Shown here piece after piece: positions 1 to 64,000 of a DNA stretch of 64,000 nucleotides (the stretch's first letter is position 1; every line of letters begins with the position of its first letter). Below the pieces are notes generated by a model. The model saw only the letters and a program-made list of their open reading frames with translations. It was not told the origin of the DNA and did not search any database. The DNA is from Aldersonia sp. NBC_00410 (GTDB lineage Bacteria; Actinomycetota; Actinomycetes; Mycobacteriales; Mycobacteriaceae): assembly GCF_026342035.1 (NCBI RefSeq), contig NZ_JAPENM010000011.1, positions 1 through 64,000 of the forward strand. Direction: 5' to 3'. Made by a program: the position numbers and the translations under genes.

Positions 1-216
1 GCGGATCGTTCGATCCCGGAGCCCGGCCACGGTGAGCGAGGTGAACGGGAGGCTCACCAACCAGAGCCCCACGGCTACGCACGCGAGCCCCACGACGATC
101 GCCGCCCAGCGCGGCGGGTTGCGCAGCCACGCGGTCGCGAGAGTGGCTTGTCGACGAAACGTCGTGGCGAGCGGCACTGGGCGAGTATCGCAACCTGGTA
201 TCCGGACTGTCTGCAT
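1..216 (-). CDS. N-terminus of an unidentified membrane-anchored protein (runs off the window)
   Basis: Reading the minus strand from an ATG at 216, an open frame continues to the window edge. It begins MQTVRIPGCDTRPV, is basic for about 40 residues, then has one hydrophobic segment (AAIVVGLACVAVGLWLVSL, about residues 43-61) followed by a polar stretch. A short positive N-terminus with one membrane segment suggests a type II anchored protein whose catalytic part lies outside the window. I cannot name the family. It is divergent from the gene starting at 254, and the 37 bases between them must hold both promoters. Confidence 0.6.
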   Translation of the reverse strand, partial: MQTVRIPGCDTRPVPLATTFRRQATLATAWLRNPPRWAAIVVGLACVAVGLWLVSLPFTSLTVAGLRDRTIR

Positions 217-253
217 GCGCCGGAATTGCGGGCGCACAGTAGCGTGTGGCTGC

Positions 254-877
254 ATGAGTCTGGCGCGCAGTGAGCGCATCGCCCTTGTCGCGACGATGAC
301 CGAAGTCGGCCCCGATGCGCCGACGTTGTGTGATGGGTGGACCGCGCGCGATCTCGCGGCCCACCTGATTACTCGGGAGCGTCGCCCGGATACCGGACCC
401 GGCATTCTCATTCCCGCATTCGCCGGCTACACCGACAAGGTGCGTCGCAAGGCGGCCGAGCAGCCGTGGACCGAGCTGCTCGAGCTGGTGCGCTCCGGTC
501 CACCCATCTGGTCGCCGCTGCGGCCGCTGGATTCGGCGGTGAACACGACCGAGATGTTCGTCCATCACGAGGACGTGCGCCGCGGCGCGCCCGACTGGGA
601 ACCGCGCGCGCTCGATCCTGCCGATGAGGCGAAGCTCTGGTCGGCGCTGCGGCGGATGGCGAAGATGGCCTACCGCAAGGCCTCGGTCACGCTGGTGTTG
701 GAGTCGCTGACCGGTGATCGGGTGGTAGCGCACAAGGCGGGTGACCGCGAGGTCGTGCTGACCGGCGCGGCGTCGGAACTGCTGTTGCACGCCTTCGGCC
801 GGGACGCCGTCCGGGTCGAGACCACCGGTGATCCGGCCGACGTGGATGCGGTGCTCGCACTCGAGCGGGGTCTGTGA
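254..877 (+). CDS. TIGR03085-type metal-binding protein (DinB/mycothiol-transferase-like fold)
   Basis: The 207-residue product opens MSLARSERIALVATM and contains the signature (T)LCDGWTARDLAAHL near residues 22-35 and FVHHEDVRRG near residue 100. These histidines are the usual metal ligands of the DinB-like four-helix fold that includes the mycothiol-dependent maleylpyruvate isomerase family. Related actinobacterial proteins are annotated only as metal-binding, and the substrate is unknown. An open frame extends upstream to 32, but family alignments begin at this ATG. TAGCGT lies 8 bases before the ATG, so the transcript may be leaderless. No Shine-Dalgarno is seen. Confidence 0.8.
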   Translation: MSLARSERIALVATMTEVGPDAPTLCDGWTARDLAAHLITRERRPDTGPGILIPAFAGYTDKVRRKAAEQPWTELLELVRSGPPIWSPLRPLDSAVNTTEMFVHHEDVRRGAPDWEPRALDPADEAKLWSALRRMAKMAYRKASVTLVLESLTGDRVVAHKAGDREVVLTGAASELLLHAFGRDAVRVETTGDPADVDAVLALERGL

Positions 878-959
878 TCCGAGGGCGGTAGCCCGCTGAT
901 GATCATGTGACCAGTGTGGCCTATGGGCAGTGTGGGGCAGCAGCGACTAATCTGAGTGC

Positions 960-3440
960 ATGGCAGGCAAGTCCGGCAGCTCCACGGCGTCGCGTTCGCG
1001 TGCGCGGGCGACCACGGCATCGCCCCGATCCAAAGCTCCTTCACGCAGGTCACGCACGGTAAACACGCCCAAGAAGCGGGCGACGCGGGGGCGGCGCAAG
1101 GCAAGCCCATTCGGCGCCATCGGGCGCAGTCTCGGATCGGGCTGGTCGATGCTGGCGCGCGGGGTCGGAGCGACCACCCGCACGGTGAGCCGGGCACACG
1201 ACATCGAACACGGCCATCGCCGCGACGGCATCGCGCTTGGTCTCGTCGCGATCGCCGGCGTCACCGCCGCGGCGGTGTGGGTATCGGCCGGCGGCCCCGT
1301 CGGTGGCTGGGTCGCCACAGGACTGAAAGCCATCGTCGGCATGGCCGCGATCCTGGTGCCGATCGTCGCGCTCGGCGTGGCGATCGTGCTGATGCGCACC
1401 GAACCCGACCCGCACACCCGCCCGCGCCTGGTCCTCGGCTCGCTGCTGGTCGGGCTGCCGCTGCTCGGGCTCTGGCATCTGGCCGCGGGCTCGCCCGCCG
1501 ACGCCGACGGCCGCGCAGACGGCGCGGGATTCGTCGGGTATGCCGCGGGTGGACCACTCACCGACGGACTGACAGTCTGGCTGACGGTGCCGTTGATGAT
1601 GCTCGCGATGCTGTTTGGGCTGCTGCTGCTCACCGGCACGACCGTCCGTGAGATCCCCGAGCGGTTGCGCGAACTGTTCGGTGCATCGGAGGACGACGAA
1701 TACGACGAGGACGAGATCGCCGCTGGGCGCCACGGCACACCGGCGGAGAACTACCCGACCGACGAGTTCGGCGGCGACAACGCCCGTACGGAGGTGCTGG
1801 CCGGCGAACCACCGTTGGCGGACGCCAAGGCCACGCCGAAGCGCCGCCCGAAGGCGCCCAAGCGCGTGCCCGAGCCGGAGTCGGCGTCGGATCCGCAGTT
1901 GCCATTGCCGAAGGAGTTCGTGCCCGACCGGGTGGTCGAGGGGGACTACACGCTGCCGCCGGCCGCGCTGCTGATCGACGGCGACCCGCCGAAGAAGCGC
2001 AGTTCCGCCAACGACACCATGATCGAAGCGATCAATGGAGTGCTCGAACAGTTCAAGATCGACGCGGCTGTCACCGGCTGCACGCGCGGGCCGACAGTGA
2101 CCCGCTACGAGGTCGAACTCGGCCCCGGCGTCAAGGTCGAGAAAATCACCGCACTCGCCCGCAACATCGCCTACGCCGTTGCCACCGACAACGTCCGCCT
2201 GCTCGCGCCGATCCCGGGCAAGTCCGCCGTCGGTATCGAGGTGCCGAACTCCGATCGCGAGATCGTCCGCCTCGCCGACGTGCTCAAGGCGCCGTCGACC
2301 CGCAAGGACCATCATCCGCTGGTGATCGGGCTCGGCAAGGACATCGAGGGCAATTTTCAGTCCGCGAACCTCGCGAAGATGCCGCACCTGCTGGTGGCCG
2401 GCTCGACCGGCTCGGGCAAGTCGAGCTTCGTCAACTCGATGCTGGTGTCGCTGTTGCAGCGCGCGACGCCCGATGAGGTGCGGATGATCCTCATCGACCC
2501 GAAGATGGTCGAGCTCACCCCGTACGAGGGCATCCCGCACCTGATCACGCCGATCATCACGCAGCCGAAGAAGGCTGCGGCGGCGCTGGCGTGGCTGGTC
2601 GAGGAAATGGAACAGCGCTACCAGGACATGCAGGCCAGCAAGGTCCGCCATATCGACGACTTCAACAAGAAGGTGCGCTCCGGCGACATCACCACACCGC
2701 TGGGCAGCGAGCGGGTGTACCGGCCCTATCCCTACATCCTGGCGATCGTCGACGAGCTCGCGGATTTGATGATGACCGCGCCGCGCGACGTCGAGGACGC
2801 GATCGTGCGGATCACCCAGAAAGCCCGCGCCGCGGGCATCCATCTCGTGCTCGCCACCCAGCGACCGTCGGTGGACGTGGTGACCGGCCTGATCAAGACG
2901 AACGTGCCGTCCCGGCTGGCGTTCGCCACCTCCTCGCTCACCGACAGCCGAGTCATCCTCGATCAACCCGGCGCGGAGAAGCTGATTGGCATGGGCGACG
3001 CGCTGTTCCTGCCGATGGGAGCGGGCAAGCCGACCCGCCTGCAGGGCGCCTACATCACCGACGAAGAGATCCATGCCGTCGTCGACTTCACCAAGAACCA
3101 GGCCGAGCCCGAATACACCGAGGGTGTCACGGCGGCGAAGGTGGGCGAGAAGAAGGACGTCGATGCCGATATCGGCGACGACCTCGACCTATTCGTGCAG
3201 GCCGTGGAGCTGGTGGTGAGCAGCCAGTTCGGTTCGACGTCGATGCTGCAGCGCAAACTGCGCGTCGGGTTCGCCAAGGCCGGCCGGCTGATGGACCTGA
3301 TGGAAACTCGCGGCGTGGTCGGGCCCAGCGAAGGTTCGAAGGCCCGCGAGGTGCTCGTCAAGCCCGACGAGCTCGACGGCCTGCTCTGGTCCATTCGCGG
3401 CGGCGGGGACACGCCGCCCGAGCCCGATGAGTTCGACTGA
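960..3440 (+). CDS. ftsK: FtsK/SpoIIIE DNA translocase
   Basis: A septal DNA pump that moves chromosome ends and dimers through the closing septum. The 826 residues show a basic N-terminus (about 1-85), four membrane segments (about 91-107, 118-142, 152-170, 200-222), an acidic linker, then the motor. The motor has Walker [10 protein letters not shown] near residue 483 and Walker [13 protein letters not shown] near 593-604. A C-terminal winged-helix gamma domain (about 745-810, containing [20 protein letters not shown]) normally reads KOPS-type polar sequences. TAATCT sits 6 bases before the ATG, which suggests a leaderless mRNA. The gene matches the mycobacterial ftsK next to argA and pgsA3. 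Confidence 0.97.
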
Positions 3441-3484
3441 CCCCAACCGGTCCGACCGCGCCGCGCACCCCCTTTGGACCGAAT

Positions 3485-3529
3485 GAACGGAACCGTTCAG
3501 TCGATCAGATCGACTGAACGGTTCCGTTC
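3485..3529. terminator. Long perfect hairpin between convergent genes
   Basis: A 45-base palindrome: the 22-base left arm (GAACGGAACCGTTCAGTCGATC is 3485-3506) is the exact reverse complement of 3508-3529. Each arm itself holds the smaller palindrome GAACGG-N2-CCGTTC. CCGTTCAGTCGAT occurs again just downstream at 3524-3536. There is no T-tract. Its place between two convergent stop codons fits a bidirectional transcription stop, though a protein-binding site is possible. Confidence 0.65.
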
Positions 3530-3559
3530 AGTCGATTGCAGGGCGGTGGATCGGGACGG

Positions 3560-4369
3560 TCAGAACGGGCACCACCACGGCTTCTTGGACAGCTTCTCGA
3601 CCTGAGCTTCGAGCTCCTCGATCCGCTGCAGCGCGGCAGCGAGGCCATCCACGACGGTCCGGTTGTGTCCGTCGGCGTCGGTGCCCAGCTGCGGCCAGCC
3701 GTTCAGCCCGGGCCCGCGCAGTTGGGTTTGCACGTCGCGCAGGATCGCGTCCTGTTCGGGGGTCACATCGTCCTCCTCGGGTTGCCAATCCCATTGACCG
3801 AAGTCGACGGTGATCGCTTCGTTCACGTCGCAGACAACGCCGCCGACGATCACCTGCCGGAGCGTCTGATGGATGTTGCGCCGGGTCTCCACGTTCACCC
3901 CGGACCAGGCATCGGTCTGCCACACCCACGCGGCGGTGCCGTTGTCCAGCGCGCGGTTGACCGGCCAGTGCCCGCCGTAGATGCCCACGTTCTCCGCACC
4001 GAGCACGGTGGCGGCACCGCGCAGGTACGCATCGATCGGAACCTGATCGGCCGGGGTGGCGTCGAAGTCCGCCGAGAAGTAGATCGGCCGGTCCGCACGC
4101 CCACCGCACGCCAATACGTGGGCAAGTCCGGCGCGGGCGTCGGTGACGCCGGCGTCGTAGCCGTCCAGCATTCGGTTGGCCCACGTCTCCCAGTTCGAGA
4201 CGATCGAGATGTCGTGTGCGCGCAGGTCGGCCGCCTCGGCGGGGGTGAGCTGCTTGCCGGGCAGGCTGCTACCGCCGGGCGTGAGGTAGCGCACCACGAA
4301 GTCGAATCCGGCCGCCTTGATCGCTGCGCCGCCGGGCCGTCCACCTGCGTAGTCGAGGCCGAGGCGCAT
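3560..4369 (-). CDS. DUF1906 glycoside-hydrolase-like protein, lysin-like
   Basis: The 269-residue product begins MRLGLDYAGGRPGG. Residues 1-190 match the DUF1906 (Rv2525c-like) TIM-barrel: FDFVVRYLTP, SIVSNWETW, PIYFSADFDA, GIYGGHWPVN and AAWVWQTDAW are the recurring blocks. The same domain forms the catalytic or binding part of many actinophage endolysins. A short C-terminal coiled coil (RIEELEAQVEKLSKK) ends in a Trp/Cys cap. Unlike Rv2525c there is no Tat signal peptide if translation starts here. The start is supported by TACAGT 6 bases upstream (leaderless pattern). An upstream extension to 4504 looks non-coding. Peptidoglycan or arabinogalactan is the likely target, but this is inference. 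Confidence 0.8.
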   Translation of the reverse strand: MRLGLDYAGGRPGGAAIKAAGFDFVVRYLTPGGSSLPGKQLTPAEAADLRAHDISIVSNWETWANRMLDGYDAGVTDARAGLAHVLACGGRADRPIYFSADFDATPADQVPIDAYLRGAATVLGAENVGIYGGHWPVNRALDNGTAAWVWQTDAWSGVNVETRRNIHQTLRQVIVGGVVCDVNEAITVDFGQWDWQPEEDDVTPEQDAILRDVQTQLRGPGLNGWPQLGTDADGHNRTVVDGLAAALQRIEELEAQVEKLSKKPWWCPF

Positions 4370-4455
4370 GCCGTCACTGTAGCGATGTCCACGTGCCGGA
4401 TCGGTTCGCGGCAACGGTCGGGGCCCGACCCTGTGGTTGAATGGACATCGCTGTT

Positions 4456-4586
4456 GGAGGGGAGTACCCCACTCTGGCGGCCGCGTCGTCAACACGTCCG
4501 GCATCGTTGCCGGTCCGGTGCGGTCGGTTCGATGTGAGAATGTCGAACGGGGGAGACCTCCGGTATCGACGAATGTCTACCGGAGG
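4456..4586 (+). promoter_or_regulatory. Probable yybP-ykoY (Mn2+) riboswitch with RBS-sequestering hairpin
   Basis: Three blocks of the yybP-ykoY aptamer are present in order. GGAGG/GGAGTA (4456-4466) is the 5' P1 strand plus the conserved loop. TCGTCAACA (around 4486-4494) is the internal conserved element. GAGACCTCC (4553-4561) is the 3' loop and P1 strand. CCGGC-N6-GCCGG and GTTCGA...TCGAAC form internal hairpins. The 3' P1 strand is also the start of CCTCCGGTA (4557-4565), which can pair perfectly with TACCGGAGG (4578-4586), the ribosome-binding site of terC. Ligand-stabilised P1 would therefore free the RBS, giving a translational ON switch. This family is known to precede Mn exporters and TerC proteins. 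Confidence 0.8.
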
Positions 4587-4595
4587 CACACCTAT

Positions 4596-5594
4596 ATGCA
4601 CGTAACCACGCTCGAATGGATCGTCACCATCGTGGTGATCATCGGTCTGTTCGTATTCGACTTCTTCGCCCACGTCCGAAAACCCCACGAGCCGACGTTC
4701 CGCGAGTCCGCGTTCTGGTACTCCGTGTTCGTCGGCCTCGCGGTGCTGTTCGGCGTCTTCGTGATGCTGAAGTGGGACACGACCTACGGCGGCGAGTATT
4801 TCGCCGGCTACATCACCGAACTGGCGTTGTCGATGGACAACCTGTTCGTGTTCATCATCATCATGTCCTCCTTCGCCGTGCCGAGGCAGTACCAGCAGAA
4901 GGTGCTGTTGATCGGCATCGTGATGGCGTTGGTCATGCGCGGCATCTTCATCGCCGTCGGCGCGGCAGCGATCAACACTTTCGCCTGGGTCTTCTACCTG
5001 TTCGGCTTCTTCCTGGTCTACACGGCGTACAAGCTGATGAAAGACCACGGTCACGAAGAGGAAAGCGAGAAGAATCGCGACTCCAAGATCATTGCGACGG
5101 TCAAACGTTTCCTGCCGACAACCGAGGAATACGACGGCGACAAGCTGACCACCAAGATCGACGGCAAGCGGGTCGTGACGCCGCTGCTGCTCTGCTTGGT
5201 CGCGATCGGATTCACCGACCTGCTGTTCGCGCTCGACTCGATCCCCGCGATCTACGGCCTCACCAAGGAGCCGTACATCGTGTTCACGGCAAACGCCTTC
5301 GCGCTGATGGGTCTGCGGCAGCTGTACTTCCTGATCGGCGGGCTGCTCGAACGTCTGGTCTACCTGTCCTACGGTCTGGCCTTCATCCTGGCCTTCATCG
5401 GACTGAAGCTGATCCTGCACGCGCTGCACGAGAACACCCTGCCGTTCATCAACGGCGGCGAGCACGTGAACGTCCCCGAAGTGTCCACGGCGATGTCGCT
5501 CGGGGTGATCATCGCGACGCTTGTCGTGACGTCGGTGGCCAGCCTGCTGAAGACGCGCAGTCAGGATGCGGAGAAGCACACGGCCGACGATTAG
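4596..5594 (+). CDS. TerC/Alx-family membrane protein, probable Mn2+ exporter
   Basis: The 332-residue integral membrane protein has about 8-9 hydrophobic segments. It carries the TerC family motifs LSMDNLFVFIIIMSSF (about residues 79-94) and LFALDSIPAIY (about 211-221), whose acidic residues are thought to bind metal. TerC proteins are linked to tellurite resistance and, in the Alx/MntP context, to manganese export. The ATG at 4596 was chosen because GGAGG lies 9 bases upstream and family members begin with the first membrane helix. An ORF extending to 4437 would read through the riboswitch. The riboswitch points to manganese homeostasis rather than tellurite. Confidence 0.9.
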   Translation: MHVTTLEWIVTIVVIIGLFVFDFFAHVRKPHEPTFRESAFWYSVFVGLAVLFGVFVMLKWDTTYGGEYFAGYITELALSMDNLFVFIIIMSSFAVPRQYQQKVLLIGIVMALVMRGIFIAVGAAAINTFAWVFYLFGFFLVYTAYKLMKDHGHEEESEKNRDSKIIATVKRFLPTTEEYDGDKLTTKIDGKRVVTPLLLCLVAIGFTDLLFALDSIPAIYGLTKEPYIVFTANAFALMGLRQLYFLIGGLLERLVYLSYGLAFILAFIGLKLILHALHENTLPFINGGEHVNVPEVSTAMSLGVIIATLVVTSVASLLKTRSQDAEKHTADD

Positions 5595-5879
5595 TCAGTC
5601 TGCGAAGGCGCCCATCGCCGGTCGCCATTCGTTGATCCGCACGTCCGCGACGAGCTGCTCGACGAGGAACGGATCGGCGTCGAGTAGGTTGCGCACGGCC
5701 TCGGCATCGGTGCCCTCGATCAGGATGAGGGCGCCGGTGCCGTCCGCGTAGGCGCCGGCCGAGACGACGATGCCCTGCTCGAGCAGGGCAGCGAGCCACG
5801 CGCGGTGGGCGGGGCGGTGCTCGTCGCGCCCGGCGGCGGTCGGCTCCGCGTAGGTGTAATGGACGGTGTGCAGCGTCAT
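5595..5879 (-). CDS. YciI-family protein
   Basis: A 94-residue YciI/stress-responsive dimeric alpha-beta barrel protein. It has the typical HRPAHRAWLAALLEQG segment with the His/Asp pair, followed by GALILIEGTDAEAV and a DPFL turn. The biochemical role of most YciI proteins is unknown. It lies 8 bases downstream of argA on the same strand and is probably co-transcribed. A GAGG element lies upstream of its ATG. It converges with terC. Confidence 0.85.
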   Translation of the reverse strand: MTLHTVHYTYAEPTAAGRDEHRPAHRAWLAALLEQGIVVSAGAYADGTGALILIEGTDAEAVRNLLDADPFLVEQLVADVRINEWRPAMGAFAD

Positions 5880-5887
5880 CGATGGCC

Positions 5888-6430
5888 TCATTCCTGTCGG
5901 GGTAGGTCGAGCGTGAGCAGCATGCGGGTGTTGCCGAGCGTGTTCGGTTTCACGTAGCTGAGATCGAGGAACTCGGCGACGCCCTCGTCGTAGGACCGGC
6001 ACATCTCGGCGTACACCTCGGCGGTGACCGGGGTTCCGTCGATCTCGACGAACCCGTGTGCGCCGAAGAACTCGACTTCGAAGGTCAGTACGAACAGCCG
6101 GCTCAGTTCGAGCTCGCGGGCCATCTCGATCAGCCGGTGCACGATCAACTTGCCGACGCCGAGGCCCTTGACCACCGGATCGACTGCCACGGTGCGTATC
6201 TCGCCGAGATCGGCCCACAGCACGTGCAGGGCGCCGCAGCCGATCACTTCGCCGCGCCGCTCGGCCACCCAGAACTCCTGCACCGACTCGTAGAGCGTGA
6301 CGAGGTTCTTCTCGAGCAGAATCCGGCCGGCGTAGACGTCGATGAGGCGTTTGATCTGCGCGACGTCCGAGGTTCGCGCACGGCGGATCTTCGGCAGATC
6401 CTCCGACGATTCGGGCGGCGCAGAAGTCAT
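5888..6430 (-). CDS. argA: Amino-acid N-acetyltransferase (N-acetylglutamate synthase type)
   Basis: The 180-residue GNAT protein has acetyl-CoA loop features (VDPVVKGLGVGKLIVHRLIE, about residues 82-101). It resembles the stand-alone mycobacterial Rv2747 enzyme, which makes N-acetylglutamate or N-acetylglutamine for arginine synthesis without an amino-acid kinase domain. The position beside ftsK and pgsA matches Rv2747. On the minus strand TACTCT sits 6 bases before the ATG, suggesting a leaderless message. The gene is divergent from pgsA. Confidence 0.88.
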   Translation of the reverse strand: MTSAPPESSEDLPKIRRARTSDVAQIKRLIDVYAGRILLEKNLVTLYESVQEFWVAERRGEVIGCGALHVLWADLGEIRTVAVDPVVKGLGVGKLIVHRLIEMARELELSRLFVLTFEVEFFGAHGFVEIDGTPVTAEVYAEMCRSYDEGVAEFLDLSYVKPNTLGNTRMLLTLDLPRQE

Positions 6431-6574
6431 GCGTGCAGAGTAGTCACCGCAGATGCCGATACTCTGAGGGTGTGTCGGTTGCTTGTCGTTTCAGCGCGCG
6501 GGAGTGCGTCGTGGTGCCCTGTCGTGGCGGGTTGCGCGGTATCGCCTGGGCCGACCCCGCAGGAGGGCCGCGGC

Positions 6575-7282
6575 GTGAGCGCCCAGCACGATGACCTCAC
6601 GCCGGTGAACGAGTTCGTCGAGGCCGGCGAAACCGAGCCGGCCCCCAGCCTTTCCGTCGCCTCGTCGGCGGTCGCACCCGACCCGGTCGAAGCCCCCGCC
6701 GCACACGCGCGGGTGCCGCTGCTCAATGTGGCGAACGTGCTGACCGTGGTGCGGATACTGATCGTGCCGGTGTTCCTGGCGGCGCTGTTCGCCGGCGGTG
6801 GCGATGACACCGGTTGGCGAATCGTGGCGACGCTGCTGTTCGGCATCGCGGCGGTGACCGACCGGATCGACGGTCAGTTGGCGCGCAAATACGGGCTCGT
6901 CACCGACTTCGGCAAGCTGGCGGATCCGATCGCGGACAAGCTGCTCATCGGTGCCGCCCTGATCGGTCTGTCCATGCTGGGCGATCTGGCCTGGTGGGTC
7001 ACCGGCGTCATCGCCGCGCGCGAGATCGGTGTCACGCTGCTGCGCTTCGCCGTGCTGCGGCACGGAGTGATCCCGGCCAGTCGCGGGGGCAAGCTCAAGA
7101 CCCTCGTGCAATCTCTCGCGATCGCGCTCTACCTGCTGCCGCTGCCCGATGCCGCGCACATCGTGGCGGTGTGGGTGATGGGATTTGCCGTGGTGCTGAC
7201 TGTGATCACCGGGCTGGACTACGTGGTTCAGTCGATTCGACTGCGCGCGGTCGGCCGGCGTCGCACCGGATCGGCCGCGTGA
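6575..7282 (+). CDS. pgsA: CDP-diacylglycerol-glycerol-3-phosphate 3-phosphatidyltransferase
   Basis: The 235-residue product makes phosphatidylglycerophosphate, the first step to phosphatidylglycerol and cardiolipin, in the inner membrane. The CDP-alcohol phosphotransferase motif is intact: DRIDGQLAR (about residues 98-106) followed by GKLADPIAD, i.e. D-x2-DG-x2-AR-x8-G-x3-D-x3-D. Several membrane helices follow. The first 40 residues are variable. The GTG at 6575 was chosen because AGGAGG lies 8 bases upstream. It corresponds to pgsA3 beside cinA/clgR in mycobacteria. Its stop codon lies inside the first copy of a tandem repeat. Confidence 0.92.
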   Translation: MSAQHDDLTPVNEFVEAGETEPAPSLSVASSAVAPDPVEAPAAHARVPLLNVANVLTVVRILIVPVFLAALFAGGGDDTGWRIVATLLFGIAAVTDRIDGQLARKYGLVTDFGKLADPIADKLLIGAALIGLSMLGDLAWWVTGVIAAREIGVTLLRFAVLRHGVIPASRGGKLKTLVQSLAIALYLLPLPDAAHIVAVWVMGFAVVLTVITGLDYVVQSIRLRAVGRRRTGSAA

Positions 7283-7379
7283 GCGACCCGCAGTGCTGCC
7301 GAGTGAGCGACCCGCTCGGGGCAGCCGAGTGAGCGACCCGCTCGGGGCAGTCGAGTGAGCGACCCGCTCGTTGCCGCGG
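7279..7379 (+). repeat. 26-bp tandem repeat spanning the pgsA stop and cinA start
   Basis: GTGAGCGACCCG occurs at 7279, 7303, 7329 and 7355, i.e. spacings of 24, 26 and 26 bases. Between the last copies the unit extends to include CTCGGGGCAG. Every copy carries a potential GTG start codon. Because 26 is not a multiple of three, the copies lie in different frames, and only the last opens cinA. Confidence 0.9.
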
Positions 7380-7843
7380 TCCCGGCTCGCGAATTGGTGC
7401 ATGCGCTGACCGCCGTCGAACAGACCGTTGCGACTGCCGAGTCGCTGACCGCGGGACTGTTGTCCGCGACCATTGCCGGGGTTCCGGGGGCGAGCGCGGT
7501 TCTGCGCGGGGGCGTGGTGGTGTATGCGACCGACCTCAAGCACAGCCTCGCCGGTGTGGACGCCGCGGTACTTGCCACCGATGGTCCCGTCGCTGCGACG
7601 ACCGCCGAGCAGCTCGCCGTCGGCGCCAAGGTCACCTGCGGCGCAGACTGGGGGATCGGCCTGACCGGTGTGGCCGGACCTGACCCGCAGGACGGTTGGC
7701 CGGTCGGGACGGTGTTCCTGGCGGTGGCCGGCCCGGACGGTACCGAAGTCGTGCGGCTCACTCTCGACGGCGACCGCTGGGCAATTCGACTCGGCGCGGT
7801 GCGCGCGGCGGTGACCGAGTTGACCCGCCGCGTGGGCGCCTGA
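7355..7843 (+). CDS. cinA: CinA-family nicotinamide-nucleotide amidohydrolase domain protein
   Basis: The 162-residue product is the C-terminal CinA (PncC-type) domain alone. It has the signature TVATAESLTAGLLSATIAG (about residues 23-41), GGVVVYATDLK and GLTGVAGPD(P). PncC deamidates NMN to nicotinic acid mononucleotide and so recycles NAD by-products. The start is the GTG of the last tandem-repeat copy. No separate Shine-Dalgarno is visible, so coupling to pgsA translation is likely. The same gene sits between pgsA and clgR in related actinobacteria. Confidence 0.88.
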   Translation: MSDPLVAAVPARELVHALTAVEQTVATAESLTAGLLSATIAGVPGASAVLRGGVVVYATDLKHSLAGVDAAVLATDGPVAATTAEQLAVGAKVTCGADWGIGLTGVAGPDPQDGWPVGTVFLAVAGPDGTEVVRLTLDGDRWAIRLGAVRAAVTELTRRVGA

Positions 7844-8025
7844 CTGCGTGCGGTGCCGGTTTTGCCTGCTCGCCCGCGGCGCGTTTCGGCCGACTCGCCG
7901 CGTGGCCGTCGGAGCGGCGCGCTAAGGTCGGGAACCAACGATGCGGCTGCGGTCGTTGACCCTATGTTCGGTAGGTCGTCGATCGTTCGTTGGGGCGGCA
8001 CGTCGTACGTGACAGGAGGAACAAG

Positions 8026-8412
8026 ATGGCGCTGTTGATGCGCGAAGCTATCGGCGACAGTCTGCGGCGTACCCGGGTATCGCAGAGCCGCACGCTGCGG
8101 GAAGTCTCCAGTTCCGCGCGGGTGAGCCTCGGCTACCTGTCCGAGGTGGAGCGGGGGCGCAAGGAGGCATCGAGCGAGCTGCTCGCCGCCATCTGCGACG
8201 CGCTCGCGGTTCCCTTGTCCGACGTGTTGTACGAGGTCAGCGAATCGCTGGCGGTCACTGCCGACCGCGAACTCGAGTCCGCGAGCGTCGAGACGACGCC
8301 CGAACCAGTGGCGGCAGGAGCGGCAACCGTGTCCGCGGCCCGCACGGAGGCCACATTCGTCACCGACGACACGCTGATCGTCATCCCCGCGCCCGCGTTG
8401 GTCGCCGCCTGA
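8026..8412 (+). CDS. clgR: ClgR-type helix-turn-helix regulator
   Basis: The 128-residue XRE-fold protein has its DNA-binding domain at about residues 10-70 ([20 protein letters not shown] then [11 protein letters not shown]). In mycobacteria and corynebacteria ClgR activates clp protease genes and pspA and is controlled by Clp proteolysis. The C-terminus ends in hydrophobic Ala-rich residues (PAPALVAA), which resembles a Clp-recognised tail. AGGAGG lies 6 bases before the ATG at 8026. It is placed directly ahead of pspA, as in Rv2745c-Rv2744c. Confidence 0.9.
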
Positions 8413-8639
8413 GCATTCACGACAGCCCTGAAACACGGCGATGGCATCGAGAGTCGCGTTCGCGGTCGTGGACGAGAGAACAAACCGATAGATTCACGAG
8501 TAGGCGCCGAACGTCGGTACGGCGGTCGGAGTCGAGTGTCGGTCCGGGGCGAGTAGGTACCGCGGACTACATGGCGCGTGACGGTCGCGTGCCGGTTCGC
8601 GCGTAGCGCGGCGCAGCAGATGGAGGCGGAGCTCAACCG
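8413..8639 (+). promoter_or_regulatory. clgR-pspA intergenic region
   Basis: These 227 bases hold no open frame with coding character. They end in a strong Shine-Dalgarno (GGAGGCGGAG) ahead of pspA. CGCGCGTAGCG near 8600 has the CGC-N5-GCG outline of ClgR boxes but departs from the published consensus in the spacer, so this is only a candidate. A separate pspA promoter is likely here given the length. Confidence 0.4.
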
Positions 8640-9461
8640 ATGGCAAATCCGTTCGTCAAGGCCTGGAAGTACATGATGGCCCTCTTCGATTCCAAGATCG
8701 AAGAGCATGCGGACCCGAAGGTCCAGATTCAGCAGGCGATCGAGGATGCCCAGCGTCAGCACCAGGCGCTGTCCCAACAGGCGGCCTCGGTCATCGGAAA
8801 CCAGCGTCAGCTCGAAATGAAGCTCAACCGGCAACTCGACGAGGTGGAGAAACTCAACGCCAACGCGCGCCAGGCAGTGACGCTCGCCGATCAGGCGGCA
8901 ACCGCGGGAGACAACCAGAAGGCGATCCAGTACACCAATGCCGCCGAGGCGTTTGCGGCGCAACTCGTGACCGCGGAGCAGTCCGTGGAGGATCTCAAGG
9001 TGCTGCACGACCAGGCGCTACAGGCGGCCGCGCAGGCGAAGAAGGCAGTCGAACAGAACGCGATGATGCTGCAGCAGAAGGTCGCCGAGCGGGCCAAGCT
9101 GCTCAGCCAGCTCGAGCAGGCCAAGATGCAGGAGCAGGTTTCGGCGTCGTTGCGCTCGATGGACAGTACGCTGTCGGCACCGGGCAGCACGCCCACCCTC
9201 GACGCCGTGCGTGACAAGATCGAGCGCCGCTACGCCGACGCGCTGGGGTCCGCCGAGCTCGCACAGAATTCGGTGCAGGGCCGGATGATGGAAGTCCAGC
9301 AGGCGAGCATCCAGATGGCGGGGCACAGCCGGCTCGAGCAGATCCGGGCCTCGATGCAGGGCGAAGCGCTGCCCGCCGGTGGCAACACGGCGACCCCGAC
9401 TCCCGCGCCAGCGCCGAACTCGCAGCCGCAGAGCAACCCCGGCGAGACCGCCACCTCCTGA
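8640..9461 (+). CDS. pspA: PspA/IM30 (ESCRT-III-like) envelope-stress protein
   Basis: The 273-residue, almost wholly alpha-helical coiled-coil protein starts [20 protein letters not shown], the PspA amphipathic helix that binds stressed membrane. Long helices run to about residue 225 and are rich in Gln, Ala and Glu. A Pro/Thr/Ala-rich tail (about 240-273) is typical of the actinobacterial 35-kDa antigen (Rv2744c). It forms oligomeric scaffolds that stop proton leakage. It lies downstream of clgR and upstream of a very small membrane protein. Confidence 0.95.
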
Positions 9462-9667
9462 CGTCCAGGTCGGCGCCCCCGCCCGGCAACGGGCGGTGGC
9501 GAACTGGGTCGGTATGAGCCCCTGGATCGCGTGGTGAGGGTATCGGGGTGATCCCTGATCTTTCCCTGATTTGTGGTCTGACCTCGTGATTTGTCGCCCG
9601 ATCCCTGCCACGCTGGAACCTACGAGGCGCCCGATCCGGCGTTTCACCGCTGTTAGGGAGGCTGAAA

Positions 9668-9844
9668 GTGTTCTGGAAAATCGTCGGAATCGTCGCGCTG
9701 GTATGGCTGGCGTTCATCGTGGTCGGCGCCCTGATCAAGGGGTTGTTCCCGATCCTGGTCATCAGCGCCGTCGTCTTCGGTCTGTACCTGCTGTACAAGG
9801 CGATGAGCGGGTCGGACGCCAAGGACATGACCCGGATGCCGTAG
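9668..9844 (+). CDS. 58-residue two-helix membrane protein downstream of pspA
   Basis: A GTG at 9668 with AGGGAGG seven bases upstream opens a 58-codon gene ending at a TAG (9842-9844). It begins MFWKIVGIVALVWLAFIVV, has a first hydrophobic helix (about 4-22), a short Gly/Lys/Pro turn and a second helix (about 27-45), then a polar tail ending DMTRMP. There is no homology I can name. Its place matches that of pspM in mycobacteria, so a role as membrane partner of PspA is plausible. The next gene starts 6 bases later. Confidence 0.75.
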   Translation: MFWKIVGIVALVWLAFIVVGALIKGLFPILVISAVVFGLYLLYKAMSGSDAKDMTRMP

Positions 9845-9850
9845 CGCGGG

Positions 9851-10558
9851 ATGGAACCGGTACCCGAGGATTGGCAGCGCGCAATTGTGGTCGCCGCGCA
9901 TCCGGACGACATCGAATACGGTGTCGCGGCGGCGGTGGCGCGCTGGACCGATCAGGGCAAAGACGTGCGCTACGTCCTCGCCACCAGTGGTGAGGCCGGT
10001 ATCGCAGGCTTGTCGCCCGCCGAGTGCGGTCCGTTGCGCGAGCAGGAGGAGATTGCCGCGGCGGCGGTGGTCGGGGTGACCGAGGTGGAGTTTCTCGGTC
10101 ACCGCGACGGCACTCTCGTCGACGGACCACCGCTGCGCCGGGACCTCGCTGCGGTCATCCGTAGGCACCGCCCCGAACTCGTCGTCACTTTGCACTTCGG
10201 CCGGACCTGGCGGCCCGGCGCGCTCAACAGCGCGGATCATCGTGCGCTGGGCAGTGCGGTGCTCGACGCCGCGGCCGATGCCGGCAACGAGTGGACCTTC
10301 CCCGACCTGAGCGAGCCGCCCTGGACTCCGCGCTGGGTCGCGGTGATGGCGCCGGGGGCAAGCCACGCCGTCGACGTCACCGGCACGGTCGACCGCGCCG
10401 TCGCGTCACTCGTGCAGCATCGTCGGTACCTCGAGGCGCTCGATACAACACCCGTCGACCAGCAGGCGCAGGACGTGATCGACATGGTGATCGGGCGCAT
10501 CGACGGATTCGATGCCGAACGGGCCGTGGGCTTCGAACTGTTCACGTTCGCCGGTTAG
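9851..10558 (+). CDS. PIG-L/LmbE-family deacetylase
   Basis: The 235-residue product carries the PIG-L zinc motif AHPDD (residues 15-19) with a downstream ALNSADHRALG segment supplying the third ligand. The family removes acetyl groups from GlcNAc-linked small molecules (MshB, Mca) or lipids. The protein is shorter than MshB (about 300 residues) and shows no mycothiol-specific features I recognise. It begins 6 bases after the small membrane protein, which suggests co-transcription. Its 3' end overlaps the convergent next gene by 4 bases. Confidence 0.85.
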   Translation: MEPVPEDWQRAIVVAAHPDDIEYGVAAAVARWTDQGKDVRYVLATSGEAGIAGLSPAECGPLREQEEIAAAAVVGVTEVEFLGHRDGTLVDGPPLRRDLAAVIRRHRPELVVTLHFGRTWRPGALNSADHRALGSAVLDAAADAGNEWTFPDLSEPPWTPRWVAVMAPGASHAVDVTGTVDRAVASLVQHRRYLEALDTTPVDQQAQDVIDMVIGRIDGFDAERAVGFELFTFAG

Positions 10559-11214
10559 ACGTTCAGCCGACTCCGCAACGTTTCGACGCCCGCGCCGTCG
10601 AGCTCGCGCAGCCCCGCGGCCCGCCCGGTGCAGGCCAGCAGGACCGACGCGATCGGCCCACGCACCGGCAGCCCGCCGCCGCGCACCCAGTCCGTGTCGG
10701 TCGCCTCGATTCGCAGACCACGGAACCGGCGCTTCGCGCCGAACGGGAAACCGCGCCCCCACACGAACGTCGCGGCCGCAGCGGCGGGCCCGGCCGGCAT
10801 CGCCACGGTGCGTCCGAGCGGAATCGCGATGTCCTGGGTGTGCACCAGAGCGTCGACCAGCGGGTCGAAGGCAAATGTGCCGGGCGGATGCCTGCGCGAG
10901 TCGATGACCGCTTCGAAGTCGGCGACCAACTGTTGCGGCTCGGCCGCAGATCTTTCGCGAGCGGTCTCGAGGACCATCCGGTTGAAATTCCCGCCCCGGC
11001 GCAGCACCTCCCAGATCGCTTTCCAGCGGCCGAGGCTGGGACCGAGGACGAGATGAGCCACGACCTCGCGTACTCGCCAGCCGGGGCACAGGGAGGGTGC
11101 GTCCCATTCGGAAGCGGGCAGCGTGGCGAGCACATCGGCGAGGGTGCGGCGTGTCTCGCGGGTGGCCGCCCAGATTGCTTCGTTGTCCCAGCCGGTGACG
11201 CGAACGGGGAGCAT
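10555..11214 (-). CDS. Maleylpyruvate isomerase-type, mycothiol-dependent enzyme family protein
   Basis: The 219-residue DinB-like protein includes SLCPGWRVREVVAHLVLGPS (about residues 41-60), FDPLVDALVHTQDIAIPLG (about 114-132) and a C-terminal small domain. The three His ligands of the mycothiol-S-transferase fold are in these blocks. The substrate is unknown. The ATG at 11214 is preferred over a TTG at 11229 because GAGAGGTG lies just upstream. The stop overlaps the PIG-L gene by 4 bases, an unusual convergent overlap with no room for a terminator. Confidence 0.8.
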   Translation of the reverse strand: MLPVRVTGWDNEAIWAATRETRRTLADVLATLPASEWDAPSLCPGWRVREVVAHLVLGPSLGRWKAIWEVLRRGGNFNRMVLETARERSAAEPQQLVADFEAVIDSRRHPPGTFAFDPLVDALVHTQDIAIPLGRTVAMPAGPAAAAATFVWGRGFPFGAKRRFRGLRIEATDTDWVRGGGLPVRGPIASVLLACTGRAAGLRELDGAGVETLRSRLNV

Positions 11215-11345
11215 GCCGGCACCTCTCAATCGATCGGATAAGCCTAGTCAGCGGCGATATTCGCCAACCGGGGATCACCCGCGCGGTTGCCCTCAACGAC
11301 TACGCGCGGCGAACCTCGGCAATAGGCGTGTGGCACCCTGTTGCG

Positions 11346-12509
11346 ATGCAGGTCGCAGTTGTCGCCGGTCCGGACGCCGGTCATGCCATCCCGGCGATTG
11401 CGCTGTGCCGCAAGCTGCTCGACGTCGGTGACGAGCCGACACTGTTCACCGGCGCACCGTGGCTCGACTCGATCGCCACCGAGGGCATCGACGTCAGGCT
11501 GCTGCCTGGCCTCGCACCACGCGAGGTCGACGACGATATGGACGCGGGGCGGCGGATCCACGAACGGGCCGCCTACATTGCCACCCTGCTCGCCCCGGAA
11601 CTGCGCACCCTCGCGCCCGACCTCGTCGTCTCCGATGTGCTCACCGCCGGTGGTGGTCTGGCCGCCGAGCTGTGCGGACTGCCGTGGGTGGAGCTGTCGC
11701 CGCATCCGCTGTACCTGCCGTCCAAGGGTCTGCCGCCGATCGGCAGTGGCCTCGCGCCCGGAGTCGGGCTGCGCGGGCGTCTGCGCGACACGGTGATGCG
11801 GACGCTGACCGCCCGCTCGATCCGCGCGGGTGAGAACCAGCGCGCGCAGGCGCGGGCCGGAATCGGCCTACCCACGGTGGATCCCGGTCCGGTCGCACGG
11901 TTGATCGCCACCCTCCCCGCGTTGGAGGTGCCCCGGCCCGATTGGCCGGACAACACCCACGTGGTCGGGCCATTGCTCTGGGAGCCGACCGACCAAGTGC
12001 TCGCGCCCCCGCCGGGCGACGAGCCACTGGTGATGGTGGCTCCTTCGACGGCGTTCACCGGCGCGGACGGGATGGTGCCGACCGTGCTGCGTGCACTCGA
12101 CGGGGCGGGGGTGCGCGTCGTGGTGTCGATGCTCGACGAACCGCCCACCGACCTGCCCGGGTGGGCGCGCGCCGGACTCGGCCGTCAGGACATGCTGCTG
12201 CGCGATGCGTCGATCGTGGTGTGTGGCGGTGGGCACGGGATGCTGGCCAAGGCGCTGCTCGCGGGTCGGCCGGTGGTCACCGTGCCCGGCGGCGGCGATC
12301 AGTGGGAACTGGCGAATCGCGCACAGCGGCAGGGGAGTGCGCTGTTGGTGCGTCCGCTGTCCGAGGAGGCGGTGCGCGCGGCGGTGCAGCGGGTGCGTGA
12401 CGAACCGGGATTTCGGGCGGCGGCGCAATCGGCGGCGGTCGGCATCGCCGAGGTGGCCGACCCGGTGCGGATCTGCAGGGACGCGGTGGCGACCTACCCG
12501 GCGCCGTAG
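11346..12509 (+). CDS. UGT/MGT-like glycosyltransferase (Rv2739c-like)
   Basis: The 387-residue product is the length expected for Rv2739c-like proteins. The N-terminal Rossmann half begins MQVAVVAGPDAGHAIPAIAL. The C-terminal half has the nucleotide-sugar site ASIVVCGGGHGMLAKALLAG (about residues 289-308) followed by PVVTVPGGGDQWELANR, the GT1 donor-binding block. Acceptor and donor are unknown. The upstream ATG-like extension to 11328 is not conserved-looking. The gene keeps the position just before the DUF3046 gene and recA seen in mycobacteria. Confidence 0.85.
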   Translation: MQVAVVAGPDAGHAIPAIALCRKLLDVGDEPTLFTGAPWLDSIATEGIDVRLLPGLAPREVDDDMDAGRRIHERAAYIATLLAPELRTLAPDLVVSDVLTAGGGLAAELCGLPWVELSPHPLYLPSKGLPPIGSGLAPGVGLRGRLRDTVMRTLTARSIRAGENQRAQARAGIGLPTVDPGPVARLIATLPALEVPRPDWPDNTHVVGPLLWEPTDQVLAPPPGDEPLVMVAPSTAFTGADGMVPTVLRALDGAGVRVVVSMLDEPPTDLPGWARAGLGRQDMLLRDASIVVCGGGHGMLAKALLAGRPVVTVPGGGDQWELANRAQRQGSALLVRPLSEEAVRAAVQRVRDEPGFRAAAQSAAVGIAEVADPVRICRDAVATYPAP

Positions 12510-12574
12510 CGCAGAGCACCACCCCGGATTCGAACCGCCTGGTGTCGATCAGGCGAAGGTCGGCACTGGCGTCC

Positions 12575-12634
12575 TTTTGCTCGCTCGCCGGCTCCGCTCC
12601 GGCGTTTTGCTCGCTGCGCCGGCTCCGTTCGATC
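12575..12634 (+). repeat. 30-bp imperfect tandem repeat ahead of the DUF3046 gene
   Basis: TTTTGCTCGCT followed by CGCCGGCTCCG occurs at 12575 and again at 12605 with small changes. It is non-coding and lies directly upstream of the TACCGT box of the next gene. Confidence 0.6.
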
Positions 12635-12664
12635 CTTGTCGGTCGCGGCGCTACCGTTGGCGGA

Positions 12665-12856
12665 ATGCGTCTGACGGAGTTCACCGAATTGCTGCACACC
12701 GAGTTCGGGACGGCTCGCGGTGACGCCCTGCTCGCCGATCATGTGCTCCCCGCGCTCGGTCGTACCGGCGCGCGGGCGATCGAGGAGGGTGTGGAGCCGC
12801 GGGAGGTCTGGCGGGCCCTGTGTGCCGACTTCGATGTGCCGCGCTCGCGCTGGTGA
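12665..12856 (+). CDS. DUF3046 small protein
   Basis: The 63-residue acidic protein MRLTEFTELLHTEFG... includes ADHVLPALG and VEPREVWRALCADFDVP. This matches the DUF3046 family (Rv2738c) that precedes recA in mycolate actinobacteria. Its function is unknown. TACCGT ends 7 bases before the ATG, so the transcript may be leaderless. Confidence 0.88.
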   Translation: MRLTEFTELLHTEFGTARGDALLADHVLPALGRTGARAIEEGVEPREVWRALCADFDVPRSRW

Positions 12857-12907
12857 TCTCGCGAATACGGGAGACTCGTCCGGCGTGTCGACCCCGAGAA
12901 GATTGAC

Positions 12908-12923
12908 TCGAACACCTGTTCGC
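12908..12923. promoter_or_regulatory. SOS box (LexA operator) of recA
   Basis: TCGAACACCTGTTCGC matches the actinobacterial LexA operator TCGAAC-N4-GTTCGA at 15 of 16 positions. It is followed two bases later by TATGCT, a plausible -10 box that LexA would block. It lies about 150 bases before recA. Confidence 0.85.
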
Positions 12924-13005
12924 CTATGCTGATGTCCATCGGAGCGGTGCGGGCGCCATCCACAGGCCGGATTTCATCCACAGGGCATGTGGCGGGACCG
13001 AGAAC

Positions 13006-13027
13006 TGTCGGTGCCGGCTCCTAACGT
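13006..13027 (+). promoter_or_regulatory. RecA-NDp type promoter (LexA-independent, PafBC-linked) of recA
   Basis: TGTCGGTG (13006-13013), a spacer of exactly 8 bases, then TAACGT (13022-13027). This fits the mycobacterial RecA-NDp consensus tTGTCRgtg-N8-TAnnnT. The motif drives DNA-damage genes independently of LexA and in mycobacteria depends on PafBC. Transcription would start about 35 bases before the recA ATG. Confidence 0.8.
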
Positions 13028-13069
13028 AGCCACCGACCGCTGGATGAGCATCGAGTAAGGGGACCGACG

Positions 13070-14113
13070 ATGGCAGCACGCGAGAACGATCGCGACAAAG
13101 CGCTGGAACTGGCGCTGGCGCAGATCGACAAGAGTTTCGGCAAGGGCTCCGTGATGCGCCTGGGCGAGGAAGCCCGCCAACCCATTGCGGTGATCCCGAC
13201 CGGATCGATCGCGCTCGACGTCGCGCTCGGTATCGGCGGCCTGCCGCGCGGGCGTGTCGTCGAGATCTACGGCCCGGAGTCCTCGGGTAAGACGACGGTT
13301 GCGCTGCACGCGGTCGCCAACGCGCAGGCCGCCGGTGGCATCGCGGCGTTCATCGACGCCGAGCACGCGCTCGATCCGGACTACGCCCAAAAGCTCGGTG
13401 TGGATACCGACGCATTGCTGGTCTCCCAGCCGGACACCGGTGAGCAGGCGCTCGAGATCGCGGACATGCTCATCCGCTCGGGCGCACTGGACATCCTGGT
13501 GATCGACTCGGTTGCCGCGTTGGTACCCCGCGCCGAGATCGAGGGCGAGATGGGTGACAGCCACGTCGGTCTGCAGGCCCGGCTGATGAGCCAGGCGCTA
13601 CGGAAGATGACCGGTGCGCTGAGCAACTCGGGTACCACTGCGATCTTCATCAACCAGCTGCGCGAGAAGATCGGTGTGATGTTCGGCTCGCCCGAAACAA
13701 CCACGGGCGGTAAGGCTTTGAAGTTCTACTCGTCCATCCGCCTGGATGTCCGCCGGATCGAGACGCTCAAGGACGGCACCGACGCGGTGGGCAACCGCAC
13801 CAGGGTCAAGGTGGTCAAGAACAAGGTGTCGCCGCCGTTCAAGCAGGCAGAGTTCGACATCCTCTACGGCATCGGGATCAGCAAAGAGGGCTCGATAATC
13901 GACATGGGCGTGGAGCACGGCTTCATCCGCAAGTCCGGCTCGTGGTTCACCTATGAGGGCGACCAGCTCGGGCAGGGCAAGGAGAACGCGCGAAAGTTCC
14001 TGCGCGAGAACATCGATATCCGCGACGAGATCGAGAAGAAGATCAAGGAGAAGCTCGGCATCGGGGCGGACGTGACGGTGGACGATACCGACGCGGTTCC
14101 GGTCGAGTTCTAG
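13070..14113 (+). CDS. recA: Recombinase A
   Basis: The 347-residue product is full length and has no intein, unlike M. tuberculosis RecA. Walker A is GPESSGKT (residues 68-75), Walker B is [12 protein letters not shown] (about 140-151), and loop L2 with [20 protein letters not shown] follows. It forms filaments on single-stranded DNA, drives strand exchange and triggers LexA self-cleavage. AAGGGGA lies upstream of the ATG. It is under two damage promoters and is followed 6 bases later by recX. Confidence 0.98.
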
Positions 14114-14119
14114 GCCGGG

Positions 14120-14752
14120 ATGGTCGTGACTGGTCACGGCGACGGCAACTCGGTCGTGACTCGTCACGACGGCGACTCGGTCGTGACTCGTCACGACGGC
14201 GACTCGGTCGTCACGGAGCCAGGCGGCGGCACGGAGGCGCAGGCGCGGGAAGCCTGCCTGCGCCTGCTTGCCGCCCGCGCCCGCAGCCGCGCCGAACTCG
14301 AGCAGCGACTCGCCAAGCGCGGCTTCGGCATCGACGTGACCGAGCGGGTGCTGGCCTGGTTGACCGAGCACCGGCTCATCGATGATGCCGAGTTCGCCGA
14401 GGAGTGGGTGCAGGCTCGGCACTACAACGCGGGCAAGGGGAAGGCAGCGCTCGCCGTCGAACTCCGCAACAAGGGTGTCGCCGCCGAGGATGCCGAACGG
14501 GCGCTGGCGACAATCACCCGCGACGACGAGCGTGACCAGGCCGCCGAACTGGTCCGCAAGAAACTGCGTACTACGAAGGTGGCGCCGGCAGAGCTCGACC
14601 GTGCCGAACGGGACCGCCTCGTCCGGCGCCTCGTCGGCATGCTCGCGCGCCGCGGCTACCCGCAGGGAATGGCATTCGACGTGGTCCGCGCCGAGCTCGC
14701 GGACTGTGATTTCGAAGGCGTCCAGGATCTGGAAGACGCCCAATACGATTGA
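14120..14752 (+). CDS. recX: RecX, RecA inhibitor
   Basis: The 210-residue product has three RecX helical repeats from about residue 41: RLLAARARSRAELEQRL, VLAWLTEHRLIDDAEFAEEW and LARRGYPQGMAFDVVRAEL. RecX caps RecA filaments and inhibits strand exchange and ATPase. The first ~32 residues are unusual: a repeated VVTRHDGDS-type peptide made by a DNA tandem repeat. A start downstream of the repeat cannot be excluded, since GTG codons lie in the repeat. Co-transcribed with recA. Confidence 0.92.
   Translation: MVVTGHGDGNSVVTRHDGDSVVTRHDGDSVVTEPGGGTEAQAREACLRLLAARARSRAELEQRLAKRGFGIDVTERVLAWLTEHRLIDDAEFAEEWVQARHYNAGKGKAALAVELRNKGVAAEDAERALATITRDDERDQAAELVRKKLRTTKVAPAELDRAERDRLVRRLVGMLARRGYPQGMAFDVVRAELADCDFEGVQDLEDAQYD
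14121..14215 (+). repeat. 27/30-bp tandem repeat with internal palindrome at the recX 5' end
   Basis: GGTCGTGAC begins at 14122, 14152 and 14179, and a variant (GGTCGTCAC) begins at 14206. The full copies contain TCGTGACTCGTCACGA, nearly palindromic around its centre. In frame this encodes VVTGHGDGNS, VVTRHDGDS, VVTRHDGDS, then VVTEPGG. Confidence 0.9.
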
Positions 14753-14794
14753 GCGGCACCCGGATTGTGGTGACAGGATTGTGTTGGGACAGGG

Positions 14795-15559
14795 TTACTT
14801 CGACGTGAGCACGAGCGGCGCGCCTTCGGTGATCGCGATGGTGTGCTCACTGTGCGCGGTACGCGAGCCGTCCGCCGAGCGGATGGTCCACCCGTCGGCG
14901 TCGTAGACGATCTTGTCGGTGCCTGCGGCGAACCACGGTTCGAGCGCGAGGGTCAAACCGGGACGCAGTGTCAGTCCGCGGCCCGCGCGACCGGTGTTCG
15001 ATACGTGCGGGTCTTCATGCATGGTGCGGCCGAGTCCATGACCACCGAACTGGGTATTGACCGGGTACCCGTATTCGGCGGCGACCGCGCCGATCGCCGC
15101 CGATATGTCGCCGAGTCTGTTGCCGGGTAATGCGACGGCAATGCCTGCTGCCAGGGCCTTTTCGGTTGCCGCGATGAGACGCTCGTCTTCCGGGCGTGGC
15201 GCACCGACAATGATGCTGCGGGCAGAATCGGCTACCCAGCCGTCGATGGACACCGCGATGTCCATACTCAGCAGATCCCCGTCGCTCAGGACGTAGTCGT
15301 GCGGCAAGCCGTGCAGTACCGCATCGTTGACCGACAGGCAGATCACGTTCCGGAACGGGCCGCGCCCGAATGACGGCGCATAGTCCCAGTAACAGGATGT
15401 GGCCCCTCGCTCGGTGATCATCTCGCGGGCGCGGTTTTCCAGATCGAGCAGATTCACACCCGGGCGGGCGCGGTCTTCCAGATCGTCCAGCACCTCGGCA
15501 ATGAAGGTGCCGGTCACGTTCATCGCCGCAATCTCGCGAGGTGTCTTCAGTTCCAACAC
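14795..15559 (-). CDS. map: Methionine aminopeptidase, type I
   Basis: The 254-residue product removes initiator methionine co-translationally. Family blocks and metal ligands are visible: GLPHDYVLSDGDLLSMDIAV (first Asp), VADSARSIIVG (second Asp), FGGHGLGRTMHEDP (His) and ALEPWF (Glu). The final Glu falls in HSEHTIAITEGA. It lacks the N-terminal SH3 linker of longer MetAPs. The GTG at 15559 gives the usual VLELKTPREI opening, with GGAAGG upstream. A TTG at 15577 is less likely. The gene is divergent from the XRE regulator, across paired operators. Confidence 0.92.
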   Translation of the reverse strand: MLELKTPREIAAMNVTGTFIAEVLDDLEDRARPGVNLLDLENRAREMITERGATSCYWDYAPSFGRGPFRNVICLSVNDAVLHGLPHDYVLSDGDLLSMDIAVSIDGWVADSARSIIVGAPRPEDERLIAATEKALAAGIAVALPGNRLGDISAAIGAVAAEYGYPVNTQFGGHGLGRTMHEDPHVSNTGRAGRGLTLRPGLTLALEPWFAAGTDKIVYDADGWTIRSADGSRTAHSEHTIAITEGAPLVLTSK

Positions 15560-15592
15560 GAAGCGGTTCCTTCCCAACGAGATGACCAGTCC

Positions 15593-15638
15593 GGTATTAA
15601 AATACCAGCTGTCATCGCTGTTCCGGTATTTTCATACC
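15593..15638. promoter_or_regulatory. Two identical-format operators between map and the XRE regulator
   Basis: GGTAT-N4-ATACC occurs at 15593-15606 and again at 15625-15638, each a perfect inverted repeat. Centre-to-centre distance is 32 bases, about three helical turns, so two dimers would bind the same face. The downstream TATGCT (15650-15655) is a -10 box 6 bases before the XRE start codon. The neighbouring regulator is the obvious candidate ligand. Confidence 0.7.
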
Positions 15639-15661
15639 GTTCCGGCGCGTATGCTGCCCGT

Positions 15662-15928
15662 ATGGTGCGACTCCCGCTCACCCCGGAACAGTTGGCCGCC
15701 GGCAAGCGCCTCGGACAACAGCTACGCCAGGCCCGAGGCGATCGAACCCTCGCCGACGTTGCCGAGGCGGCGGGGATCTCTCCGGAGACGCTTCGCAAGA
15801 TCGAGACCGGGCGCATGGCCACTCCCGCGTTCACGACCGTCGCTGCGCTCGCCCGCGTGCTACCCCTGTCGCTCGATGGGCTCGCCGATACCTGCCTCAC
15901 CCGCACCGAGTTACAGGAAACCGGATAA
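15662..15928 (+). CDS. Small XRE-family transcriptional regulator
   Basis: An 88-residue single-domain Cro/CI protein. GKRLGQQLRQAR is helix 1, TLADVAEAAGISPETLRKIE is the helix-turn-helix with recognition helix, and TPAFTTVAALARVL closes the domain. Nothing follows the domain except a short polar tail. TATGCT 6 bases before the ATG predicts a leaderless mRNA that starts just downstream of the second operator, so autorepression is likely. It may also control the divergent map gene. Confidence 0.85.
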   Translation: MVRLPLTPEQLAAGKRLGQQLRQARGDRTLADVAEAAGISPETLRKIETGRMATPAFTTVAALARVLPLSLDGLADTCLTRTELQETG

Positions 15929-16073
15929 CGGGATTCCGATTGCCGCGACCGAAGTTGTGCGGTGCCGAGCGAGCCGGGGGGACTACGACTTCGAACCTGC
16001 TGCGAGGTAGATTGCTCCTCGCGGGCCGGGCGGCTCGCAGCTCGGGGGTGGGGCTCGGCTGTGGGGGTGGGGA

Positions 16074-16298
16074 TTGACCGAAACGGCGATCGAGCGAATG
16101 TGCCGGGAGACCGGTATCGACCGCGCAACCATCGCAGGACTCGGCGATCTCGATGTCGACGACATCGACCGGCTCCGCGAAGCGTTCCTGGCTGCGCAGC
16201 GCAAGCGGGATGCCGATCTGACAGCGGCAACCGAAGACGGGTTGCGGGTCGTACCACGGCTTTTGCGGCCGGCGATCAAGAAGATCCTGTTCGGTTGA
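16074..16298 (+). CDS. Unrecognised 74-residue protein, first gene of a two-gene unit
   Basis: A TTG at 16074, preceded by a G-rich Shine-Dalgarno (GGGGGTGGGGA), opens a 74-codon frame. The sequence is acidic at first (DLDVDDIDRLREAFLAA) and basic at the end (RLLRPAIKKILFG). It looks like a helical, possibly amphipathic protein with a hydrophobic C-terminal end. I know no family. It lies 16 bases ahead of a 332-residue helical-repeat protein and the two are presumably co-translated. Start codon choice is uncertain. Confidence 0.6.
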   Translation: MTETAIERMCRETGIDRATIAGLGDLDVDDIDRLREAFLAAQRKRDADLTAATEDGLRVVPRLLRPAIKKILFG

Positions 16299-16314
16299 CG
16301 CCCCGGGGGGACGA

Positions 16315-17313
16315 ATGACAAGCCTGGCTACACGTGCCGAGGTGATCAAGCTCGCTCGCGAATTCCACGTCGATGCGGGCGACCTCGTGTTCCTTCAGGA
16401 TGCGCCGCCGGAGGCCATCCGGACCTTCCGCAGCGCCGTGGCCGCACAGCTCGATGCACCGCACCGGCCGATGTTCCGCCGGCTCGGCGCGGCCAGCGGC
16501 CTCGTACCCAATTCGATTGCTGTCGCCGTCGCGACCCGGTACTTCGGCCCGATGCTGTGCGGCATGGTCTCGACCGAGATCGGTGCCGACCGTGCCGCCA
16601 AGCTGATCGGCCACGTCCCGGTCGACTTCCTTGCCGATACCGCCCCGTATATCGATCCGGGCGCGGCGGTGTCGCTGATTCGGCAGCTGCCCACCGAGAC
16701 GATGATGCCGACGATGCAGGAATTGTTGCGGCGCAAGGATTATGTGACCCTGGCGCGATTCATCACCGCGGTCACGGACGAGCAGCTGATCGACGCGCTC
16801 CCGCTCGTCGAGTCGGGTGAGGACCTGCTGCTGACCGCGTTCAACGCGGAGGGAATGGACGGCTTCGAGGTCGCGATGGCGAGCCTGACGGAGGAGCGAA
16901 TCCAGTCGATCATTCAGGCCGCGGTCGACCACGACCAGTTCGCGGAGGCACTGACGTTCCTGCCGCACCTGAGTGTGGACACATTGCGCCGGGTTGCCGA
17001 TGCGACCGCCGCGATGGGGCCGACGGTACTGATCGCGATGGTGGAATCCGCTCATCGGGAGAATGCCTGGGCAGAATTGGTTCCGGTGGTTGCCGTCATG
17101 TCTCCCGACAATCTCGCCGTACAGGCGAATCTCGACGTCTGGAACGACGAGAACCTCACCGGCGCAATCGAGGCGACGCGAGAGAACGATCTATGGCATT
17201 CCCTACGGCCCCTGATAGCGGCGATGGACACGACGCGCCGCGGCCGATTGCGTGACCTGCCGATCGTCACGGAGCTGGACGTGCGGGCCGCGCTCGGTGA
17301 CCTGCTCGAGTAG
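16315..17313 (+). CDS. Unrecognised helical-repeat protein (alpha-solenoid-like)
   Basis: The 332-residue soluble protein has no signal or membrane segment. It is built of repeated helix pairs of roughly 25-40 residues with a leucine/aspartate rhythm: FLADTAPYIDPGAAVSLIRQ, MMPTMQELLRRKDYVTLARF, ITAVTDEQLIDALPLVE and ALTFLPHLSVDTLRRVA. The pattern recalls MgtE-N/FliG-like superhelices that mediate protein contacts, but I do not recognise the family and assign no function. The ATG at 16315 follows GGGGGGAC. It closes the unit with the 74-residue gene. Confidence 0.75.
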   Translation: MTSLATRAEVIKLAREFHVDAGDLVFLQDAPPEAIRTFRSAVAAQLDAPHRPMFRRLGAASGLVPNSIAVAVATRYFGPMLCGMVSTEIGADRAAKLIGHVPVDFLADTAPYIDPGAAVSLIRQLPTETMMPTMQELLRRKDYVTLARFITAVTDEQLIDALPLVESGEDLLLTAFNAEGMDGFEVAMASLTEERIQSIIQAAVDHDQFAEALTFLPHLSVDTLRRVADATAAMGPTVLIAMVESAHRENAWAELVPVVAVMSPDNLAVQANLDVWNDENLTGAIEATRENDLWHSLRPLIAAMDTTRRGRLRDLPIVTELDVRAALGDLLE

Positions 17314-17364
17314 ATCGTGGCCGCGTGCATTTTGCGCCAGCTTCGAAAGTCCGCGTTGGTCGGA

Positions 17365-18273
17365 CTACTTCGGTCCCGCCAGGTCCATCCCCGGTGCCCC
17401 TGCACCGCCGACGCCGACCACACCCGCACTGACTACGCCGCCCTCGCCGCGCACCCGCCGGGTTCGGCGCAGGCGGGCTTCGAGCGTGGTCGCGACATAG
17501 CTGAGCGTCGAGTTGAGCACGATCATGATCGCCGCGACGACCAGTAACGCGGGCAGATAGTTGCCGTAGTACGAACCGAGCTGCTGTCCGGAGCGCACCA
17601 CCTCGACATATCCAATGAGGTAGCCGAGTGCCGAATCCTTCAGGGCGACAACCATCTGGGACACCAGCGCCGGCAGCATCGCCGTGACCGCCTGCGGCAG
17701 CAGGACCTGACGCATCATGAGGTTCTTGCGCATGCCCAATGCCTGCGCGGCCTCGGACTGTCCCTTGGGCAGCGACAGGATTCCGGCGCGGACGATCTCG
17801 GCGATCACCGACCCGTTGTAGAGCGTCAGACCGGTGACCACCGCGGCGAGCGCGAGGTCCTTCGACTTGAATACGTCGTACTCGGCGTAGAGCTGATAGG
17901 TGAAGATCATCAGGATCAGCACCGGGATGGCCCGGAACACCTCGACGAACGTGCCCGCCACGGCGCGAACCACGCGATGGTCGGACAGCCGGCCGATGCC
18001 GAGGATCGAGCCGAGGATCAGCGCGAGCACGATCGAGATCGCCGCCGCGATCAAGGTTCCCTTGATGCCGGGCAGCAAATAGGTGGTCCACGAGGACGAC
18101 TCGATGAACGGCTTCCACTTCTCTGCGGTCAGCTGCCCATTCTCGTCGAGCTTGCGGTAGACGAACCACGCCACCGCGACGAGCACCAGCGCGACGACCA
18201 CGGAAAGTATGTGGTTGCGGACCCGCGCTCGCGGTCCGGGCGCGTCGTAGAGAACAGTTGCCTTCGCGCTCAT
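17365..18273 (-). CDS. gluD: Glutamate ABC transporter permease GluD
   Basis: The 302-residue HisM-type permease has a cytosolic N-terminus, a first helix at about 20-38, then the core with [20 protein letters not shown]. It carries the EAA-type coupling loop ([20 protein letters not shown]) that docks on the ATPase. A Gly/Val-rich tail of about 25 residues follows the last basic segment. The ATG overlaps the gluC stop (ATGA), so the two are translationally coupled. Glutamate specificity is inferred from synteny with gluABCD. Confidence 0.88.
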
Positions 18274-18950
18274 CGGGCCACCCCGTACCGCCGGCTCAGC
18301 CAGCCGAACAGGTACCCCATCGGCAGGGTCAGGCAAACGAACCCGGCCGCGAAGATGCCGCCGACCGCGAATATCGCGGCCTCGTTCTCGATCATTGTCT
18401 TCATCAGCAGCGACGCCTCGGCAACACCGATCACCGAAGCGATCGTGGTGTTCTTGGTCAGCGCGATCAGCACACTGCCGAGCGGGGCGATGACCGCCCG
18501 AAACGCCTGCGGCAGCACGATCAGCCGCAGGTTCTGCACGAACGTCAGCCCGAGCGATCGTCCCGCCTCGGCTTGACCGACCGGCACCGTGTTGATGCCG
18601 GAGCGCAGCGACTCGCAGACGAACGCGGCGGTGTAGACGCTCAACCCGAGCACCGCAAGCCGGAAGTTGTTGTCCACGAGAAACGTCGGCGAATCCTCAC
18701 GCGCGAGGTTGAAGTGCAGGGTCTGGGAGAGCACGAACAGGCAGAAGATGATGATCAGCGTCAGCGGCGTATTGCGGAATATCGTCACGTAGGCGGCGCC
18801 GACCCAACGCATCACGGGCACCGGCGACACCCGCATACCGGCGAGGATCGTGCCGATGATCAGCGCGCAAACCGCCGACGCCGCAGTCAATTTGATCGTG
18901 ATCCAGAACGCGTCGATCAGTTGGTCGTCGTACTTGGATAGCAGATCCAC
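18270..18950 (-). CDS. gluC: Glutamate ABC transporter permease GluC
   Basis: The 226-residue polar-amino-acid permease has five membrane helices and the coupling loop [20 protein letters not shown]. The start GTG at 18950 gives [19 protein letters not shown], the usual opening of GluC-like proteins. It pairs with GluD to form the membrane channel for the GluB-delivered substrate. It lies 73 bases after gluB, with a strong hairpin in between. Confidence 0.9.
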
Positions 18951-18985
18951 CCAATCCCTCCTCGCTCACCGGGAGTCCAACGCGA

Positions 18986-19014
18986 GCGGGTGGGGCGATC
19001 GCCGCCCCACCCGC
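18986..19014 (-). terminator. Intra-operon hairpin between gluB and gluC
   Basis: A 12-bp perfect GC stem (GCGGGTGGGGCG, 18986-18997) pairs with 19003-19014 around a 5-base loop, and no T-run follows. Its place right after the binding-protein gene suggests partial termination or 3' stabilisation, giving more gluB than permease mRNA. Confidence 0.65.
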
Positions 19015-19023
19015 GTGGGCGGG

Positions 19024-19857
19024 TCAGTACCGGTTGACCTGCGGCGGAGTCGGAAGCGGATAGCCCGACGGGCCGATGGTCGATTCGAAGGCCGCCTGCC
19101 ACGAGCCGTCCGCGATCATCTCCTCGATCGCATCGTTGATCTTGTTGCGGGTATCGGTGTCGCCCTTGGCAAGTCCGATTCCGTAGTTCTCGGTGGAGAA
19201 GGTGTCGCCGACAACCTTGAGCTGCCCCGGGTACTGCGCCGCATAGCCGGCCAGGATGACGGCATCGGTGGTGACGGCGTCGATCGCGCCGTTACGCAAT
19301 GCCTCGACGCACGCGGAGTAGGTGTCGAACTCCTGCAGCTGCACGTCCTGCGCATACTGGTCTTTCACGCGCTGCGCAGGCGTGGAACCCGTCACCGAAC
19401 ACAACTTCTTGCCCCCGGACAGCGACTCCGGGCCGGTGATTTCGGTGTTGTCCTCGCGCACCAGCAGCGACTGGCCGGTCGTCAGGTAGGGCCCCGCGAA
19501 ATCGACCTTCTCCTTGCGGGCGTCGGTGATCGAGTAGGTCGCGACGACGTAATCGACCTCGCCATTCTGGATCAGCGTCTCGCGTTGCGCCGACGGCGAT
19601 TCCTTCCACGTGATGCCGTCCGGCTGGACGCCGAGTTTGCCGGCGACGTACTTGGCGACCTCGACGTCGAAGCCGCTGTAGGTGCCGTCCGGATTGCGTT
19701 GCCCGAGCCCGGGTTGGTCGAACTTGATGCCGACCGTCAACGATCCGCCCTGCGCGCTTTCGGAGGCGCTTTTCTCCTCGTCACCGCCACAGGCGGTGGC
19801 GACGAACGCGAGAGCGGCAACGGCGACACCGAAACGTGCCACGCGGGTCAACCTCAT
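19024..19857 (-). CDS. gluB: Glutamate-binding lipoprotein GluB
   Basis: The 277-residue substrate-binding lipoprotein has a signal peptide ending in VATAC with lipidated Cys23. An SBP family 3 domain follows: LTVGIKFDQPGLG, GFDVEVAKYVAGKL, VDYVVATYSITDARKEKVDF and GPYLTTGQSLLV. It captures glutamate-type substrate outside the membrane. GGAGGAA lies upstream of the ATG at 19857. It is second in the minus-strand operon gluA-gluB-gluC-gluD. Confidence 0.92.
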   Translation of the reverse strand: MRLTRVARFGVAVAALAFVATACGGDEEKSASESAQGGSLTVGIKFDQPGLGQRNPDGTYSGFDVEVAKYVAGKLGVQPDGITWKESPSAQRETLIQNGEVDYVVATYSITDARKEKVDFAGPYLTTGQSLLVREDNTEITGPESLSGGKKLCSVTGSTPAQRVKDQYAQDVQLQEFDTYSACVEALRNGAIDAVTTDAVILAGYAAQYPGQLKVVGDTFSTENYGIGLAKGDTDTRNKINDAIEEMIADGSWQAAFESTIGPSGYPLPTPPQVNRY

Positions 19858-19914
19858 CGGAATTCCTCCAAACTGTCGGGACAACACGGTGAAGCGGTGA
19901 TCGGTGGTGCAGGG

Positions 19915-20787
19915 TCAGTGACTCAGGATCTTGCCGAGGAAGTCTTTGGCGCGGTTCGAACTGGGGTTGGTGAAGAACGTGTCCGGGTCGGTGTCCTCGA
20001 CGATCTGTCCGTCGGACATGAACAGCACGCGGTCACCGGCCTTGCGCGCGAAGCCCATCTCGTGGGTGACGACGAGCATCGTCATGCCGTCGCGGGCCAG
20101 GCCCACCATCACGTCGAGTACCTCGTTGACCATCTCCGGATCGAGCGCCGAGGTCGGCTCGTCGAACAGCATCACCTTCGGGCTCATGGCAAGTGCGCGC
20201 GCGATGGCGACGCGCTGCTGCTGGCCACCGGACAACTGTGCCGGATACTTCTCGGCCTGCTCGGCGATGCCCACCCGTTCGAGCAGTTCGACCGCGCGCT
20301 TGCGGGCGTCCTCCTTCTTGATCTTGCGGACCTTGCTCGGCGCAAGCATGACGTTCTGCAGAATCGTCTTGTGCGAGAACAGGTTGAACGACTGGAAGAC
20401 CATCCCGACGTCGGCACGTAGCGCGGCGAGCGCCTTGCCCTCCGCGGGCAGTACCTGTCCGTCGACGGCGATGGTGCCCTCGTCGATCGGTTCGAGCCGG
20501 TTGATGGTGCGGCACAGCGTCGATTTACCCGACCCGGACGGACCGATCACGATCGCCACCTGACCGCGCGGGATTTCGAGTTCGATATCGCGCAGCACGT
20601 GCAGTTCACCGAAGTGTTTCTGTACGCCGTGCATGGCAATCATCGGATGCTCGGGGCGCTGCGCTGGCTGCGCGCCCAGATGCTCGGGTCGCTGCGCAGG
20701 TTCCGCGTCCAGATGCTCTGGTCGCTGCGCAGGCTCCGCTCCTGCTGGTCGTTCGGCCGCGTGGTCGGCGTCGTCGACGGGCGTCAT
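19915..20787 (-). CDS. gluA: Glutamate ABC transporter ATPase GluA with repeat extension
   Basis: The core of 242 residues begins [12 protein letters not shown]. It has Walker [11 protein letters not shown]-loop MVFQSFNLF, signature LSGGQQQR, Walker [10 protein letters not shown] and H-loop VVTHEMG. It powers the GluCD permease. Upstream in frame lie 48 extra residues ([16 protein letters not shown] followed by three PAQRPEH repeats). I chose the ATG at 20787 because TAGAGT lies 8 bases before it. The standard-length start at 20643 has no Shine-Dalgarno. If the short start is right, the repeat is untranslated leader. Confidence 0.88.
20646..20744 (-). repeat. 33-bp tandem repeat (three copies) at the gluA 5' end
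   Basis: GATGCTC recurs at 20646, 20679 and 20712, period exactly 33 bases. Read in the gluA frame each unit gives an 11-residue peptide containing PAQRPEH. The copies differ at a few bases, consistent with older duplication under some constraint. Confidence 0.85.
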
Positions 20788-20883
20788 AGCCAATGACTCT
20801 AGGCCGATTCGCGGCATTTGCCGCCCGGAGCGCGAATCCGAGTCGTAGGGTTCGCGTACCTGGTTCTCCCGAGGCGGTGGGCG

Positions 20884-22641
20884 ATGGCACGACGATGGCT
20901 CGTGGCGCTCTGCGGAATCTTCGCAGTGGTGTTCGGCTCGGGCGCAGTGGCCATCGCGGATCCCGGCGGGTACACCAGCGAATTGCTTCACTTCGCCGTC
21001 CGGGTCGGCCCGGACGCGCAGCCATGCAACATCGTCGGCGAGTTGTTCGTTCCCGCAGGCGCATCGGCCGCGAACCCGGCACCGGCGATCCTGACCACCA
21101 ACGGATTCAGCGGTTCCTACCGGGACCAGATTCCGTTGGCCGAGTTCTTCGCTCGCGAGGGGTACGTCGCGCTCACCTACTCGGGCCTTGGCTTCGGTGG
21201 ATCCACGTGCAAGATCTCGCTCGACAACCGGGACGACGACGGACGGGCGGCAGCACAACTGGTGAGTTTTCTCGGCGGTGCGGAGGGCGTAGCGTTCACC
21301 GACTCGGCACTGACGAACCCCCGCCCTTCGCTGGATACGGTGCTCCGCGACAGCGTCGACCATCGCGGTCAGCCGTCGGTGCACGACCCACGGGTAGGCA
21401 TGGTCGGTGGTTCCTACGGTGGCGGTATTCAGTTCGCCGCCGCGGCGGTCGATCCGCGGATCGACACGATCGTCCCGCTCATCACGTGGAATGACCTGTC
21501 GTACTCGCTCATTCCGAACGGCACCGGCACCACAACCGGGGTGACGACGGCATTGCCCGGTGCCGCGAAGATCTACTTTGCCTCGCTGCTCTTCGCGAAC
21601 GGGGTCCTCGCCCCCGGTGTCAACGGCTATCGGGCCGATCCGAGTCGTGCCCTCGGCTGTCCCAACTTCCAGCGCGACATGTGTACGGCCATCGCCCTGG
21701 CGAACACCACGGGCGAAGTCAGCCCGGATATCGAGCAATACCTGCGGCATTCGTCTGTCGCAACGTTCTACGACGAGATCCGGATTCCGGTGCTGCTCGG
21801 ACAGGGACAGCAGGACGCCCTGTTCGACCTCAACGAGGCGAGGGCCACCTACGAAGCGCTGAAGGCTCGCGACATCCCGGTGAAGATGATCTGGCACTCG
21901 TGGGGGCACAGCCACCTCGAGCCGGCGCCCGGCGAGTTCAGCCAGACCGCGCCGGATTCGAACACGCAGTACGAGACCGGACGCATCCTCGACTGGTTCG
22001 ACCACTACCTGCGCGGGTCGGCGGTCGGCACCGGACCCGAGTTCGCCTACTTCCGGCCCTGGGTGCCCTATACCGGCAACGCTGCGCCCGCGTTCGCATC
22101 GGCAGACCGCATCGACGTCGGCGCGCCGCACACGCTCTACCTCTCCGCGGGCCGTGCCCTGGTCGACGATCCGGCCACCGTCCGCCCGGCCGCGCGGACG
22201 GTGGTAACCGCGCCGAGCGCAGGGCCGGCCGGTATCGAGTCGATCGATCTGCTGCCGAACGCCAACCTGCCGAACGTGCCGATACCGGGTACCCAGGCGA
22301 CCTGGACGTCGGCGCCGATGTCCTCGCCGTTGGACGTGGTCGGCGCGCCGACCGCCACGCTGCGCGTCGATGCGGCCGGGGCGCCGTTGGTGTTCGCGCA
22401 GATCTACGACGTGGCGCCGAACGGCGCTGCCACCCTCATCAATGGGCTCACCATGCCGGTTCGTATCACCGAACAAGCCGTGCCGGTCACGATGCCCGCA
22501 TTCGTGCACCGGTTCGAACCGGGGCATGCGGTGCGGTTCGTCATCGCCGGCGGCAACGAGAGTTTCCGCGGCGGGCCCGTCGCCACACCGGTCACCGTGC
22601 ACGCCGAAGGCTCGGTGCTGAACCTGCCGGTTGTCGGCTGA
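20884..22641 (+). CDS. Secreted CocE/NonD-type alpha/beta hydrolase (X-Pro dipeptidyl-peptidase S15 fold)
   Basis: The 585-residue exported protein has a signal peptide at about 1-24 ([21 protein letters not shown]). The hydrolase core has nucleophile Ser177 in GGSYGGG and His in [12 protein letters not shown]-terminal jelly-roll (about 400-585) containing [20 protein letters not shown] matches the CocE/PepX_C domain. The family includes cocaine esterase, PepX and cephalosporin acylases. The substrate here is unknown. The ATG at 20884 follows GAGGCGGTGGG. It is divergent from gluA, so the short gap holds both promoters. Confidence 0.88.
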
Positions 22642-22647
22642 TCGGGG

Positions 22648-22845
22648 TCAGTTCTTCGACCGGGTGCCGTCGGTCTGATCGAACATGTGCCACTCGCCGT
22701 CGTCGTGGCGTACCTCCATGCGGTAGCCGAGCCTGTCCGACGGTACTTCGACGTTGTTGAACCAGTCATAGGCGTCCGAGGCGTTGTCGAACTCCTTCGT
22801 GTCGATCACGGCTTCCTTCGGGTCGAGGACTCGGTACTGCGCCAT
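22648..22845 (-). CDS. Conserved small protein of unknown function
   Basis: The 65-residue soluble protein ([19 protein letters not shown]...) has a central [14 protein letters not shown] segment and a [18 protein letters not shown] strand pair, suggesting a small alpha-beta fold. No family is recognised. GGAAGGAAAG lies upstream of its ATG. It ends 6 bases from the hydrolase stop, in convergent orientation, and is divergent from miaB. Confidence 0.75.
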
Positions 22846-22931
22846 GTGCTTTCCTTCCCTCGGGAGTCGGTTCCGGCACGTGGTTACCCGCCGATTCCGG
22901 TATGCACACCCGACCGCCGTACCCTGGACAG

Positions 22932-24443
22932 GTGGAAACGATCGACCGGGTGACCCGCAGCTACGAGGTTCGCACCTACGGCTGCCAGATGAACGTGCAC
23001 GATTCCGAGCGCCTGTCCGGACTGCTCGAGGACGCCGGCTACACGCCGGCGGCGCCTGGCGCGACCCCCGATCTGGTCGTCTTCAATACGTGCGCGGTCC
23101 GCGAGAATGCCGACAACAAGCTCTACGGAAACCTCAGCCACCTCGCTCCCGTGAAGGCCGCCACGCCCGGCATGCAGATCGCCGTCGGCGGCTGCCTGGC
23201 GCAGAAAGACCGCTCCACGGTTGTCAAGAAGGCGCCCTGGGTTGACGTCGTGTTCGGCACGCACAACATCGGTTCGCTGCCCGCGCTGCTCGATCGAGCG
23301 CGACACAACGAGCAGGCCCAGGTGGAGATCCTCGAGTCGCTCGAGGCGTTTCCCTCCACGCTGCCCGCCAAGCGGGACTCGGCCTACTCCGGCTGGGTGT
23401 CGATCTCGGTCGGCTGCAACAACACCTGCACGTTCTGCATCGTGCCGTCACTGCGCGGCAAGGAGGTCGACCGGCGACCGGGGGACGTGTTGGCCGAGGT
23501 GCAGGCACTCGTCGACGAGGGCGTCCTCGAGGTGACGTTGCTCGGCCAGAACGTCAACTCCTACGGCGTCAACTTCGGCGACGCCGCGCCACGCAACAAG
23601 TCGGCGTTCGCCGAACTGCTCACCGCGTGCGGCAGTATCGAGGGGCTGGAGCGGGTCCGGTTCACCTCGCCACACCCGGCCGAGTTCACCGACGATGTCA
23701 TCGAGGCGATGGCGACCACCCCGAACGTGTGCCCGCAGTTGCACATGCCGCTGCAGTCCGGCTCGGATCGGGTGCTCAAGGCGATGCGGCGTTCGTACCG
23801 CAAGGCGCGCTTCCTCGGCATCATCGACAAGGTGCGTGAAGCCATGCCGCACGCCGCGATCACCACCGACATCATCGTGGGCTTCCCCGGCGAGACCGAA
23901 GAAGACTTCCAAGAAACGCTGGACGTCGTGCGCAAAGCTCGTTTCTCCAGTGCGTTCACGTTCCAGTACTCCAAGCGGCCCGGCACCCCGGCGGCCGAAT
24001 TCGATGAGCAGATCCCGAAGGGAGTCGTGCAGGAGCGCTACGACCGGCTGATCGCGCTGCAGGAGGAAGTCTCGCTCGATGAGAACCGCAAGCTGATCGG
24101 CACCGAGGTCGAACTTCTCGTCGCCGCGGGCGCCGGGCGCAAGAACGCCGCGACCGCGCGGATGAGCGGGCGTGCACGCGACGGGCGGCTCGTGCACTTC
24201 CGCCCCGGTCCTGAGGCCGGTATCCGGCCCGGTGATCTGGTCACGGTCGACATCACCGCCGCGGCGCCGCACCACCTGATCGCCGACGGACACGTCCACA
24301 GCCACCGCCGTACCCGCGCGGGTGACGCGCACAAACGGGGAATCATGCCCAAAACCGCACCGATCGGTGTCGGCCTGGGACTGCCCAGCATCGGCGCGCC
24401 CGTGACCGTGCCCGCCGCCGCCACGACTGGGTGCTGCGAATGA
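22932..24443 (+). CDS. miaB: tRNA-i6A37 methylthiotransferase MiaB
   Basis: The 503-residue radical-SAM enzyme adds a methylthio group to i6A37 of tRNA after MiaA. The N-terminal UPF0004 domain supplies Cys18, Cys54 and Cys88 for one 4Fe-4S cluster. The radical-SAM motif CNNTCTFC gives Cys162, Cys166 and Cys169. A TRAM domain (about 380-450) binds tRNA, followed by a Gly/Ala/Pro-rich tail. The GTG at 22932 is chosen over the ATG at 22902 because TACCCT lies 6 bases before it (leaderless pattern) and family members start near here. The stop overlaps the next gene. Confidence 0.95.
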
Positions 24444-25024
24444 GCGAGCAGCCCGAAGACCAGTCTCAGCCGTTCGACGAGGAGATCCGCCGCGACGTCG
24501 ATGCGGTGGAAAAGAAAATGGCCGGCGAGATCGATCCGGGTGCCCGCGCCGTGGTCGTCGCGATCCTGGTGTTCGCCCTGCTCGGTTCGCTCGCCCTGCC
24601 GCATACCGGCGGCGCGCACGGCTACGACGTGCTGAGCGGTAACGACGTCGCACTCGCGGAATCGATCCAGCTGCCGTCCCGCCTGTTCGCCTGGTTCGCG
24701 CTGGTGTTCGGGGTCGGTTTCTCCGTGCTCGCCCTGCTCACCCGGCGGTGGGTGTTCGCCTGGATCGCGCTCGCCGGTTGCGCCATCGCGTGCGTGCTCG
24801 GCATGCTCGCCATCTGGACCCGCCAGACGCTGGCGCCGAACCTGCACGGCGCCGGTCCCGGCGTCGGCCTGGTGATCGGCTGGATCGCGGTGCTGCTGCT
24901 GACCTTCCACTGGCTGCGGGTGGTGTGGAGCCGCACCGCGGTGCAACTGGCCGCCGAGGAACAGCGCCGCCTCGCCGCGGCCGAGGAAGAACAGCGCCAG
25001 CAGGAGTGGCGTCAGCGCGGCTGA
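24440..25024 (+). CDS. Conserved membrane protein (Rv2732c-like)
   Basis: The 194-residue protein has an acidic N-terminus, four membrane segments (about 38-54, 80-100, 105-126, 143-162) and a long charged C-terminal helix ([20 protein letters not shown]). It overlaps the miaB stop codon (ATGA), as does Rv2732c in mycobacteria. The function is unknown. The family recurs beside miaB across mycolate actinobacteria, which suggests a conserved link that may be only transcriptional. Confidence 0.82.
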
Positions 25025-25053
25025 ATCCCGCGGCGTGACTGCATCGGCTCGCG

Positions 25054-25611
25054 TCAGCCCGATCTATTGGGCCACAGCTTGCCTTCGAGAATCTCCTGCT
25101 CGCCGGGGTAGAGCCGGTTCGGTCGGCGAGGCTTGTCCTCGGGCACCTTGACCAGGTAGTCGGCCGTACGGATCGTTGCGGGCCGGTACGTTCCGACGAA
25201 ACTGATCAGCACCGATGCGCCCCGAGCTGCCGAACCACCTTCCACGCCCTCCCGGACGCCGTTGAGCGTTTCTTCGATGTCGCGCCCATCGCTGCCCACC
25301 GTGAGCGATCCGTCGTGATTGAACACCACGAACGTCCCGTTGTCAGCGGCGATGGTCGCCGCAGCCGCCATGCCGAGCGCCGGGTCGATGGACACGACGA
25401 AGTTGGGTGTCTCGCCCTTTTGCTTCGTTCCGGCCGAGGGCAGTTCGCTGCCGACGCCGAGGCGTACGAACTCGCCGAGGGCGTTGTGACGGCCCGACTC
25501 CAACACGTCCCAACGATGGTCGCGTGAGTAGACCTTCACCCGGCCGTCGGCGAAGAATCGTACGTAGTCGCCGGTCCCGTTGACGATCAGTTCACCGTCG
25601 GCTTTCGCCAT
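25054..25611 (-). CDS. Unrecognised soluble protein, 185 residues
   Basis: MAKADGELIVNGTGDYVRFF opens a protein with several short beta-rich segments (DGRVKVYSRDHRWDVLESG, NGTFVVFNHDGSLTVGSDG) and a TYRPATIRTADYLVKVPED region. There is no signal peptide or membrane helix. GGGAGGTG lies upstream of its ATG. It lies 66 bases after the DUF349 gene on the same strand and converges with the membrane protein gene. I cannot assign a family or function. Confidence 0.65.
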   Translation of the reverse strand: MAKADGELIVNGTGDYVRFFADGRVKVYSRDHRWDVLESGRHNALGEFVRLGVGSELPSAGTKQKGETPNFVVSIDPALGMAAAATIAADNGTFVVFNHDGSLTVGSDGRDIEETLNGVREGVEGGSAARGASVLISFVGTYRPATIRTADYLVKVPEDKPRRPNRLYPGEQEILEGKLWPNRSG

Positions 25612-25677
25612 CGATCACACCTCCCAGGTCCGCAGCCGTGTGCGGTGCGCGGCACTTCGCTCGGTGGTGCGATCGGC

Positions 25678-27255
25678 TTAGAGATTGCTGACCGCGCCCT
25701 CTGCTGCCTCGGCCCACTCACGCCACTGCTTGGCCTGCTCGCGGGCCTGCTCGGCGTCTCGGGTGTTGCCGGCGGCCTCCGCCTTCGCGGCTTGCTCCTC
25801 GAACGCGGCCACCCGCTCGCGGAACTGGGCCGCACGGGCCACCGCCTCCGGATCGGAGCGACGCCACTGCGAGTCGGCGGCCTCGCGGACGCGCTTCTCG
25901 ATGGCGCGCAGGCGGCCTTCCAGGTCGTGCATGCGCTCGCGCGGCACCTTGCCGACCGCTTCCCACTTCTCCTGCAGGTCGCGCAGCGCGGCACGGGCGG
26001 CATCGACGTCATGGGACGGATCGATGCGTTCGCCGGCCTTGAGCAGTTCTTCCTTGGCATCGGCGTTCTGCTCGAACTCGGCATCGCGTTCCGAGGACGC
26101 GGCGTTGCGAGCGGCGAAGAAGATGTCCTGAGCACCCTTGAACCGGCGCCACAGCGCGTCATCGGCCTCGCGTGGCGCGCGACCCGCGGCCTTCCACTCG
26201 CCGAGCAGCTCGCGGAATGTGGCGGCGGTGACCACCCAGTCCGTTGACCCGGACAGCTCCTCCGCGCGGACGCAGAGTTCCTCCTTGCGCACCTTGGCCG
26301 CGGCACGCTCACGGTCGAGATCGGCGAAGTGCGCGCCGCGGCGGCGGTTGAACCCCTCGCGGGCCTTCGAATAGCGCTTCCACAGTGCGTCGTCCACCTT
26401 GCGGTCGACGCCTTTGATCGTCTTCCATTCCTCGAGGATCTCGCGCAGCCGGTCGCCCGCGGCCTTCCACTGGGTGGATTCCGTGGCGATCTGTTCGGCC
26501 TCGGCGGCGAGTCGTTCCTTGCGTTCGGTCTGCTCGTGCCGGTGCCTGTCCTTCTCCTCCTTGGCGTGTGCGGCTTCCTCGTCGGAGTGCTCGATGATCG
26601 CCTGCAGTCGGACCGCGAGGCTGTCGATATCGCCGATCACGGCCGCGGTCGGCAGCGATTCGGAGAGTGCCACGGCAGCGGCCTTGGTCTTGCGGGCATC
26701 GCCGACGTGGGTGGCCAGCCGGGCCTCGAGCAGCGCGACCTCGGTGGCCAGATCGTCGAACCGACGGCCGAAATGCGCGAGGCCCTCGGCGGCGTCACCG
26801 GCCTGCCACGAACCGACCTGCCGTTCGCCCTCGGCGGTGCGCACCCAGGCGATGCCCTCGTCATCGACCCGGCCGAACTGGCTGGGGTCGCTCACCACCG
26901 GGAGATGGGCGAGCGCGGGATCGTGGACGTGTGCGTGCGGCACCGGGTGCGGTTTCGGCGCCGGCAGCCGAGCGGTGCCCGGCCGTGCGTTGCCCGGGCT
27001 CGGGGTGGCGGGACCGGGGGTGACGGGACTGGGGGTGGCGGGACTCGGCGGGCTCGGCCGCGGGGGCGCCGGACGCGGGGATCCGCTGTCGCCTGGACGA
27101 GGGCCGTTCGCGGCCGGTGCCGGGCCGGGGGCTGCGGGCTTCGGCGCCGACGGTTTCGGCGCCTCCGACGCTGTCTCATTGGGCGCCTGCGGCGCGGTCT
27201 CATTGGGCGCCTGCGGCGCTGTGCCCGTCTGCTCGGTTCCGTTGCTCTCGGTCAT
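25678..27255 (-). CDS. DUF349-repeat protein (Rv2731-like)
   Basis: The 525-residue protein has a Pro/Ala-rich disordered first third (about 1-115) that includes repeated APQAPNE units. It continues as a long helical region with at least three DUF349 repeats (about 70 residues each), marked by [40 protein letters not shown] and [23 protein letters not shown]349 proteins are predicted coiled coils; some are linked to nucleoid or RNA-associated roles, but the role here is unknown. GAGGAG lies upstream of the ATG. Divergent from the gene at 27513. Confidence 0.85.
27173..27230 (-). repeat. 24-bp tandem repeat near the DUF349 gene start
   Basis: GTCTCATTGGGCGCCTGCGG begins at 27173 and again at 27197. 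In frame it encodes APQAPNET twice, followed by a diverged ASEAPK, within the disordered N-terminus. Confidence 0.75.
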
Positions 27256-27512
27256 GGCTCCTCGTCTCTGCCGCGCGACACGGCTGCCTGTCTGCGTTGG
27301 TCGGAGCGTGTCCGCTCGTGGACGTGAACAACGTCGCTCGCTCCTCGGGAACGATCACCGCTGCCCTGGACTCCGACTTTTGCGGTCCTGCTCGGTCCTA
27401 TTGAACCTGGTCTGCGCCCGTCATTCCATCGAAACGGGCAGAAGGACGCGCCGTGGGGCTTCCGACGGGCGGGGAGTGGGTGCGTCGGTCGAGCGCTACT
27501 AGCGTTGACCTT

Positions 27513-28220
27513 GTGTTCACTGCCGCGGCTCTGGTGCCGTCACCCCCGATTGTCGTCCCCGAACTCAATGGTGCCGACGCGAGTCCGAGCGAGCCACTGC
27601 GCACGGCAGCGCTGGACGCGGTCGCGACACTCGGTGCGCGCTGGACCGTGGTCGGTGTCGGGGAAACCGAGTGCGAACTGTCCGCGAGCGCGGTCGGCAC
27701 GTTCCGGGGGTTCGGCGCCGACGTGCGCGTCGCCCTGTCGGACGGCGCCGACGGGCAGGTGGACGCTCGACTTCCGCTCGCGGCGCTGATCGCCGGCTGG
27801 CTGCGCGAGCGGGCTGGACAGCACGCCGTCGCCACCGCCCGGATCGTCGCGGCGGACACCTCCCCGGTGTACTGCGCCGAACTGGGCCGGCAGTTGCGCA
27901 GGGAGATGGACGCGGACAGCGCGGCGCATGGCCTCCTGGTGGTCGCCGACGGCGCGACGACGCTCACCGCCAAGGCGCCCGGGGCGTTCGACCCGCGCGC
28001 CGAACCGGCGCAGCGCGAACTCGATGACGCGATCGCGGCGGGGGATTGCGCCACCCTGGCCGAACTGGATCCGGTGGTATGCGCGGAACTCGGTATCGGT
28101 GGCCGCGCCGCGTTCCAGGTGCTCGCCGGTGCTTTCGACGTCGCACCACGCCGGGTCGAGAGCCGCTACCGGGACGCGCCGTTCGGGGTCGGCTACCACG
28201 TGGCCGTGTGGCGGCCGTGA
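27513..28220 (+). CDS. Extradiol-dioxygenase-fold protein (Rv2728c-like)
   Basis: The 235-residue Ala-rich protein begins (V)[19 protein letters not shown] and resembles the class III extradiol dioxygenase / MEMO-like fold found next to miaA in mycobacteria (Rv2728c). Blocks include [20 protein letters not shown] and [13 protein letters not shown]. The metal ligands of true dioxygenases are not obvious, so enzymatic activity is unproven. TAGCGT ends 7 bases before the GTG at 27513, which supports this start over an upstream extension. The stop overlaps the miaA start by four bases. Confidence 0.75.
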
Positions 28221-29131
28221 CGCGTCCGATCGCGGTCGTCGGTCCGACCGCCACCGGCAAGTCCGACCTCGGGCTCGATCTCGCGGAACGCCTGGGCGGC
28301 GAGATCGTCAATATCGACGCGATGCAGCAGTACCGCGGCATGGACATCGGTACCGCGAAGCTGCCGCCGAGGGAGCGCCGCGACATTGCGCACCACCAGC
28401 TCGATGTGCTCGACGTGACCGAGACGGCGACGGTCGCGCGTTACCAGGCCGCGGCGGTCGCCGATGTCGAGGCGATCCGGGCGCGCGGCGCGGTCCCGGT
28501 GATCGTGGGCGGCTCGATGATGTACATCCAGGCGCTGCTCGACGAGTGGGCGATTCCGGATACCGACCCGGTGGTCCGCGCGAAGTGGGAGTCGCTGCTT
28601 GCCGATGGCGGGGTGAGCGCCGTGCACGAGGCGTTGCGCGCGGTGGACCCGCAGGCCGCGGCGACGATCCTGCCCACCGATGGGCGTCGGATGGTGCGCG
28701 CGCTCGAGGTGGTCGAGCTCACCGGCGCCCCGTTCGCGGCGTCGGCGCCGCAGATCGGTACTCCGCGCTGGGACACGGTCATCGTCGGTGCCGACCGGGA
28801 GACCGGACTGCTCGACGAGCGCATTCGGCTGCGGACCGACCGGATGTTCGACGCGGGACTCGTCGACGAGGTGACCGCGTTGCTCGGGCACGGGCTGCGC
28901 GACGGGCTCACCGCCCGCCGCGCCATCGGCTACGCCCAGACGCTGGCCCATCTCGACGGCGAATACGACCTCGCCGAGGCGCGGGAGCGGACCTTCATTG
29001 GCACGCGGCGCTATGTGCGCAGGCAACGGTCCTGGTTTCGCCGCGACCGCAGGGTGCACTGGGTGGATGCCGCTCGCGCGGACCTCGTCGAGCACGTGCT
29101 CGCGCTCGTCGAGGCCCGCGCGATGGACTAG
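28217..29131 (+). CDS. miaA: tRNA dimethylallyltransferase
   Basis: The 304-residue enzyme transfers dimethylallyl to A37 of tRNAs reading UNN codons, providing the substrate for MiaB. The P-loop GPTATGKS (residues 9-16), [17 protein letters not shown] (DSxQVY-like region), [12 protein letters not shown] and [12 protein letters not shown] are present. The start is either the GTG at 28217 overlapping the previous stop, or the GTG at 28208 three codons upstream. Length is near normal for the family. Its stop lies in the first copy of a 20-bp tandem repeat. Confidence 0.95.
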
Positions 29132-29187
29132 CCGGCGGAGCGAATCATCAGCCGGCGGAGCGAATCATCAGCCGGCGGAGCCGGTGC
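29130..29187. repeat. 20-bp tandem repeat bridging the miaA and lipase stop codons
   Basis: AGCCGGCGGAGCGAATCATC occurs at 29130 and 29150, and its first 11 bases recur at 29170. The first copy contains the miaA TAG on the plus strand. Each later copy contains a TGA for the convergent lipase on the minus strand. Confidence 0.9.
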
Positions 29188-30268
29188 CGCCCGGACCACC
29201 GTCGGAGCTGCCGCCGATCGGCGCGTTGCCGACGCAGCGCACCTTCGATTCGGGGAAACCCTGCGGATCGAGCCCGTGCTGGATCCAGTCGATCGCCCGC
29301 GGGGAGTACGCAATGCTCAGGTGATCGGAGATATCTGTCGGGCAGCCGTCCTGCAGCGTGACGTTGCGCACGGTCGCGCCCGGCCCGGACTTCAGGAAGG
29401 TCCAGTCGAACGGCGTGGTGACCTCGTCGAACATCGTGCCGATCACGGTGTAGTCGACGCCCGGCATGGTGTCGCCGCCCGCGTTTAGCCGGTTCAGCAC
29501 CGCGGAGTCGAAGACCTGCTGCATCGGCGCGTATCCCACGAGGTAGTTCAGCGCCGGGTCGAGATCGAGGCCGAGGCTACGGATGGCGCGGTCGAGAGAG
29601 CCGATCCCATCGAGCGTCGTGCCGTGATTGGTCGCGCCGAGGGTGACGAGGTGGGCGACCTTGTTCTTGCTCGGATCGCCAGCGTTCGCCCCGCCCTCGA
29701 ACTTCAGGTACTGCCGGGCCATCAGGCCACCCTGCGAGTGACCGACGATGTCGACCTGGCCGGCGCCCGTCTCGCGCAGCACCGCATCGACGAAGCCGGC
29801 CAGTTGCTTGGCCGACTCTTCGATCGGTCCGACGCCGTTCGTGTTGGGCAGCACGGTCCCCAGGCCGCCGGACTCGAGCAGGCCGACGCGCCCGTAGTTC
29901 AGTGCGAACACGCAGTAGCCGGCCCGGGCCAGCACGGGAGCGACACCGGAAAAGTTGTTGTACGCGTTTTCCCAGGTGCCGTGCACCAGTACGACCGGAC
30001 GCGGATGGTCCGCCGAGGGCTTGCAGTTCCAGTCGTTCGCGCCGACCGGGGCCGCATCGGGGGTGAGCAGCGACTGCGCGAACGCTCCGGGGAAGTTGTT
30101 CGTCGCAGGTCCGACGCCAACGGTGTTGGGTGGCGCGGGCGGGGGAGCGGCGGTCGCGGGCGCGGCCGCGAGGAACGCGGCGGTCACCGCCAGTGCGGCC
30201 CCGGCGAGAGTGCCGCGGCTGCGGCGGTAGCGGATATCACGGCGAAGTTTCGATGTGAGCGCAGGCAT
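29168..30268 (-). CDS. Secreted class-2 lipase (Streptomyces LipA/EstA type)
   Basis: The 366-residue exported alpha/beta hydrolase has a signal peptide at about 1-41 after a basic n-region (SKLRRDIRYRRSR). The oxyanion loop is in LVHGTWENAYNNF, the nucleophile Ser178 is in VGHSQGG, and the catalytic His is probably in TDISDHLSIAYSP. It matches the PF01674 lipase family that hydrolyses triacylglycerol or esters outside the cell. The tail ends in Gly/Ser-rich residues encoded by the repeat. The ATG at 30268 has TAGGTT 8 bases upstream. Confidence 0.88.
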   Translation of the reverse strand: MPALTSKLRRDIRYRRSRGTLAGAALAVTAAFLAAAPATAAPPPAPPNTVGVGPATNNFPGAFAQSLLTPDAAPVGANDWNCKPSADHPRPVVLVHGTWENAYNNFSGVAPVLARAGYCVFALNYGRVGLLESGGLGTVLPNTNGVGPIEESAKQLAGFVDAVLRETGAGQVDIVGHSQGGLMARQYLKFEGGANAGDPSKNKVAHLVTLGATNHGTTLDGIGSLDRAIRSLGLDLDPALNYLVGYAPMQQVFDSAVLNRLNAGGDTMPGVDYTVIGTMFDEVTTPFDWTFLKSGPGATVRNVTLQDGCPTDISDHLSIAYSPRAIDWIQHGLDPQGFPESKVRCVGNAPIGGSSDGGPGGTGSAG

Positions 30269-30423
30269 AGCGACAAAACCTAACTTACCCACCGGTCAGT
30301 TCAAAGTTGGCCCTGCACCGAAGGTCGACATTCGTGAGATCGACGTGGATTCGTATTACCGGTTGCGGGCGTGGAGTTCCACTATGCGGAGGCCCCGCGT
30401 CGGCGCTCTCTAAACTCGGAGAC

Positions 30424-31299
30424 ATGGACTTCGCCAAGGGGCACGGCACTCAGAACGACTTCGTCGTGCTGCCCGACGAGGACGTGCGCCTCGACCTGAC
30501 ACCTGGTGCGGTCACCGCGCTGTGCGACCGGCAGCGCGGCCTCGGTGCCGACGGCGTGCTCCGCGTCGCGCGCGCGGGCGCTCTGCGTGATGCCGGCGTG
30601 CTCAGCGATCTTCCCGACGGCACCGACACCGACGACTGGTTCATGGACTACCGCAACGCAGACGGCTCGGTCGCGGAGATGTGCGGCAACGGTGTGCGGG
30701 TGTTCGCGCACTATCTCGCCTCGACCGGGCGCGAGTCGCGCACCGAATTCGTGGTCGGCTCCCGCGCCGGCGCACGACCCGTGACCGTGCACTCCGTCGA
30801 CGGATTCCATGCCGACGTGAGCGTCGACATGGGCATCGTGCGCGAACTCGGCACGTCGACGGCAACGGTCAACGGCCGGGTGTTCACCGGCCTCGGTATC
30901 GACGTGGGCAATCCGCATCTGGCCTGCGTGGAGCCGCAGCTCACCCGCTCCGGACTCGCGGACCTGGACCTCGTCGGCGCGCCCGGCTACGACCCCGCTA
31001 TCTTCCCGAACGGCGTCAATATCGAGTTGCTGACGCCGCTGCACGACGGAGCGGTCGACATGCGCGTCTACGAGCGCGGGGTGGGCGAGACCAGGTCCTG
31101 CGGCACCGGGACCGTGGCCGCTGCGGCCGCCGCGGTTCGCTACGGCGGCGGCGCGCCGGCGGGCAACGAGGTCACGGTGCGAATCCCCGGTGGCGAGGTC
31201 GTCATCGGCTTCGAGGCGGACCGTGCGACTCTTCGCGGCCCGTCGGTCCTGGTGGCCACCGGACAGATCGACGAGGCCTGGTGGCGCGACCTGCGGTGA
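30424..31299 (+). CDS. dapF: Diaminopimelate epimerase
   Basis: The 291-residue enzyme interconverts LL- and meso-diaminopimelate for lysine and peptidoglycan. The two catalytic cysteines are in EMCGNGVR (Cys87) and RSCGTGT (Cys226). The start block [16 protein letters not shown] is typical. TAAACT ends 7 bases before the ATG at 30424, indicating a leaderless mRNA, so the upstream ORF extension is not used. It is followed by hflX, as in mycobacteria. Confidence 0.96.
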
Positions 31300-31375
31300 C
31301 GTCCAACCATCCCCGAGGTCGCGCACGGGATAACCCGATGCGAGTACCTGCCGGTCCGTGGGATCATGGAGGGGT

Positions 31376-32872
31376 ATGACGAAACCACATGATGCCGATG
31401 TGTTCGGTGCAGATGAACAAGACCCGGACGAGGCGCGCGAGCCGCTCAACGGCAGACCGCGCCGCTGGTCGCTCGATCGCCCCGGCGCCGACCCGACCAC
31501 AGGCGAACTCCAGCTCGAGGACCGCAGCGCGTTGCGTCGCGTCGCGGGGCTGTCCACCGAACTCGCCGACGTCACCGAGGTCGAGTACCGGCAGCTGCGA
31601 CTCGAACGCGTCGTGCTCGTCGGGGTCTGGACCGAAGGCAGTGCCGCCCAGGTCGAGGCCAGTCTCGCCGAACTCGCCGCGCTGGCCGAGACGGCCGGCT
31701 CCGAGGTGCTCGAGGGATTGATTCAACGGCGCGACCGGCCGGATGCCTCCACCTACATCGGTTCGGGCAAGGCCGAGGAGTTGCGCGTGGTCGTGCTCGC
31801 GACCGGCGCGGACACGGTGATCTGCGACGGTGAACTCACCCCTGCCCAGTTGACCGCGCTGGAAAAGGTGGTCAAGGTCAAGGTGATCGACCGCACCGCC
31901 CTGATCCTGGACATCTTCGCGCAGCACGCGACCTCCCGGGAGGGCAAGGCGCAGGTGTCGCTTGCGCAGATGGAGTACATGCTGCCGCGGCTGCGTGGCT
32001 GGGGCGAATCGATGTCCCGGCAGGCCGGTGGTCGAGCCGGCTCCAACGGCGGTGTGGGCCTTCGTGGTCCCGGTGAGACGAAGATCGAGACCGACCGGCG
32101 CCGCATCCGCGAGCGAATGGCCAAGTTGCGCCGCGAGATCAAGGACATGAAGACCGCGCGCGACACCAAACGCACTCGGCGCCTGCGCAATTCGGTGCCG
32201 TCGGTGGCTATCGTCGGATACACGAACGCGGGCAAGTCGAGCCTGCTCAACGCGCTCACCGGATCCGGTGTGCTGGTGCAGGATGCGCTGTTCGCGACGC
32301 TGGATCCGACGACCCGGCGGGCGGAACTTCCCGATGGGCGAGGTTTCGTGCTGACCGACACGGTTGGATTCGTGCGGCATCTGCCGACCCAGCTCATCGA
32401 GGCGTTCCGATCGACGCTGGAGGAGGTCACCGACGCCGATCTCTTGTTGCACATCGTAGACGGGTCGGACCCGTTCCCGACCGAGCAGATCAAGGCGGTA
32501 CGCGAGGTGATCACCGACGTGCTGCGTGAAACCAACGCGCCTGCCCCGCCAGAATTGATCGTGGTGAACAAGATCGACGCCGCCGACCCGGTGACCCTCA
32601 CCCAGTTGCGCGGCACGCTGCGCAATGCGTCGTTCGTGTCCGCACGGACCGGCCGCGGCATTCCCGAGCTGCGCGATCGGATCGCGGAGCTGCTCGGTGG
32701 GCTCGACGTCGAGGTCAACGTGCTGGTGCCGTACAGCCGCGGCGATCTCGTCGCGCGCATCCACTCCGACGGCACGATCCTGCAGTCCTCGCATGAGGCG
32801 GACGGCACCATGGTGCAGGCCCGGGTGCCCAAGTCGCTGGCTTCCGCGCTGCTCGAGTACGCGCACGGCTGA
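31376..32872 (+). CDS. hflX: GTPase HflX
   Basis: The 498-residue ribosome-associated GTPase splits stalled or stressed ribosomes. The N-terminal HflX domain contains RPDASTYIGSGKAEEL (about residues 122-137), followed by a Gly-rich linker (RAGSNGGVGLRGPGETK). The G domain has P-loop GYTNAGKS, switch II DTVGFVRHLP and NKID. A C-terminal extension follows. The ATG at 31376 follows GGAGGGG. The downstream secreted protein starts after 3 bases. Confidence 0.95.
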   Translation: MTKPHDADVFGADEQDPDEAREPLNGRPRRWSLDRPGADPTTGELQLEDRSALRRVAGLSTELADVTEVEYRQLRLERVVLVGVWTEGSAAQVEASLAELAALAETAGSEVLEGLIQRRDRPDASTYIGSGKAEELRVVVLATGADTVICDGELTPAQLTALEKVVKVKVIDRTALILDIFAQHATSREGKAQVSLAQMEYMLPRLRGWGESMSRQAGGRAGSNGGVGLRGPGETKIETDRRRIRERMAKLRREIKDMKTARDTKRTRRLRNSVPSVAIVGYTNAGKSSLLNALTGSGVLVQDALFATLDPTTRRAELPDGRGFVLTDTVGFVRHLPTQLIEAFRSTLEEVTDADLLLHIVDGSDPFPTEQIKAVREVITDVLRETNAPAPPELIVVNKIDAADPVTLTQLRGTLRNASFVSARTGRGIPELRDRIAELLGGLDVEVNVLVPYSRGDLVARIHSDGTILQSSHEADGTMVQARVPKSLASALLEYAHG

Positions 32873-32875
32873 GGC

Positions 32876-33916
32876 GTGCACCGGGTCTGGGCGACGGTGC
32901 CGGCGGCCGCCGCCGCACTGCTGGTCGCAGCAACGGCTGCGCAGGCGCAGCCATCGGCGCCGGTGCCGGCTCCGCAGAACTTCGAGGTGTATTGCCAGCC
33001 AACCGACCCCGGCCTCGCCGAGCTGTCGGGCATGGCCTTCGCCGACGGGGCGCTGTACGCCATCGGGGATAGTGGCACCGACGAGAACATGGCCGAACTC
33101 GATGCGAATTGCGCTGTACAGCGCTGGATTCCGGTGCCCGTCGATCCCTACGACATCGAGGACATGGACGCGCGTGACGGCACGATTTGGCTCTCCGATA
33201 CCGGGGACAACCGGCGCCAACGCGACACCGTCGCGCTGATCGGCGTCGATCCCACGGCCGGGACGGGTGCACTGCACCGCTTGACCTACCCCGACGGGCC
33301 CCATGACGCCGAAGCGCTCATCATCGAACCGGACGGGCGGCCGGTGATCATCACCAAGGAGTTCGCCGGAACATCCGGCGTGTACGTGCCGGATTCCGAC
33401 ACGCCCGCGGCGGAGCTGCCGAGCCCGGGGCCCGCGGCGTTGCGGCGGGTGGGTGCGCTGCATTCGGGCCCGGCCACAGCGGGCGGGGCACCGGTACCGG
33501 GTGAACTCGTCACCGGCGCGGCCCTGAGCGCGGACGGCTCGGTGGCAGCGGTGCGCAGCTATGGGCGGGTGTATCTGTTCCCGGTGTCCGACGGTGATGT
33601 CGCCGCGGCGATCACCACGCAGGCGCCGGTGGTGATCCCGGCGCCGATCCAGCCACAGGGCGAGACGGTCGAGTTCACCGAATCGGGCGATCTGCTGATC
33701 GGATCGGAGTCCGGCGGGGAACTACGGCCGCTCCCGCCGATCATGGTGCTGCGCGGGGCCACCGAGCTGGTTGCGCCGGTGGTCGACACCGACACCGGGA
33801 CAGCCGAAAGCCCGGCCGATGCCGCCGGGTCCAACGCCGCGTGGTGGGCGGGGGGAGCGGTCATCGCCGGGCTTGCGGTGGTGGCGGGCGCCGTCGTCGT
33901 GTGGCGACGACGCTGA
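32876..33916 (+). CDS. Exported, C-terminally anchored propeller-like protein
   Basis: The 346-residue product has a signal peptide at about 1-24, a beta-rich ectodomain and one C-terminal membrane helix (AAWWAGGAVIAGLAVVAGAVVVW) with an Arg cap. Repeated strands such as LSGMAFADGALYAIGDSGTD, DIEDMDARDGTIWLSDTGDN and GAALSADGSVAAVRSYGRVY look like propeller blades with Asp-rich turns. The function is unknown. The GTG start is only 3 bases after hflX, so translation is probably coupled. The stop at 33916 converges with ptsH. Confidence 0.75.
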   Translation: MHRVWATVPAAAAALLVAATAAQAQPSAPVPAPQNFEVYCQPTDPGLAELSGMAFADGALYAIGDSGTDENMAELDANCAVQRWIPVPVDPYDIEDMDARDGTIWLSDTGDNRRQRDTVALIGVDPTAGTGALHRLTYPDGPHDAEALIIEPDGRPVIITKEFAGTSGVYVPDSDTPAAELPSPGPAALRRVGALHSGPATAGGAPVPGELVTGAALSADGSVAAVRSYGRVYLFPVSDGDVAAAITTQAPVVIPAPIQPQGETVEFTESGDLLIGSESGGELRPLPPIMVLRGATELVAPVVDTDTGTAESPADAAGSNAAWWAGGAVIAGLAVVAGAVVVWRRR

Positions 33917-33926
33917 CCACCATGCG

Positions 33927-34184
33927 TCAGGCGTCGAGGTCCTCGGCGACCAGCTTGGCGATCTTGTCCAACGTGGCCTGATCGTCGGCGGTCACCGTCA
34001 CCTCGGTGCCGTTGGTGGCGCCCAAGGTCATGATGAGCAGCGCCGAGCCGGCGTCGACGGGCTCGTCACCACCGACCGAAATGGTCACCGGCACACCGCC
34101 TTCGGCTACGGCTTCGGCGATGATGGCGGCGGGGCGGGCGTGCAGCCCGATGGACGATCCGACGATGACGTTGGTGCTTGGCAT
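33927..34184 (-). CDS. ptsH: Phosphocarrier protein HPr
   Basis: The 85-residue PTS carrier receives phosphate from enzyme I on His15 (GLHARPAA) and passes it to FruA. The Ser at position 47 (DAGSALLIMTLGA) is at the regulatory-site position. The ATG at 34184 is preceded by AAGGAGTAG on the minus strand. It lies 60 bases downstream of fruA in the fructose operon. Confidence 0.95.
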   Translation of the reverse strand: MPSTNVIVGSSIGLHARPAAIIAEAVAEGGVPVTISVGGDEPVDAGSALLIMTLGATNGTEVTVTADDQATLDKIAKLVAEDLDA

Positions 34185-34244
34185 TGCTACTCCTTGTGTT
34201 CGTGGATGATTCATGTGGTTGGGTGTGCCGGTTAGCACGTGCGG

Positions 34245-36356
34245 TCAGGCGTGAACCGCCTGGAATTCCGCCTCCGCGGCGATCTCCTCTGGCGAGCGGC
34301 GGAACTGCTTGGCCGTCACCACGAGCGCCGCGCTGAGCGCCGTGCCTGCTGCGAGCGCGACCAGGAACAGCGGCCAGCTGCTCATCGCGAAGAAGACGAA
34401 GACGCCGCCGTGCGGGGCGCGCAGTTCCACGCCGAAGGCCATGATCAGCGCGCCCGAGAGTGCGCCGCCGGCCATCATCGAGGGGATGACGCGGAACGGG
34501 TCGACCGCGGCGAACGGGATGGCACCCTCGGAGATGAACGACGCACCCAGTAGCCAGGCGGCCTTGCCGTTCTCGCGTTCGGGCTCGGCGAACAGCTTGG
34601 GCCGCAGCACGGTCGAGGCCAGTGCCAGAGCAAGCGGGGGCACCATGCCGGCGCACATGACCGCGGCCATGATCTGGAACTGGGCATCGCCGGCCGTCGC
34701 GATGTCGGCGATACCGGCGGTCGCGAACAGGTAGGCGGTCTTGTTGACCGGGCCGCCCAGATCGAAGCACATCATCAGGCCGAGGATGACGCCGAGCACG
34801 ATCGCCGAGCCGCCGGACATGCTTTCCAGGCCGCTGTTCATCTGTTCGGTGAGCCAGGCCAGCGGCTTGCCGAGGACGATGTAGAGCAGCCCACCGACGA
34901 TCATGCTGCCGAACAGCGGGATGATGACGACCGGCTGTAGTCCCCGCGCCCACTGCGGCAATGGGAGTCGGGCAATCCACAGGCAGGCCACACCGGCCAC
35001 CAGTCCGCCGATGAGGGCGCCGATGAAGCTGGCCCCGACGGCGAGTGAGACGAGACCCGCGACGAAGCCGGGTGCGATGCCGGGGCGGTCGGCGATCGCG
35101 AAGGAGATGAATCCGGCGAGCACCGGGACGGCGAGGCTCATCGCGGCCGCGCCCACGGCGAAGCTGACCGCGCCGAGGTATTGCAGCAGTCCGCCCGACG
35201 GGAGGTCCCAGAGACTGTTGTGCAGCGCGATGTACGCGGCATCGTTCAACGTCTCCGTCGCGTCGAGTGTCGTGTTGGAGATCTCGTAACCGCCGAGCAG
35301 GAAGCCGAGCGCGATGAGCAGGCCACCCGCCGCGACGAACGGAATCATGTAGCTGACACCGGTCATCAAGGCCTGCCGGATCTGGCCACCGAGGCCGACG
35401 CCGCTCGGGGCGGAGCTTGCAGCGGCCGCACCCGCGGTGCCGCCCACCCGCGCGGCGTTGGGGTCGAGGCTGGCGCGCAGCGCGTCGGCGACCATTGTGT
35501 CCGGCTCGTTGATCGCCCGCTTCACGCCGGAAGCCACGACGGGCTTGCCGGCGAACCGATCGCGATCCTTGACGCCAACGTCGGTGGCGAAGATGACGGC
35601 GTCCGCAGCGGCGATGGTGGCGGGGGACAGCTTGCTGCCACCGCTCGAGCCTTGCGTCTCGACTTCCAGGGTGACGCCCGCACGCTCACCGGCAGCGGTG
35701 AGCGCGTCGGCGGCCATATAGGTATGTGCGATACCGGTCGGACAGGCGGTCACCGCGACGATCCGCTTCGCGGCCTCCGCGGGCGGCTCCGAGGCGCCTG
35801 GCGGAACTGCCGCGGCGGTCGTGGCTGCCGCCGCGGACGCGGGGGCTGCAGCAGCAGGCTTCGGTGCGGCCGGGGCCGGGTTGAGCACACCGTCGACGAG
35901 CGCGACCACGTCCTGCGGCTGCGGCGCCGACCGCAGTGCCGCAACGAAATCTGGCCGGACCAGTGCACGCGCGAGGCTGGAGAGCAGCTTCATGTGCTCG
36001 GCCCCGGCACCTTCCGGTGCGGCGATGAGGAACACCAGATCGGCCGGTCCGTCCGGAGCGCCGAAGTCGACCTTCGGCGCCAGGCGTGCGAAGCCGAGCG
36101 ACGCCGCGACCACCGAACCGTTGCGGCAGTGCGGGATTGCGATCCCGCCCGGCAGTCCGGTCGCCGACTGCGCCTCGCGGGCCATCGCGGCCTCGCGCAG
36201 CGCCTCGACGTCGTCGGCACGGCCGTCGTCGGCCAGTCGCTGCGCGAGTGCAGCGATCACGGCCTCTTTGTCGTGGCCCAGGTCGACGTCGAGAGCGATC
36301 GTCGCCGGACTGATAATTGCCGGCGTCGCGCCGGGTCTGGTCGTCGCGTTCGACAT
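34245..36356 (-). CDS. fruA: PTS fructose-specific EIIABC component
   Basis: The 703-residue three-domain transporter phosphorylates fructose to fructose-1-phosphate during uptake. EIIA is at about 15-150 with phospho-His76 in GIAIPHCRNG. An Ala/Pro linker follows at about 158-195. EIIB is at about 198-300 with Cys205 in VTACPTGIAHTYMAAD. EIIC is at about 325-690 with multiple helices, including SYMIPFVAAGGLLIALGFLL. It lies between fruK and ptsH on the minus strand. Confidence 0.96.
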   Translation of the reverse strand: MSNATTRPGATPAIISPATIALDVDLGHDKEAVIAALAQRLADDGRADDVEALREAAMAREAQSATGLPGGIAIPHCRNGSVVAASLGFARLAPKVDFGAPDGPADLVFLIAAPEGAGAEHMKLLSSLARALVRPDFVAALRSAPQPQDVVALVDGVLNPAPAAPKPAAAAPASAAAATTAAAVPPGASEPPAEAAKRIVAVTACPTGIAHTYMAADALTAAGERAGVTLEVETQGSSGGSKLSPATIAAADAVIFATDVGVKDRDRFAGKPVVASGVKRAINEPDTMVADALRASLDPNAARVGGTAGAAAASSAPSGVGLGGQIRQALMTGVSYMIPFVAAGGLLIALGFLLGGYEISNTTLDATETLNDAAYIALHNSLWDLPSGGLLQYLGAVSFAVGAAAMSLAVPVLAGFISFAIADRPGIAPGFVAGLVSLAVGASFIGALIGGLVAGVACLWIARLPLPQWARGLQPVVIIPLFGSMIVGGLLYIVLGKPLAWLTEQMNSGLESMSGGSAIVLGVILGLMMCFDLGGPVNKTAYLFATAGIADIATAGDAQFQIMAAVMCAGMVPPLALALASTVLRPKLFAEPERENGKAAWLLGASFISEGAIPFAAVDPFRVIPSMMAGGALSGALIMAFGVELRAPHGGVFVFFAMSSWPLFLVALAAGTALSAALVVTAKQFRRSPEEIAAEAEFQAVHA

Positions 36357-36433
36357 TGCGGTTTCCTTTGTTCCTTACCGGTTTCGGTCGGCGGAGGTTT
36401 CCGGCGACCGGAGCTTGTGGTGGTGGGTGGGGT

Positions 36434-37408
36434 TCACAGCGGGGTGGGGGACAGTGCCGTGACCTGCACGGCATTGGGATCGGTGTGATGCGGGCTGGGC
36501 AGGGCGGTGCCGGGGAGCGCCGTGGCGGCGCTGCCGTAGGCGACCGCGTAGGCCAGCCGGCGGGCCGGATCGGCGCCGTCGAGGTCGGCGAGCAGGTAAC
36601 CGGCCAGTGCGGAATCGCCCGCGCCCACGGTGCTGCGCGGGGTGATCGGTGGCGACGCGGCATACCAGGCGCCTTCCGCGGTGGCGAGCACGGCGCCCGC
36701 CGGACCGAGAGTGGCCAGCACCGCAGCGGGTCCGCCCTGCTCGATCAGCGCCCGGGCGGCGCGCGCGGTCGGTTCCGGGTCGCCCGCGCGGGCCGCGTCT
36801 TCCAGTGCCGCGCCGTCGAGTCCGGTGAGCTGGCCGAGTTCCTCGGCGTTCGGCTTGATCAGGTCGGGGGCGACCGAACCGAACGCGGCGGCCAACGCGA
36901 GCAGTGGTGCGTCGGAGGTGTCGACCGCGATCCGGGCGCCCCGGCCGCGCAGCGTCGCAACGAGTTCGGCGTACCAGTCGTCGGGCGTGCCCGGCGGCAG
37001 CGATCCGGACAGCGCGATCCAGGACGCGGTCCCGGCGGATTCGCTCAGCGCTCGGGTGAGGGCGGCTCGGCATTCGATGGGTAGCGGCGCGCCCGGCTCG
37101 TTGATCTTGGTCGTGGTGCCGTCCGGTTCGGTGATCGTGAGGTTGGTCCGCGCCGCGCCGGGGTAGGGGACGGCCAGATGCTCGATACCGGCCTCGATCA
37201 GCGCGGCCAGCAACGGATCACCCGGATTCCCCGGCAGGACGGCGATCGCCGGGACCGTGGCGGCGGCGACCACCCGCGCCACATTGACGCCCTTGCCGCC
37301 GGGATGCGCGATGCTCGCCTCCGCGCGATGCACGGCGCCGCGACGCAGTGCGTCGGTCAGCGTGACGGTCCGGTCGATGCTCGGATTCGCCGTGAGGGTG
37401 ACGATCAT
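36434..37408 (-). CDS. fruK: 1-phosphofructokinase
   Basis: The 324-residue PfkB-family kinase converts fructose-1-phosphate to fructose-1,6-bisphosphate. It shows HPGGKGVNVARVVAAA near residue 34 and the C-terminal anion hole STVGAGDSALAGYLLADLDG with catalytic Asp in GAGDS. Its ATG overlaps the fruR stop by four bases, so regulator, kinase and transporter are co-transcribed. Confidence 0.95.
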   Translation of the reverse strand: MIVTLTANPSIDRTVTLTDALRRGAVHRAEASIAHPGGKGVNVARVVAAATVPAIAVLPGNPGDPLLAALIEAGIEHLAVPYPGAARTNLTITEPDGTTTKINEPGAPLPIECRAALTRALSESAGTASWIALSGSLPPGTPDDWYAELVATLRGRGARIAVDTSDAPLLALAAAFGSVAPDLIKPNAEELGQLTGLDGAALEDAARAGDPEPTARAARALIEQGGPAAVLATLGPAGAVLATAEGAWYAASPPITPRSTVGAGDSALAGYLLADLDGADPARRLAYAVAYGSAATALPGTALPSPHHTDPNAVQVTALSPTPL

Positions 37409-38169
37409 GCCGCCACCACCTCGACGCCGGCGCCGAGCAATTCGTCCCGATCGGCCGGGTTCAGGTCCGTGTCGGTGATGATCGTGTCGACCAAGTCCAG
37501 CGGCGCGAAGCTCACGAGGTCTTCGCGGCCGACCTTGGTGGAATCGGCGACCACCACCACCCGGCGCGCGGCGGACACGATCGCGCGCTTGACCGCGGCC
37601 TCGTCGTTGTCCGGGGTGGACAGCCCGTGCCGTGCGGTGATGCCGTTGGTGCCCACCAGCGCGACGTCGACCCGCAACGTCTCGAGCACCCGCAGGGCTT
37701 CGTCGCCGACGGTCGCGAGGGTGACACCACGTACGCGCCCGCCGAGCATGTGCAATCGAACGCCGCCGAGCGCGCTGACGCGGGAGGCGATCGGGATCGA
37801 GTTCGTCACCACGAGCAGATCGCGGTCGGTCGGCAGATAGGACGCGGCGCGGTCGGTTGTGGTGCCCGCGTCGATCAGCACGCTTCCGCCGGTGTCCGGC
37901 AGGTACTCGAGGGCCGCTTTGCCGATTCGGTCCTTCTCCTCGGCGCGGCTGTGTTCGCGTTCCGCCGTGCCGAGCTCGATGGTCAGCGTTCCGGCGGGAA
38001 TAGCACCGCCGTGCACCCTGCGGATCAACCCGGCCTTCTCCAGTACCGCGAGATCACGGCGGACCGTCTCCGTGGTCACCCCGTACAGATCGGAAAGCTG
38101 TGCGACTGCCATCCGACCGCGTTGCGCAATCAGCGCGGCGATCGCTTGCTGGCGCTCCTCTGCGTACAT
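37405..38169 (-). CDS. fruR: DeoR-family fructose operon regulator
   Basis: The 254-residue regulator has an N-terminal DeoR helix-turn-helix (ERQQAIAALIAQRGRMAVAQ then LSDLYGVTTETVRRDLAVLE). A sugar-phosphate sensing domain (DeoRC) follows, with IDAGTTTDRAASYLP and GTNGITARHGLSTPDNDEAA. It probably represses fruRKA-ptsH and divergent ptsI until fructose-1-phosphate accumulates, by analogy with corynebacterial FruR. First gene of the operon. Confidence 0.93.
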   Translation of the reverse strand: MYAEERQQAIAALIAQRGRMAVAQLSDLYGVTTETVRRDLAVLEKAGLIRRVHGGAIPAGTLTIELGTAEREHSRAEEKDRIGKAALEYLPDTGGSVLIDAGTTTDRAASYLPTDRDLLVVTNSIPIASRVSALGGVRLHMLGGRVRGVTLATVGDEALRVLETLRVDVALVGTNGITARHGLSTPDNDEAAVKRAIVSAARRVVVVADSTKVGREDLVSFAPLDLVDTIITDTDLNPADRDELLGAGVEVVAA

Positions 38170-38311
38170 CTGCCGTCCCTCATAGTTTGTTGGTTCATGT
38201 TGTTTTATGCCCGTGTGTGTTGCTTTGTCAAGCTTTTTGGGTAATATTCATCACAGCTACAGACGTGAGCGATGCACATCACTCATCGCGCAATCGCCCG
38301 GAGGAGGGCAG
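38170..38311. promoter_or_regulatory. AT-rich divergent control region of fruR operon and ptsI
   Basis: The stretch is conspicuously AT-rich for this genome. It contains TTGTTGGTTCATG, TTGTTTTATG and TTGCTTTGTC in tandem (38187-38229), which look like repeated half-sites. For ptsI, TTGCTT (38220-38225) and TAATAT (38242-38247), spaced 16 bases, form a near-consensus promoter. Binding by FruR is inferred from position. Confidence 0.6.
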
Positions 38312-39997
38312 ATGTCGAGTTCAGTACGGGTTCCGATGGCGAAATTGGTGCTGCAAGGCACCCCAGTGGTTCCGGGGGTGGTCGCGGCACCCGTGATCCG
38401 GCCAGGTGCCCGGTTACGGCCGGCCATCGACACCACCGAGATCGCCGAGGACGCCAGGGACGCCGAGCGCGACGCGTTCCGCCGGGCAGCCGACGCCGTC
38501 GCGCATCGGCTGCGTGACCGGGCAGGCAGCGCCTCCGGCGCGGCGGCCGAGGTCCTCGCCGCGAACGCGGCAATGGCCGAGGATCGTGGCTGGCGCTCTG
38601 CGGTGGAGAAGCTGATCGGAAGCGGGAGCGGGGCGGTCTCGGCCGCCGTCGCGGCCACCGAACAATTCGCTGCCATGTTCACCAAGCTCGGCGGGTTGAT
38701 GGCCGAACGTGTCACCGATCTGCACGACGTCCGGGATCGGGTCGTCGCGGACTTGCTCGGCGTGCCGGAACCAGGTGTGCCGACGCCGGACGTACCGTCC
38801 GTGCTGCTCGCCGAGGATCTCGCACCCGCCGACACCGCGGGTCTCGATCCCGCGCTGATCGTCGGCCTGGCCACCACGCTCGGCGGGCCGACCAGCCACA
38901 CCGCGATCATCGCGCGGCAGCTCGGCATTCCGGCGATCGTGGCGGTGAGTGGGCTCGAGAACATCGATGACGGCGTGTTCGTGCTGCTCGACGGCACGGC
39001 CGGTGAGGTCCGGGTCGCGCCCGATCGGGATCTTGCCGCTGCCGCCGTGGCCGAATATCGGAAACATGCCGAGCGCACGGCTTCCTGGCGTGGTCCCGGT
39101 GCGACGTCGGACGGGCATGCCGTCGATGTGCTGGCCAACGTCCAGGACGGCGCAGGTGCCCGCACGGCGGCACAGACGCCCGCCGAGGGAATCGGGTTGT
39201 TCCGCACCGAACTCTGCTTCCTCAACCGGGAGACCGAACCCTCGGTCGAGGAGCAGACCCGCATCTATCGCGAAGTGCTCGACGCGTACCCCGGCGCGAA
39301 GGTGGTCGTGCGCACGCTCGACGCGGGCTCGGACAAGCCGCTCAAATTCGCCGATCACCCCGACGAGGCGAATCCGGCGCTCGGCGTACGCGGTATCCGG
39401 ATCGCGGCAGGCAACCCGAGCCTGCTCGACCGGCAGCTCGACGCCATCGCCGCGGCCGCCACCGACACGGAGCGGCGGCCCTGGGTGATGGCCCCGATGA
39501 TCTCCACCCCCGCCGAGGCCGCGGCGTTCGCCGCGAAGGTGCGCAGCCGCGACCTCGTCCCGGGTGTGATGATCGAGGTTCCCGCTGCGGCGCTACTCGC
39601 CGACAAGGTGCTCGCGCACGTCGAGTTCCTGTCCATCGGGACCAACGACCTCGCGCAGTACACGATGGCCGCCGATCGGATGTCCGCCGATCTCGCGTCG
39701 CTCACCGACCCCTGGCAACCGGCAGTGCTGACTCTGGTGGCCCGCACGGCCGAGGCGGGCGTGGCGGCGGGGAAGCCGGTCGGCGTGTGTGGTGAGGCCG
39801 CCGCGGATCCGCTGCTGGCCTGTGTCCTCGTCGGTTTCGGGATCACCTCGCTGTCCGCAGCGGCATCGGCGGTCGCGGCAGTCGGCGCCAAGCTCGGCTC
39901 GGTGACGCTCGGCGACTGCCGCGCCGCGGCCGCCGCCGTCCTGGAGACCGCCGACGCGGCGAGTGCGCGGGCCGCCGCGCGCAAGGTCCTCGGCTGA
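38312..39997 (+). CDS. ptsI: PTS enzyme I (phosphoenolpyruvate-protein phosphotransferase)
   Basis: The 561-residue protein transfers phosphate from PEP to HPr. The phospho-His196 block GGPTSHTAIIARQLGIPA, the PEP-binding motifs GIGLFRTELCFLNR and SIGTNDLAQYTMAADR, and the active Cys in GVCGEAA are present. The ATG at 38312 has GAGGAGG upstream, so an ORF extension to 38207 would read through the promoter. It is divergent from its partners fruR-fruK-fruA-ptsH. Confidence 0.96.
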   Translation: MSSSVRVPMAKLVLQGTPVVPGVVAAPVIRPGARLRPAIDTTEIAEDARDAERDAFRRAADAVAHRLRDRAGSASGAAAEVLAANAAMAEDRGWRSAVEKLIGSGSGAVSAAVAATEQFAAMFTKLGGLMAERVTDLHDVRDRVVADLLGVPEPGVPTPDVPSVLLAEDLAPADTAGLDPALIVGLATTLGGPTSHTAIIARQLGIPAIVAVSGLENIDDGVFVLLDGTAGEVRVAPDRDLAAAAVAEYRKHAERTASWRGPGATSDGHAVDVLANVQDGAGARTAAQTPAEGIGLFRTELCFLNRETEPSVEEQTRIYREVLDAYPGAKVVVRTLDAGSDKPLKFADHPDEANPALGVRGIRIAAGNPSLLDRQLDAIAAAATDTERRPWVMAPMISTPAEAAAFAAKVRSRDLVPGVMIEVPAAALLADKVLAHVEFLSIGTNDLAQYTMAADRMSADLASLTDPWQPAVLTLVARTAEAGVAAGKPVGVCGEAAADPLLACVLVGFGITSLSAAASAVAAVGAKLGSVTLGDCRAAAAAVLETADAASARAAARKVLG

Positions 39998-40026
39998 GGC
40001 CCGAACGGGTGGTCGCCAATTCTTGT

Positions 40027-40119
40027 CGATCACGAAGTTATGGCCGCTGAGCTGCGGTGATCACGAGCAAATGGCCGCGTTCTCCGGCGTGTCGGGGGCC
40101 ATTCATTCGTGATCACCGC
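40027..40119. repeat. Three-copy palindromic repeat between ptsI and the permease gene
   Basis: Two direct copies of a unit (GATCACGA-N5/6-ATGGCCGC) lie at 40028-40047 and 40057-40078. An inverted copy lies at 40097-40119. Copy two, starting GCGGTGATCACGA at 40054, pairs with copy three over about 23 bases with few mismatches and a 20-base loop. This could be a terminator for ptsI, an RNA hairpin, or a small repetitive element. Confidence 0.7.
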
Positions 40120-40162
40120 GACTGCGGGCGGTGGGCGCCGGGCGCGGCTAGCGTTCCGAGAC

Positions 40163-41464
40163 ATGAGTCAACGGGGTATGAGTACTCGCGGCCGTGCCGG
40201 GCTTCGCTCCCGAATTCCGCGCTGGACCCTGGCCGGCGACGGCCGAACGATCGCCGACGGCGCGGTGGTCGCCCCGGACGAGCGGCTGAGCTGGCCGCGC
40301 ACGGTCGGCATCGGCATGCAGCACGTCATTGCGATGTTCGGTGCCACGCTGCTGGTGCCCACGATCACCGGGTTCCCGGTCACCACGACGCTGCTGTTCT
40401 CCGGCATCGGCACCGTCATCTTCCTGCTGCTCACCGCGGGCCGGGTGCCGAGCTATCTGGGCTCGTCGTTCGCGTTCATCGCGCCGCTGACCGCATCGAC
40501 CGCCGACGGCCAGGCCGCCCAACTCGGCGCGGTCTTCTCGGTGGGCGTCGTGCTCGTCGTGGTGGGCGTGATCGTCCGCATCGCCGGCTCGCGGGTGCTG
40601 GACGCGGTCATGCCGCCCGTCGTGACCGGCGCGGTGGTCGCGCTGATCGGACTCAACCTTGCCCCGGCGGCGGTCTCCTCCTACGAGGCGCAGCCGCTCG
40701 TCGCGACGGTGACGCTGCTGGTGATCCTGCTCGTCACCGTCCTGGGGCCGGGGCTGCTCGGCCGGCTTGCGATTCTGGTCGGCGCGGTCACCGGCTGGCT
40801 GTTCGCCTGGGCGATCGGCGCGCTCGCCCAGGATCGGGTGGACGCGATGCGCGACGCCGCGTGGGTGGGCCTGCCGGACCTGAACGGGCCCTCGTTCGAC
40901 CTCTCGGTGATCGTGCTCGCGCTGCCTGTGGTGATCGTGCTGATTGCCGAGAACGTCGGGCATGTGAAGGCCGTCGCGGAAATGACCGGGCGATCGCTGG
41001 ACGACGTGGCGGGCAACGCGATCCTCGCGGACGGCATCGCCACCGTGCTCGCCGGTGCGGGTGGCGGCTCGGGAACGACGACCTACGCGGAAAACATCGG
41101 CGTCATGGCCGCGACCAGGGTGTATTCGACGGCGGCCTACTGGGTGGCTGCCGCCACGGCGATCGTGCTGTCGTTCTCGCCGAAGTTCGGCGCCTTGGTT
41201 TTCACCATCCCGGACGGGGTGATCGGCGGTGCCACGCTGGTGCTGTACGGCCTGATCGGGCTGCTGGGCGTCCGGATCTGGATGGACGCCCGGGTCGATT
41301 TCACCGACCCGGTAAATCTCACGGTGGCGGCCGCGGCGCTGGTGGCCGGGATCGGCGACCTCACACTCAGCATCGGCAACGTCGAACTCGGCGGCATCGC
41401 GTGGGGCTCGTTGGGCATTTTGATCGGCTATCCGGTCATGCGCCGCCTCGCTCGGCTGCGCTGA
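40163..41464 (+). CDS. Uracil/xanthine permease (NCS2 family)
   Basis: The 433-residue transporter has about 12-14 membrane segments. The opening WPRTVGIGMQHVIAMFGATL, the PSYLGSSFAFIAPL block, VIVLIAENVGHVKAVAEMTG and the GGSGTTTYAENIGVMAATR region (substrate and proton coupling) are UraA-like. It probably imports uracil with protons; xanthine cannot be excluded. TAGCGT ends 8 bases before the ATG at 40163, favouring that start over the ATG at 40109. Confidence 0.9.
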   Translation: MSQRGMSTRGRAGLRSRIPRWTLAGDGRTIADGAVVAPDERLSWPRTVGIGMQHVIAMFGATLLVPTITGFPVTTTLLFSGIGTVIFLLLTAGRVPSYLGSSFAFIAPLTASTADGQAAQLGAVFSVGVVLVVVGVIVRIAGSRVLDAVMPPVVTGAVVALIGLNLAPAAVSSYEAQPLVATVTLLVILLVTVLGPGLLGRLAILVGAVTGWLFAWAIGALAQDRVDAMRDAAWVGLPDLNGPSFDLSVIVLALPVVIVLIAENVGHVKAVAEMTGRSLDDVAGNAILADGIATVLAGAGGGSGTTTYAENIGVMAATRVYSTAAYWVAAATAIVLSFSPKFGALVFTIPDGVIGGATLVLYGLIGLLGVRIWMDARVDFTDPVNLTVAAAALVAGIGDLTLSIGNVELGGIAWGSLGILIGYPVMRRLARLR

Positions 41465-41562
41465 GGACCGACGGCGGCTCGATACCGAAGTAAACGGGGA
41501 TTCGCGTTTGGAGTAACGTGGGAGACACGCCACGTGTCAGCGATCACCATTGAGGAGTGCCA

Positions 41563-42708
41563 GTGGAGCGCACCATTTTCGAGCCCGAGCATGATCTGTT
41601 TCGGGAGTCCTACCGCAAGTTTCTCGACCAGCACGTCGCGCCGAACCACGCCAAGTGGGAAGAGCAGCACATCGTCGACCGTGACGTCTGGCTCGAGGCA
41701 GGTAAGCAGGGATTCCTCGGAACCGATGTCGCGGAGGAGTACGGCGGCGGCGGAGTGAAGGACTTCCGCTACAACGCGGTCGTTACCGAAGAATCCACCG
41801 CCGGCGGTTACAGCGGGCTCGGATTCGTCCTGCAGAACGATGTCATCTCGCCCTACCTGAACGAGCTCGCGACCGAGGAGCAGAAGCAGCGCTGGCTGCC
41901 CGGCTTCTGTTCGGGCGAGCTCATCACCGCGATCGCCATGACCGAGCCCGGCACCGGTAGCGACCTGCAGGGCATCAAGACCCGCGCCGTCCGCGACGGC
42001 AGCGACTGGGTGCTCAACGGCAACAAGACCTTTATCACGAACGGCATCAACTCCGACCTGGTGATCGTGGTCGCGCAGACCGACCCCGAGAAGGGCGCGC
42101 AGGGCTTCAGCCTGCTGGTTGTCGAGCGCGGCATGAAGGGCTTCGAGCGCGGCCGCAACCTGGACAAGATCGGCATGCCTGCCCAGGACACCGCAGAGCT
42201 GAACTTCGACAACGTGCGCATCCCCGCCGAGAACCTGCTCGGCCAGGAGGGCATGGGCTTCATCCACCTGATGCAGAACCTGCCGCAGGAGCGCCTGTCC
42301 ATCGCGGTCGGTGCGGCCGCCGGTATGGAGCGTTGTCTCGACATGACCAAGCAGTACGTCCGCGATCGGCAGGCCTTCGGCAAGCCCATCGGCGCCCTGC
42401 AGAACACCCGGTTCGTGCTGGCCGAGCTCGCCACCAAGACGACCGCGGTGCGGGTGTTCGTGGACAAGTGCATCGAGTTGCTCAACGAGGACAAGCTGTC
42501 CGTGCAGGAAGCCGCCATGGCCAAGTGGTGGTCCACCGAGGAGCAGCTCGACCTGATCAACCGGTGCCTGCAGCTGCACGGCGGTTACGGCTACATGAAG
42601 GAATACCCGATCGCGAAGGCGTACATGGACGCCCGCATCACCACGATCTTCGGTGGCACCACCGAGATCATGAAGGAGATCATCGGTCGAGGGCTGAATT
42701 TGTCCTGA
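41563..42708 (+). CDS. Acyl-CoA dehydrogenase (FadE20-like)
   Basis: The 381-residue flavoenzyme has FAD-binding block IAMTEPGTGSDLQGIKTRAV, the substrate-pocket Glu in the LHGGYGYMKEYPIAK region, and the C-terminal IFGGTTEIMKEIIGR. It oxidises acyl-CoA to enoyl-CoA; chain length is not evident. In mycobacteria fadE20 lies between hflX and terC, so this is the same neighbourhood rearranged. The GTG at 41563 follows GAGGAG. An in-frame GTG at 41557 is too close to it. Confidence 0.92.
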   Translation: MERTIFEPEHDLFRESYRKFLDQHVAPNHAKWEEQHIVDRDVWLEAGKQGFLGTDVAEEYGGGGVKDFRYNAVVTEESTAGGYSGLGFVLQNDVISPYLNELATEEQKQRWLPGFCSGELITAIAMTEPGTGSDLQGIKTRAVRDGSDWVLNGNKTFITNGINSDLVIVVAQTDPEKGAQGFSLLVVERGMKGFERGRNLDKIGMPAQDTAELNFDNVRIPAENLLGQEGMGFIHLMQNLPQERLSIAVGAAAGMERCLDMTKQYVRDRQAFGKPIGALQNTRFVLAELATKTTAVRVFVDKCIELLNEDKLSVQEAAMAKWWSTEEQLDLINRCLQLHGGYGYMKEYPIAKAYMDARITTIFGGTTEIMKEIIGRGLNLS

Positions 42709-42746
42709 CGGCCGGGAGGTCTGAACCCGGCCTGATGCAAGCGAAG

Positions 42747-42781
42747 AAATCCCGGGATGGCGGTGCGCCATCCCGGGATTT
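42747..42781. terminator. Bidirectional intrinsic terminator between fadE20-like gene and lexA
   Basis: A perfect 16-bp stem (AAATCCCGGGATGGCG, 42747-42762) pairs with 42766-42781 around a 3-base loop. It is flanked by A-rich and T-rich ends on either side, so it can end transcription from both convergent genes. Confidence 0.92.
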
Positions 42782-42805
42782 TCGTCTGTCGCGGCAGTGC
42801 GCCCG

Positions 42806-43492
42806 TCAGATCTTGCGGATTACGGTCACGACCTTGCCGAGAATCGCCGCGTCGTTGCCCGGGATCGGTTCGAACAACGGATTGTGCGGGAGCAGCCAGA
42901 TCTTCGAACCGGTGCGCTTGAAGGTCTTCACGGTCGCCTCGTTATCGATCATCGCCGCCACGATGTCGCCATTGTCGGCGACGTTCTGCTGGCGCACGAC
43001 GACCCAGTCGCCGTCGCAGATCGCGGCATCGACCATTGACTCGCCGACCACCTTGAGCAGGAACAACGACCCTTCGCCGACGAGTTCGCGGGGCAGCGGA
43101 AAGACATCTTCCACGGCCTGTTCGGCGAGAATTGGGCCACCTGCGGCAATCCGGCCGAGCACCGGGACGTAGGCAGCCGCGGGAAGCTGCTCATCGGGGC
43201 GCATCGACGGCTCCGCCGCGGCAGAGGTGGCCGCGGAGATTTCATCGAGACCGCGGACGTCCACGGCGCGCGGCCGGTTCGGATCGCGACGTAGGTAGCC
43301 CTTGCGCTCGAGGGTGCGCAACTGGTGTGCGACCGAGGACGTCGAGGTCAGACCGACCGCATCACCGATCTCACGGATGCTCGGCGGATAGCCGCGTTCG
43401 ACGACCGAGGCGCGGATGACCTCGAGCACGCTGCGCTGGCGTTCGGTGAGTCCCGCGGCGATATCCGGACCGTTGCTGCTCGCGTCTTTCAT
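42806..43492 (-). CDS. lexA: SOS repressor LexA
   Basis: The 228-residue protein has an N-terminal winged helix (about 15-78) with recognition segment [19 protein letters not shown]. The self-cleavage site is Ala117-Gly118 (IAAGGP), and the Ser152 (GESMVDAA) / Lys189 (EATVKTF) dyad is intact. RecA filaments trigger cleavage, derepressing recA, chiZ and itself. An ORF extension to 43531 is not expected; the ATG at 43492 gives the family length. Divergent from chiZ over shared SOS boxes. Confidence 0.97.
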
Positions 43493-43595
43493 GACCTGGC
43501 TGCCTTCATGACCGAACACCCTCCATCGCACACCCCTCCAGACCTCGACCGATCAAATGCTTCGGCATCGAACTTAGCGCCGCGAGCACGTTCTT

Positions 43596-43611
43596 TCAAA
43601 CATTTGTTCGA
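43596..43611. promoter_or_regulatory. SOS box in the lexA-chiZ intergenic region
   Basis: TCAAACATTTGTTCGA matches TCGAAC-N4-GTTCGA except for one base. It lies about 105 bases before lexA and 107 before chiZ. A second, weaker candidate (TCGAACATCAGTGCAT, 43649-43664) keeps one perfect half-site. Confidence 0.8.
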
Positions 43612-43717
43612 GCATGTCGCGAATTTGTCGGAGGGCCGTGATAGAACTTCGAACATCAGTGCATCGAACGCGTGATCGAACGCCGTGCGACAGCCCGCAG
43701 CAGAGAGGGAGAAGTCC

Positions 43718-44257
43718 ATGAGCACCACGACGATGAGGTACACGGCCGCCCAGCGGCCCGGTTCGGCAGCCGCAAGCCGCCCCGGCCAGGCCCCCGCCGA
43801 GGCAAGAATCGCCACCGTCCCTCGCCCGGCCCACGTCGCCGGATCGCGTCGCCGCCGGCCGCCCGGCGCCCCGCTCCCGTACCGGGAGCGGTCCTACGCC
43901 TCCCGGCAGGCGACCTCGCAGCGCGGCCGCCACCCGCTGGGCCCGGACCCCCGACGCCTCGGCCAACCGCGGGATGTCGGCTTTGCCGGGATGGTCGTCG
44001 CCGGGTTGATGACCGCACTCGTGGTGGCCGCGATTCTCGGTCTCGCGCACCTGCGTGCCACCCCGGCCGCGACCGCACCCGCCGACACGGCAGTGGTCGC
44101 GGTGCGCGACGGTGAGTCGCTGTCCGACATCGCGCGGCGGATCGCACCCGACGCCGGGGTCGGGGCGACCGTCGACCGGATCATCACGCTCAACGGCATG
44201 TCCGGTGCCGGTGTCCGGTCGGGTCAGTTGCTGGTCGTTCCCGCCTTCGAGCGATGA
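43718..44257 (+). CDS. chiZ: LysM-domain SOS cell-division inhibitor ChiZ (Rv2719c-like)
   Basis: The 179-residue type II membrane protein has a long basic, Pro/Arg-rich cytosolic part (about 1-85) and one helix ([22 protein letters not shown], about 89-110). An extracytoplasmic LysM motif follows ([16 protein letters not shown] then [11 protein letters not shown]). In M. tuberculosis the homologue is LexA-controlled, binds peptidoglycan and delays division at FtsI/FtsQ level. GAGAGGGAGAAG precedes the ATG at 43718. It is divergent from lexA. Confidence 0.9.
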
Positions 44258-44292
44258 CTCCCGCGCGGGGCGCGGCACGGTGGCCCGCATAT

Positions 44293-44355
44293 CCGGCGTT
44301 GATTCCCACCGCCGGTCCGGCGTTGATTCCCACCGCCGGTCCGGCGTTCATTCCA
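44293..44355 (+). repeat. 24-bp tandem repeat upstream of nrdR
   Basis: CCGGCGTTGATTCCCACCGC begins at 44293 and 44317, and a truncated copy begins at 44341. It lies in the 266-base region between chiZ and nrdR, which otherwise contains no gene I can support. Confidence 0.85.
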
Positions 44356-44523
44356 CTGGTGCTGTGCGCCATTGCACGGCAGGTATCCTCGGATTCGGTT
44401 GGCGATACCTCGCCAAGCGGCCGTGTCGATCTCGCGCTACCCACACGCGGTGCTCGTCCGATCGGGTGGGCGTCGGATGTGCGAGTCGGCCGCAGACCGC
44501 TCGGCACCGACGAAGGATCACAC

Positions 44524-44991
44524 ATGCACTGCCCGTTCTGCCGGCATCCCGACTCTCGCGTTGTCGATTCGCGCGAGGCGGACGAGGGTACGGCCATCCG
44601 GCGGCGCCGGTCCTGTCCGGAATGCGGTCGCCGATTCACTACCGTCGAGACGGCGGTCCTTGCGGTCGTCAAACGCAGTGGTGTCACCGAGCCGTTCAGC
44701 CGCGAGAAGGTCATCCGAGGTGTCCGTCGCGCCTGTCAGGGCCGTGAGGTCGACAACGATGCCTTGAACCTGCTCGCCCAGCAGGTGGAAGACTCGGTCC
44801 GCTCCTCGGGGTCGGCGGAGGTGCCGAGTCACGAAGTGGGCCTGGCGATCCTGCAGCCCCTGCGCGACCTCGACGAGGTGGCGTACCTACGTTTCGCCTC
44901 GGTCTACCGCTCGTTCAGCTCCGCGGAAGACTTCGAGCGCGAAATCGAGGATATGCGCGCCCGCCGCGCCGAAGCCGCGGCCGCGGAGTAG
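44524..44991 (+). CDS. nrdR: Transcriptional repressor NrdR
   Basis: The 155-residue regulator of ribonucleotide reductase genes has a zinc ribbon formed by Cys3, Cys6, Cys31 and Cys34 (HCPFC... and CPECGRRF). An ATP-cone domain (about 50-140: [20 protein letters not shown]) senses ATP/dATP. The ATG at 44524 follows GAAGGA. In related genomes it sits with lexA and the LysM gene, as here. Confidence 0.96.
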
Positions 44992-45021
44992 GCCGGTCCA
45001 GCGGCAGGCCGCGGTGTAGAA

Positions 45022-45063
45022 CTAGCGGCTCGCCGCGGTGTCGCACTAGCGGCTCGCTGCGGT
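45022..45063. repeat. 24-bp duplication across the hrpA stop codon
   Basis: CTAGCGGCTCG(C/T)(C/T)GCGGT occurs at 45022 and 45046. The second copy holds the hrpA stop (TAG on the minus strand) and the first holds an identical in-phase-looking stop further downstream. Confidence 0.75.
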
Positions 45064-48000
45064 AATTGCCCTCTCGATGCGCTTCTCCGACACCGGGATC
45101 GGGGTGCCGACCCGCTGCGCGAACAGGCTGATCCGCAGTTCCTCGATCAGCCAGGAGATCGCAAGGACATCCGGCGCGGCCGCGCGTTCGGACGGCAGCG
45201 ACGCGAGCAAGCGTTCGTAATGGGCGTAGACCCGGTCGAGAACGGTCATGCCTGCGCGGTCACGTGCCGCGCTCGACGGCAACGCTTGCAACCGCACCAA
45301 CGCGCCTTCCAGGTAGCGCGGTAGCTCGCGCAGCCGCGCGGCGCCCAGATCGGCCACGAACCCGTCGAAGACGAGGTTGGCGAGCTGATCGCGAACGTCC
45401 TCGGCAATATCGTCCGGCGCGCTCCCGATTTCAGCGCGGACCTGCGTCGCCCCCCGCAACACCGGCAAGACCAATCGCACGATCTCGGCGACGCGAGCGG
45501 CGAGTCGGGGCCGCACCGTCGCCAGCAGCGCATCGAAATCCTCGGGCGTGCGCACATCGCCCGCGGCGGAGACGAATTCGTCCACCGCGCACACCCGGCA
45601 GTCTGCAACAAGGGCGTCGAGCGAGACGTAGGGGCTCTGGCTCAGCACGAGCCGGTCCGCCGCGCCGAGTCCGGCGAGCGCGGATTTCGCCGGCGTGCTC
45701 ACCGCCCGCAGGATCAGTTCGCGCACACCGGTACGCATCGCCGCGGACTGCTCGCGTGCCGTGCTGAGTACCCGCACCGCCACACCACCGGTTTCGGGCA
45801 CGAGCGCCGGGTAACCGGTGACCGACTGCCCGCCGATTCGCTGGGTCACCGTCGGCTCGAGCGTGCCGAGGGTTTCGCTGGTCCACACCGTGGCCGGCGC
45901 ACGTTCGGCCGCGGCGGTCGCCGCCGCGACGGCCGCGTTGGTCTGGGTTGCGAACCGCGCCTTCAGTTCCGCGAGCGCCCTGCTGGTGCCGAGCGCCTCG
46001 CCGTCCGGCCCGACCGCGGCGAATGTCATGCGCAGATGATCGGGTAGCGCCGACGGGTCGAAGTCGCCGGCCGAGATTGGGGTTGCGCCGAGCCGGGACA
46101 GCTCACGGGCCAGCCCGGTGTGTAACGGTTCGGCCCGCGGGGTCAGCGTGGCCAGCGCGGCGCGCGCGAAATCCGGTGCGGGAACCACGTTGCGGCGCAG
46201 TTGCTTCGGCAGCGACTTCACCAGCGCCGCAGCCAGTTCCTCGCGCAATCCGGGGACCAGCCAGTCGAATCCGACATCGCGGACATGCGCGAGTTGCGCG
46301 ACCGGGATGCGCACCGTGACACCGTCGTCGTCGGCACCGGGCTCGAAGTTGTAGCGGAGCGCGAACTGCAATTCGCCTTGCCGCCACGCGTCCGGATACT
46401 CGCCGCCGAGCACGGCCACGGCGTCCCGATTGACCAGCGTGTCCGGGGTGAAGTCGAGCAGATCGGGCTGCTTGCGGCGTGCCTGTTTCCACCAGGTGTC
46501 GAAATGCCGGGCCGACACCACTTCCGGGCCGACCCGCTCGTCGTAGAACTCGAACAGGGTCTCGTCGTCGACGAGGATGTCACGGCGCCGGGCCCGGCTC
46601 TCCAACTCGGCGACGTCGTCGATCAGCTCCCGATTGCGCTGGAAGAAGCGGTGATTGGTCTGCCACTCGCCGTGCACCAGCGCATGCCGAATGAACAGCT
46701 CACGGGACTGGTCGGGGTCGATCCCGGCGTAGGGCACCAGGCGCCGCGCCACCAGTGGTACCCCGTACAAGGTGACCCGCTCGTAGGCCATCGCCGCCCC
46801 GCGCTTCGCCGACCAATGCGGCTCGGAGTAGGTGCGCTTGACCAAATGCGGCGCGAGCGTCTCGGCCCACTCCGGTTCGATCCGGCCCACCATGCGGCCC
46901 CACAGCCGCGAGGTCTCCACCAGTTCGGCGGCCATCACCCAACTCGGTGGTTTGCGGGCCAGCGACGAGCCGGGGAAGATCGCGAACTTCGCCCCACGCG
47001 CACCGAGGTATTCGCGGCCACCGCGCGGCCGCTCGCTCCTCTTCGGATCGCTCTTCTTGGCGTCGCCCTGTTTCGGGCCGGTACTGCCACGCTCGTCGAG
47101 CTGACCGATATGCGACAGCATGCCCGCCAGCAGTGCCCGATGCACCGAGTTCTCCTCCGCGGGCGCGGAATTGAGCGTCCAGCCCATGCCGCGGGTGATG
47201 GTGCGCAGCTGCCCGTGCAGATCCTGCCATTCCCTGATCCGTAACCAGTGCAGGAACTCGGCTCGGCACATTTTGCGGAACTGGTTGGACGACAATGACT
47301 TCCGCTGCTCGCCCAGGTACTCCCATAGCTTTGCGAAAGCCAGGAAATCCGAGCCGGGGACGTTGAAGCGGGCGTGCGAGGCATCGGCGGCCTGCTGCTG
47401 GTCGACCGGCCGCTCGCGCACATCCTGGATGGACAGTGCCGCGACGATCACCAGGGTCTCCTGCAGACACCCGCCGCGATGCCCCTCGACCAGCATCCGC
47501 GCCATCCGCGGATCGACCGGTAGTTGGGCGAGTTCGCGGCCGGTCGGCGTCAGCGTCGGCGTGGTCTGCCCACCGACGGTCGTAATGGCGCCGAGTTCCT
47601 CGAGCAGCGCGATACCGTCGCGGATACTGCGCCGGTCGGGCGGTTCCACGAACGGGAAGCTCTCGATATCGCCGAGACCGAGGGCGGTCATCTGCAGGAT
47701 CACCGCGGCGAGATTCGTGCGGAGAATCTCGGGTTCGGTGAAGACGGGCCGCGCCTCGAAATCCTCCTCGGAGTACAGCCGGATGCAGATGCCGTCGGCG
47801 ACGCGGCCGCACCGACCGGCGCGCTGGCGCGCGGAGGCCTGCGAGATGGGTTCGATCGGCAGCCGCTGCACCTTCGTGCGCACCGAATAGCGCGAGATGC
47901 GGGCCGTGCCGGGATCGACCACGTACCGAATACCCGGCACCGTCAGCGAAGTCTCGGCGACGTTGGTGGACAACACCACTCGTCGCCCGGTGTGCGACTC

Positions 48001-49017
48001 GAAAACCTTGTGCTGCTCGGCGGCAGAGAGCCGCGCATACAGCGGGACGATCTCGGTGCGCGGCAGCTTCAGGTCGCGCAACGCGTCCGCGGTATCGCGG
48101 ATCTCGCGCTCACCGGAGAGGAACACCAGGATGTCGCCATCGCCCTCGGTGCACAGTTCGAGCACCGCCTCGCCGACCGCGTCCACCGGGTCCCGGTCGA
48201 TCAGCTGGTCGCCAACTTCCACCGTGAGCGGTTGGTAGCGCACCTCGACCGGATAGGAACGACCGGAGACCTCAACGATCGGTGCCGCGCGATCCCCGCG
48301 TGAAAAGTGTCGCGCGAACAATTCCGGGTCGATGGTCGCCGAGGTGATGATCACCTTCAGATCGGGGCGGCGGGGGAGCAGCTCGCGCAAGTACCCGAGG
48401 AGGAAGTCGATGTTGAGGCTGCGCTCGTGCGCCTCGTCGATGATGATCGTGTCGTAGCTGCGCAACAGCCGGTCGCGCTGAATCTCGGCGAGCAGGATGC
48501 CGTCGGTCATCAGCTTGACCAGTGTGTTCGGCGAGGCCTGATCGGTGAACCGGACCGTGTAGCCGACGACGTCGCCGAGTTCGGTGCCCAGCTCCTCGGC
48601 GATTCGTTCGGCGACGGTGCGCGCGGCGAGGCGGCGCGGCTGGGTGTGCCCGATCATACCGCGGATGCCGCGGCCGAGTTCGAGACAGATCTTCGGGATC
48701 TGGGTGGTTTTGCCCGACCCGGTCTCGCCCGCGACGATCACCACCTGGTTCGCCGCGATCGCGGCGGCGATGTCGTCTCGCCGGGCGGAGACGGGCAACG
48801 TCTCGGGGTAGACGATCGCGGGCACACTTGCCGCGCGCGCCGTCAGTCGATCGCGGGCACGATCGATGTCGGCCGCGATCGCAGTCAGTGCGCCGTCGTC
48901 GCGGGCGCGTTCGAGACGGCGGCGCAGCCGGTGTTCATCGCGCAGGGACAACTCCGCAAGCGCTGATTTGAGGGCGCGGCGGTTCGGGCCGGTCGGCGCC
49001 GCGGGGGAACTGGACAT
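45046..49017 (-). CDS. hrpA: ATP-dependent RNA helicase HrpA
   Basis: The 1323-residue DEAH helicase has Walker A GETGSGKT (residues 97-104), IIIDEAHERS, the ITSATID motif III and motif VI QRAGRCGR. The OB-fold/DUF3418 C-terminal half (about 780-1323) defines the long HrpA class that resolves stalled or collided ribosomes on mRNA. The ATG at 49017 is preferred over 49128 because family conservation begins near LKSALAELSLRDEHRLRRRL. Length is normal for the class. Confidence 0.94.
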   Translation of the reverse strand: MSSSPAAPTGPNRRALKSALAELSLRDEHRLRRRLERARDDGALTAIAADIDRARDRLTARAASVPAIVYPETLPVSARRDDIAAAIAANQVVIVAGETGSGKTTQIPKICLELGRGIRGMIGHTQPRRLAARTVAERIAEELGTELGDVVGYTVRFTDQASPNTLVKLMTDGILLAEIQRDRLLRSYDTIIIDEAHERSLNIDFLLGYLRELLPRRPDLKVIITSATIDPELFARHFSRGDRAAPIVEVSGRSYPVEVRYQPLTVEVGDQLIDRDPVDAVGEAVLELCTEGDGDILVFLSGEREIRDTADALRDLKLPRTEIVPLYARLSAAEQHKVFESHTGRRVVLSTNVAETSLTVPGIRYVVDPGTARISRYSVRTKVQRLPIEPISQASARQRAGRCGRVADGICIRLYSEEDFEARPVFTEPEILRTNLAAVILQMTALGLGDIESFPFVEPPDRRSIRDGIALLEELGAITTVGGQTTPTLTPTGRELAQLPVDPRMARMLVEGHRGGCLQETLVIVAALSIQDVRERPVDQQQAADASHARFNVPGSDFLAFAKLWEYLGEQRKSLSSNQFRKMCRAEFLHWLRIREWQDLHGQLRTITRGMGWTLNSAPAEENSVHRALLAGMLSHIGQLDERGSTGPKQGDAKKSDPKRSERPRGGREYLGARGAKFAIFPGSSLARKPPSWVMAAELVETSRLWGRMVGRIEPEWAETLAPHLVKRTYSEPHWSAKRGAAMAYERVTLYGVPLVARRLVPYAGIDPDQSRELFIRHALVHGEWQTNHRFFQRNRELIDDVAELESRARRRDILVDDETLFEFYDERVGPEVVSARHFDTWWKQARRKQPDLLDFTPDTLVNRDAVAVLGGEYPDAWRQGELQFALRYNFEPGADDDGVTVRIPVAQLAHVRDVGFDWLVPGLREELAAALVKSLPKQLRRNVVPAPDFARAALATLTPRAEPLHTGLARELSRLGATPISAGDFDPSALPDHLRMTFAAVGPDGEALGTSRALAELKARFATQTNAAVAAATAAAERAPATVWTSETLGTLEPTVTQRIGGQSVTGYPALVPETGGVAVRVLSTAREQSAAMRTGVRELILRAVSTPAKSALAGLGAADRLVLSQSPYVSLDALVADCRVCAVDEFVSAAGDVRTPEDFDALLATVRPRLAARVAEIVRLVLPVLRGATQVRAEIGSAPDDIAEDVRDQLANLVFDGFVADLGAARLRELPRYLEGALVRLQALPSSAARDRAGMTVLDRVYAHYERLLASLPSERAAAPDVLAISWLIEELRISLFAQRVGTPIPVSEKRIERAITAASR

Positions 49018-49096
49018 CTCGATTTCCAAGCCTAGCGTGCGGGTTCGCGCACCTACGATTGGCGTTGGGGGCCGAGATCGCCGAACAGGAGCACAC

Positions 49097-50320
49097 ATGG
49101 GTTCGTTGTGGCATGGGTTCGCAGACATGGGCGCCGTCGAGCGCGACGGAGCGTTCGTGATCGCGCGCGGGGAGGGCGCCTACATCTGGGATGCCGCAGG
49201 AAACCGCTACCTCGACGCAACCGCCGGGCTGTGGTTCACCAACGTCGGGCACGGCCGCCGGGAGATTGCCGACGCAGTCGGGTCGCAACTCGCCGAGTTG
49301 GCGCACTACTCGAACTTCGGCGACTTCGCCTCGACCGTCACCGTCGAGCTGGCCGAGCGGCTGGCCGCGATCGCGCCGGTGCCGGGCAGCAAGGTGTTCT
49401 TCACCTCGGGCGGGTCCGACTCGGTGGACACCGCGGCGAAACTCGCGCGCCGGTACTGGCACGAACTCGGCCGCCCGAACAAGCGGATCATCGTGGGGCG
49501 GCAGAAGGCCTACCACGGCATGCATGTCGCGGGGACGGCGATCTCAGGCCTGCCGCCCAATCGCGAGGGGTACGGCGAACTGATGGCCGACGCACGAACA
49601 GTCGCGTGGGACGACGCGAAGAGTCTGCTCACGCTGATCGAGGAGGTCGGCGCGGACACGATCGCGGCGTTCTTCTGCGAGCCGGTCATCGGCGCCGGCG
49701 GGGTGTACTCGCCGCCCGAGGGCTATCTCGGGGAGGTGCGCCAGATCTGTCGCGATCACGAGATCCTGTTCGTCGTCGACGAAGTGGTGACCGGGTTCGG
49801 TCGCATCGGTGGAAGTTGGTTCGCCGCAACGCGGCTCGGGCTCGAACCGGACCTGATGACCACCGCGAAGGGGCTCACCTCGGGGTATGTCCCGATGGGG
49901 GCGGTGTTCATCGCACCGGCGATCGCTGCACCGTTCTATGCCGGCGGTACCTGGTGGCGACACGGCTACACCTACGGCGGGCACGCCGGTGCGGCGGCCG
50001 CGGCGATGGCGAACCTCGACATCATCGAGCGCGAGGGCCTGCTGACCGAGGCGAAGCGGCTCGAATCGACGTTGCACGCAGAGTTGGCGCCGCTGGCGGA
50101 TTTGCCGGCGGTCACGGAGGTGCGCAGCGGTCTCGGTGCTGTCGCCGCCGTGCAACTGGCCGACGCGGCGGACGCCGCACCGGCGGTGCGACGGCTGCGC
50201 GAGCACGGTGTCTCCGGTCGTGCCGTCGGCAATGGGGCACTGCAGTTTTCACCCGCGTTCGTGATGACCGACGAGCAGGTCGCCGAGCTGGCGGCGGCGA
50301 CACGGGCCGCGTTGACCTGA
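49097..50320 (+). CDS. Class III aminotransferase (PLP-dependent)
   Basis: The 407-residue product shows VFFTSGGSDSVDTAAKLAR (PLP phosphate site), AFFCEPVIGAGGVYSPPEGY, LFVVDEVVTGFGRIGG (cofactor Asp) and TTAKGLTSGYVPMGAV (Schiff-base Lys). These are features of omega-amino acid:pyruvate or diamine transaminases. The exact substrate cannot be read. CAGGAG precedes the ATG at 49097. It is divergent from hrpA. Confidence 0.9.
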   Translation: MGSLWHGFADMGAVERDGAFVIARGEGAYIWDAAGNRYLDATAGLWFTNVGHGRREIADAVGSQLAELAHYSNFGDFASTVTVELAERLAAIAPVPGSKVFFTSGGSDSVDTAAKLARRYWHELGRPNKRIIVGRQKAYHGMHVAGTAISGLPPNREGYGELMADARTVAWDDAKSLLTLIEEVGADTIAAFFCEPVIGAGGVYSPPEGYLGEVRQICRDHEILFVVDEVVTGFGRIGGSWFAATRLGLEPDLMTTAKGLTSGYVPMGAVFIAPAIAAPFYAGGTWWRHGYTYGGHAGAAAAAMANLDIIEREGLLTEAKRLESTLHAELAPLADLPAVTEVRSGLGAVAAVQLADAADAAPAVRRLREHGVSGRAVGNGALQFSPAFVMTDEQVAELAAATRAALT

Positions 50321-50330
50321 GTATCGCGGC

Positions 50331-50501
50331 TCAGCCGCGGTCGACCCGGGCGTAGCGGGCGTGCAGCCGTTCGCGCACCTCGTCGGGGGTGTACGCACGG
50401 CGCTGCCGCTCGGACCGGGCCACCAGCACACCGGTCGCCGCAACACCGACCAGCCCGGCGATGCCGGCCAGCTTCCATGCATGAGAACGCGTGAATCGCA
50501 T
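50331..50501 (-). CDS. 56-residue single-pass membrane protein
   Basis: The minus-strand ATG at 50501 opens a 56-codon gene. It begins MRFTRSHAWKLAGIAG, has one hydrophobic helix (about 10-28) and a basic C-terminal segment (RSERQRRAYTPDEVRERLHA) ending in DRG. The conserved-looking YTPDEVRERLHARYA helix suggests a real protein common in mycolate actinobacteria. The function is unknown. It lies 10 bases from the aminotransferase stop (convergent) and is divergent from the gene at 50539. Confidence 0.7.
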   Translation of the reverse strand: MRFTRSHAWKLAGIAGLVGVAATGVLVARSERQRRAYTPDEVRERLHARYARVDRG

Positions 50502-50538
50502 GCCCTTCAGAGTGACACATCACCCTTAGGCTGAGGGC

Positions 50539-51201
50539 ATGTCGAGCTCATCGGTCCGCCTCGATGCCGCTGTGGACAACGCCCGCACCGGCGACATCTG
50601 GATCTTTCGCGGTAAGTCCGGCCCGGATCGCGCGATCCGGGCCCTGACCAACAGCCCGGTCAACCACGTCGGGATGGCGGTGGTCCTCGACGACCTGCCG
50701 CCGCTGATGTGGCACGCCGAGTTGGGAAAGTCGCTGCAGGACATGTGGACCGGCAAATTCCAGCGTGGTGTGCAGCTGCACGACCTGCGCCAGTCCGTGC
50801 AGGTCTGGTACGGCAGGTACGAGCAGCGCGGCTGGGTTCGGCAGCTGAGCCCGAAGGTATCGGCCGAGCAGGAGGACGCGCTGCTGCGCACGATCGCCCG
50901 GCTCGACGGCACGCCGTTCCCGTCCACGGCGCGCGTGACCGGGCGGTGGTTCGCGGGCCGCGTGCCGAGACCCAAGCGGCGGGAACCGAACCCGGACCTC
51001 GAGGTCGCCTACTGCGCCGAGGTAGTCGGTGCGACCTACGAGGCGATGGGCCTGATGCGCAAGCAGCGCCGACCCAACTGGTACGACCCGGGAAAGTTCT
51101 GGAGCGGTGACCATCTGCCGCTCGCGGACGGGTTCACGCTCGGCGATGAGATCGCGGTCGAGTTGACCGAGGCGGAGATCAACGCGGGACGTAGCACCTG
51201 A
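50539..51201 (+). CDS. Permuted-papain (YiiX/NlpC-like) fold protein
   Basis: The 220-residue protein has the circularly permuted NlpC/P60 arrangement: His43 in SPVNHVGMAVVL comes before Cys159 in VAYCAEVVGATYEAMGL. The family includes YiiX/YebB-like hydrolases acting on lipids, amides or peptides. No signal peptide is seen, so it is probably cytosolic. TAGGCT ends 6 bases before the ATG. A strong terminator follows. The substrate is unknown. Confidence 0.75.
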   Translation: MSSSSVRLDAAVDNARTGDIWIFRGKSGPDRAIRALTNSPVNHVGMAVVLDDLPPLMWHAELGKSLQDMWTGKFQRGVQLHDLRQSVQVWYGRYEQRGWVRQLSPKVSAEQEDALLRTIARLDGTPFPSTARVTGRWFAGRVPRPKRREPNPDLEVAYCAEVVGATYEAMGLMRKQRRPNWYDPGKFWSGDHLPLADGFTLGDEIAVELTEAEINAGRST

Positions 51202-51211
51202 CCTGCATATG

Positions 51212-51249
51212 CGAAAGGCTCCGAGTCGCAAGCGACTCGGAGCCTTTCG
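51212..51249. terminator. Bidirectional terminator between the papain-fold gene and qcrB
   Basis: A perfect 18-bp stem (CGAAAGGCTCCGAGTCGC, 51212-51229) pairs with 51232-51249 around a 2-base AA turn. It lies between convergent stop codons. Confidence 0.9.
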
Positions 51250-51258
51250 AGCGAACCG

Positions 51259-52950
51259 TCAGTGCTCGTCGGGCGCGTGTCCGGACTCGCCGTTACCCGA
51301 CTGCCCGTTACCCGACTGGCCGTTGCCGGACGTATCGAATCCGTGCACCCGGTCCTGGTAGGCGCGCAGCACCGCGAGCTGTGTGTGCTCGGCCTCGTGG
51401 TCGGCCGCCGCGAGGGCTTCGCTCTCGCTGACCGGGTCCGGTGTGAAGAAGCTGCCGGAGCCGGGTTGGCCGGCCGAACCCAGCGCGTTCATCTTCTTCG
51501 GGATCGCAGCGCCCTGGTACTCGAGCGGGAGCGGGTGACCGTGACCGTCGACCGGTCCGAGCGGCTGGTGCACCTCGATGTACTCGCCGTGCGGCAGACG
51601 CTTGATGACACCGGTCTCGATGCCGTGATCGAGCACCGCCCGATCCGCCCGCTGCAGACCCAGGCAGAAGCGGTAGGTCACGTAGTACGCGATCGGCGGA
51701 GCGATCAGCAGACCGATGCGGCCCATCCACGTCGTCGCGTTCAGCGAGATATCGAACTTCAGCGCGATGATGTCGTTGACGCACGAGAGCGTGAGCACCA
51801 GGTAGAACGCGACGGCCATGGCGCCGATCGCGGTCCGGACCGGTGCGTCGCGCGGACGCTGCAGCAGGTTGTGGTGCGCGTCGTCCTTGGTCAGCCGCTT
51901 TTCGATCCACGGGTAGGCGATCAGCACCGCGAACACCAAGCCCATGATCATCGCGACCCAGAACACCGCAGGCACGGTGTAGCGGCCCAGGTAGAGCTCC
52001 CAGGCCGGCATGAGACGCGCCATGCCGTCGGTCCACATCATGTAGAAGTCCGGCTGCGAACCCGCCGACACCTGCGAGGGGTTGTACGGGCCCAGGTTCC
52101 ACACCGGGTTGATCTGCAGCAGACCACCCATCAGGGCGATCAGACCGGTGACCATCGCGAAGAACGCGCCGCCCTTGGCCGCGAACACCGGCATGATCCG
52201 GATGCCCACGACGTTCTGCTCGGTGCGGCCGGGGCCGGGGAACTGGGTGTGCTTCTGGTACCACACCAGCGCGAGGTGGGCCGCGATGAGCGCCAGGATG
52301 ATGCCCGGGAACAGCAGGATATGGGCGACGTAGAGGCGCGGAATGATGATGTCGCCCGGGAAGTCACCGCCGAAGATCAGCCAGTGCATCCAGGTGCCGA
52401 TAATCGGGATGCTCATCGTGATACCGCCGAACGCGGCCCGCAAACCGGTGCCGGAGAGCAGGTCGTCCGGGAGCGAGTAACCGAAGAAGCCTTCGAACAT
52501 CGCCAGGATGAGCAGCAGGCAGCCGATCACCCAGTTCGCCTCGCGCGGCCGTCGGAACGCGCCGGTGAAGAAGATGCGCAGCAGGTGCACGATGATCGAG
52601 CAGGCGAACAGCAGGGCCGCCCAGTGGTGGATCTGACGGACGAACAGACCGCCGCGTACCTCGAACGAGATGTTCAGCGTCGTGGCGTACGCCTGCGACA
52701 TGTGCACACCGCGCAGCGGCTGGTACGCGCCGTCGTAGACGACCTCCTGCATGGAGGGGTCGAAGAACAGCGTCAGATACACACCCGAAAGCAGCAGGAT
52801 GATGAACGAGTACAACGCGATCTCGCCGAGCATGAAGGACCAATGCGTCGGGAAGACCTTGTTGATCTGGCGTTTCATACCCGCGGCCAGGTGGTAGCGC
52901 GAGTCCATCGCCTGCGCTTGGCCGGCGGCGACGTTCTGGATCATGCTCAT
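51259..52950 (-). CDS. qcrB: Cytochrome bc1 complex cytochrome b subunit QcrB
   Basis: The 563-residue subunit holds two b-hemes and both quinone sites. [20 protein letters not shown] (heme His), the [16 protein letters not shown] Qo loop and the N-terminal cytochrome b helices match. Actinobacterial QcrB carries an extra ~120-residue C-terminal cytosolic tail, seen here. Its end is a SGNGQ repeat. The start [13 protein letters not shown] at 52950 overlaps the qcrA stop. QcrB is the target of imidazopyridine drugs such as Q203 in mycobacteria. Confidence 0.97.
51282..51325 (-). repeat. 15-bp tandem repeat at the qcrB 3' end
   Basis: In the qcrB frame three consecutive five-residue units [15 protein letters not shown] are encoded by a 15-base repeat. 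It lies in the disordered tail just before the stop codon. Confidence 0.75.
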
Positions 52951-54080
52951 GAGCGGCGCTCCCAAAATGCCGGGCCGAGGGGTTCGATGAAGTCACCATT
53001 GGCGACCAGGAAACCCTCTTCGTTCACTGTAATCGGCAACTGTGGCAATGCGCGAGCAGCGGGACCGAACAGCGGCTTGCAGTACTCGAGCGCGTCGAAC
53101 TGCGACTGGTGGCACGGGCACAGAATCCGGTTGGTCTGCTGCTCGTAGAGCGAAGTCGGGCAGCCGAGGTGGGTGCAGATCTTCGAGTAGGCGAAGTAGT
53201 CGCCGTAGTTGAAGCTCTCCTGACCCTTGCGCTTGATGACCTTGGCGGTGTCCTCGGTGCGCAGGCGGATCAGCATGACGGCGTTGCGCACGCCACGCAG
53301 TGCCTCGAACAGGGCTTCCTCGTCACCGCGCTCCGACTCGCGGAACGGGAAGACGGTCTCCATCGCGCCGGCGTCGAGATCCTCCGGACGCACCAGCACG
53401 ATGTCCTCGGGCCGGCCGGTGTCGCGGCGGATGTAAATCGTCTCGCCGGGGTAGTTCGGGGTCCAGCCCGACACCCACAGCGGCGACTTGTCGCCCTTGG
53501 CCCACGGGTTCTTGATCATGCCGCCGACGAACGGCAGCAGCGCGCCGACACCGAGCAGGCCGACGCCCACTCCGGCGGTGCGGGTGATCAGCTTGCGGCG
53601 GCCGAGCGTGGAAGTCTCTCCCGCGTCGCCGAGCAACGCGACCATGGTGCGGCGATCAACCTCGGAGGACTGCCCGTCGTGGCGGTCCTGGATGGACAGC
53701 TCCTCGGGGATGAACTTCTTGGTCAAATGCACCAGACCGATGCCGAACGACAGGATCGCAAGGCCGAGGGTCAGACCGTAGAGGGGCGTCGCGATCGTGT
53801 AGGCGAAGTTGCCGTCGTCGCCTTCGCCCTTGTACTCCCACGGCCAGAACAGGTAGATCGCGATGAAAGCGAGTGCCGATACGCCGCCCAGTGCGAGCCA
53901 GAACGCCACCGTGCGCTCGGCGCGCTTCTCCGCGCGTGTGCCGGGCACCGACCAGCGGTGGCGGCGGAACGCGATATCGACGCCGTCGAGTTCGGTACCG
54001 AGCTTGACGAGCTCGGCACGACTCATCGCGTCGAGTTCGGCCTCGGTGTAGTCCTTCTTCGGGGTGTCCCCGCCGCTCAT
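52947..54080 (-). CDS. qcrA: Cytochrome bc1 Rieske iron-sulfur subunit QcrA
   Basis: The 377-residue protein has the three membrane helices characteristic of actinobacterial QcrA and a C-terminal Rieske domain. CTHLGCP and CPCHQSQFD provide Cys/His ligands of the 2Fe-2S cluster. It passes electrons from menaquinol to QcrC. Both ends overlap their neighbours by four bases (ATGA), so qcrC-qcrA-qcrB are translationally coupled. Confidence 0.96.
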
Positions 54081-54913
54081 GACCTCGCTCCGATCCACAT
54101 GGCCGCGCCGACGACGGCGACGATGCCGATTGCCCAAATGACCAGGCCCTCGGTGGCCGGGCCGAAGCCGCCGAGCCCCCAGCCGCCTTGCGACTTGGTT
54201 TCGGTCGCGGACTTCACGTAGGCGATGATGTCGCTCTTCTCCTCGGGTGACAGCTGCCGATCGGAGAACTTGGGCATGTTCTGCGGGCCGGTCAACATCG
54301 CGGCGAGGATCTGCTGCTCGTTCGACTCGGTCAGCGCCGGTGCGTACTTGCCGGACGAGAGCGCGCCGCCCTTGCCGGTGAAGTTGTGGCACGAGGCGCA
54401 GTTGAGCCGGAACAGTTCGCTGCCGCGGCCGACGTCTTCGCCGCGCAGCGATTCCTGTGCGATCTCGCCGTTCTCTTCCCGCACGACCACCGGGCCGCCA
54501 CCGTTGGCCTGCACGTAGGCGCCGAGCGCGTCGATCTGCTCCCCGTTGAATTTGGGGTCCTTGCGCTCGGCCTGGGCCTCGTTGCGCACCGCGGGCATAC
54601 GCCCGGTGGACACCTGGAAGTACACCGCCGCTTCGCCGACGCCGATCAGGCTCGGGCCGCGATCCTGCACGCCCTGCAGATTCGCGCCGTGGCACGTGAT
54701 GCACGACGTGTCGTAGAGCTGCTGGCCTTGGCGGATCAGCGCCGCATCGTCATTGCTCGCGGTCGCAACCTGCGGGGTCGGCGTCAGCGCCGACGCCAGC
54801 AGTCCGGCACCGACCAAGCCCACCATGAGCGCAAGCGCGCCGGCGATGCGGCGGCGGATTTTCCGCTGGCGACGCGACCGGCTCGCGGATGCGGATGGGG
54901 GAGATGAACTCAT
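54077..54913 (-). CDS. qcrC: Diheme cytochrome c subunit QcrC
   Basis: The 278-residue protein has an N-terminal signal anchor (about 23-42), two heme c sites CITCH (71-75) and CASCH (172-176), and a C-terminal helix. The two-heme design lets the bc1 complex hand electrons directly to the aa3 oxidase, forming the actinobacterial supercomplex without soluble cytochrome c. Confidence 0.97.
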
Positions 54914-54963
54914 CTGTATCCCTCTTTGTTAGGACCGACTCTGATCTGGGACCAACCGTGGGG

Positions 54964-55575
54964 CTAGCGGACGAAGTAGATCGTTCCGAACAGGGCGATC
55001 CACACGATGTCGACGAAGTGCCAGTAGTACGAGACGACGATCGCCGCGGTGGCCTGTGCCGGAGTGAACTTGCTGAGCTTGGTGCGCACGAGCAGGAAGA
55101 TGAAGGCGATCAGACCGCCGATGACGTGCAGGCCGTGGAACCCGGTGGTGATGTAGAACACCGAGCCGTACACACTGCTCGAGATCGAGGTGCCCTCGTG
55201 CACGAGGTTCTTGTACTCGTAGCCCTGACCGGCCACGAACATCGCGCCCATGATGAGGGTGATCACGTACCAGCGGCGCAGGCCGAAGACATCACCCTTC
55301 TCGGCGGCGAACACACCCATCTGGCAGGTGAACGAGGAGGCGATCAGCACGGCCGTCACGGGCACCGCGAGCTTCATGTTCAGCTCGGTCGGCTCCGGCG
55401 GCCAATTGCCGTCCGCCTGGGCGCGAGCGGTGAAGTACATCGCGAACAAACCCGCGAAGAACATCAGCTCGCTCGACAGCCAGACGATGGTCCCGACACT
55501 GACCATGTTGGGTCGGTTCAGCGAGTGCACGCGCTGGGTGATTGCCGATCCTGGAGTCCCTACTGCCGTCGTCAC
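54964..55575 (-). CDS. ctaE: Cytochrome c oxidase subunit III CtaE
   Basis: The 203-residue subunit, begun by GTG at 55575 ([20 protein letters not shown]), closely resembles mycobacterial Cta[37 protein letters not shown] and [20 protein letters not shown] mark its helices. It belongs to the aa3 oxidase of the bc1-aa3 supercomplex. It is first in the ctaE-qcrC-qcrA-qcrB operon. Confidence 0.96.
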
Positions 55576-55701
55576 ACGGAAAGTATGACCCGTCGTAGTA
55601 CCGAAGGCGAAGCCGGGTGCGAAAGTCGCTGTCGGGTGTCGTGTCTCGCGGCAATTGTGGCCGGTCACGGGCCCGTGGTTTCGGCGTGCGAGGCTCAGGT
55701 G

Positions 55702-56166
55702 ATGACGGGTCAACGAAGGGGAGCGGCGAAAGGTTCCGCACCCGGGTGGCTCGGTCGGCTGCTGCGTCGCAAGCGGACCGAAGTTCCACTCGATCCGGAC
55801 CGCGGCGACCTGGTTGTGGTGGTCGATTGCACCGAGGATGCGGAGGCTTGTTCGACCGCCCTTGAGCGGGGCGCGGACGGCGCTCCGGCGTGGCGCCCGG
55901 ACGAGCAGGCGGTGCTGCGGCATCACCTGCGTGTGCCCGCCGGCGCGGTCGACACCGTGACCGCGATTGCCGGCCAGGACGGCTACCTGGCCAGGATCAT
56001 CACCGCAGACCAGGATCCGGTGCAGGTCGACCTCTACCGCGTGCAGCTGCTCGACGCGCTGCATTGCAGCCAGGAGCGCTCGCGGATGGCGGGTCTGGCG
56101 CAGCGCCACGGCGGCGATGTCACTGGGTGGGATGCGCTGCAGCCCGGCTCCGGCGCAGCCGGATGA
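55702..56166 (+). CDS. Unrecognised cytosolic protein, 154 residues
   Basis: [20 protein letters not shown] opens a basic N-terminus followed by a compact region with [40 protein letters not shown] and [20 protein letters not shown]. Alternating hydrophobic strands suggest an alpha-beta fold. No family is recognised. A GTG at 55699 is an alternative start. Divergent from ctaE and just upstream of trpD on the same strand, but with an 84-base gap. Confidence 0.65.
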
Positions 56167-56250
56167 GAACGGCACCAATCCGGCACAGCCGGGCGCAGAT
56201 CGTGCTGGCTAAGCTGCACGGGTGATCAGGGCGGACATCGAGGCGAACCG

Positions 56251-57312
56251 ATGAACACGACACCGGACGGGACCGAGCGCACCTGGCCGCAGGTGCTCGG
56301 CGCACTTGCCGACCGGCACGACCTCGCCGCCGCCGACACCGCCTGGGCGATGGACGAGATCATGTCCGACAACGCCACGTCGGCGCAGATCGCCGCATTC
56401 GGCGTCGCGCTGAAGATGAAGGGGCCGACCTCCGAGGAGTTGACCGGTCTCGCGGCGTCGATGCTGGCGCACGGCGTGCGGGTCGATCTGTCCATCCCTG
56501 CTGTCGACATCGTCGGGACCGGCGGCGACCGCTCCGGGACCGTCAATATCTCCACGATGTCGTCCATCGTCGTTGCTGCGGCAGGGGTGCCGGTGGTCAA
56601 ACACGGCAACCGGGCGGCCTCGTCGAAGAGCGGCGGTGCCGACGTCCTGGAGGCGCTCGGCGTGCACCTCGGTCTCGGGCCGTTGTCGGTCGCGAGATGC
56701 GTCCGCGAGGTCGGCATCGGATTTTGCTTCGCCCCGGTGTTCCATCCGGCGTTCCGGTTCACCGCGGGGCCGCGCAAGGAAATCGGTATTCCGACCGCTT
56801 TCAACGTGCTCGGGCCGCTGACCAACCCGGCTCAGCCCGGCGCCGGCCTCGTCGGCTGTGCGTTCGCCGACCTCGCGCCCGTGATTGCGGGCGTGCTGGC
56901 CAAGCGCGGCAGCAATGCGCTCGTCGTGCGCGGTAACGACGGGCTGGACGAGATCACCACCTCGTCGACCACCGAGATGCACGTCGTCGCGGGTGGGCAG
57001 GTCCGGCACGTCACTCTCGACCCGGTAGAGCTGGGGATCGAGCGCGCGCCACTCGACGCGCTGCGCGGTGGTGACGCCAAGTTCAATGCCGAGGTGGCCC
57101 ATGCGTTGTTCGCCGGTCGGCGTGACGCGGTGCGCGATGCCGTCCTGCTCAACTCGGCGGCGGCGCTGGTCGCGTTCGACGGCCCGGGCGCGGATCTGCT
57201 GGACGCGTTCGCGGCCGGTATCGAACGGGCGGCGACCGTCATCGACAACGGTGCCGCGGCGGCGCTGCTGACCACTTGGGCGGCCCTCACCGCGCAACTC
57301 GGTCCCGAATAA
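56251..57312 (+). CDS. trpD: Anthranilate phosphoribosyltransferase
   Basis: The 353-residue tryptophan-pathway enzyme joins anthranilate to PRPP. It shows the PRPP loop [38 protein letters not shown] and the [16 protein letters not shown] block. Length is typical. As in mycobacteria, it stands next to ctaE rather than in a trp operon. Confidence 0.96.
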
Positions 57313-57333
57313 ACAGGGTCCGGTCGACGCGGG

Positions 57334-57609
57334 CTATTCGCCGATCGAGAACGCATCCTCCACGTCCGCACGCGAATACGTCTTGAACGCGATGTGCGTG
57401 GTCGTGGTGCGTACCCCCGCCACCTTGTTGATCCGGCCGGTCACCACGCCGGCGATCTCCTCGTGGTCGCGGCACCGCACGATTGCCACCAGGTCGACGT
57501 CGCCCGCGCAGGAATAGACCTCGCTGACCCCTGGCGTGTCCGCAACAGCCTGTGCGGTTTCCGGGATGAGGTTGGCCTCGGCGTCGATCAGGACGATGGC
57601 GGTGATCAT
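57334..57609 (-). CDS. Stand-alone Lrp/AsnC ligand-binding (RAM) domain protein
   Basis: The 91-residue protein MITAIVLIDAEANLIPETAQ... has the RAM signature (PGVSEVYSCAGDVDLVAIVR) but no helix-turn-helix. Such proteins oligomerise and bind amino acids, and some modulate full-length Lrp regulators. TAGGCT lies 7 bases before the ATG, suggesting a leaderless transcript. Its neighbour trpD makes an amino-acid sensing role attractive but unproven. Confidence 0.85.
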   Translation of the reverse strand: MITAIVLIDAEANLIPETAQAVADTPGVSEVYSCAGDVDLVAIVRCRDHEEIAGVVTGRINKVAGVRTTTTHIAFKTYSRADVEDAFSIGE

Positions 57610-57619
57610 GTCGATCAGC

Positions 57620-59437
57620 CTATTGGTCCCACCCGAAGCGGCGCTCGGATTGGGCCGCATCCTCGGCCAGCCCGGACCATTCCAGCCAGCGGCCCGCGCC
57701 ATAAGCCGGTTCGCGGTAACCCTCGGTGGTGGTGACGATGCGGGTGCCGGAGCCTTCGAGCCAGCGGGCGATGAGCGCGACTTCTTCGGGCGCCGCCCCG
57801 CGCAGCGGAGTCTCGTCCGGCATCACCGTCTCTGCTGCGGCGATCAGCGCCTCGACCACCGGCATCGGTGCGGCACCGCGCGGTGACCTACCCGCCGATG
57901 CCAGCCGGCCGTGCCTGATGACGGCGAATTCCCAACCGCCCTCGAATGCCGGGCGGGCGGCGACGAGTTGCTCGACCGTCGCGAGCGCGGCAAGCCGCTG
58001 AACCCTGCGCAGCGCGCGGATCAGCGCTGCCGCGCGATCGCGAAGCCGTGCGGCACTCTCGAACAACTCGTCCGCGGCTAGGCGCTCGATATGGTCGTGC
58101 AACTCGGCTATCCGGTCATCGGCACCGCCCGTCATCAGCGCCCGAACTGCTTCTGGGGCGCTTCGATAGGTCTCGGCATCGAGCGCGGCGCCCGGTCGAC
58201 TCGCCGGACAGCCGCCCACCGGGACCGCCGGACAGTCGTGCCGGCCGTCGTGGGCGATGCGGCGCGAACAGGTCCGTAACGCGCAGTACTCCGCGATCGT
58301 GTCGGCGACGGCCGCTGCGTCGGCGCGCGACCCGAACGGGCCGAGCGCGTCGCTGCCCGCGGTCCGCGTGATCGAGAGCCGGGGAAACGCCTCGGCGGTG
58401 AGCGAAATCCACCAGGCCCGCTTGGGGAACTTGGACCGCCGGTTGTAGGGCGGTGCGTGCGCGACGAGCAGCCGCAGTTCACGCACGCCTGCCTCCAGCG
58501 CATGCGCGCACTCGACGTGGTCGATGCGGGTGGCGAGGGCGACCATCTCCTTCATCCGGCCGCGCGTCTCCGACCCGGTGAAGTAGTTGCGCACCCGGCG
58601 TTGCAGGTTCACCGCGGTGCCGATGTAGAGGACCTCGTCCGACGGCCCACGAAACAGATAGACGCCCGGCGTGCGGGGCAGATTCCCCGCCAGGAACCGC
58701 TTTGCCCGCTGTCCGGCGGAGACGTGGGGCAGGTAGTCGATCAGTTCGGTGTAGCTGTGCACACCCTGGTTGCCGACCCGCCCGATCAACTCGTGCAGCA
58801 CCTCGACGGTCGCGCGGGCATCGTCGAGTGCGCGGTGGGTCGGCTGGTTGTCCACGCGAAAAAGCGACGCAAGCGCGGACAACCGGACCGACGGTGCCTC
58901 CTCGCGGGTCAGTACCCGGCGGGCGAGTTTGACCGTGCACAGCACCCTGGGCTTGGGCCAGGTGAGGTCGGCGCGCTCGGCGGCGGCCCGCAGAAAGCTC
59001 ATGTCGAATCCCGCGTTGTGCGCGACCAGCACACAGTCGCGGGAGAACTCGAGGAAGCTCGGCAGCACCTGCTCGATGCGCGGGGCGCCGACCACCATTG
59101 CCGTGGTGATTCCGGTCAGCTCGACGACGTAGGTGGGGATGCTGCGGCCCGGATCGACGAGGGTGGCGAGTTCGCCGAGCACCTCACCGCCACGAACCTT
59201 CACTGCCCCGATCTCGGTGATCGCGTCTTCTGCAGCGCTGCCGCCGGTCGTTTCCAGGTCCACGACCACGAACGTGGTGTCGCGCAGCGAGACGTCGAGT
59301 TCGTCGAAACTCAGTTGCTGCCCGGCCGCGGTCCTGGTGGCCGAGCGACGCACCGTCATCGAGGTGGCTTGTTGCGGCCGAATCGGCATCGACCGGGATG
59401 CCCGCGGATCGAGCGGCAGCGGCATCGGCAAGGTCAC
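57620..59437 (-). CDS. DEDDh exonuclease fused to a UvrC-like GIY-YIG module (Rv2191-like)
   Basis: The 605-residue fusion has a DnaQ/epsilon-type 3'-5' exonuclease at about 50-225, with Asp60 and Glu62 in VVVDLETTG, AHNAGFDMSFL and HRALDDARATV. A GIY-YIG nuclease follows (PGVYLFRGPSDEVLYIGTAV then RRVRNYF) plus a UvrC-like C-terminal region with a UVR-like helix pair. Such fusions (Cho-like) are common in actinobacteria and probably act in nucleotide excision repair. The GTG at 59437 has TACGCT 7 bases upstream, supporting that start. Confidence 0.9.
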   Translation of the reverse strand: MTLPMPLPLDPRASRSMPIRPQQATSMTVRRSATRTAAGQQLSFDELDVSLRDTTFVVVDLETTGGSAAEDAITEIGAVKVRGGEVLGELATLVDPGRSIPTYVVELTGITTAMVVGAPRIEQVLPSFLEFSRDCVLVAHNAGFDMSFLRAAAERADLTWPKPRVLCTVKLARRVLTREEAPSVRLSALASLFRVDNQPTHRALDDARATVEVLHELIGRVGNQGVHSYTELIDYLPHVSAGQRAKRFLAGNLPRTPGVYLFRGPSDEVLYIGTAVNLQRRVRNYFTGSETRGRMKEMVALATRIDHVECAHALEAGVRELRLLVAHAPPYNRRSKFPKRAWWISLTAEAFPRLSITRTAGSDALGPFGSRADAAAVADTIAEYCALRTCSRRIAHDGRHDCPAVPVGGCPASRPGAALDAETYRSAPEAVRALMTGGADDRIAELHDHIERLAADELFESAARLRDRAAALIRALRRVQRLAALATVEQLVAARPAFEGGWEFAVIRHGRLASAGRSPRGAAPMPVVEALIAAAETVMPDETPLRGAAPEEVALIARWLEGSGTRIVTTTEGYREPAYGAGRWLEWSGLAEDAAQSERRFGWDQ

Positions 59438-59666
59438 GGGCGTCAGCGTAGGAGCGGGGTCCGACACCGCGGGGCCGACACGCGCCGGGGGCGCGCGGCT
59501 TCCACCGCGACGTCGCGGGTACGCGCGGCTCCGCCGCGACGACGCACGCCCGACGAGGGCGTTTCGTCCGGCATGTCGGTGGCCGGGGTTAGCGTGCGCG
59601 CGAACGCGACAGGCCGATTTCGGGGCGCTTTTCCACCGCGCCCCGCCGAGCGAGACGGGGATCACA

Positions 59667-59948
59667 GTGATTGTCGATTGCAATGAGTGCACGGTGCGCG
59701 GGCAGGCGTGCGCCGACTGCGTCGTCACGGTTTTGCTCGGCTTGCCGGCGCCACCCTTGCGGCGTCCGGGCGGTGCTGCGTCGGTTGCCGCGCCTATCCG
59801 CTTCGAGCAGGCCGAATGCGAGGCGCTCGACGTTTTGGCGGGCGAGGGTTTGGTGCCCCGGCTGCGGCTCGTCACGGCGCGGATCCCATGTGCCGAGCCG
59901 AAAGGTAACGAAGAAGTCTCGGAGCGTGGCCTATCCCACACCGAGTAA
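59667..59948 (+). CDS. CxxC-CxxC small protein between exonuclease and NlpC genes
   Basis: The GTG at 59667 opens a 93-residue protein (VIVDCNECTVRGQACADCVV...). It has two CxxC pairs (Cys5/8 and Cys15/18), spaced like a zinc finger or iron-sulfur knuckle, then VLLGLPAPPL and an ALDVLAGEGLVPRLRL helix. I have seen this pattern in small actinobacterial proteins beside NlpC genes, but I assign no function. A CGGGGA Shine-Dalgarno lies upstream. Confidence 0.7.
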   Translation: MIVDCNECTVRGQACADCVVTVLLGLPAPPLRRPGGAASVAAPIRFEQAECEALDVLAGEGLVPRLRLVTARIPCAEPKGNEEVSERGLSHTE

Positions 59949-60010
59949 GGGCGCCGGCTAGTCACATGCCGGTGATTCGCGCAACCGATTGGTTCTACTC
60001 GATATCGCTT

Positions 60011-60026
60011 CGTAATCTTTTCGAGA
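60011..60026 (+). promoter_or_regulatory. Shared motif upstream of the first NlpC gene
   Basis: CGTAATCTTTTCGAGA here matches 15 of 16 bases with CGTAATCTTTCCGAGA at 60843-60858, which precedes the second NlpC gene. Such a shared block suggests a common regulator; MtrA, which controls NlpC genes in related bacteria, is one candidate. Confidence 0.5.
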
Positions 60027-60072
60027 CCTTCGCGGAGGTTGTTCGCGCCAGCCGGCGCGGCGCCGCAAGGTC

Positions 60073-60215
60073 ACCGCCTAATTGTGGCAAGCGATCCATT
60101 GGATTGCGCCACAAGCCGGGGACCCACATTCCCTGGGGTGAATCCCGCTGCCGAGTTGCGCGGCGGGTAGGGCCATCTTCCCGGCCCGAACCCGACAGCT
60201 AACTCGGTCGGCGGG
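60073..60215 (+). promoter_or_regulatory. ydaO-yuaA (c-di-AMP) riboswitch
   Basis: The invariant blocks of the ydaO family are present in order: CCGGGGACCCA (about 60116), TGGGGTGAATCC (about 60135), GGGTAGGGCCATCTTCC (about 60165) and GCCCGAACCCGACAGCTAAC (60184-60203). CCGCC (60074-60078) closes P1 with GGCGG (60210-60214). The switch controls resuscitation-promoting factor and NlpC cell-wall hydrolases in actinobacteria, usually turned off by c-di-AMP. Confidence 0.9.
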
Positions 60216-60242
60216 CAGTGGAAGAAACGGAGTACCCCTGTC

Positions 60243-60800
60243 GTGGCCACCCTCGAATCCAAGCGTTCCGTCCGTCGTGCCGCCGTCACCGGCGCCCTGG
60301 TGCTCGGTGCGATTGTCGCGCCCGCGGCCCCGGCGCTCGCCGCTCCGGTGTCCGTGCCCGGCGTCGGCACCTTCGACATCCCCGAAATCCCCGGTGTCGC
60401 ACTGCCGCCGTTGCCGGGTGCGCCCGCCGCGCCGGCACCGGCGCCTGCGCCGCAGCTGACCGCGGGTGACCGCGCCTTGCAGGCCGCCGAGTCCAAGATC
60501 GGCGCGCCCTACGTCTATGGTGCGGCCGGCCCCAACTCGTTCGACTGCTCGGGCCTCGTGCAGTGGGCCTACTCGCAGGCCGGCGTCAACGTGCCGCGCA
60601 CCAGCGAGGCGCAGCTCGGCGCAGGCACACCCGTCGCGATCTCCGACCTGCGTCCCGGTGACCTCGTGTCGTTCTACGGCGGCGGCCACTCCGGCCTGTA
60701 CGCGGGCAACGGCAATGTCGTGCACGCGTCCACCTCGGGCCAGCCGGTGAAGGTTGCGGCGCTGTCGTCGATGCCGGTCTCGGGCGCCCGCCGCTACTGA
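60243..60800 (+). CDS. Secreted NlpC/P60 peptidoglycan endopeptidase
   Basis: The 185-residue exported hydrolase has a signal peptide (about 1-34, ending ALAA), a Pro/Ala-rich linker (about 35-72) and an NlpC/P60 domain. Cys102 in FDCSGLVQWAY, His149 in GGGHSGLYAG and His161 form the catalytic triad. It cleaves stem-peptide D-Glu-meso-DAP bonds. GTG start with ACGGAG upstream, 27 bases after the riboswitch. It is the smaller of two adjacent NlpC genes. Confidence 0.92.
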   Translation: MATLESKRSVRRAAVTGALVLGAIVAPAAPALAAPVSVPGVGTFDIPEIPGVALPPLPGAPAAPAPAPAPQLTAGDRALQAAESKIGAPYVYGAAGPNSFDCSGLVQWAYSQAGVNVPRTSEAQLGAGTPVAISDLRPGDLVSFYGGGHSGLYAGNGNVVHASTSGQPVKVAALSSMPVSGARRY

Positions 60801-60842
60801 GTTCGACCGACGGTCCGGAGTGGACACGAAAGGTTGCCATTC

Positions 60843-60858
60843 CGTAATCTTTCCGAGA
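60843..60858 (+). promoter_or_regulatory. Shared motif upstream of the second NlpC gene
   Basis: CGTAATCTTTCCGAGA lies 20 bases before the ATG at 60879 and is the partner of the motif at 60011-60026. Position that close to the start suggests it may overlap a promoter or act in the leader. Confidence 0.45.
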
Positions 60859-60878
60859 TCAATCGGAGTCCGGAATCG

Positions 60879-61955
60879 ATGACGAACGGAAGTGCGACTC
60901 GCGTGGCCCCTCACCGCATCCGTCGGCCGGTGGTCGGCATCCTCGCGACGGGGCTGCTCGGACTGGGTCTCGCGATCGGCCCGAGTTCGGCCGGAGCAGA
61001 CCCCGTTGCGATCGGCAGCCCGAGCGAGGCGATGCAGCAGCTGTCCGATCTGTCGCGCCAGTCCGAGCAGACCAACGAGGCCGTACACCAGGTGCAGGCC
61101 GACCTCGACGGCAAGATGGCCGCCTTGCAGGCCGCACAGGACCAGCAGGCGCGCGACCAGGCCGCGCTGACCGAGGCCAAGTCGCGGATTGCCGGGTTGC
61201 AGCCGATGATCGACCGGGCCGCCGCAGCGTCCTACCGTGGTGCGCGCACCAACCCGCTGGTGTCGGTGCTGATGAGCGATTCGCCGCAACAGGTGCTCGA
61301 CCAGATGTCGGCCATCGACGTGATCTCCTCCGAGACCGGGGCAGAAACCACCGAATACAAAAACGCGATTGCCGCCGCCGCGGCCGCCGAGGACGCCTCG
61401 CGCAAATCGGCGGAGGTGGCGGGCAAGACGGCCGATCAGGCGCGCACCGACCGTGACACCCTCGCGGGCAAGCGCTCCTCGCTCGACGTCGAGATCGGCC
61501 GCGTCACCGAGGCGTGGGCGAAGATGTCCGGCCCCGAGCAGGCCGCGTACGCCGCGCAGGGCGTGCTGTCCGGCTTCAGCGTCGAAACGCTGTTGCGCGG
61601 ACTCACGCCCGGCAGCAATACCGGTGCACTGCAGGCCGCGCTCACCAGGGTCGGCGCTCCCTACGTCTGGGGCGCCACCGGCCCCGACTCGTTCGACTGC
61701 TCGGGTCTGGTCGTCTGGGCGTACAAGCAGATCGGCAAGCCGCTACCGCGCACCAGCCAGGCGCAAGCCAGCGCCGGTACCCCGGTCGGCCGCGACGAAC
61801 TGCAGCCCGGCGACATCGTGACCTTCTACTCCGACGCCTCACACGTCGGCATCTACGCCGGAAACGGACTGGTACTGCACGCCTCGACCTTCGGTGTGCC
61901 GGTCGGTGTCTCGCCCATGTCGCAGATGCCGTTCCACGATGCCCGCCGCGTCTGA
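60879..61955 (+). CDS. RipA-like NlpC/P60 endopeptidase with coiled-coil
   Basis: The 358-residue exported protein has a signal peptide (about 1-40) and a coiled-coil autoinhibitory region (about 48-205; QSEQTNEAVHQVQADLDGKM). The C-terminal NlpC/P60 domain (about 245-358) has Cys274 in FDCSGLVVWAYK and the downstream His of ASHVGIYAGNG. This architecture is that of RipA-type septal hydrolases (Rv1477/Rv2190c). It overlaps the next gene by 17 bases. Confidence 0.93.
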   Translation: MTNGSATRVAPHRIRRPVVGILATGLLGLGLAIGPSSAGADPVAIGSPSEAMQQLSDLSRQSEQTNEAVHQVQADLDGKMAALQAAQDQQARDQAALTEAKSRIAGLQPMIDRAAAASYRGARTNPLVSVLMSDSPQQVLDQMSAIDVISSETGAETTEYKNAIAAAAAAEDASRKSAEVAGKTADQARTDRDTLAGKRSSLDVEIGRVTEAWAKMSGPEQAAYAAQGVLSGFSVETLLRGLTPGSNTGALQAALTRVGAPYVWGATGPDSFDCSGLVVWAYKQIGKPLPRTSQAQASAGTPVGRDELQPGDIVTFYSDASHVGIYAGNGLVLHASTFGVPVGVSPMSQMPFHDARRV

Positions 61956-63318
61956 GGCGGACTCCACCGACCGGCGAACCGGATCGAGGGGCCTCTCCGG
62001 CCGTGAATCGATTCTGCTCGCCGGCCTCGTCCTCGTGCTCGCGGCAATCCTCGTGATCATTGCCGTCGCGGTGCCGGATTCGCGATCCGCCGAGACGTCC
62101 GGTGCGAGGGACGCAACATCGGCCACCCCGGATCCCTACCTGGCGCAGCGGCGGCAGGGCGTGCAACGACTGCTCGACGGCTGGGCGGCCGCACTGCGCA
62201 GCGGCGATCCCGCCGCGCTCGACACCCTGTTCGACCCGCGTGCCGACCCGGTCTTCCGCGCCGCCGAACACGACCGTGCCGCGAACCTGCGCGACGTGCC
62301 GCTGGCCGATTGGGGTTTCGAGATCGGCGACGATCCCGAAACGCCCGTTCCCGCCGACGTTTTCACCGCACTCGACGCCTCCGATGCCTGGTACCCCACG
62401 GTGTGGCTGCGCTACGCGGTCGACGGCCCCGATGCGACATCGACGCGCAAACCGGTGTCGCTGACCGTGGCCAGACACGGCGACGACTGGTATCTGGTCT
62501 CGGATGCGCCGGTCGCCGGCCGCTCCACCTGGCGCGGCCCGTGGGACTTCGGACCGTTGATCGGCCGCCGCGTGCCCGGACCGGACGGCCGGGCGTCGGT
62601 GGTGCTCGGTCATCCTGACCAGACCGCGGAGGTCGTCGCCCTCGCTGCGGAGGTCGACGATGCCGAAGCCGCGGTGAGCGCAGTGTGGGGCCCGGACTGG
62701 GCCCGCGCTGTGCTCGTCGAAGCAGCAGGCGACCAGGCCGAGTTCGCCGCCCTGGCCGGCGCCAATCGCGATGCGTCCCAGGTCGCCGCGGTCACCGTGG
62801 CCGACGCCACGGACCGCGAGCACGACACGGCGACCGGGCAGCGCATCATCTTCAGCCCGGACGCGGCGGACGGGCTCACCGACGAGACCCGCCGTTCGGT
62901 GCTGCGGCACGAACTCACCCACGTCGCCGCCCGCGCGAGCACGCTGGACGGCTCACCGATGTGGATCACCGAAGGCTTCGCCGACTATGTCGGCCACCGC
63001 GGGTCCGATCAGGGGTTCGACCGGATCGCACCCACGCTGGCCGCCGCCGCGCGTTCCGGTGACCTGCCGGCCGCGCTGCCCGCCGACGCGGATTTCGCCG
63101 GGGCACGGGCGGTCCTGGCCTACGAGTGGGCGTGGTCGGTGAACGCCTTCGTCGCCGACGAATTCGGCGAACCGGCGCTGACCGCGCTGTACCGGGCGCT
63201 CTCGGACGGCCCGGCCGATCCGGAGCAGATCGATGCCGCGACGCGCGACGTGCTCGGTGTCGGCGCCGGCGAGCTGATCGATCGGTGGCGCGCATGGGTG
63301 ACCCGACAGGTGAGCTGA
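61939..63318 (+). CDS. Membrane-anchored HExxH metalloprotease-like protein
   Basis: The 459-residue protein has an N-terminal membrane helix (ILLAGLVLVLAAILVIIAVAV, about 26-46) and an extracellular domain. It has the zinc motif HELTH (residues 324-328) followed by WITEGFADYVGH, supplying the third ligand of a gluzincin site. A basic/acidic helical region closes it. I do not know a named family. Its ATG lies inside the NlpC gene end, so expression is coupled to the hydrolase, and a role in processing envelope proteins is plausible. Confidence 0.8.
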   Translation: MPAASEADSTDRRTGSRGLSGRESILLAGLVLVLAAILVIIAVAVPDSRSAETSGARDATSATPDPYLAQRRQGVQRLLDGWAAALRSGDPAALDTLFDPRADPVFRAAEHDRAANLRDVPLADWGFEIGDDPETPVPADVFTALDASDAWYPTVWLRYAVDGPDATSTRKPVSLTVARHGDDWYLVSDAPVAGRSTWRGPWDFGPLIGRRVPGPDGRASVVLGHPDQTAEVVALAAEVDDAEAAVSAVWGPDWARAVLVEAAGDQAEFAALAGANRDASQVAAVTVADATDREHDTATGQRIIFSPDAADGLTDETRRSVLRHELTHVAARASTLDGSPMWITEGFADYVGHRGSDQGFDRIAPTLAAAARSGDLPAALPADADFAGARAVLAYEWAWSVNAFVADEFGEPALTALYRALSDGPADPEQIDAATRDVLGVGAGELIDRWRAWVTRQVS

Positions 63319-63349
63319 ACCAAACGTCCGATCGCCTACGGTGTCCCAC

Positions 63350-64000
63350 ATGCCGCGGACGCTGCTGGTGACCAACGACTTCCCGCCCCGCCCCGGCGGC
63401 ATCCAGTCCTATCTGCATGCCTTGGCCACCCGGTTGCCCGCCGACGAACTGGTCGTCTACGCGCCCCGCTGGCGTGGGGACAGCCACCGTCGATTCGACG
63501 CCAAGCAACCGTTCGAGGTGGTCCGCCATCCCACGACCCTGATGCTGCCGACGCCGCTGGTCGCCCGGCGTGCAGCCAAGCTGATTGCCGAACGCGAATG
63601 CGACACCGTCTGGTTCGGTGCCGCCGCGCCGCTGGCCCTGCTGTCGCCGGTGCTGCGGTCGGCAGGAGTGCGGCGCATTGTGGCCAGCACACACGGTCAC
63701 GAGGTGGGCTGGTCGATGCTGCCGGGTGCGCGGCAGTCGCTAAGGGTGATCGGGGACCACACCGACGTCGTCACTTACGTCAGCCGCTACACCCGCGGCC
63801 GGTTCGCGGCGGCGTTCGGTCCGCGGGCGGCGCTCGAGCACGTGCCCCCCGGCGTCGATACCGGCGCCTTCCGCCCGGACCCGGGCGCCAGGTCGGAGTT
63901 GCGGGCCCGTTACCGGCTCGGCGACCGGCCCACCGTGCTGTGCCTGTCCCGGCTGGTACCTCGCAAGGGCCAGGACGCGTTGATCCGAGCGCTGCCCGCC
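63350..64000 (+). CDS. pimB: Mannosyltransferase PimB' (incomplete at the window end)
   Basis: The first 217 residues (MPRTLLVTNDFPPRPGGIQS...) give a GT4 glycosyltransferase. They show the N-terminal Rossmann fold, HGHEVGWSMLPG, the linking VTYVSRYTRGRF and the start of the C-terminal half (TVLCLSRLVPRKGQDALIRAL). PimB' adds the second mannose to phosphatidylinositol in the cytosol. TACGGT ends 7 bases before the ATG, so it may be leaderless. The context matches Rv2188c. Confidence 0.9.
   Translation, partial: MPRTLLVTNDFPPRPGGIQSYLHALATRLPADELVVYAPRWRGDSHRRFDAKQPFEVVRHPTTLMLPTPLVARRAAKLIAERECDTVWFGAAAPLALLSPVLRSAGVRRIVASTHGHEVGWSMLPGARQSLRVIGDHTDVVTYVSRYTRGRFAAAFGPRAALEHVPPGVDTGAFRPDPGARSELRARYRLGDRPTVLCLSRLVPRKGQDALIRALPA

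Follow-up and report, generated by a model that had tools for sequence, protein, structure and literature searches.

Described manganese riboswitches and the terC locus of Aldersonia

The described systems closest to the leader considered here are found in Escherichia coli, where both Mn2+ and alkaline pH switch on reporters of alx and mntP and where, in the case of mntP, Mn2+ turns on translation initiation, as we propose below for the Aldersonia leader (both reported in PMC9603457). In Corynebacterium glutamicum, the leader of cg2157, which like ours precedes terC, was reported to score 49.1 bits with RF00080 in an older Rfam release and to be transcribed according to RNA-seq (PMC3890552); the current RF00080 gives no match in C. 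glutamicum among our control genomes, assuming that the same 14 controls were used throughout. The aptamers of Lactococcus lactis and Xanthomonas oryzae are described as four-way junctions that include a helix P2, and the X. oryzae platform works by transcription antitermination (PMC6754395), whereas the Aldersonia leader appears to have neither feature. Streptococcus pneumoniae mgtA shares a three-way junction with our leader but is controlled by transcription (PMC9495176, a review).

The window, i.e., the whole stretch of DNA analysed, comprises 64,000 nt of Aldersonia sp. NBC_00410 (positions 1 to 64,000 of contig NZ_JAPENM010000011.1); all features of the leader described below lie on its forward strand. 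The leader, of about 150 nt, is situated between a divergent gene for an Rv2525c-like glycoside hydrolase (from 4372, minus strand) and terC (4596..5594; ATG at 4596), which specifies a protein of 332 amino acids of the Alx subfamily. This protein matches PF03741 with 181.5 bits and TIGR03718 (R_switched_Alx) with 379.1 bits (cut-off 246.4), and is 86% identical to TerC of Aldersonia kunmingensis, the nearest named relative in the collection searched. The leader is thus positioned directly before a manganese homeostasis gene (TIGR03718 TerC/Alx), the product of which is a probable Mn2+ exporter. Literature searches returned no published experiments on the Aldersonia terC leader.

On the strength of the comparisons presented below, we consider it very probable that the terC leader belongs to the yybP-ykoY (Mn2+) riboswitches of the alx type and that its platform switches translation ON. 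It adds an ordinary further member to a class that is already known and for which a three-way junction has been described.

The leader in related genomes

TerC is present in 195 of the 201 genomes of the family. Ninety terC loci were read (L001-L090), the window being L001 and counted here as well as among the leaders; 69 of them carry a recognisable leader, and the motif is absent from the remaining 21. The leader is present at 24 of the 80 named terC loci, and Nocardia is in the title of none of these 24. Near-duplicate leaders were removed by eye before alignment. Alignment A1 holds 53 leaders with the window counted in; A2 combines 45 terC aptamers with four leaders from the RF00080 scan (L092, L093, L094 and L098), and A3 is made of the 45 terC leaders alone. 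The covariance models R1 and R2 were built from A2 (49 aptamers) and A3, respectively, with the window and its genus-mate L002 left out in both cases.

The window is matched by R1 (positions 4453-4563) with 100 bits and E 4.5e-24, and by R2 with 104 bits and E 8.3e-25. The terC leader is the sole strong R1 site in the genome, the next best scoring 22.9 bits (E 0.056). With the stricter filters that were used for all four scans of family and class genomes (R1 and RF00080), R1 matches occur in 179 of 201 family genomes (E<=0.01) and in 94 of 148 class genomes (E<=0.001).

The aptamer covaries strongly. Over the structure modelled in A2 (switch helix, P1.2, P3a, P3b and P4), 88.0% of the cells are paired and double changes occur at 24 of 30 pairs; none of 500 shuffles scored as high on any of five measures, and slid versions of the structure were 36-50% paired. 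A3 gave 89.8% paired cells and double changes at 23 of 30 pairs (0/500 shuffles), while the full alignment with the window included, in which the inner part of P4 is poorly aligned, gave 84.2% and 28 of 37 (0/500).

Architecture of the aptamer

The RNA would fold into a three-way junction composed of the switch helix, L1, P1.2, P3 with L3, and P4, P2 being absent. The first-pass annotation had recognised three conserved yybP-ykoY blocks in this leader, GGAGTA (4461-4466), TCGTCAACA (4486-4494) and GAGACCTCC (4553-4561), and all three are found exactly where it had placed them.

The switch helix (named P1 in the first-pass annotation and P1.1 in the crystal-structure papers) is formed by GGAGG at 4456..4460 and CCTCC at 4557-4561, and in the fold it can be extended by wobbles to nine pairs (4452-4460 with 4557-4565). 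In the 49 relatives of A2, 95.5% of its cells are paired; three of its five pairs never vary, and these three are therefore uninformative on covariation. Next to it lies L1, of which the 5′ side GGAGTA is invariant in both A2 and A3 and the 3′ side GAGA (4553..4556) is invariant in A2, as is the whole of GAGACC (4553-4558), into which the latter extends. P1.2 (CCCC, 4467..4470; GGGG, 4549..4552) is paired in 100% of the A2 cells, and its first pair is U-A in 44, G-C in four and C-G in one. It is followed by a single-stranded linker (4471..4477; 4-9 nt in the 49 A2 aptamers) at the place where four-way-junction members carry the hairpin P2.

In P3a (4478..4484 with 4520-4526), all seven pairs show double changes in the relatives (A2 and A3). 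The 5′ side of L3 (4485..4495), within which TCGTCAACA was read directly from the sequence, includes GUCAACA, the G, U, C and last A of which are invariant in A2. In the crystal structures, the metal-sensing adenosine of L3 is A41/A48, the counterpart of which would be among the adenosines of this block. The covarying P3b hairpin (4498..4513; 4498-4503 with 4508-4513) has double changes at seven of eight modelled pairs and 76.9% of its cells paired in A2, and the 3′ side of L3 (CCGG) together with the 3′ strand of P3a occupies 4515..4526, as judged from the R1 alignment and the covariation in A2. P4 (4527..4548) is a hairpin of nine pairs with a GAGA loop; double changes are seen in relatives at each of its outer six pairs (A2 and A3), and its inner part is not alignable. 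GAGACC is shared with the X. oryzae RNA, and the switch helix, L1, P1.2 and L3 are common to our leader and to the L. lactis and X. oryzae RNAs as described in PMC6754395.

Upstream of the aptamer, TTGAAT at 4437..4442 is a candidate -10 element, proposed from its recurrence by eye in relatives: TTGAAT or TTCAAT occurs 9-13 nt 5′ of the switch helix in 14 of 21 upstream stretches that were compared, the window included, out of 69. A consensus scan found no sigma-70 site ahead of the terC leader. With this spacing, the RNA would begin right at the aptamer, its start then lying near 4449-4450.

The reading frame of terC is open through the leader (ORF 4437-5594, from a TTG at 4437), so that TerC could in principle carry an N-terminal extension encoded by the leader. 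The aptamers of relatives vary in length, and not in threes, on which ground a coding extension was rejected; in addition, conservation is located in stems and loops, and a Shine-Dalgarno (SD) sequence and ATG are at hand at 4582-4598. We regard such an extension as having virtually no chance of being correct. A phage origin was likewise considered and rejected, there being no match in the phage collection.

Relation to the E. coli leaders and the blind spot of RF00080

In a search of 12.3 kb with filters off, the E. coli alx leader was found by R1 with 50.7 bits (E 6.5e-12) and by R2 with 48.4 bits (E 3.4e-11), while the mntP leader was matched weakly (R1, 22.9 bits, E 1.3e-4; R2, 15.9 bits, E 0.008). 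The suspicion that the R1 match to alx was owed to the four RF00080-derived members of A2 could be dismissed, since R2, built without them, still finds alx. That the same models cover both the window and the verified alx leader argues for homology to the yybP-ykoY class. The yybP-ykoY identity claimed in the first-pass annotation is consequently supported by the comparison, in which the R1 and R2 scores of window and alx, the covarying aptamer and the TIGR03718 assignment of the downstream gene point the same way.

The alx leader resembles that of the window in its L1 and L3 blocks, in its lack of P2 and in preceding the gene of a TerC-family Mn exporter; the alx alignment leaves some 5 nt between P1.2 and P3, which gives no room for P2. 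It differs in the distance between aptamer and start codon (81 nt in locus L295 versus 32 nt in the window) and in the sequence of its platform. The mntP leader, unlike that of the window, has room for what by eye is P2, its P1.2 and P3 lying 13 nt further apart, and serves an unrelated exporter family. As alx lacks P2 and mgtA is described as a three-way junction, P2 is not a defining element of the yybP-ykoY class; for the same reasons we rejected the idea that an architecture devoid of P2 is new.

The first-pass annotation had named the lack of an RF00080 hit, along with the lack of an Mn2+ response, as what would speak against its reading, and the former is what we found: RF00080 (Rfam 15; gathering cut-off 45 bits) has no match in the window at the cut-off, lax settings yield a sub-threshold match to 4447-4548 (14.7 bits; E 0.047 over all families), and there is no match in the whole genome at E<=0.001. 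Run in the same way, RF00080 gives the E. coli mntP leader 44.9 bits, marginally too few for the cut-off, and leaves the alx leader unlisted at E<=10. Because the verified alx and mntP leaders also fail the cut-off, the negative result is uninformative for the alx subtype, and the argument that there is no riboswitch here since RF00080 is negative was rejected. The RF00080 score is not valid as a defining feature of the alx-type subtype. The current RF00080 is blind to this subtype, E. coli alx included, which was one of the two less expected outcomes of this work.

At the cut-off, RF00080 matched none of the 201 family genomes and none of the 148 class genomes; six of the latter have matches at E<=0.001, and 33 of the former at E<=1. 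So far as the lists were compared, none of the family matches at E<=1 falls at a listed terC place. Of the ten loci inspected amongst L091-L102 (all but L096 and L100), L091-L094 and L098 possess leaders, and L095, L097, L099, L101 and L102 resemble chance matches. Annotation based on RF00080 would therefore under-report manganese riboswitches in these bacteria.

A shared arm predicted to hide the Shine-Dalgarno sequence

A nine-base arm, CCTCCGGTA (4557..4565), begins with the 3′ strand of the switch helix; it is the exact reverse complement of TACCGGAGG (4578..4586), the stretch that holds the SD sequence GGAGG (4582-4586), 9 nt before the ATG. The perfect complementarity claimed in the first-pass annotation is correct to the base, and so is its observation that the P1 strand and the anti-SD arm are in part the same: the arm contributes its first five, and up to all nine, bases to the switch helix or pairs with the SD side, and as 4557-4561 takes part in both the switch helix (4456-4460/4557-4561) and the anti-SD helix (4557-4565/4578-4586), the two are mutually exclusive. 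When 4458-4577 was shuffled 20000 times with its dinucleotides preserved, the exact nine-base complement reappeared in 11 shuffles, and 97 contained a complement to some 9-mer of 4575-4595. Of 200 shuffled versions of 4445-4605, one folded as well as the original (z -2.76).

Arm and SD are joined by seven or more contiguous pairs in 62 of the 69 leaders (window included); the remaining seven have GGAAG or GGAGT as their SD, so that the count of contiguous pairs ends early. A layout that the first-pass annotation held to be rarely visible thus recurs within the family. The minimum free energy structure pairs the SD core with the arm in 65 of the 69 leaders. In the 53 leaders of A1, 95.4% of the cells of the anti-SD helix are paired, versus 29-52% for slid versions, and one pair swaps U-A (24) for C-G (11). 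Double changes occur at two of eight pairs (shuffle mean 1.4; 199 of 500 shuffles as high); the near-constancy of the SD keeps this number from rising above that of shuffles. The anti-SD helix is therefore conserved, with only modest covariation.

An SD-sequestering hairpin of this kind, which appears in the free folds, could also act by itself as an RNA thermometer or an attenuated ribosome-binding site with no aptamer attached, a reading with which the negative RF00080 result would agree. It leaves unexplained some 100 nt of conserved, covarying aptamer upstream, with homology to alx, and is nearly excluded.

In the free fold of the window, the unpaired probability of the SD core is about 0; with the switch helix forced, it ranges from 0.06 to 0.92 per base (4581-4586). 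The opening is partial, with a mean of 0.51 over GGAGG in the window and a median of 0.27 over the 69 leaders, in 47 of which the rise exceeds 0.2. In free energy, the state in which the SD is hidden lies about 10 kcal/mol below the other in the window (median gap over the 69 leaders, 12.7 kcal/mol). The Kd of mntP is reported to be near 50 uM at pH 6.8 (PMC9603457), which corresponds to about 6 kcal/mol and is below the gap of about 10 kcal/mol; since the gap exceeds the energy of Mn2+ binding, switching would be kinetic, or else helped by some factor that was not modelled.

Taken together, the mutually exclusive and conserved anti-SD helix, the response of the SD in the folds, the lack of an intrinsic terminator-like site in 4350-4640 and the -10-like element support a translational ON switch. 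The translational platform proposed in the first-pass annotation is thereby supported, and its direction would be ON. At low Mn2+, the arm 4557-4565 would quit the switch helix and pair with 4578-4586, by which the SD would be hidden and little TerC made. At high Mn2+, docking of L1 and L3 would stabilise the switch helix while the RNA emerges; the helix would then already hold the arm when transcription reaches the SD side, leaving the SD open and allowing TerC to be made. The decision would fall while the RNA is being made, at the stage at which the aptamer is already complete but the SD side has yet to emerge. We infer Mn2+ as the ligand, the ON direction, the co-transcriptional control and the export role of TerC. 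The model predicts manganese-induced TerC in Aldersonia and its relatives, and it describes a compact translational manganese switch of which all parts can be read.

In a different arrangement, a Rho- or pause-dependent event in the leader would be primary and the hiding of the SD secondary, i.e., control would be transcriptional. A hidden SD leaves RNA untranslated and exposed, as would suit such an event, and Rho and a riboswitch of E. coli are reportedly the subject of one paper. The interval 4350-4640 has no intrinsic terminator-like site, and the preservation of an exact anti-SD helix by 62 of 69 leaders points to the SD as the target; we judge transcriptional control to be quite improbable and retain the translational switch.

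Genes under the leader

The genes downstream of 79 R1 loci, chosen non-randomly from the hit lists, were called by tblastn matches within each locus: 47 are TerC, 26 GDT1/MneA-like (seven of the latter being matched at only 30-34% identity: L173-L176, L195, L201 and L204) and six other, namely two P-type ATPases, two PGPGW proteins (PF09656) and two small proteins (64 and 59 aa). In Aldersonia sp. NBC_00410 itself, the GDT1 gene (contig C22 of genome G000) has no R1 leader in the locus sequence L297, the best site scoring 8.6 bits, and a search for MntP in this genome found none. In a relative without TerC (G001), a P2-bearing leader (L091:1507-1620) precedes an MntP-family gene, so that the family is not uniform in either its exporter type or the form of its leader.

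These downstream genes bear on what the aptamer senses. The same aptamer might respond mainly to a signal beyond Mn2+ alone, with alkaline pH or another divalent ion such as Ca2+ sharing control: E. coli alx answers both alkaline pH and Mn2+, most strongly when they are combined (PMC9603457), Ca2+ binding is reported for S. pneumoniae mgtA (PMC9495176, review), and the leader of the window is itself of the alx type by its R1 and R2 matches. R1-class leaders, on the other hand, are found before TerC and before GDT1/MneA, families that are unrelated but both linked to Mn export, and the P2-bearing leader of L091 precedes MntP; with all three under such leaders, Mn2+ is the common denominator. 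We hold shared control by pH or Ca2+ to be unlikely, if worth bearing in mind, and prefer Mn2+ as the ligand of the terC leader.

The two P-type ATPases, large proteins (about 1500 aa) in which the N-terminal part is long, are encoded directly 3′ of strong R1 leaders (L213:641-5254, plus strand; L214:1383-5897, minus strand) that score 88 and 82 bits and belong to two genomes of one genus; the one of the two that was scanned matched PF00122, PF00702 and PF00689. The 64-aa and 59-aa proteins (L177:967-1158, minus strand, and L186:209-385, plus strand, in genomes G252 and G323) likewise follow directly after the leader, have one hydrophobic stretch each (by eye) and are without a Pfam or NCBIfam match.

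PGPGW genes are located directly under the leader in L179 (170-580) and L210 (158-487), and those at L310, L312, L315 and L318 are leader-linked or behind terC in a like arrangement. A leader is present at six of 23 PGPGW loci: in two it is directly before the PGPGW gene, in three TerC lies between, and in one there is a distant TerC-like stretch. The 23 loci come from 29 genomes that had been chosen for their R1 hits, by which this fraction is biased upward. The location of the PGPGW genes suggests a role in manganese homeostasis. PGPGW proteins are little studied, their name occurring in a single paper of the literature searched, and we know of no link to manganese for the membrane proteins under the leader, be it PGPGW or the small proteins; their position is the other of the less expected outcomes. 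As a tentative proposal, which we rate at a little under even, the alx-type manganese riboswitch would be class-wide in this class of actinobacteria and overlooked by Rfam, with a regulon that extends beyond the known exporters: PGPGW and the membrane proteins of about 60 aa would be new manganese homeostasis proteins, PGPGW probably a partner of TerC.

Elsewhere in the window, a c-di-AMP riboswitch (RF00379) was matched at 60065-60229 with 82.9 bits. The two genes 3′ of it (60243-60800 and 60834-61955) resemble, by eye, those of NlpC/P60-type cell-wall hydrolases.
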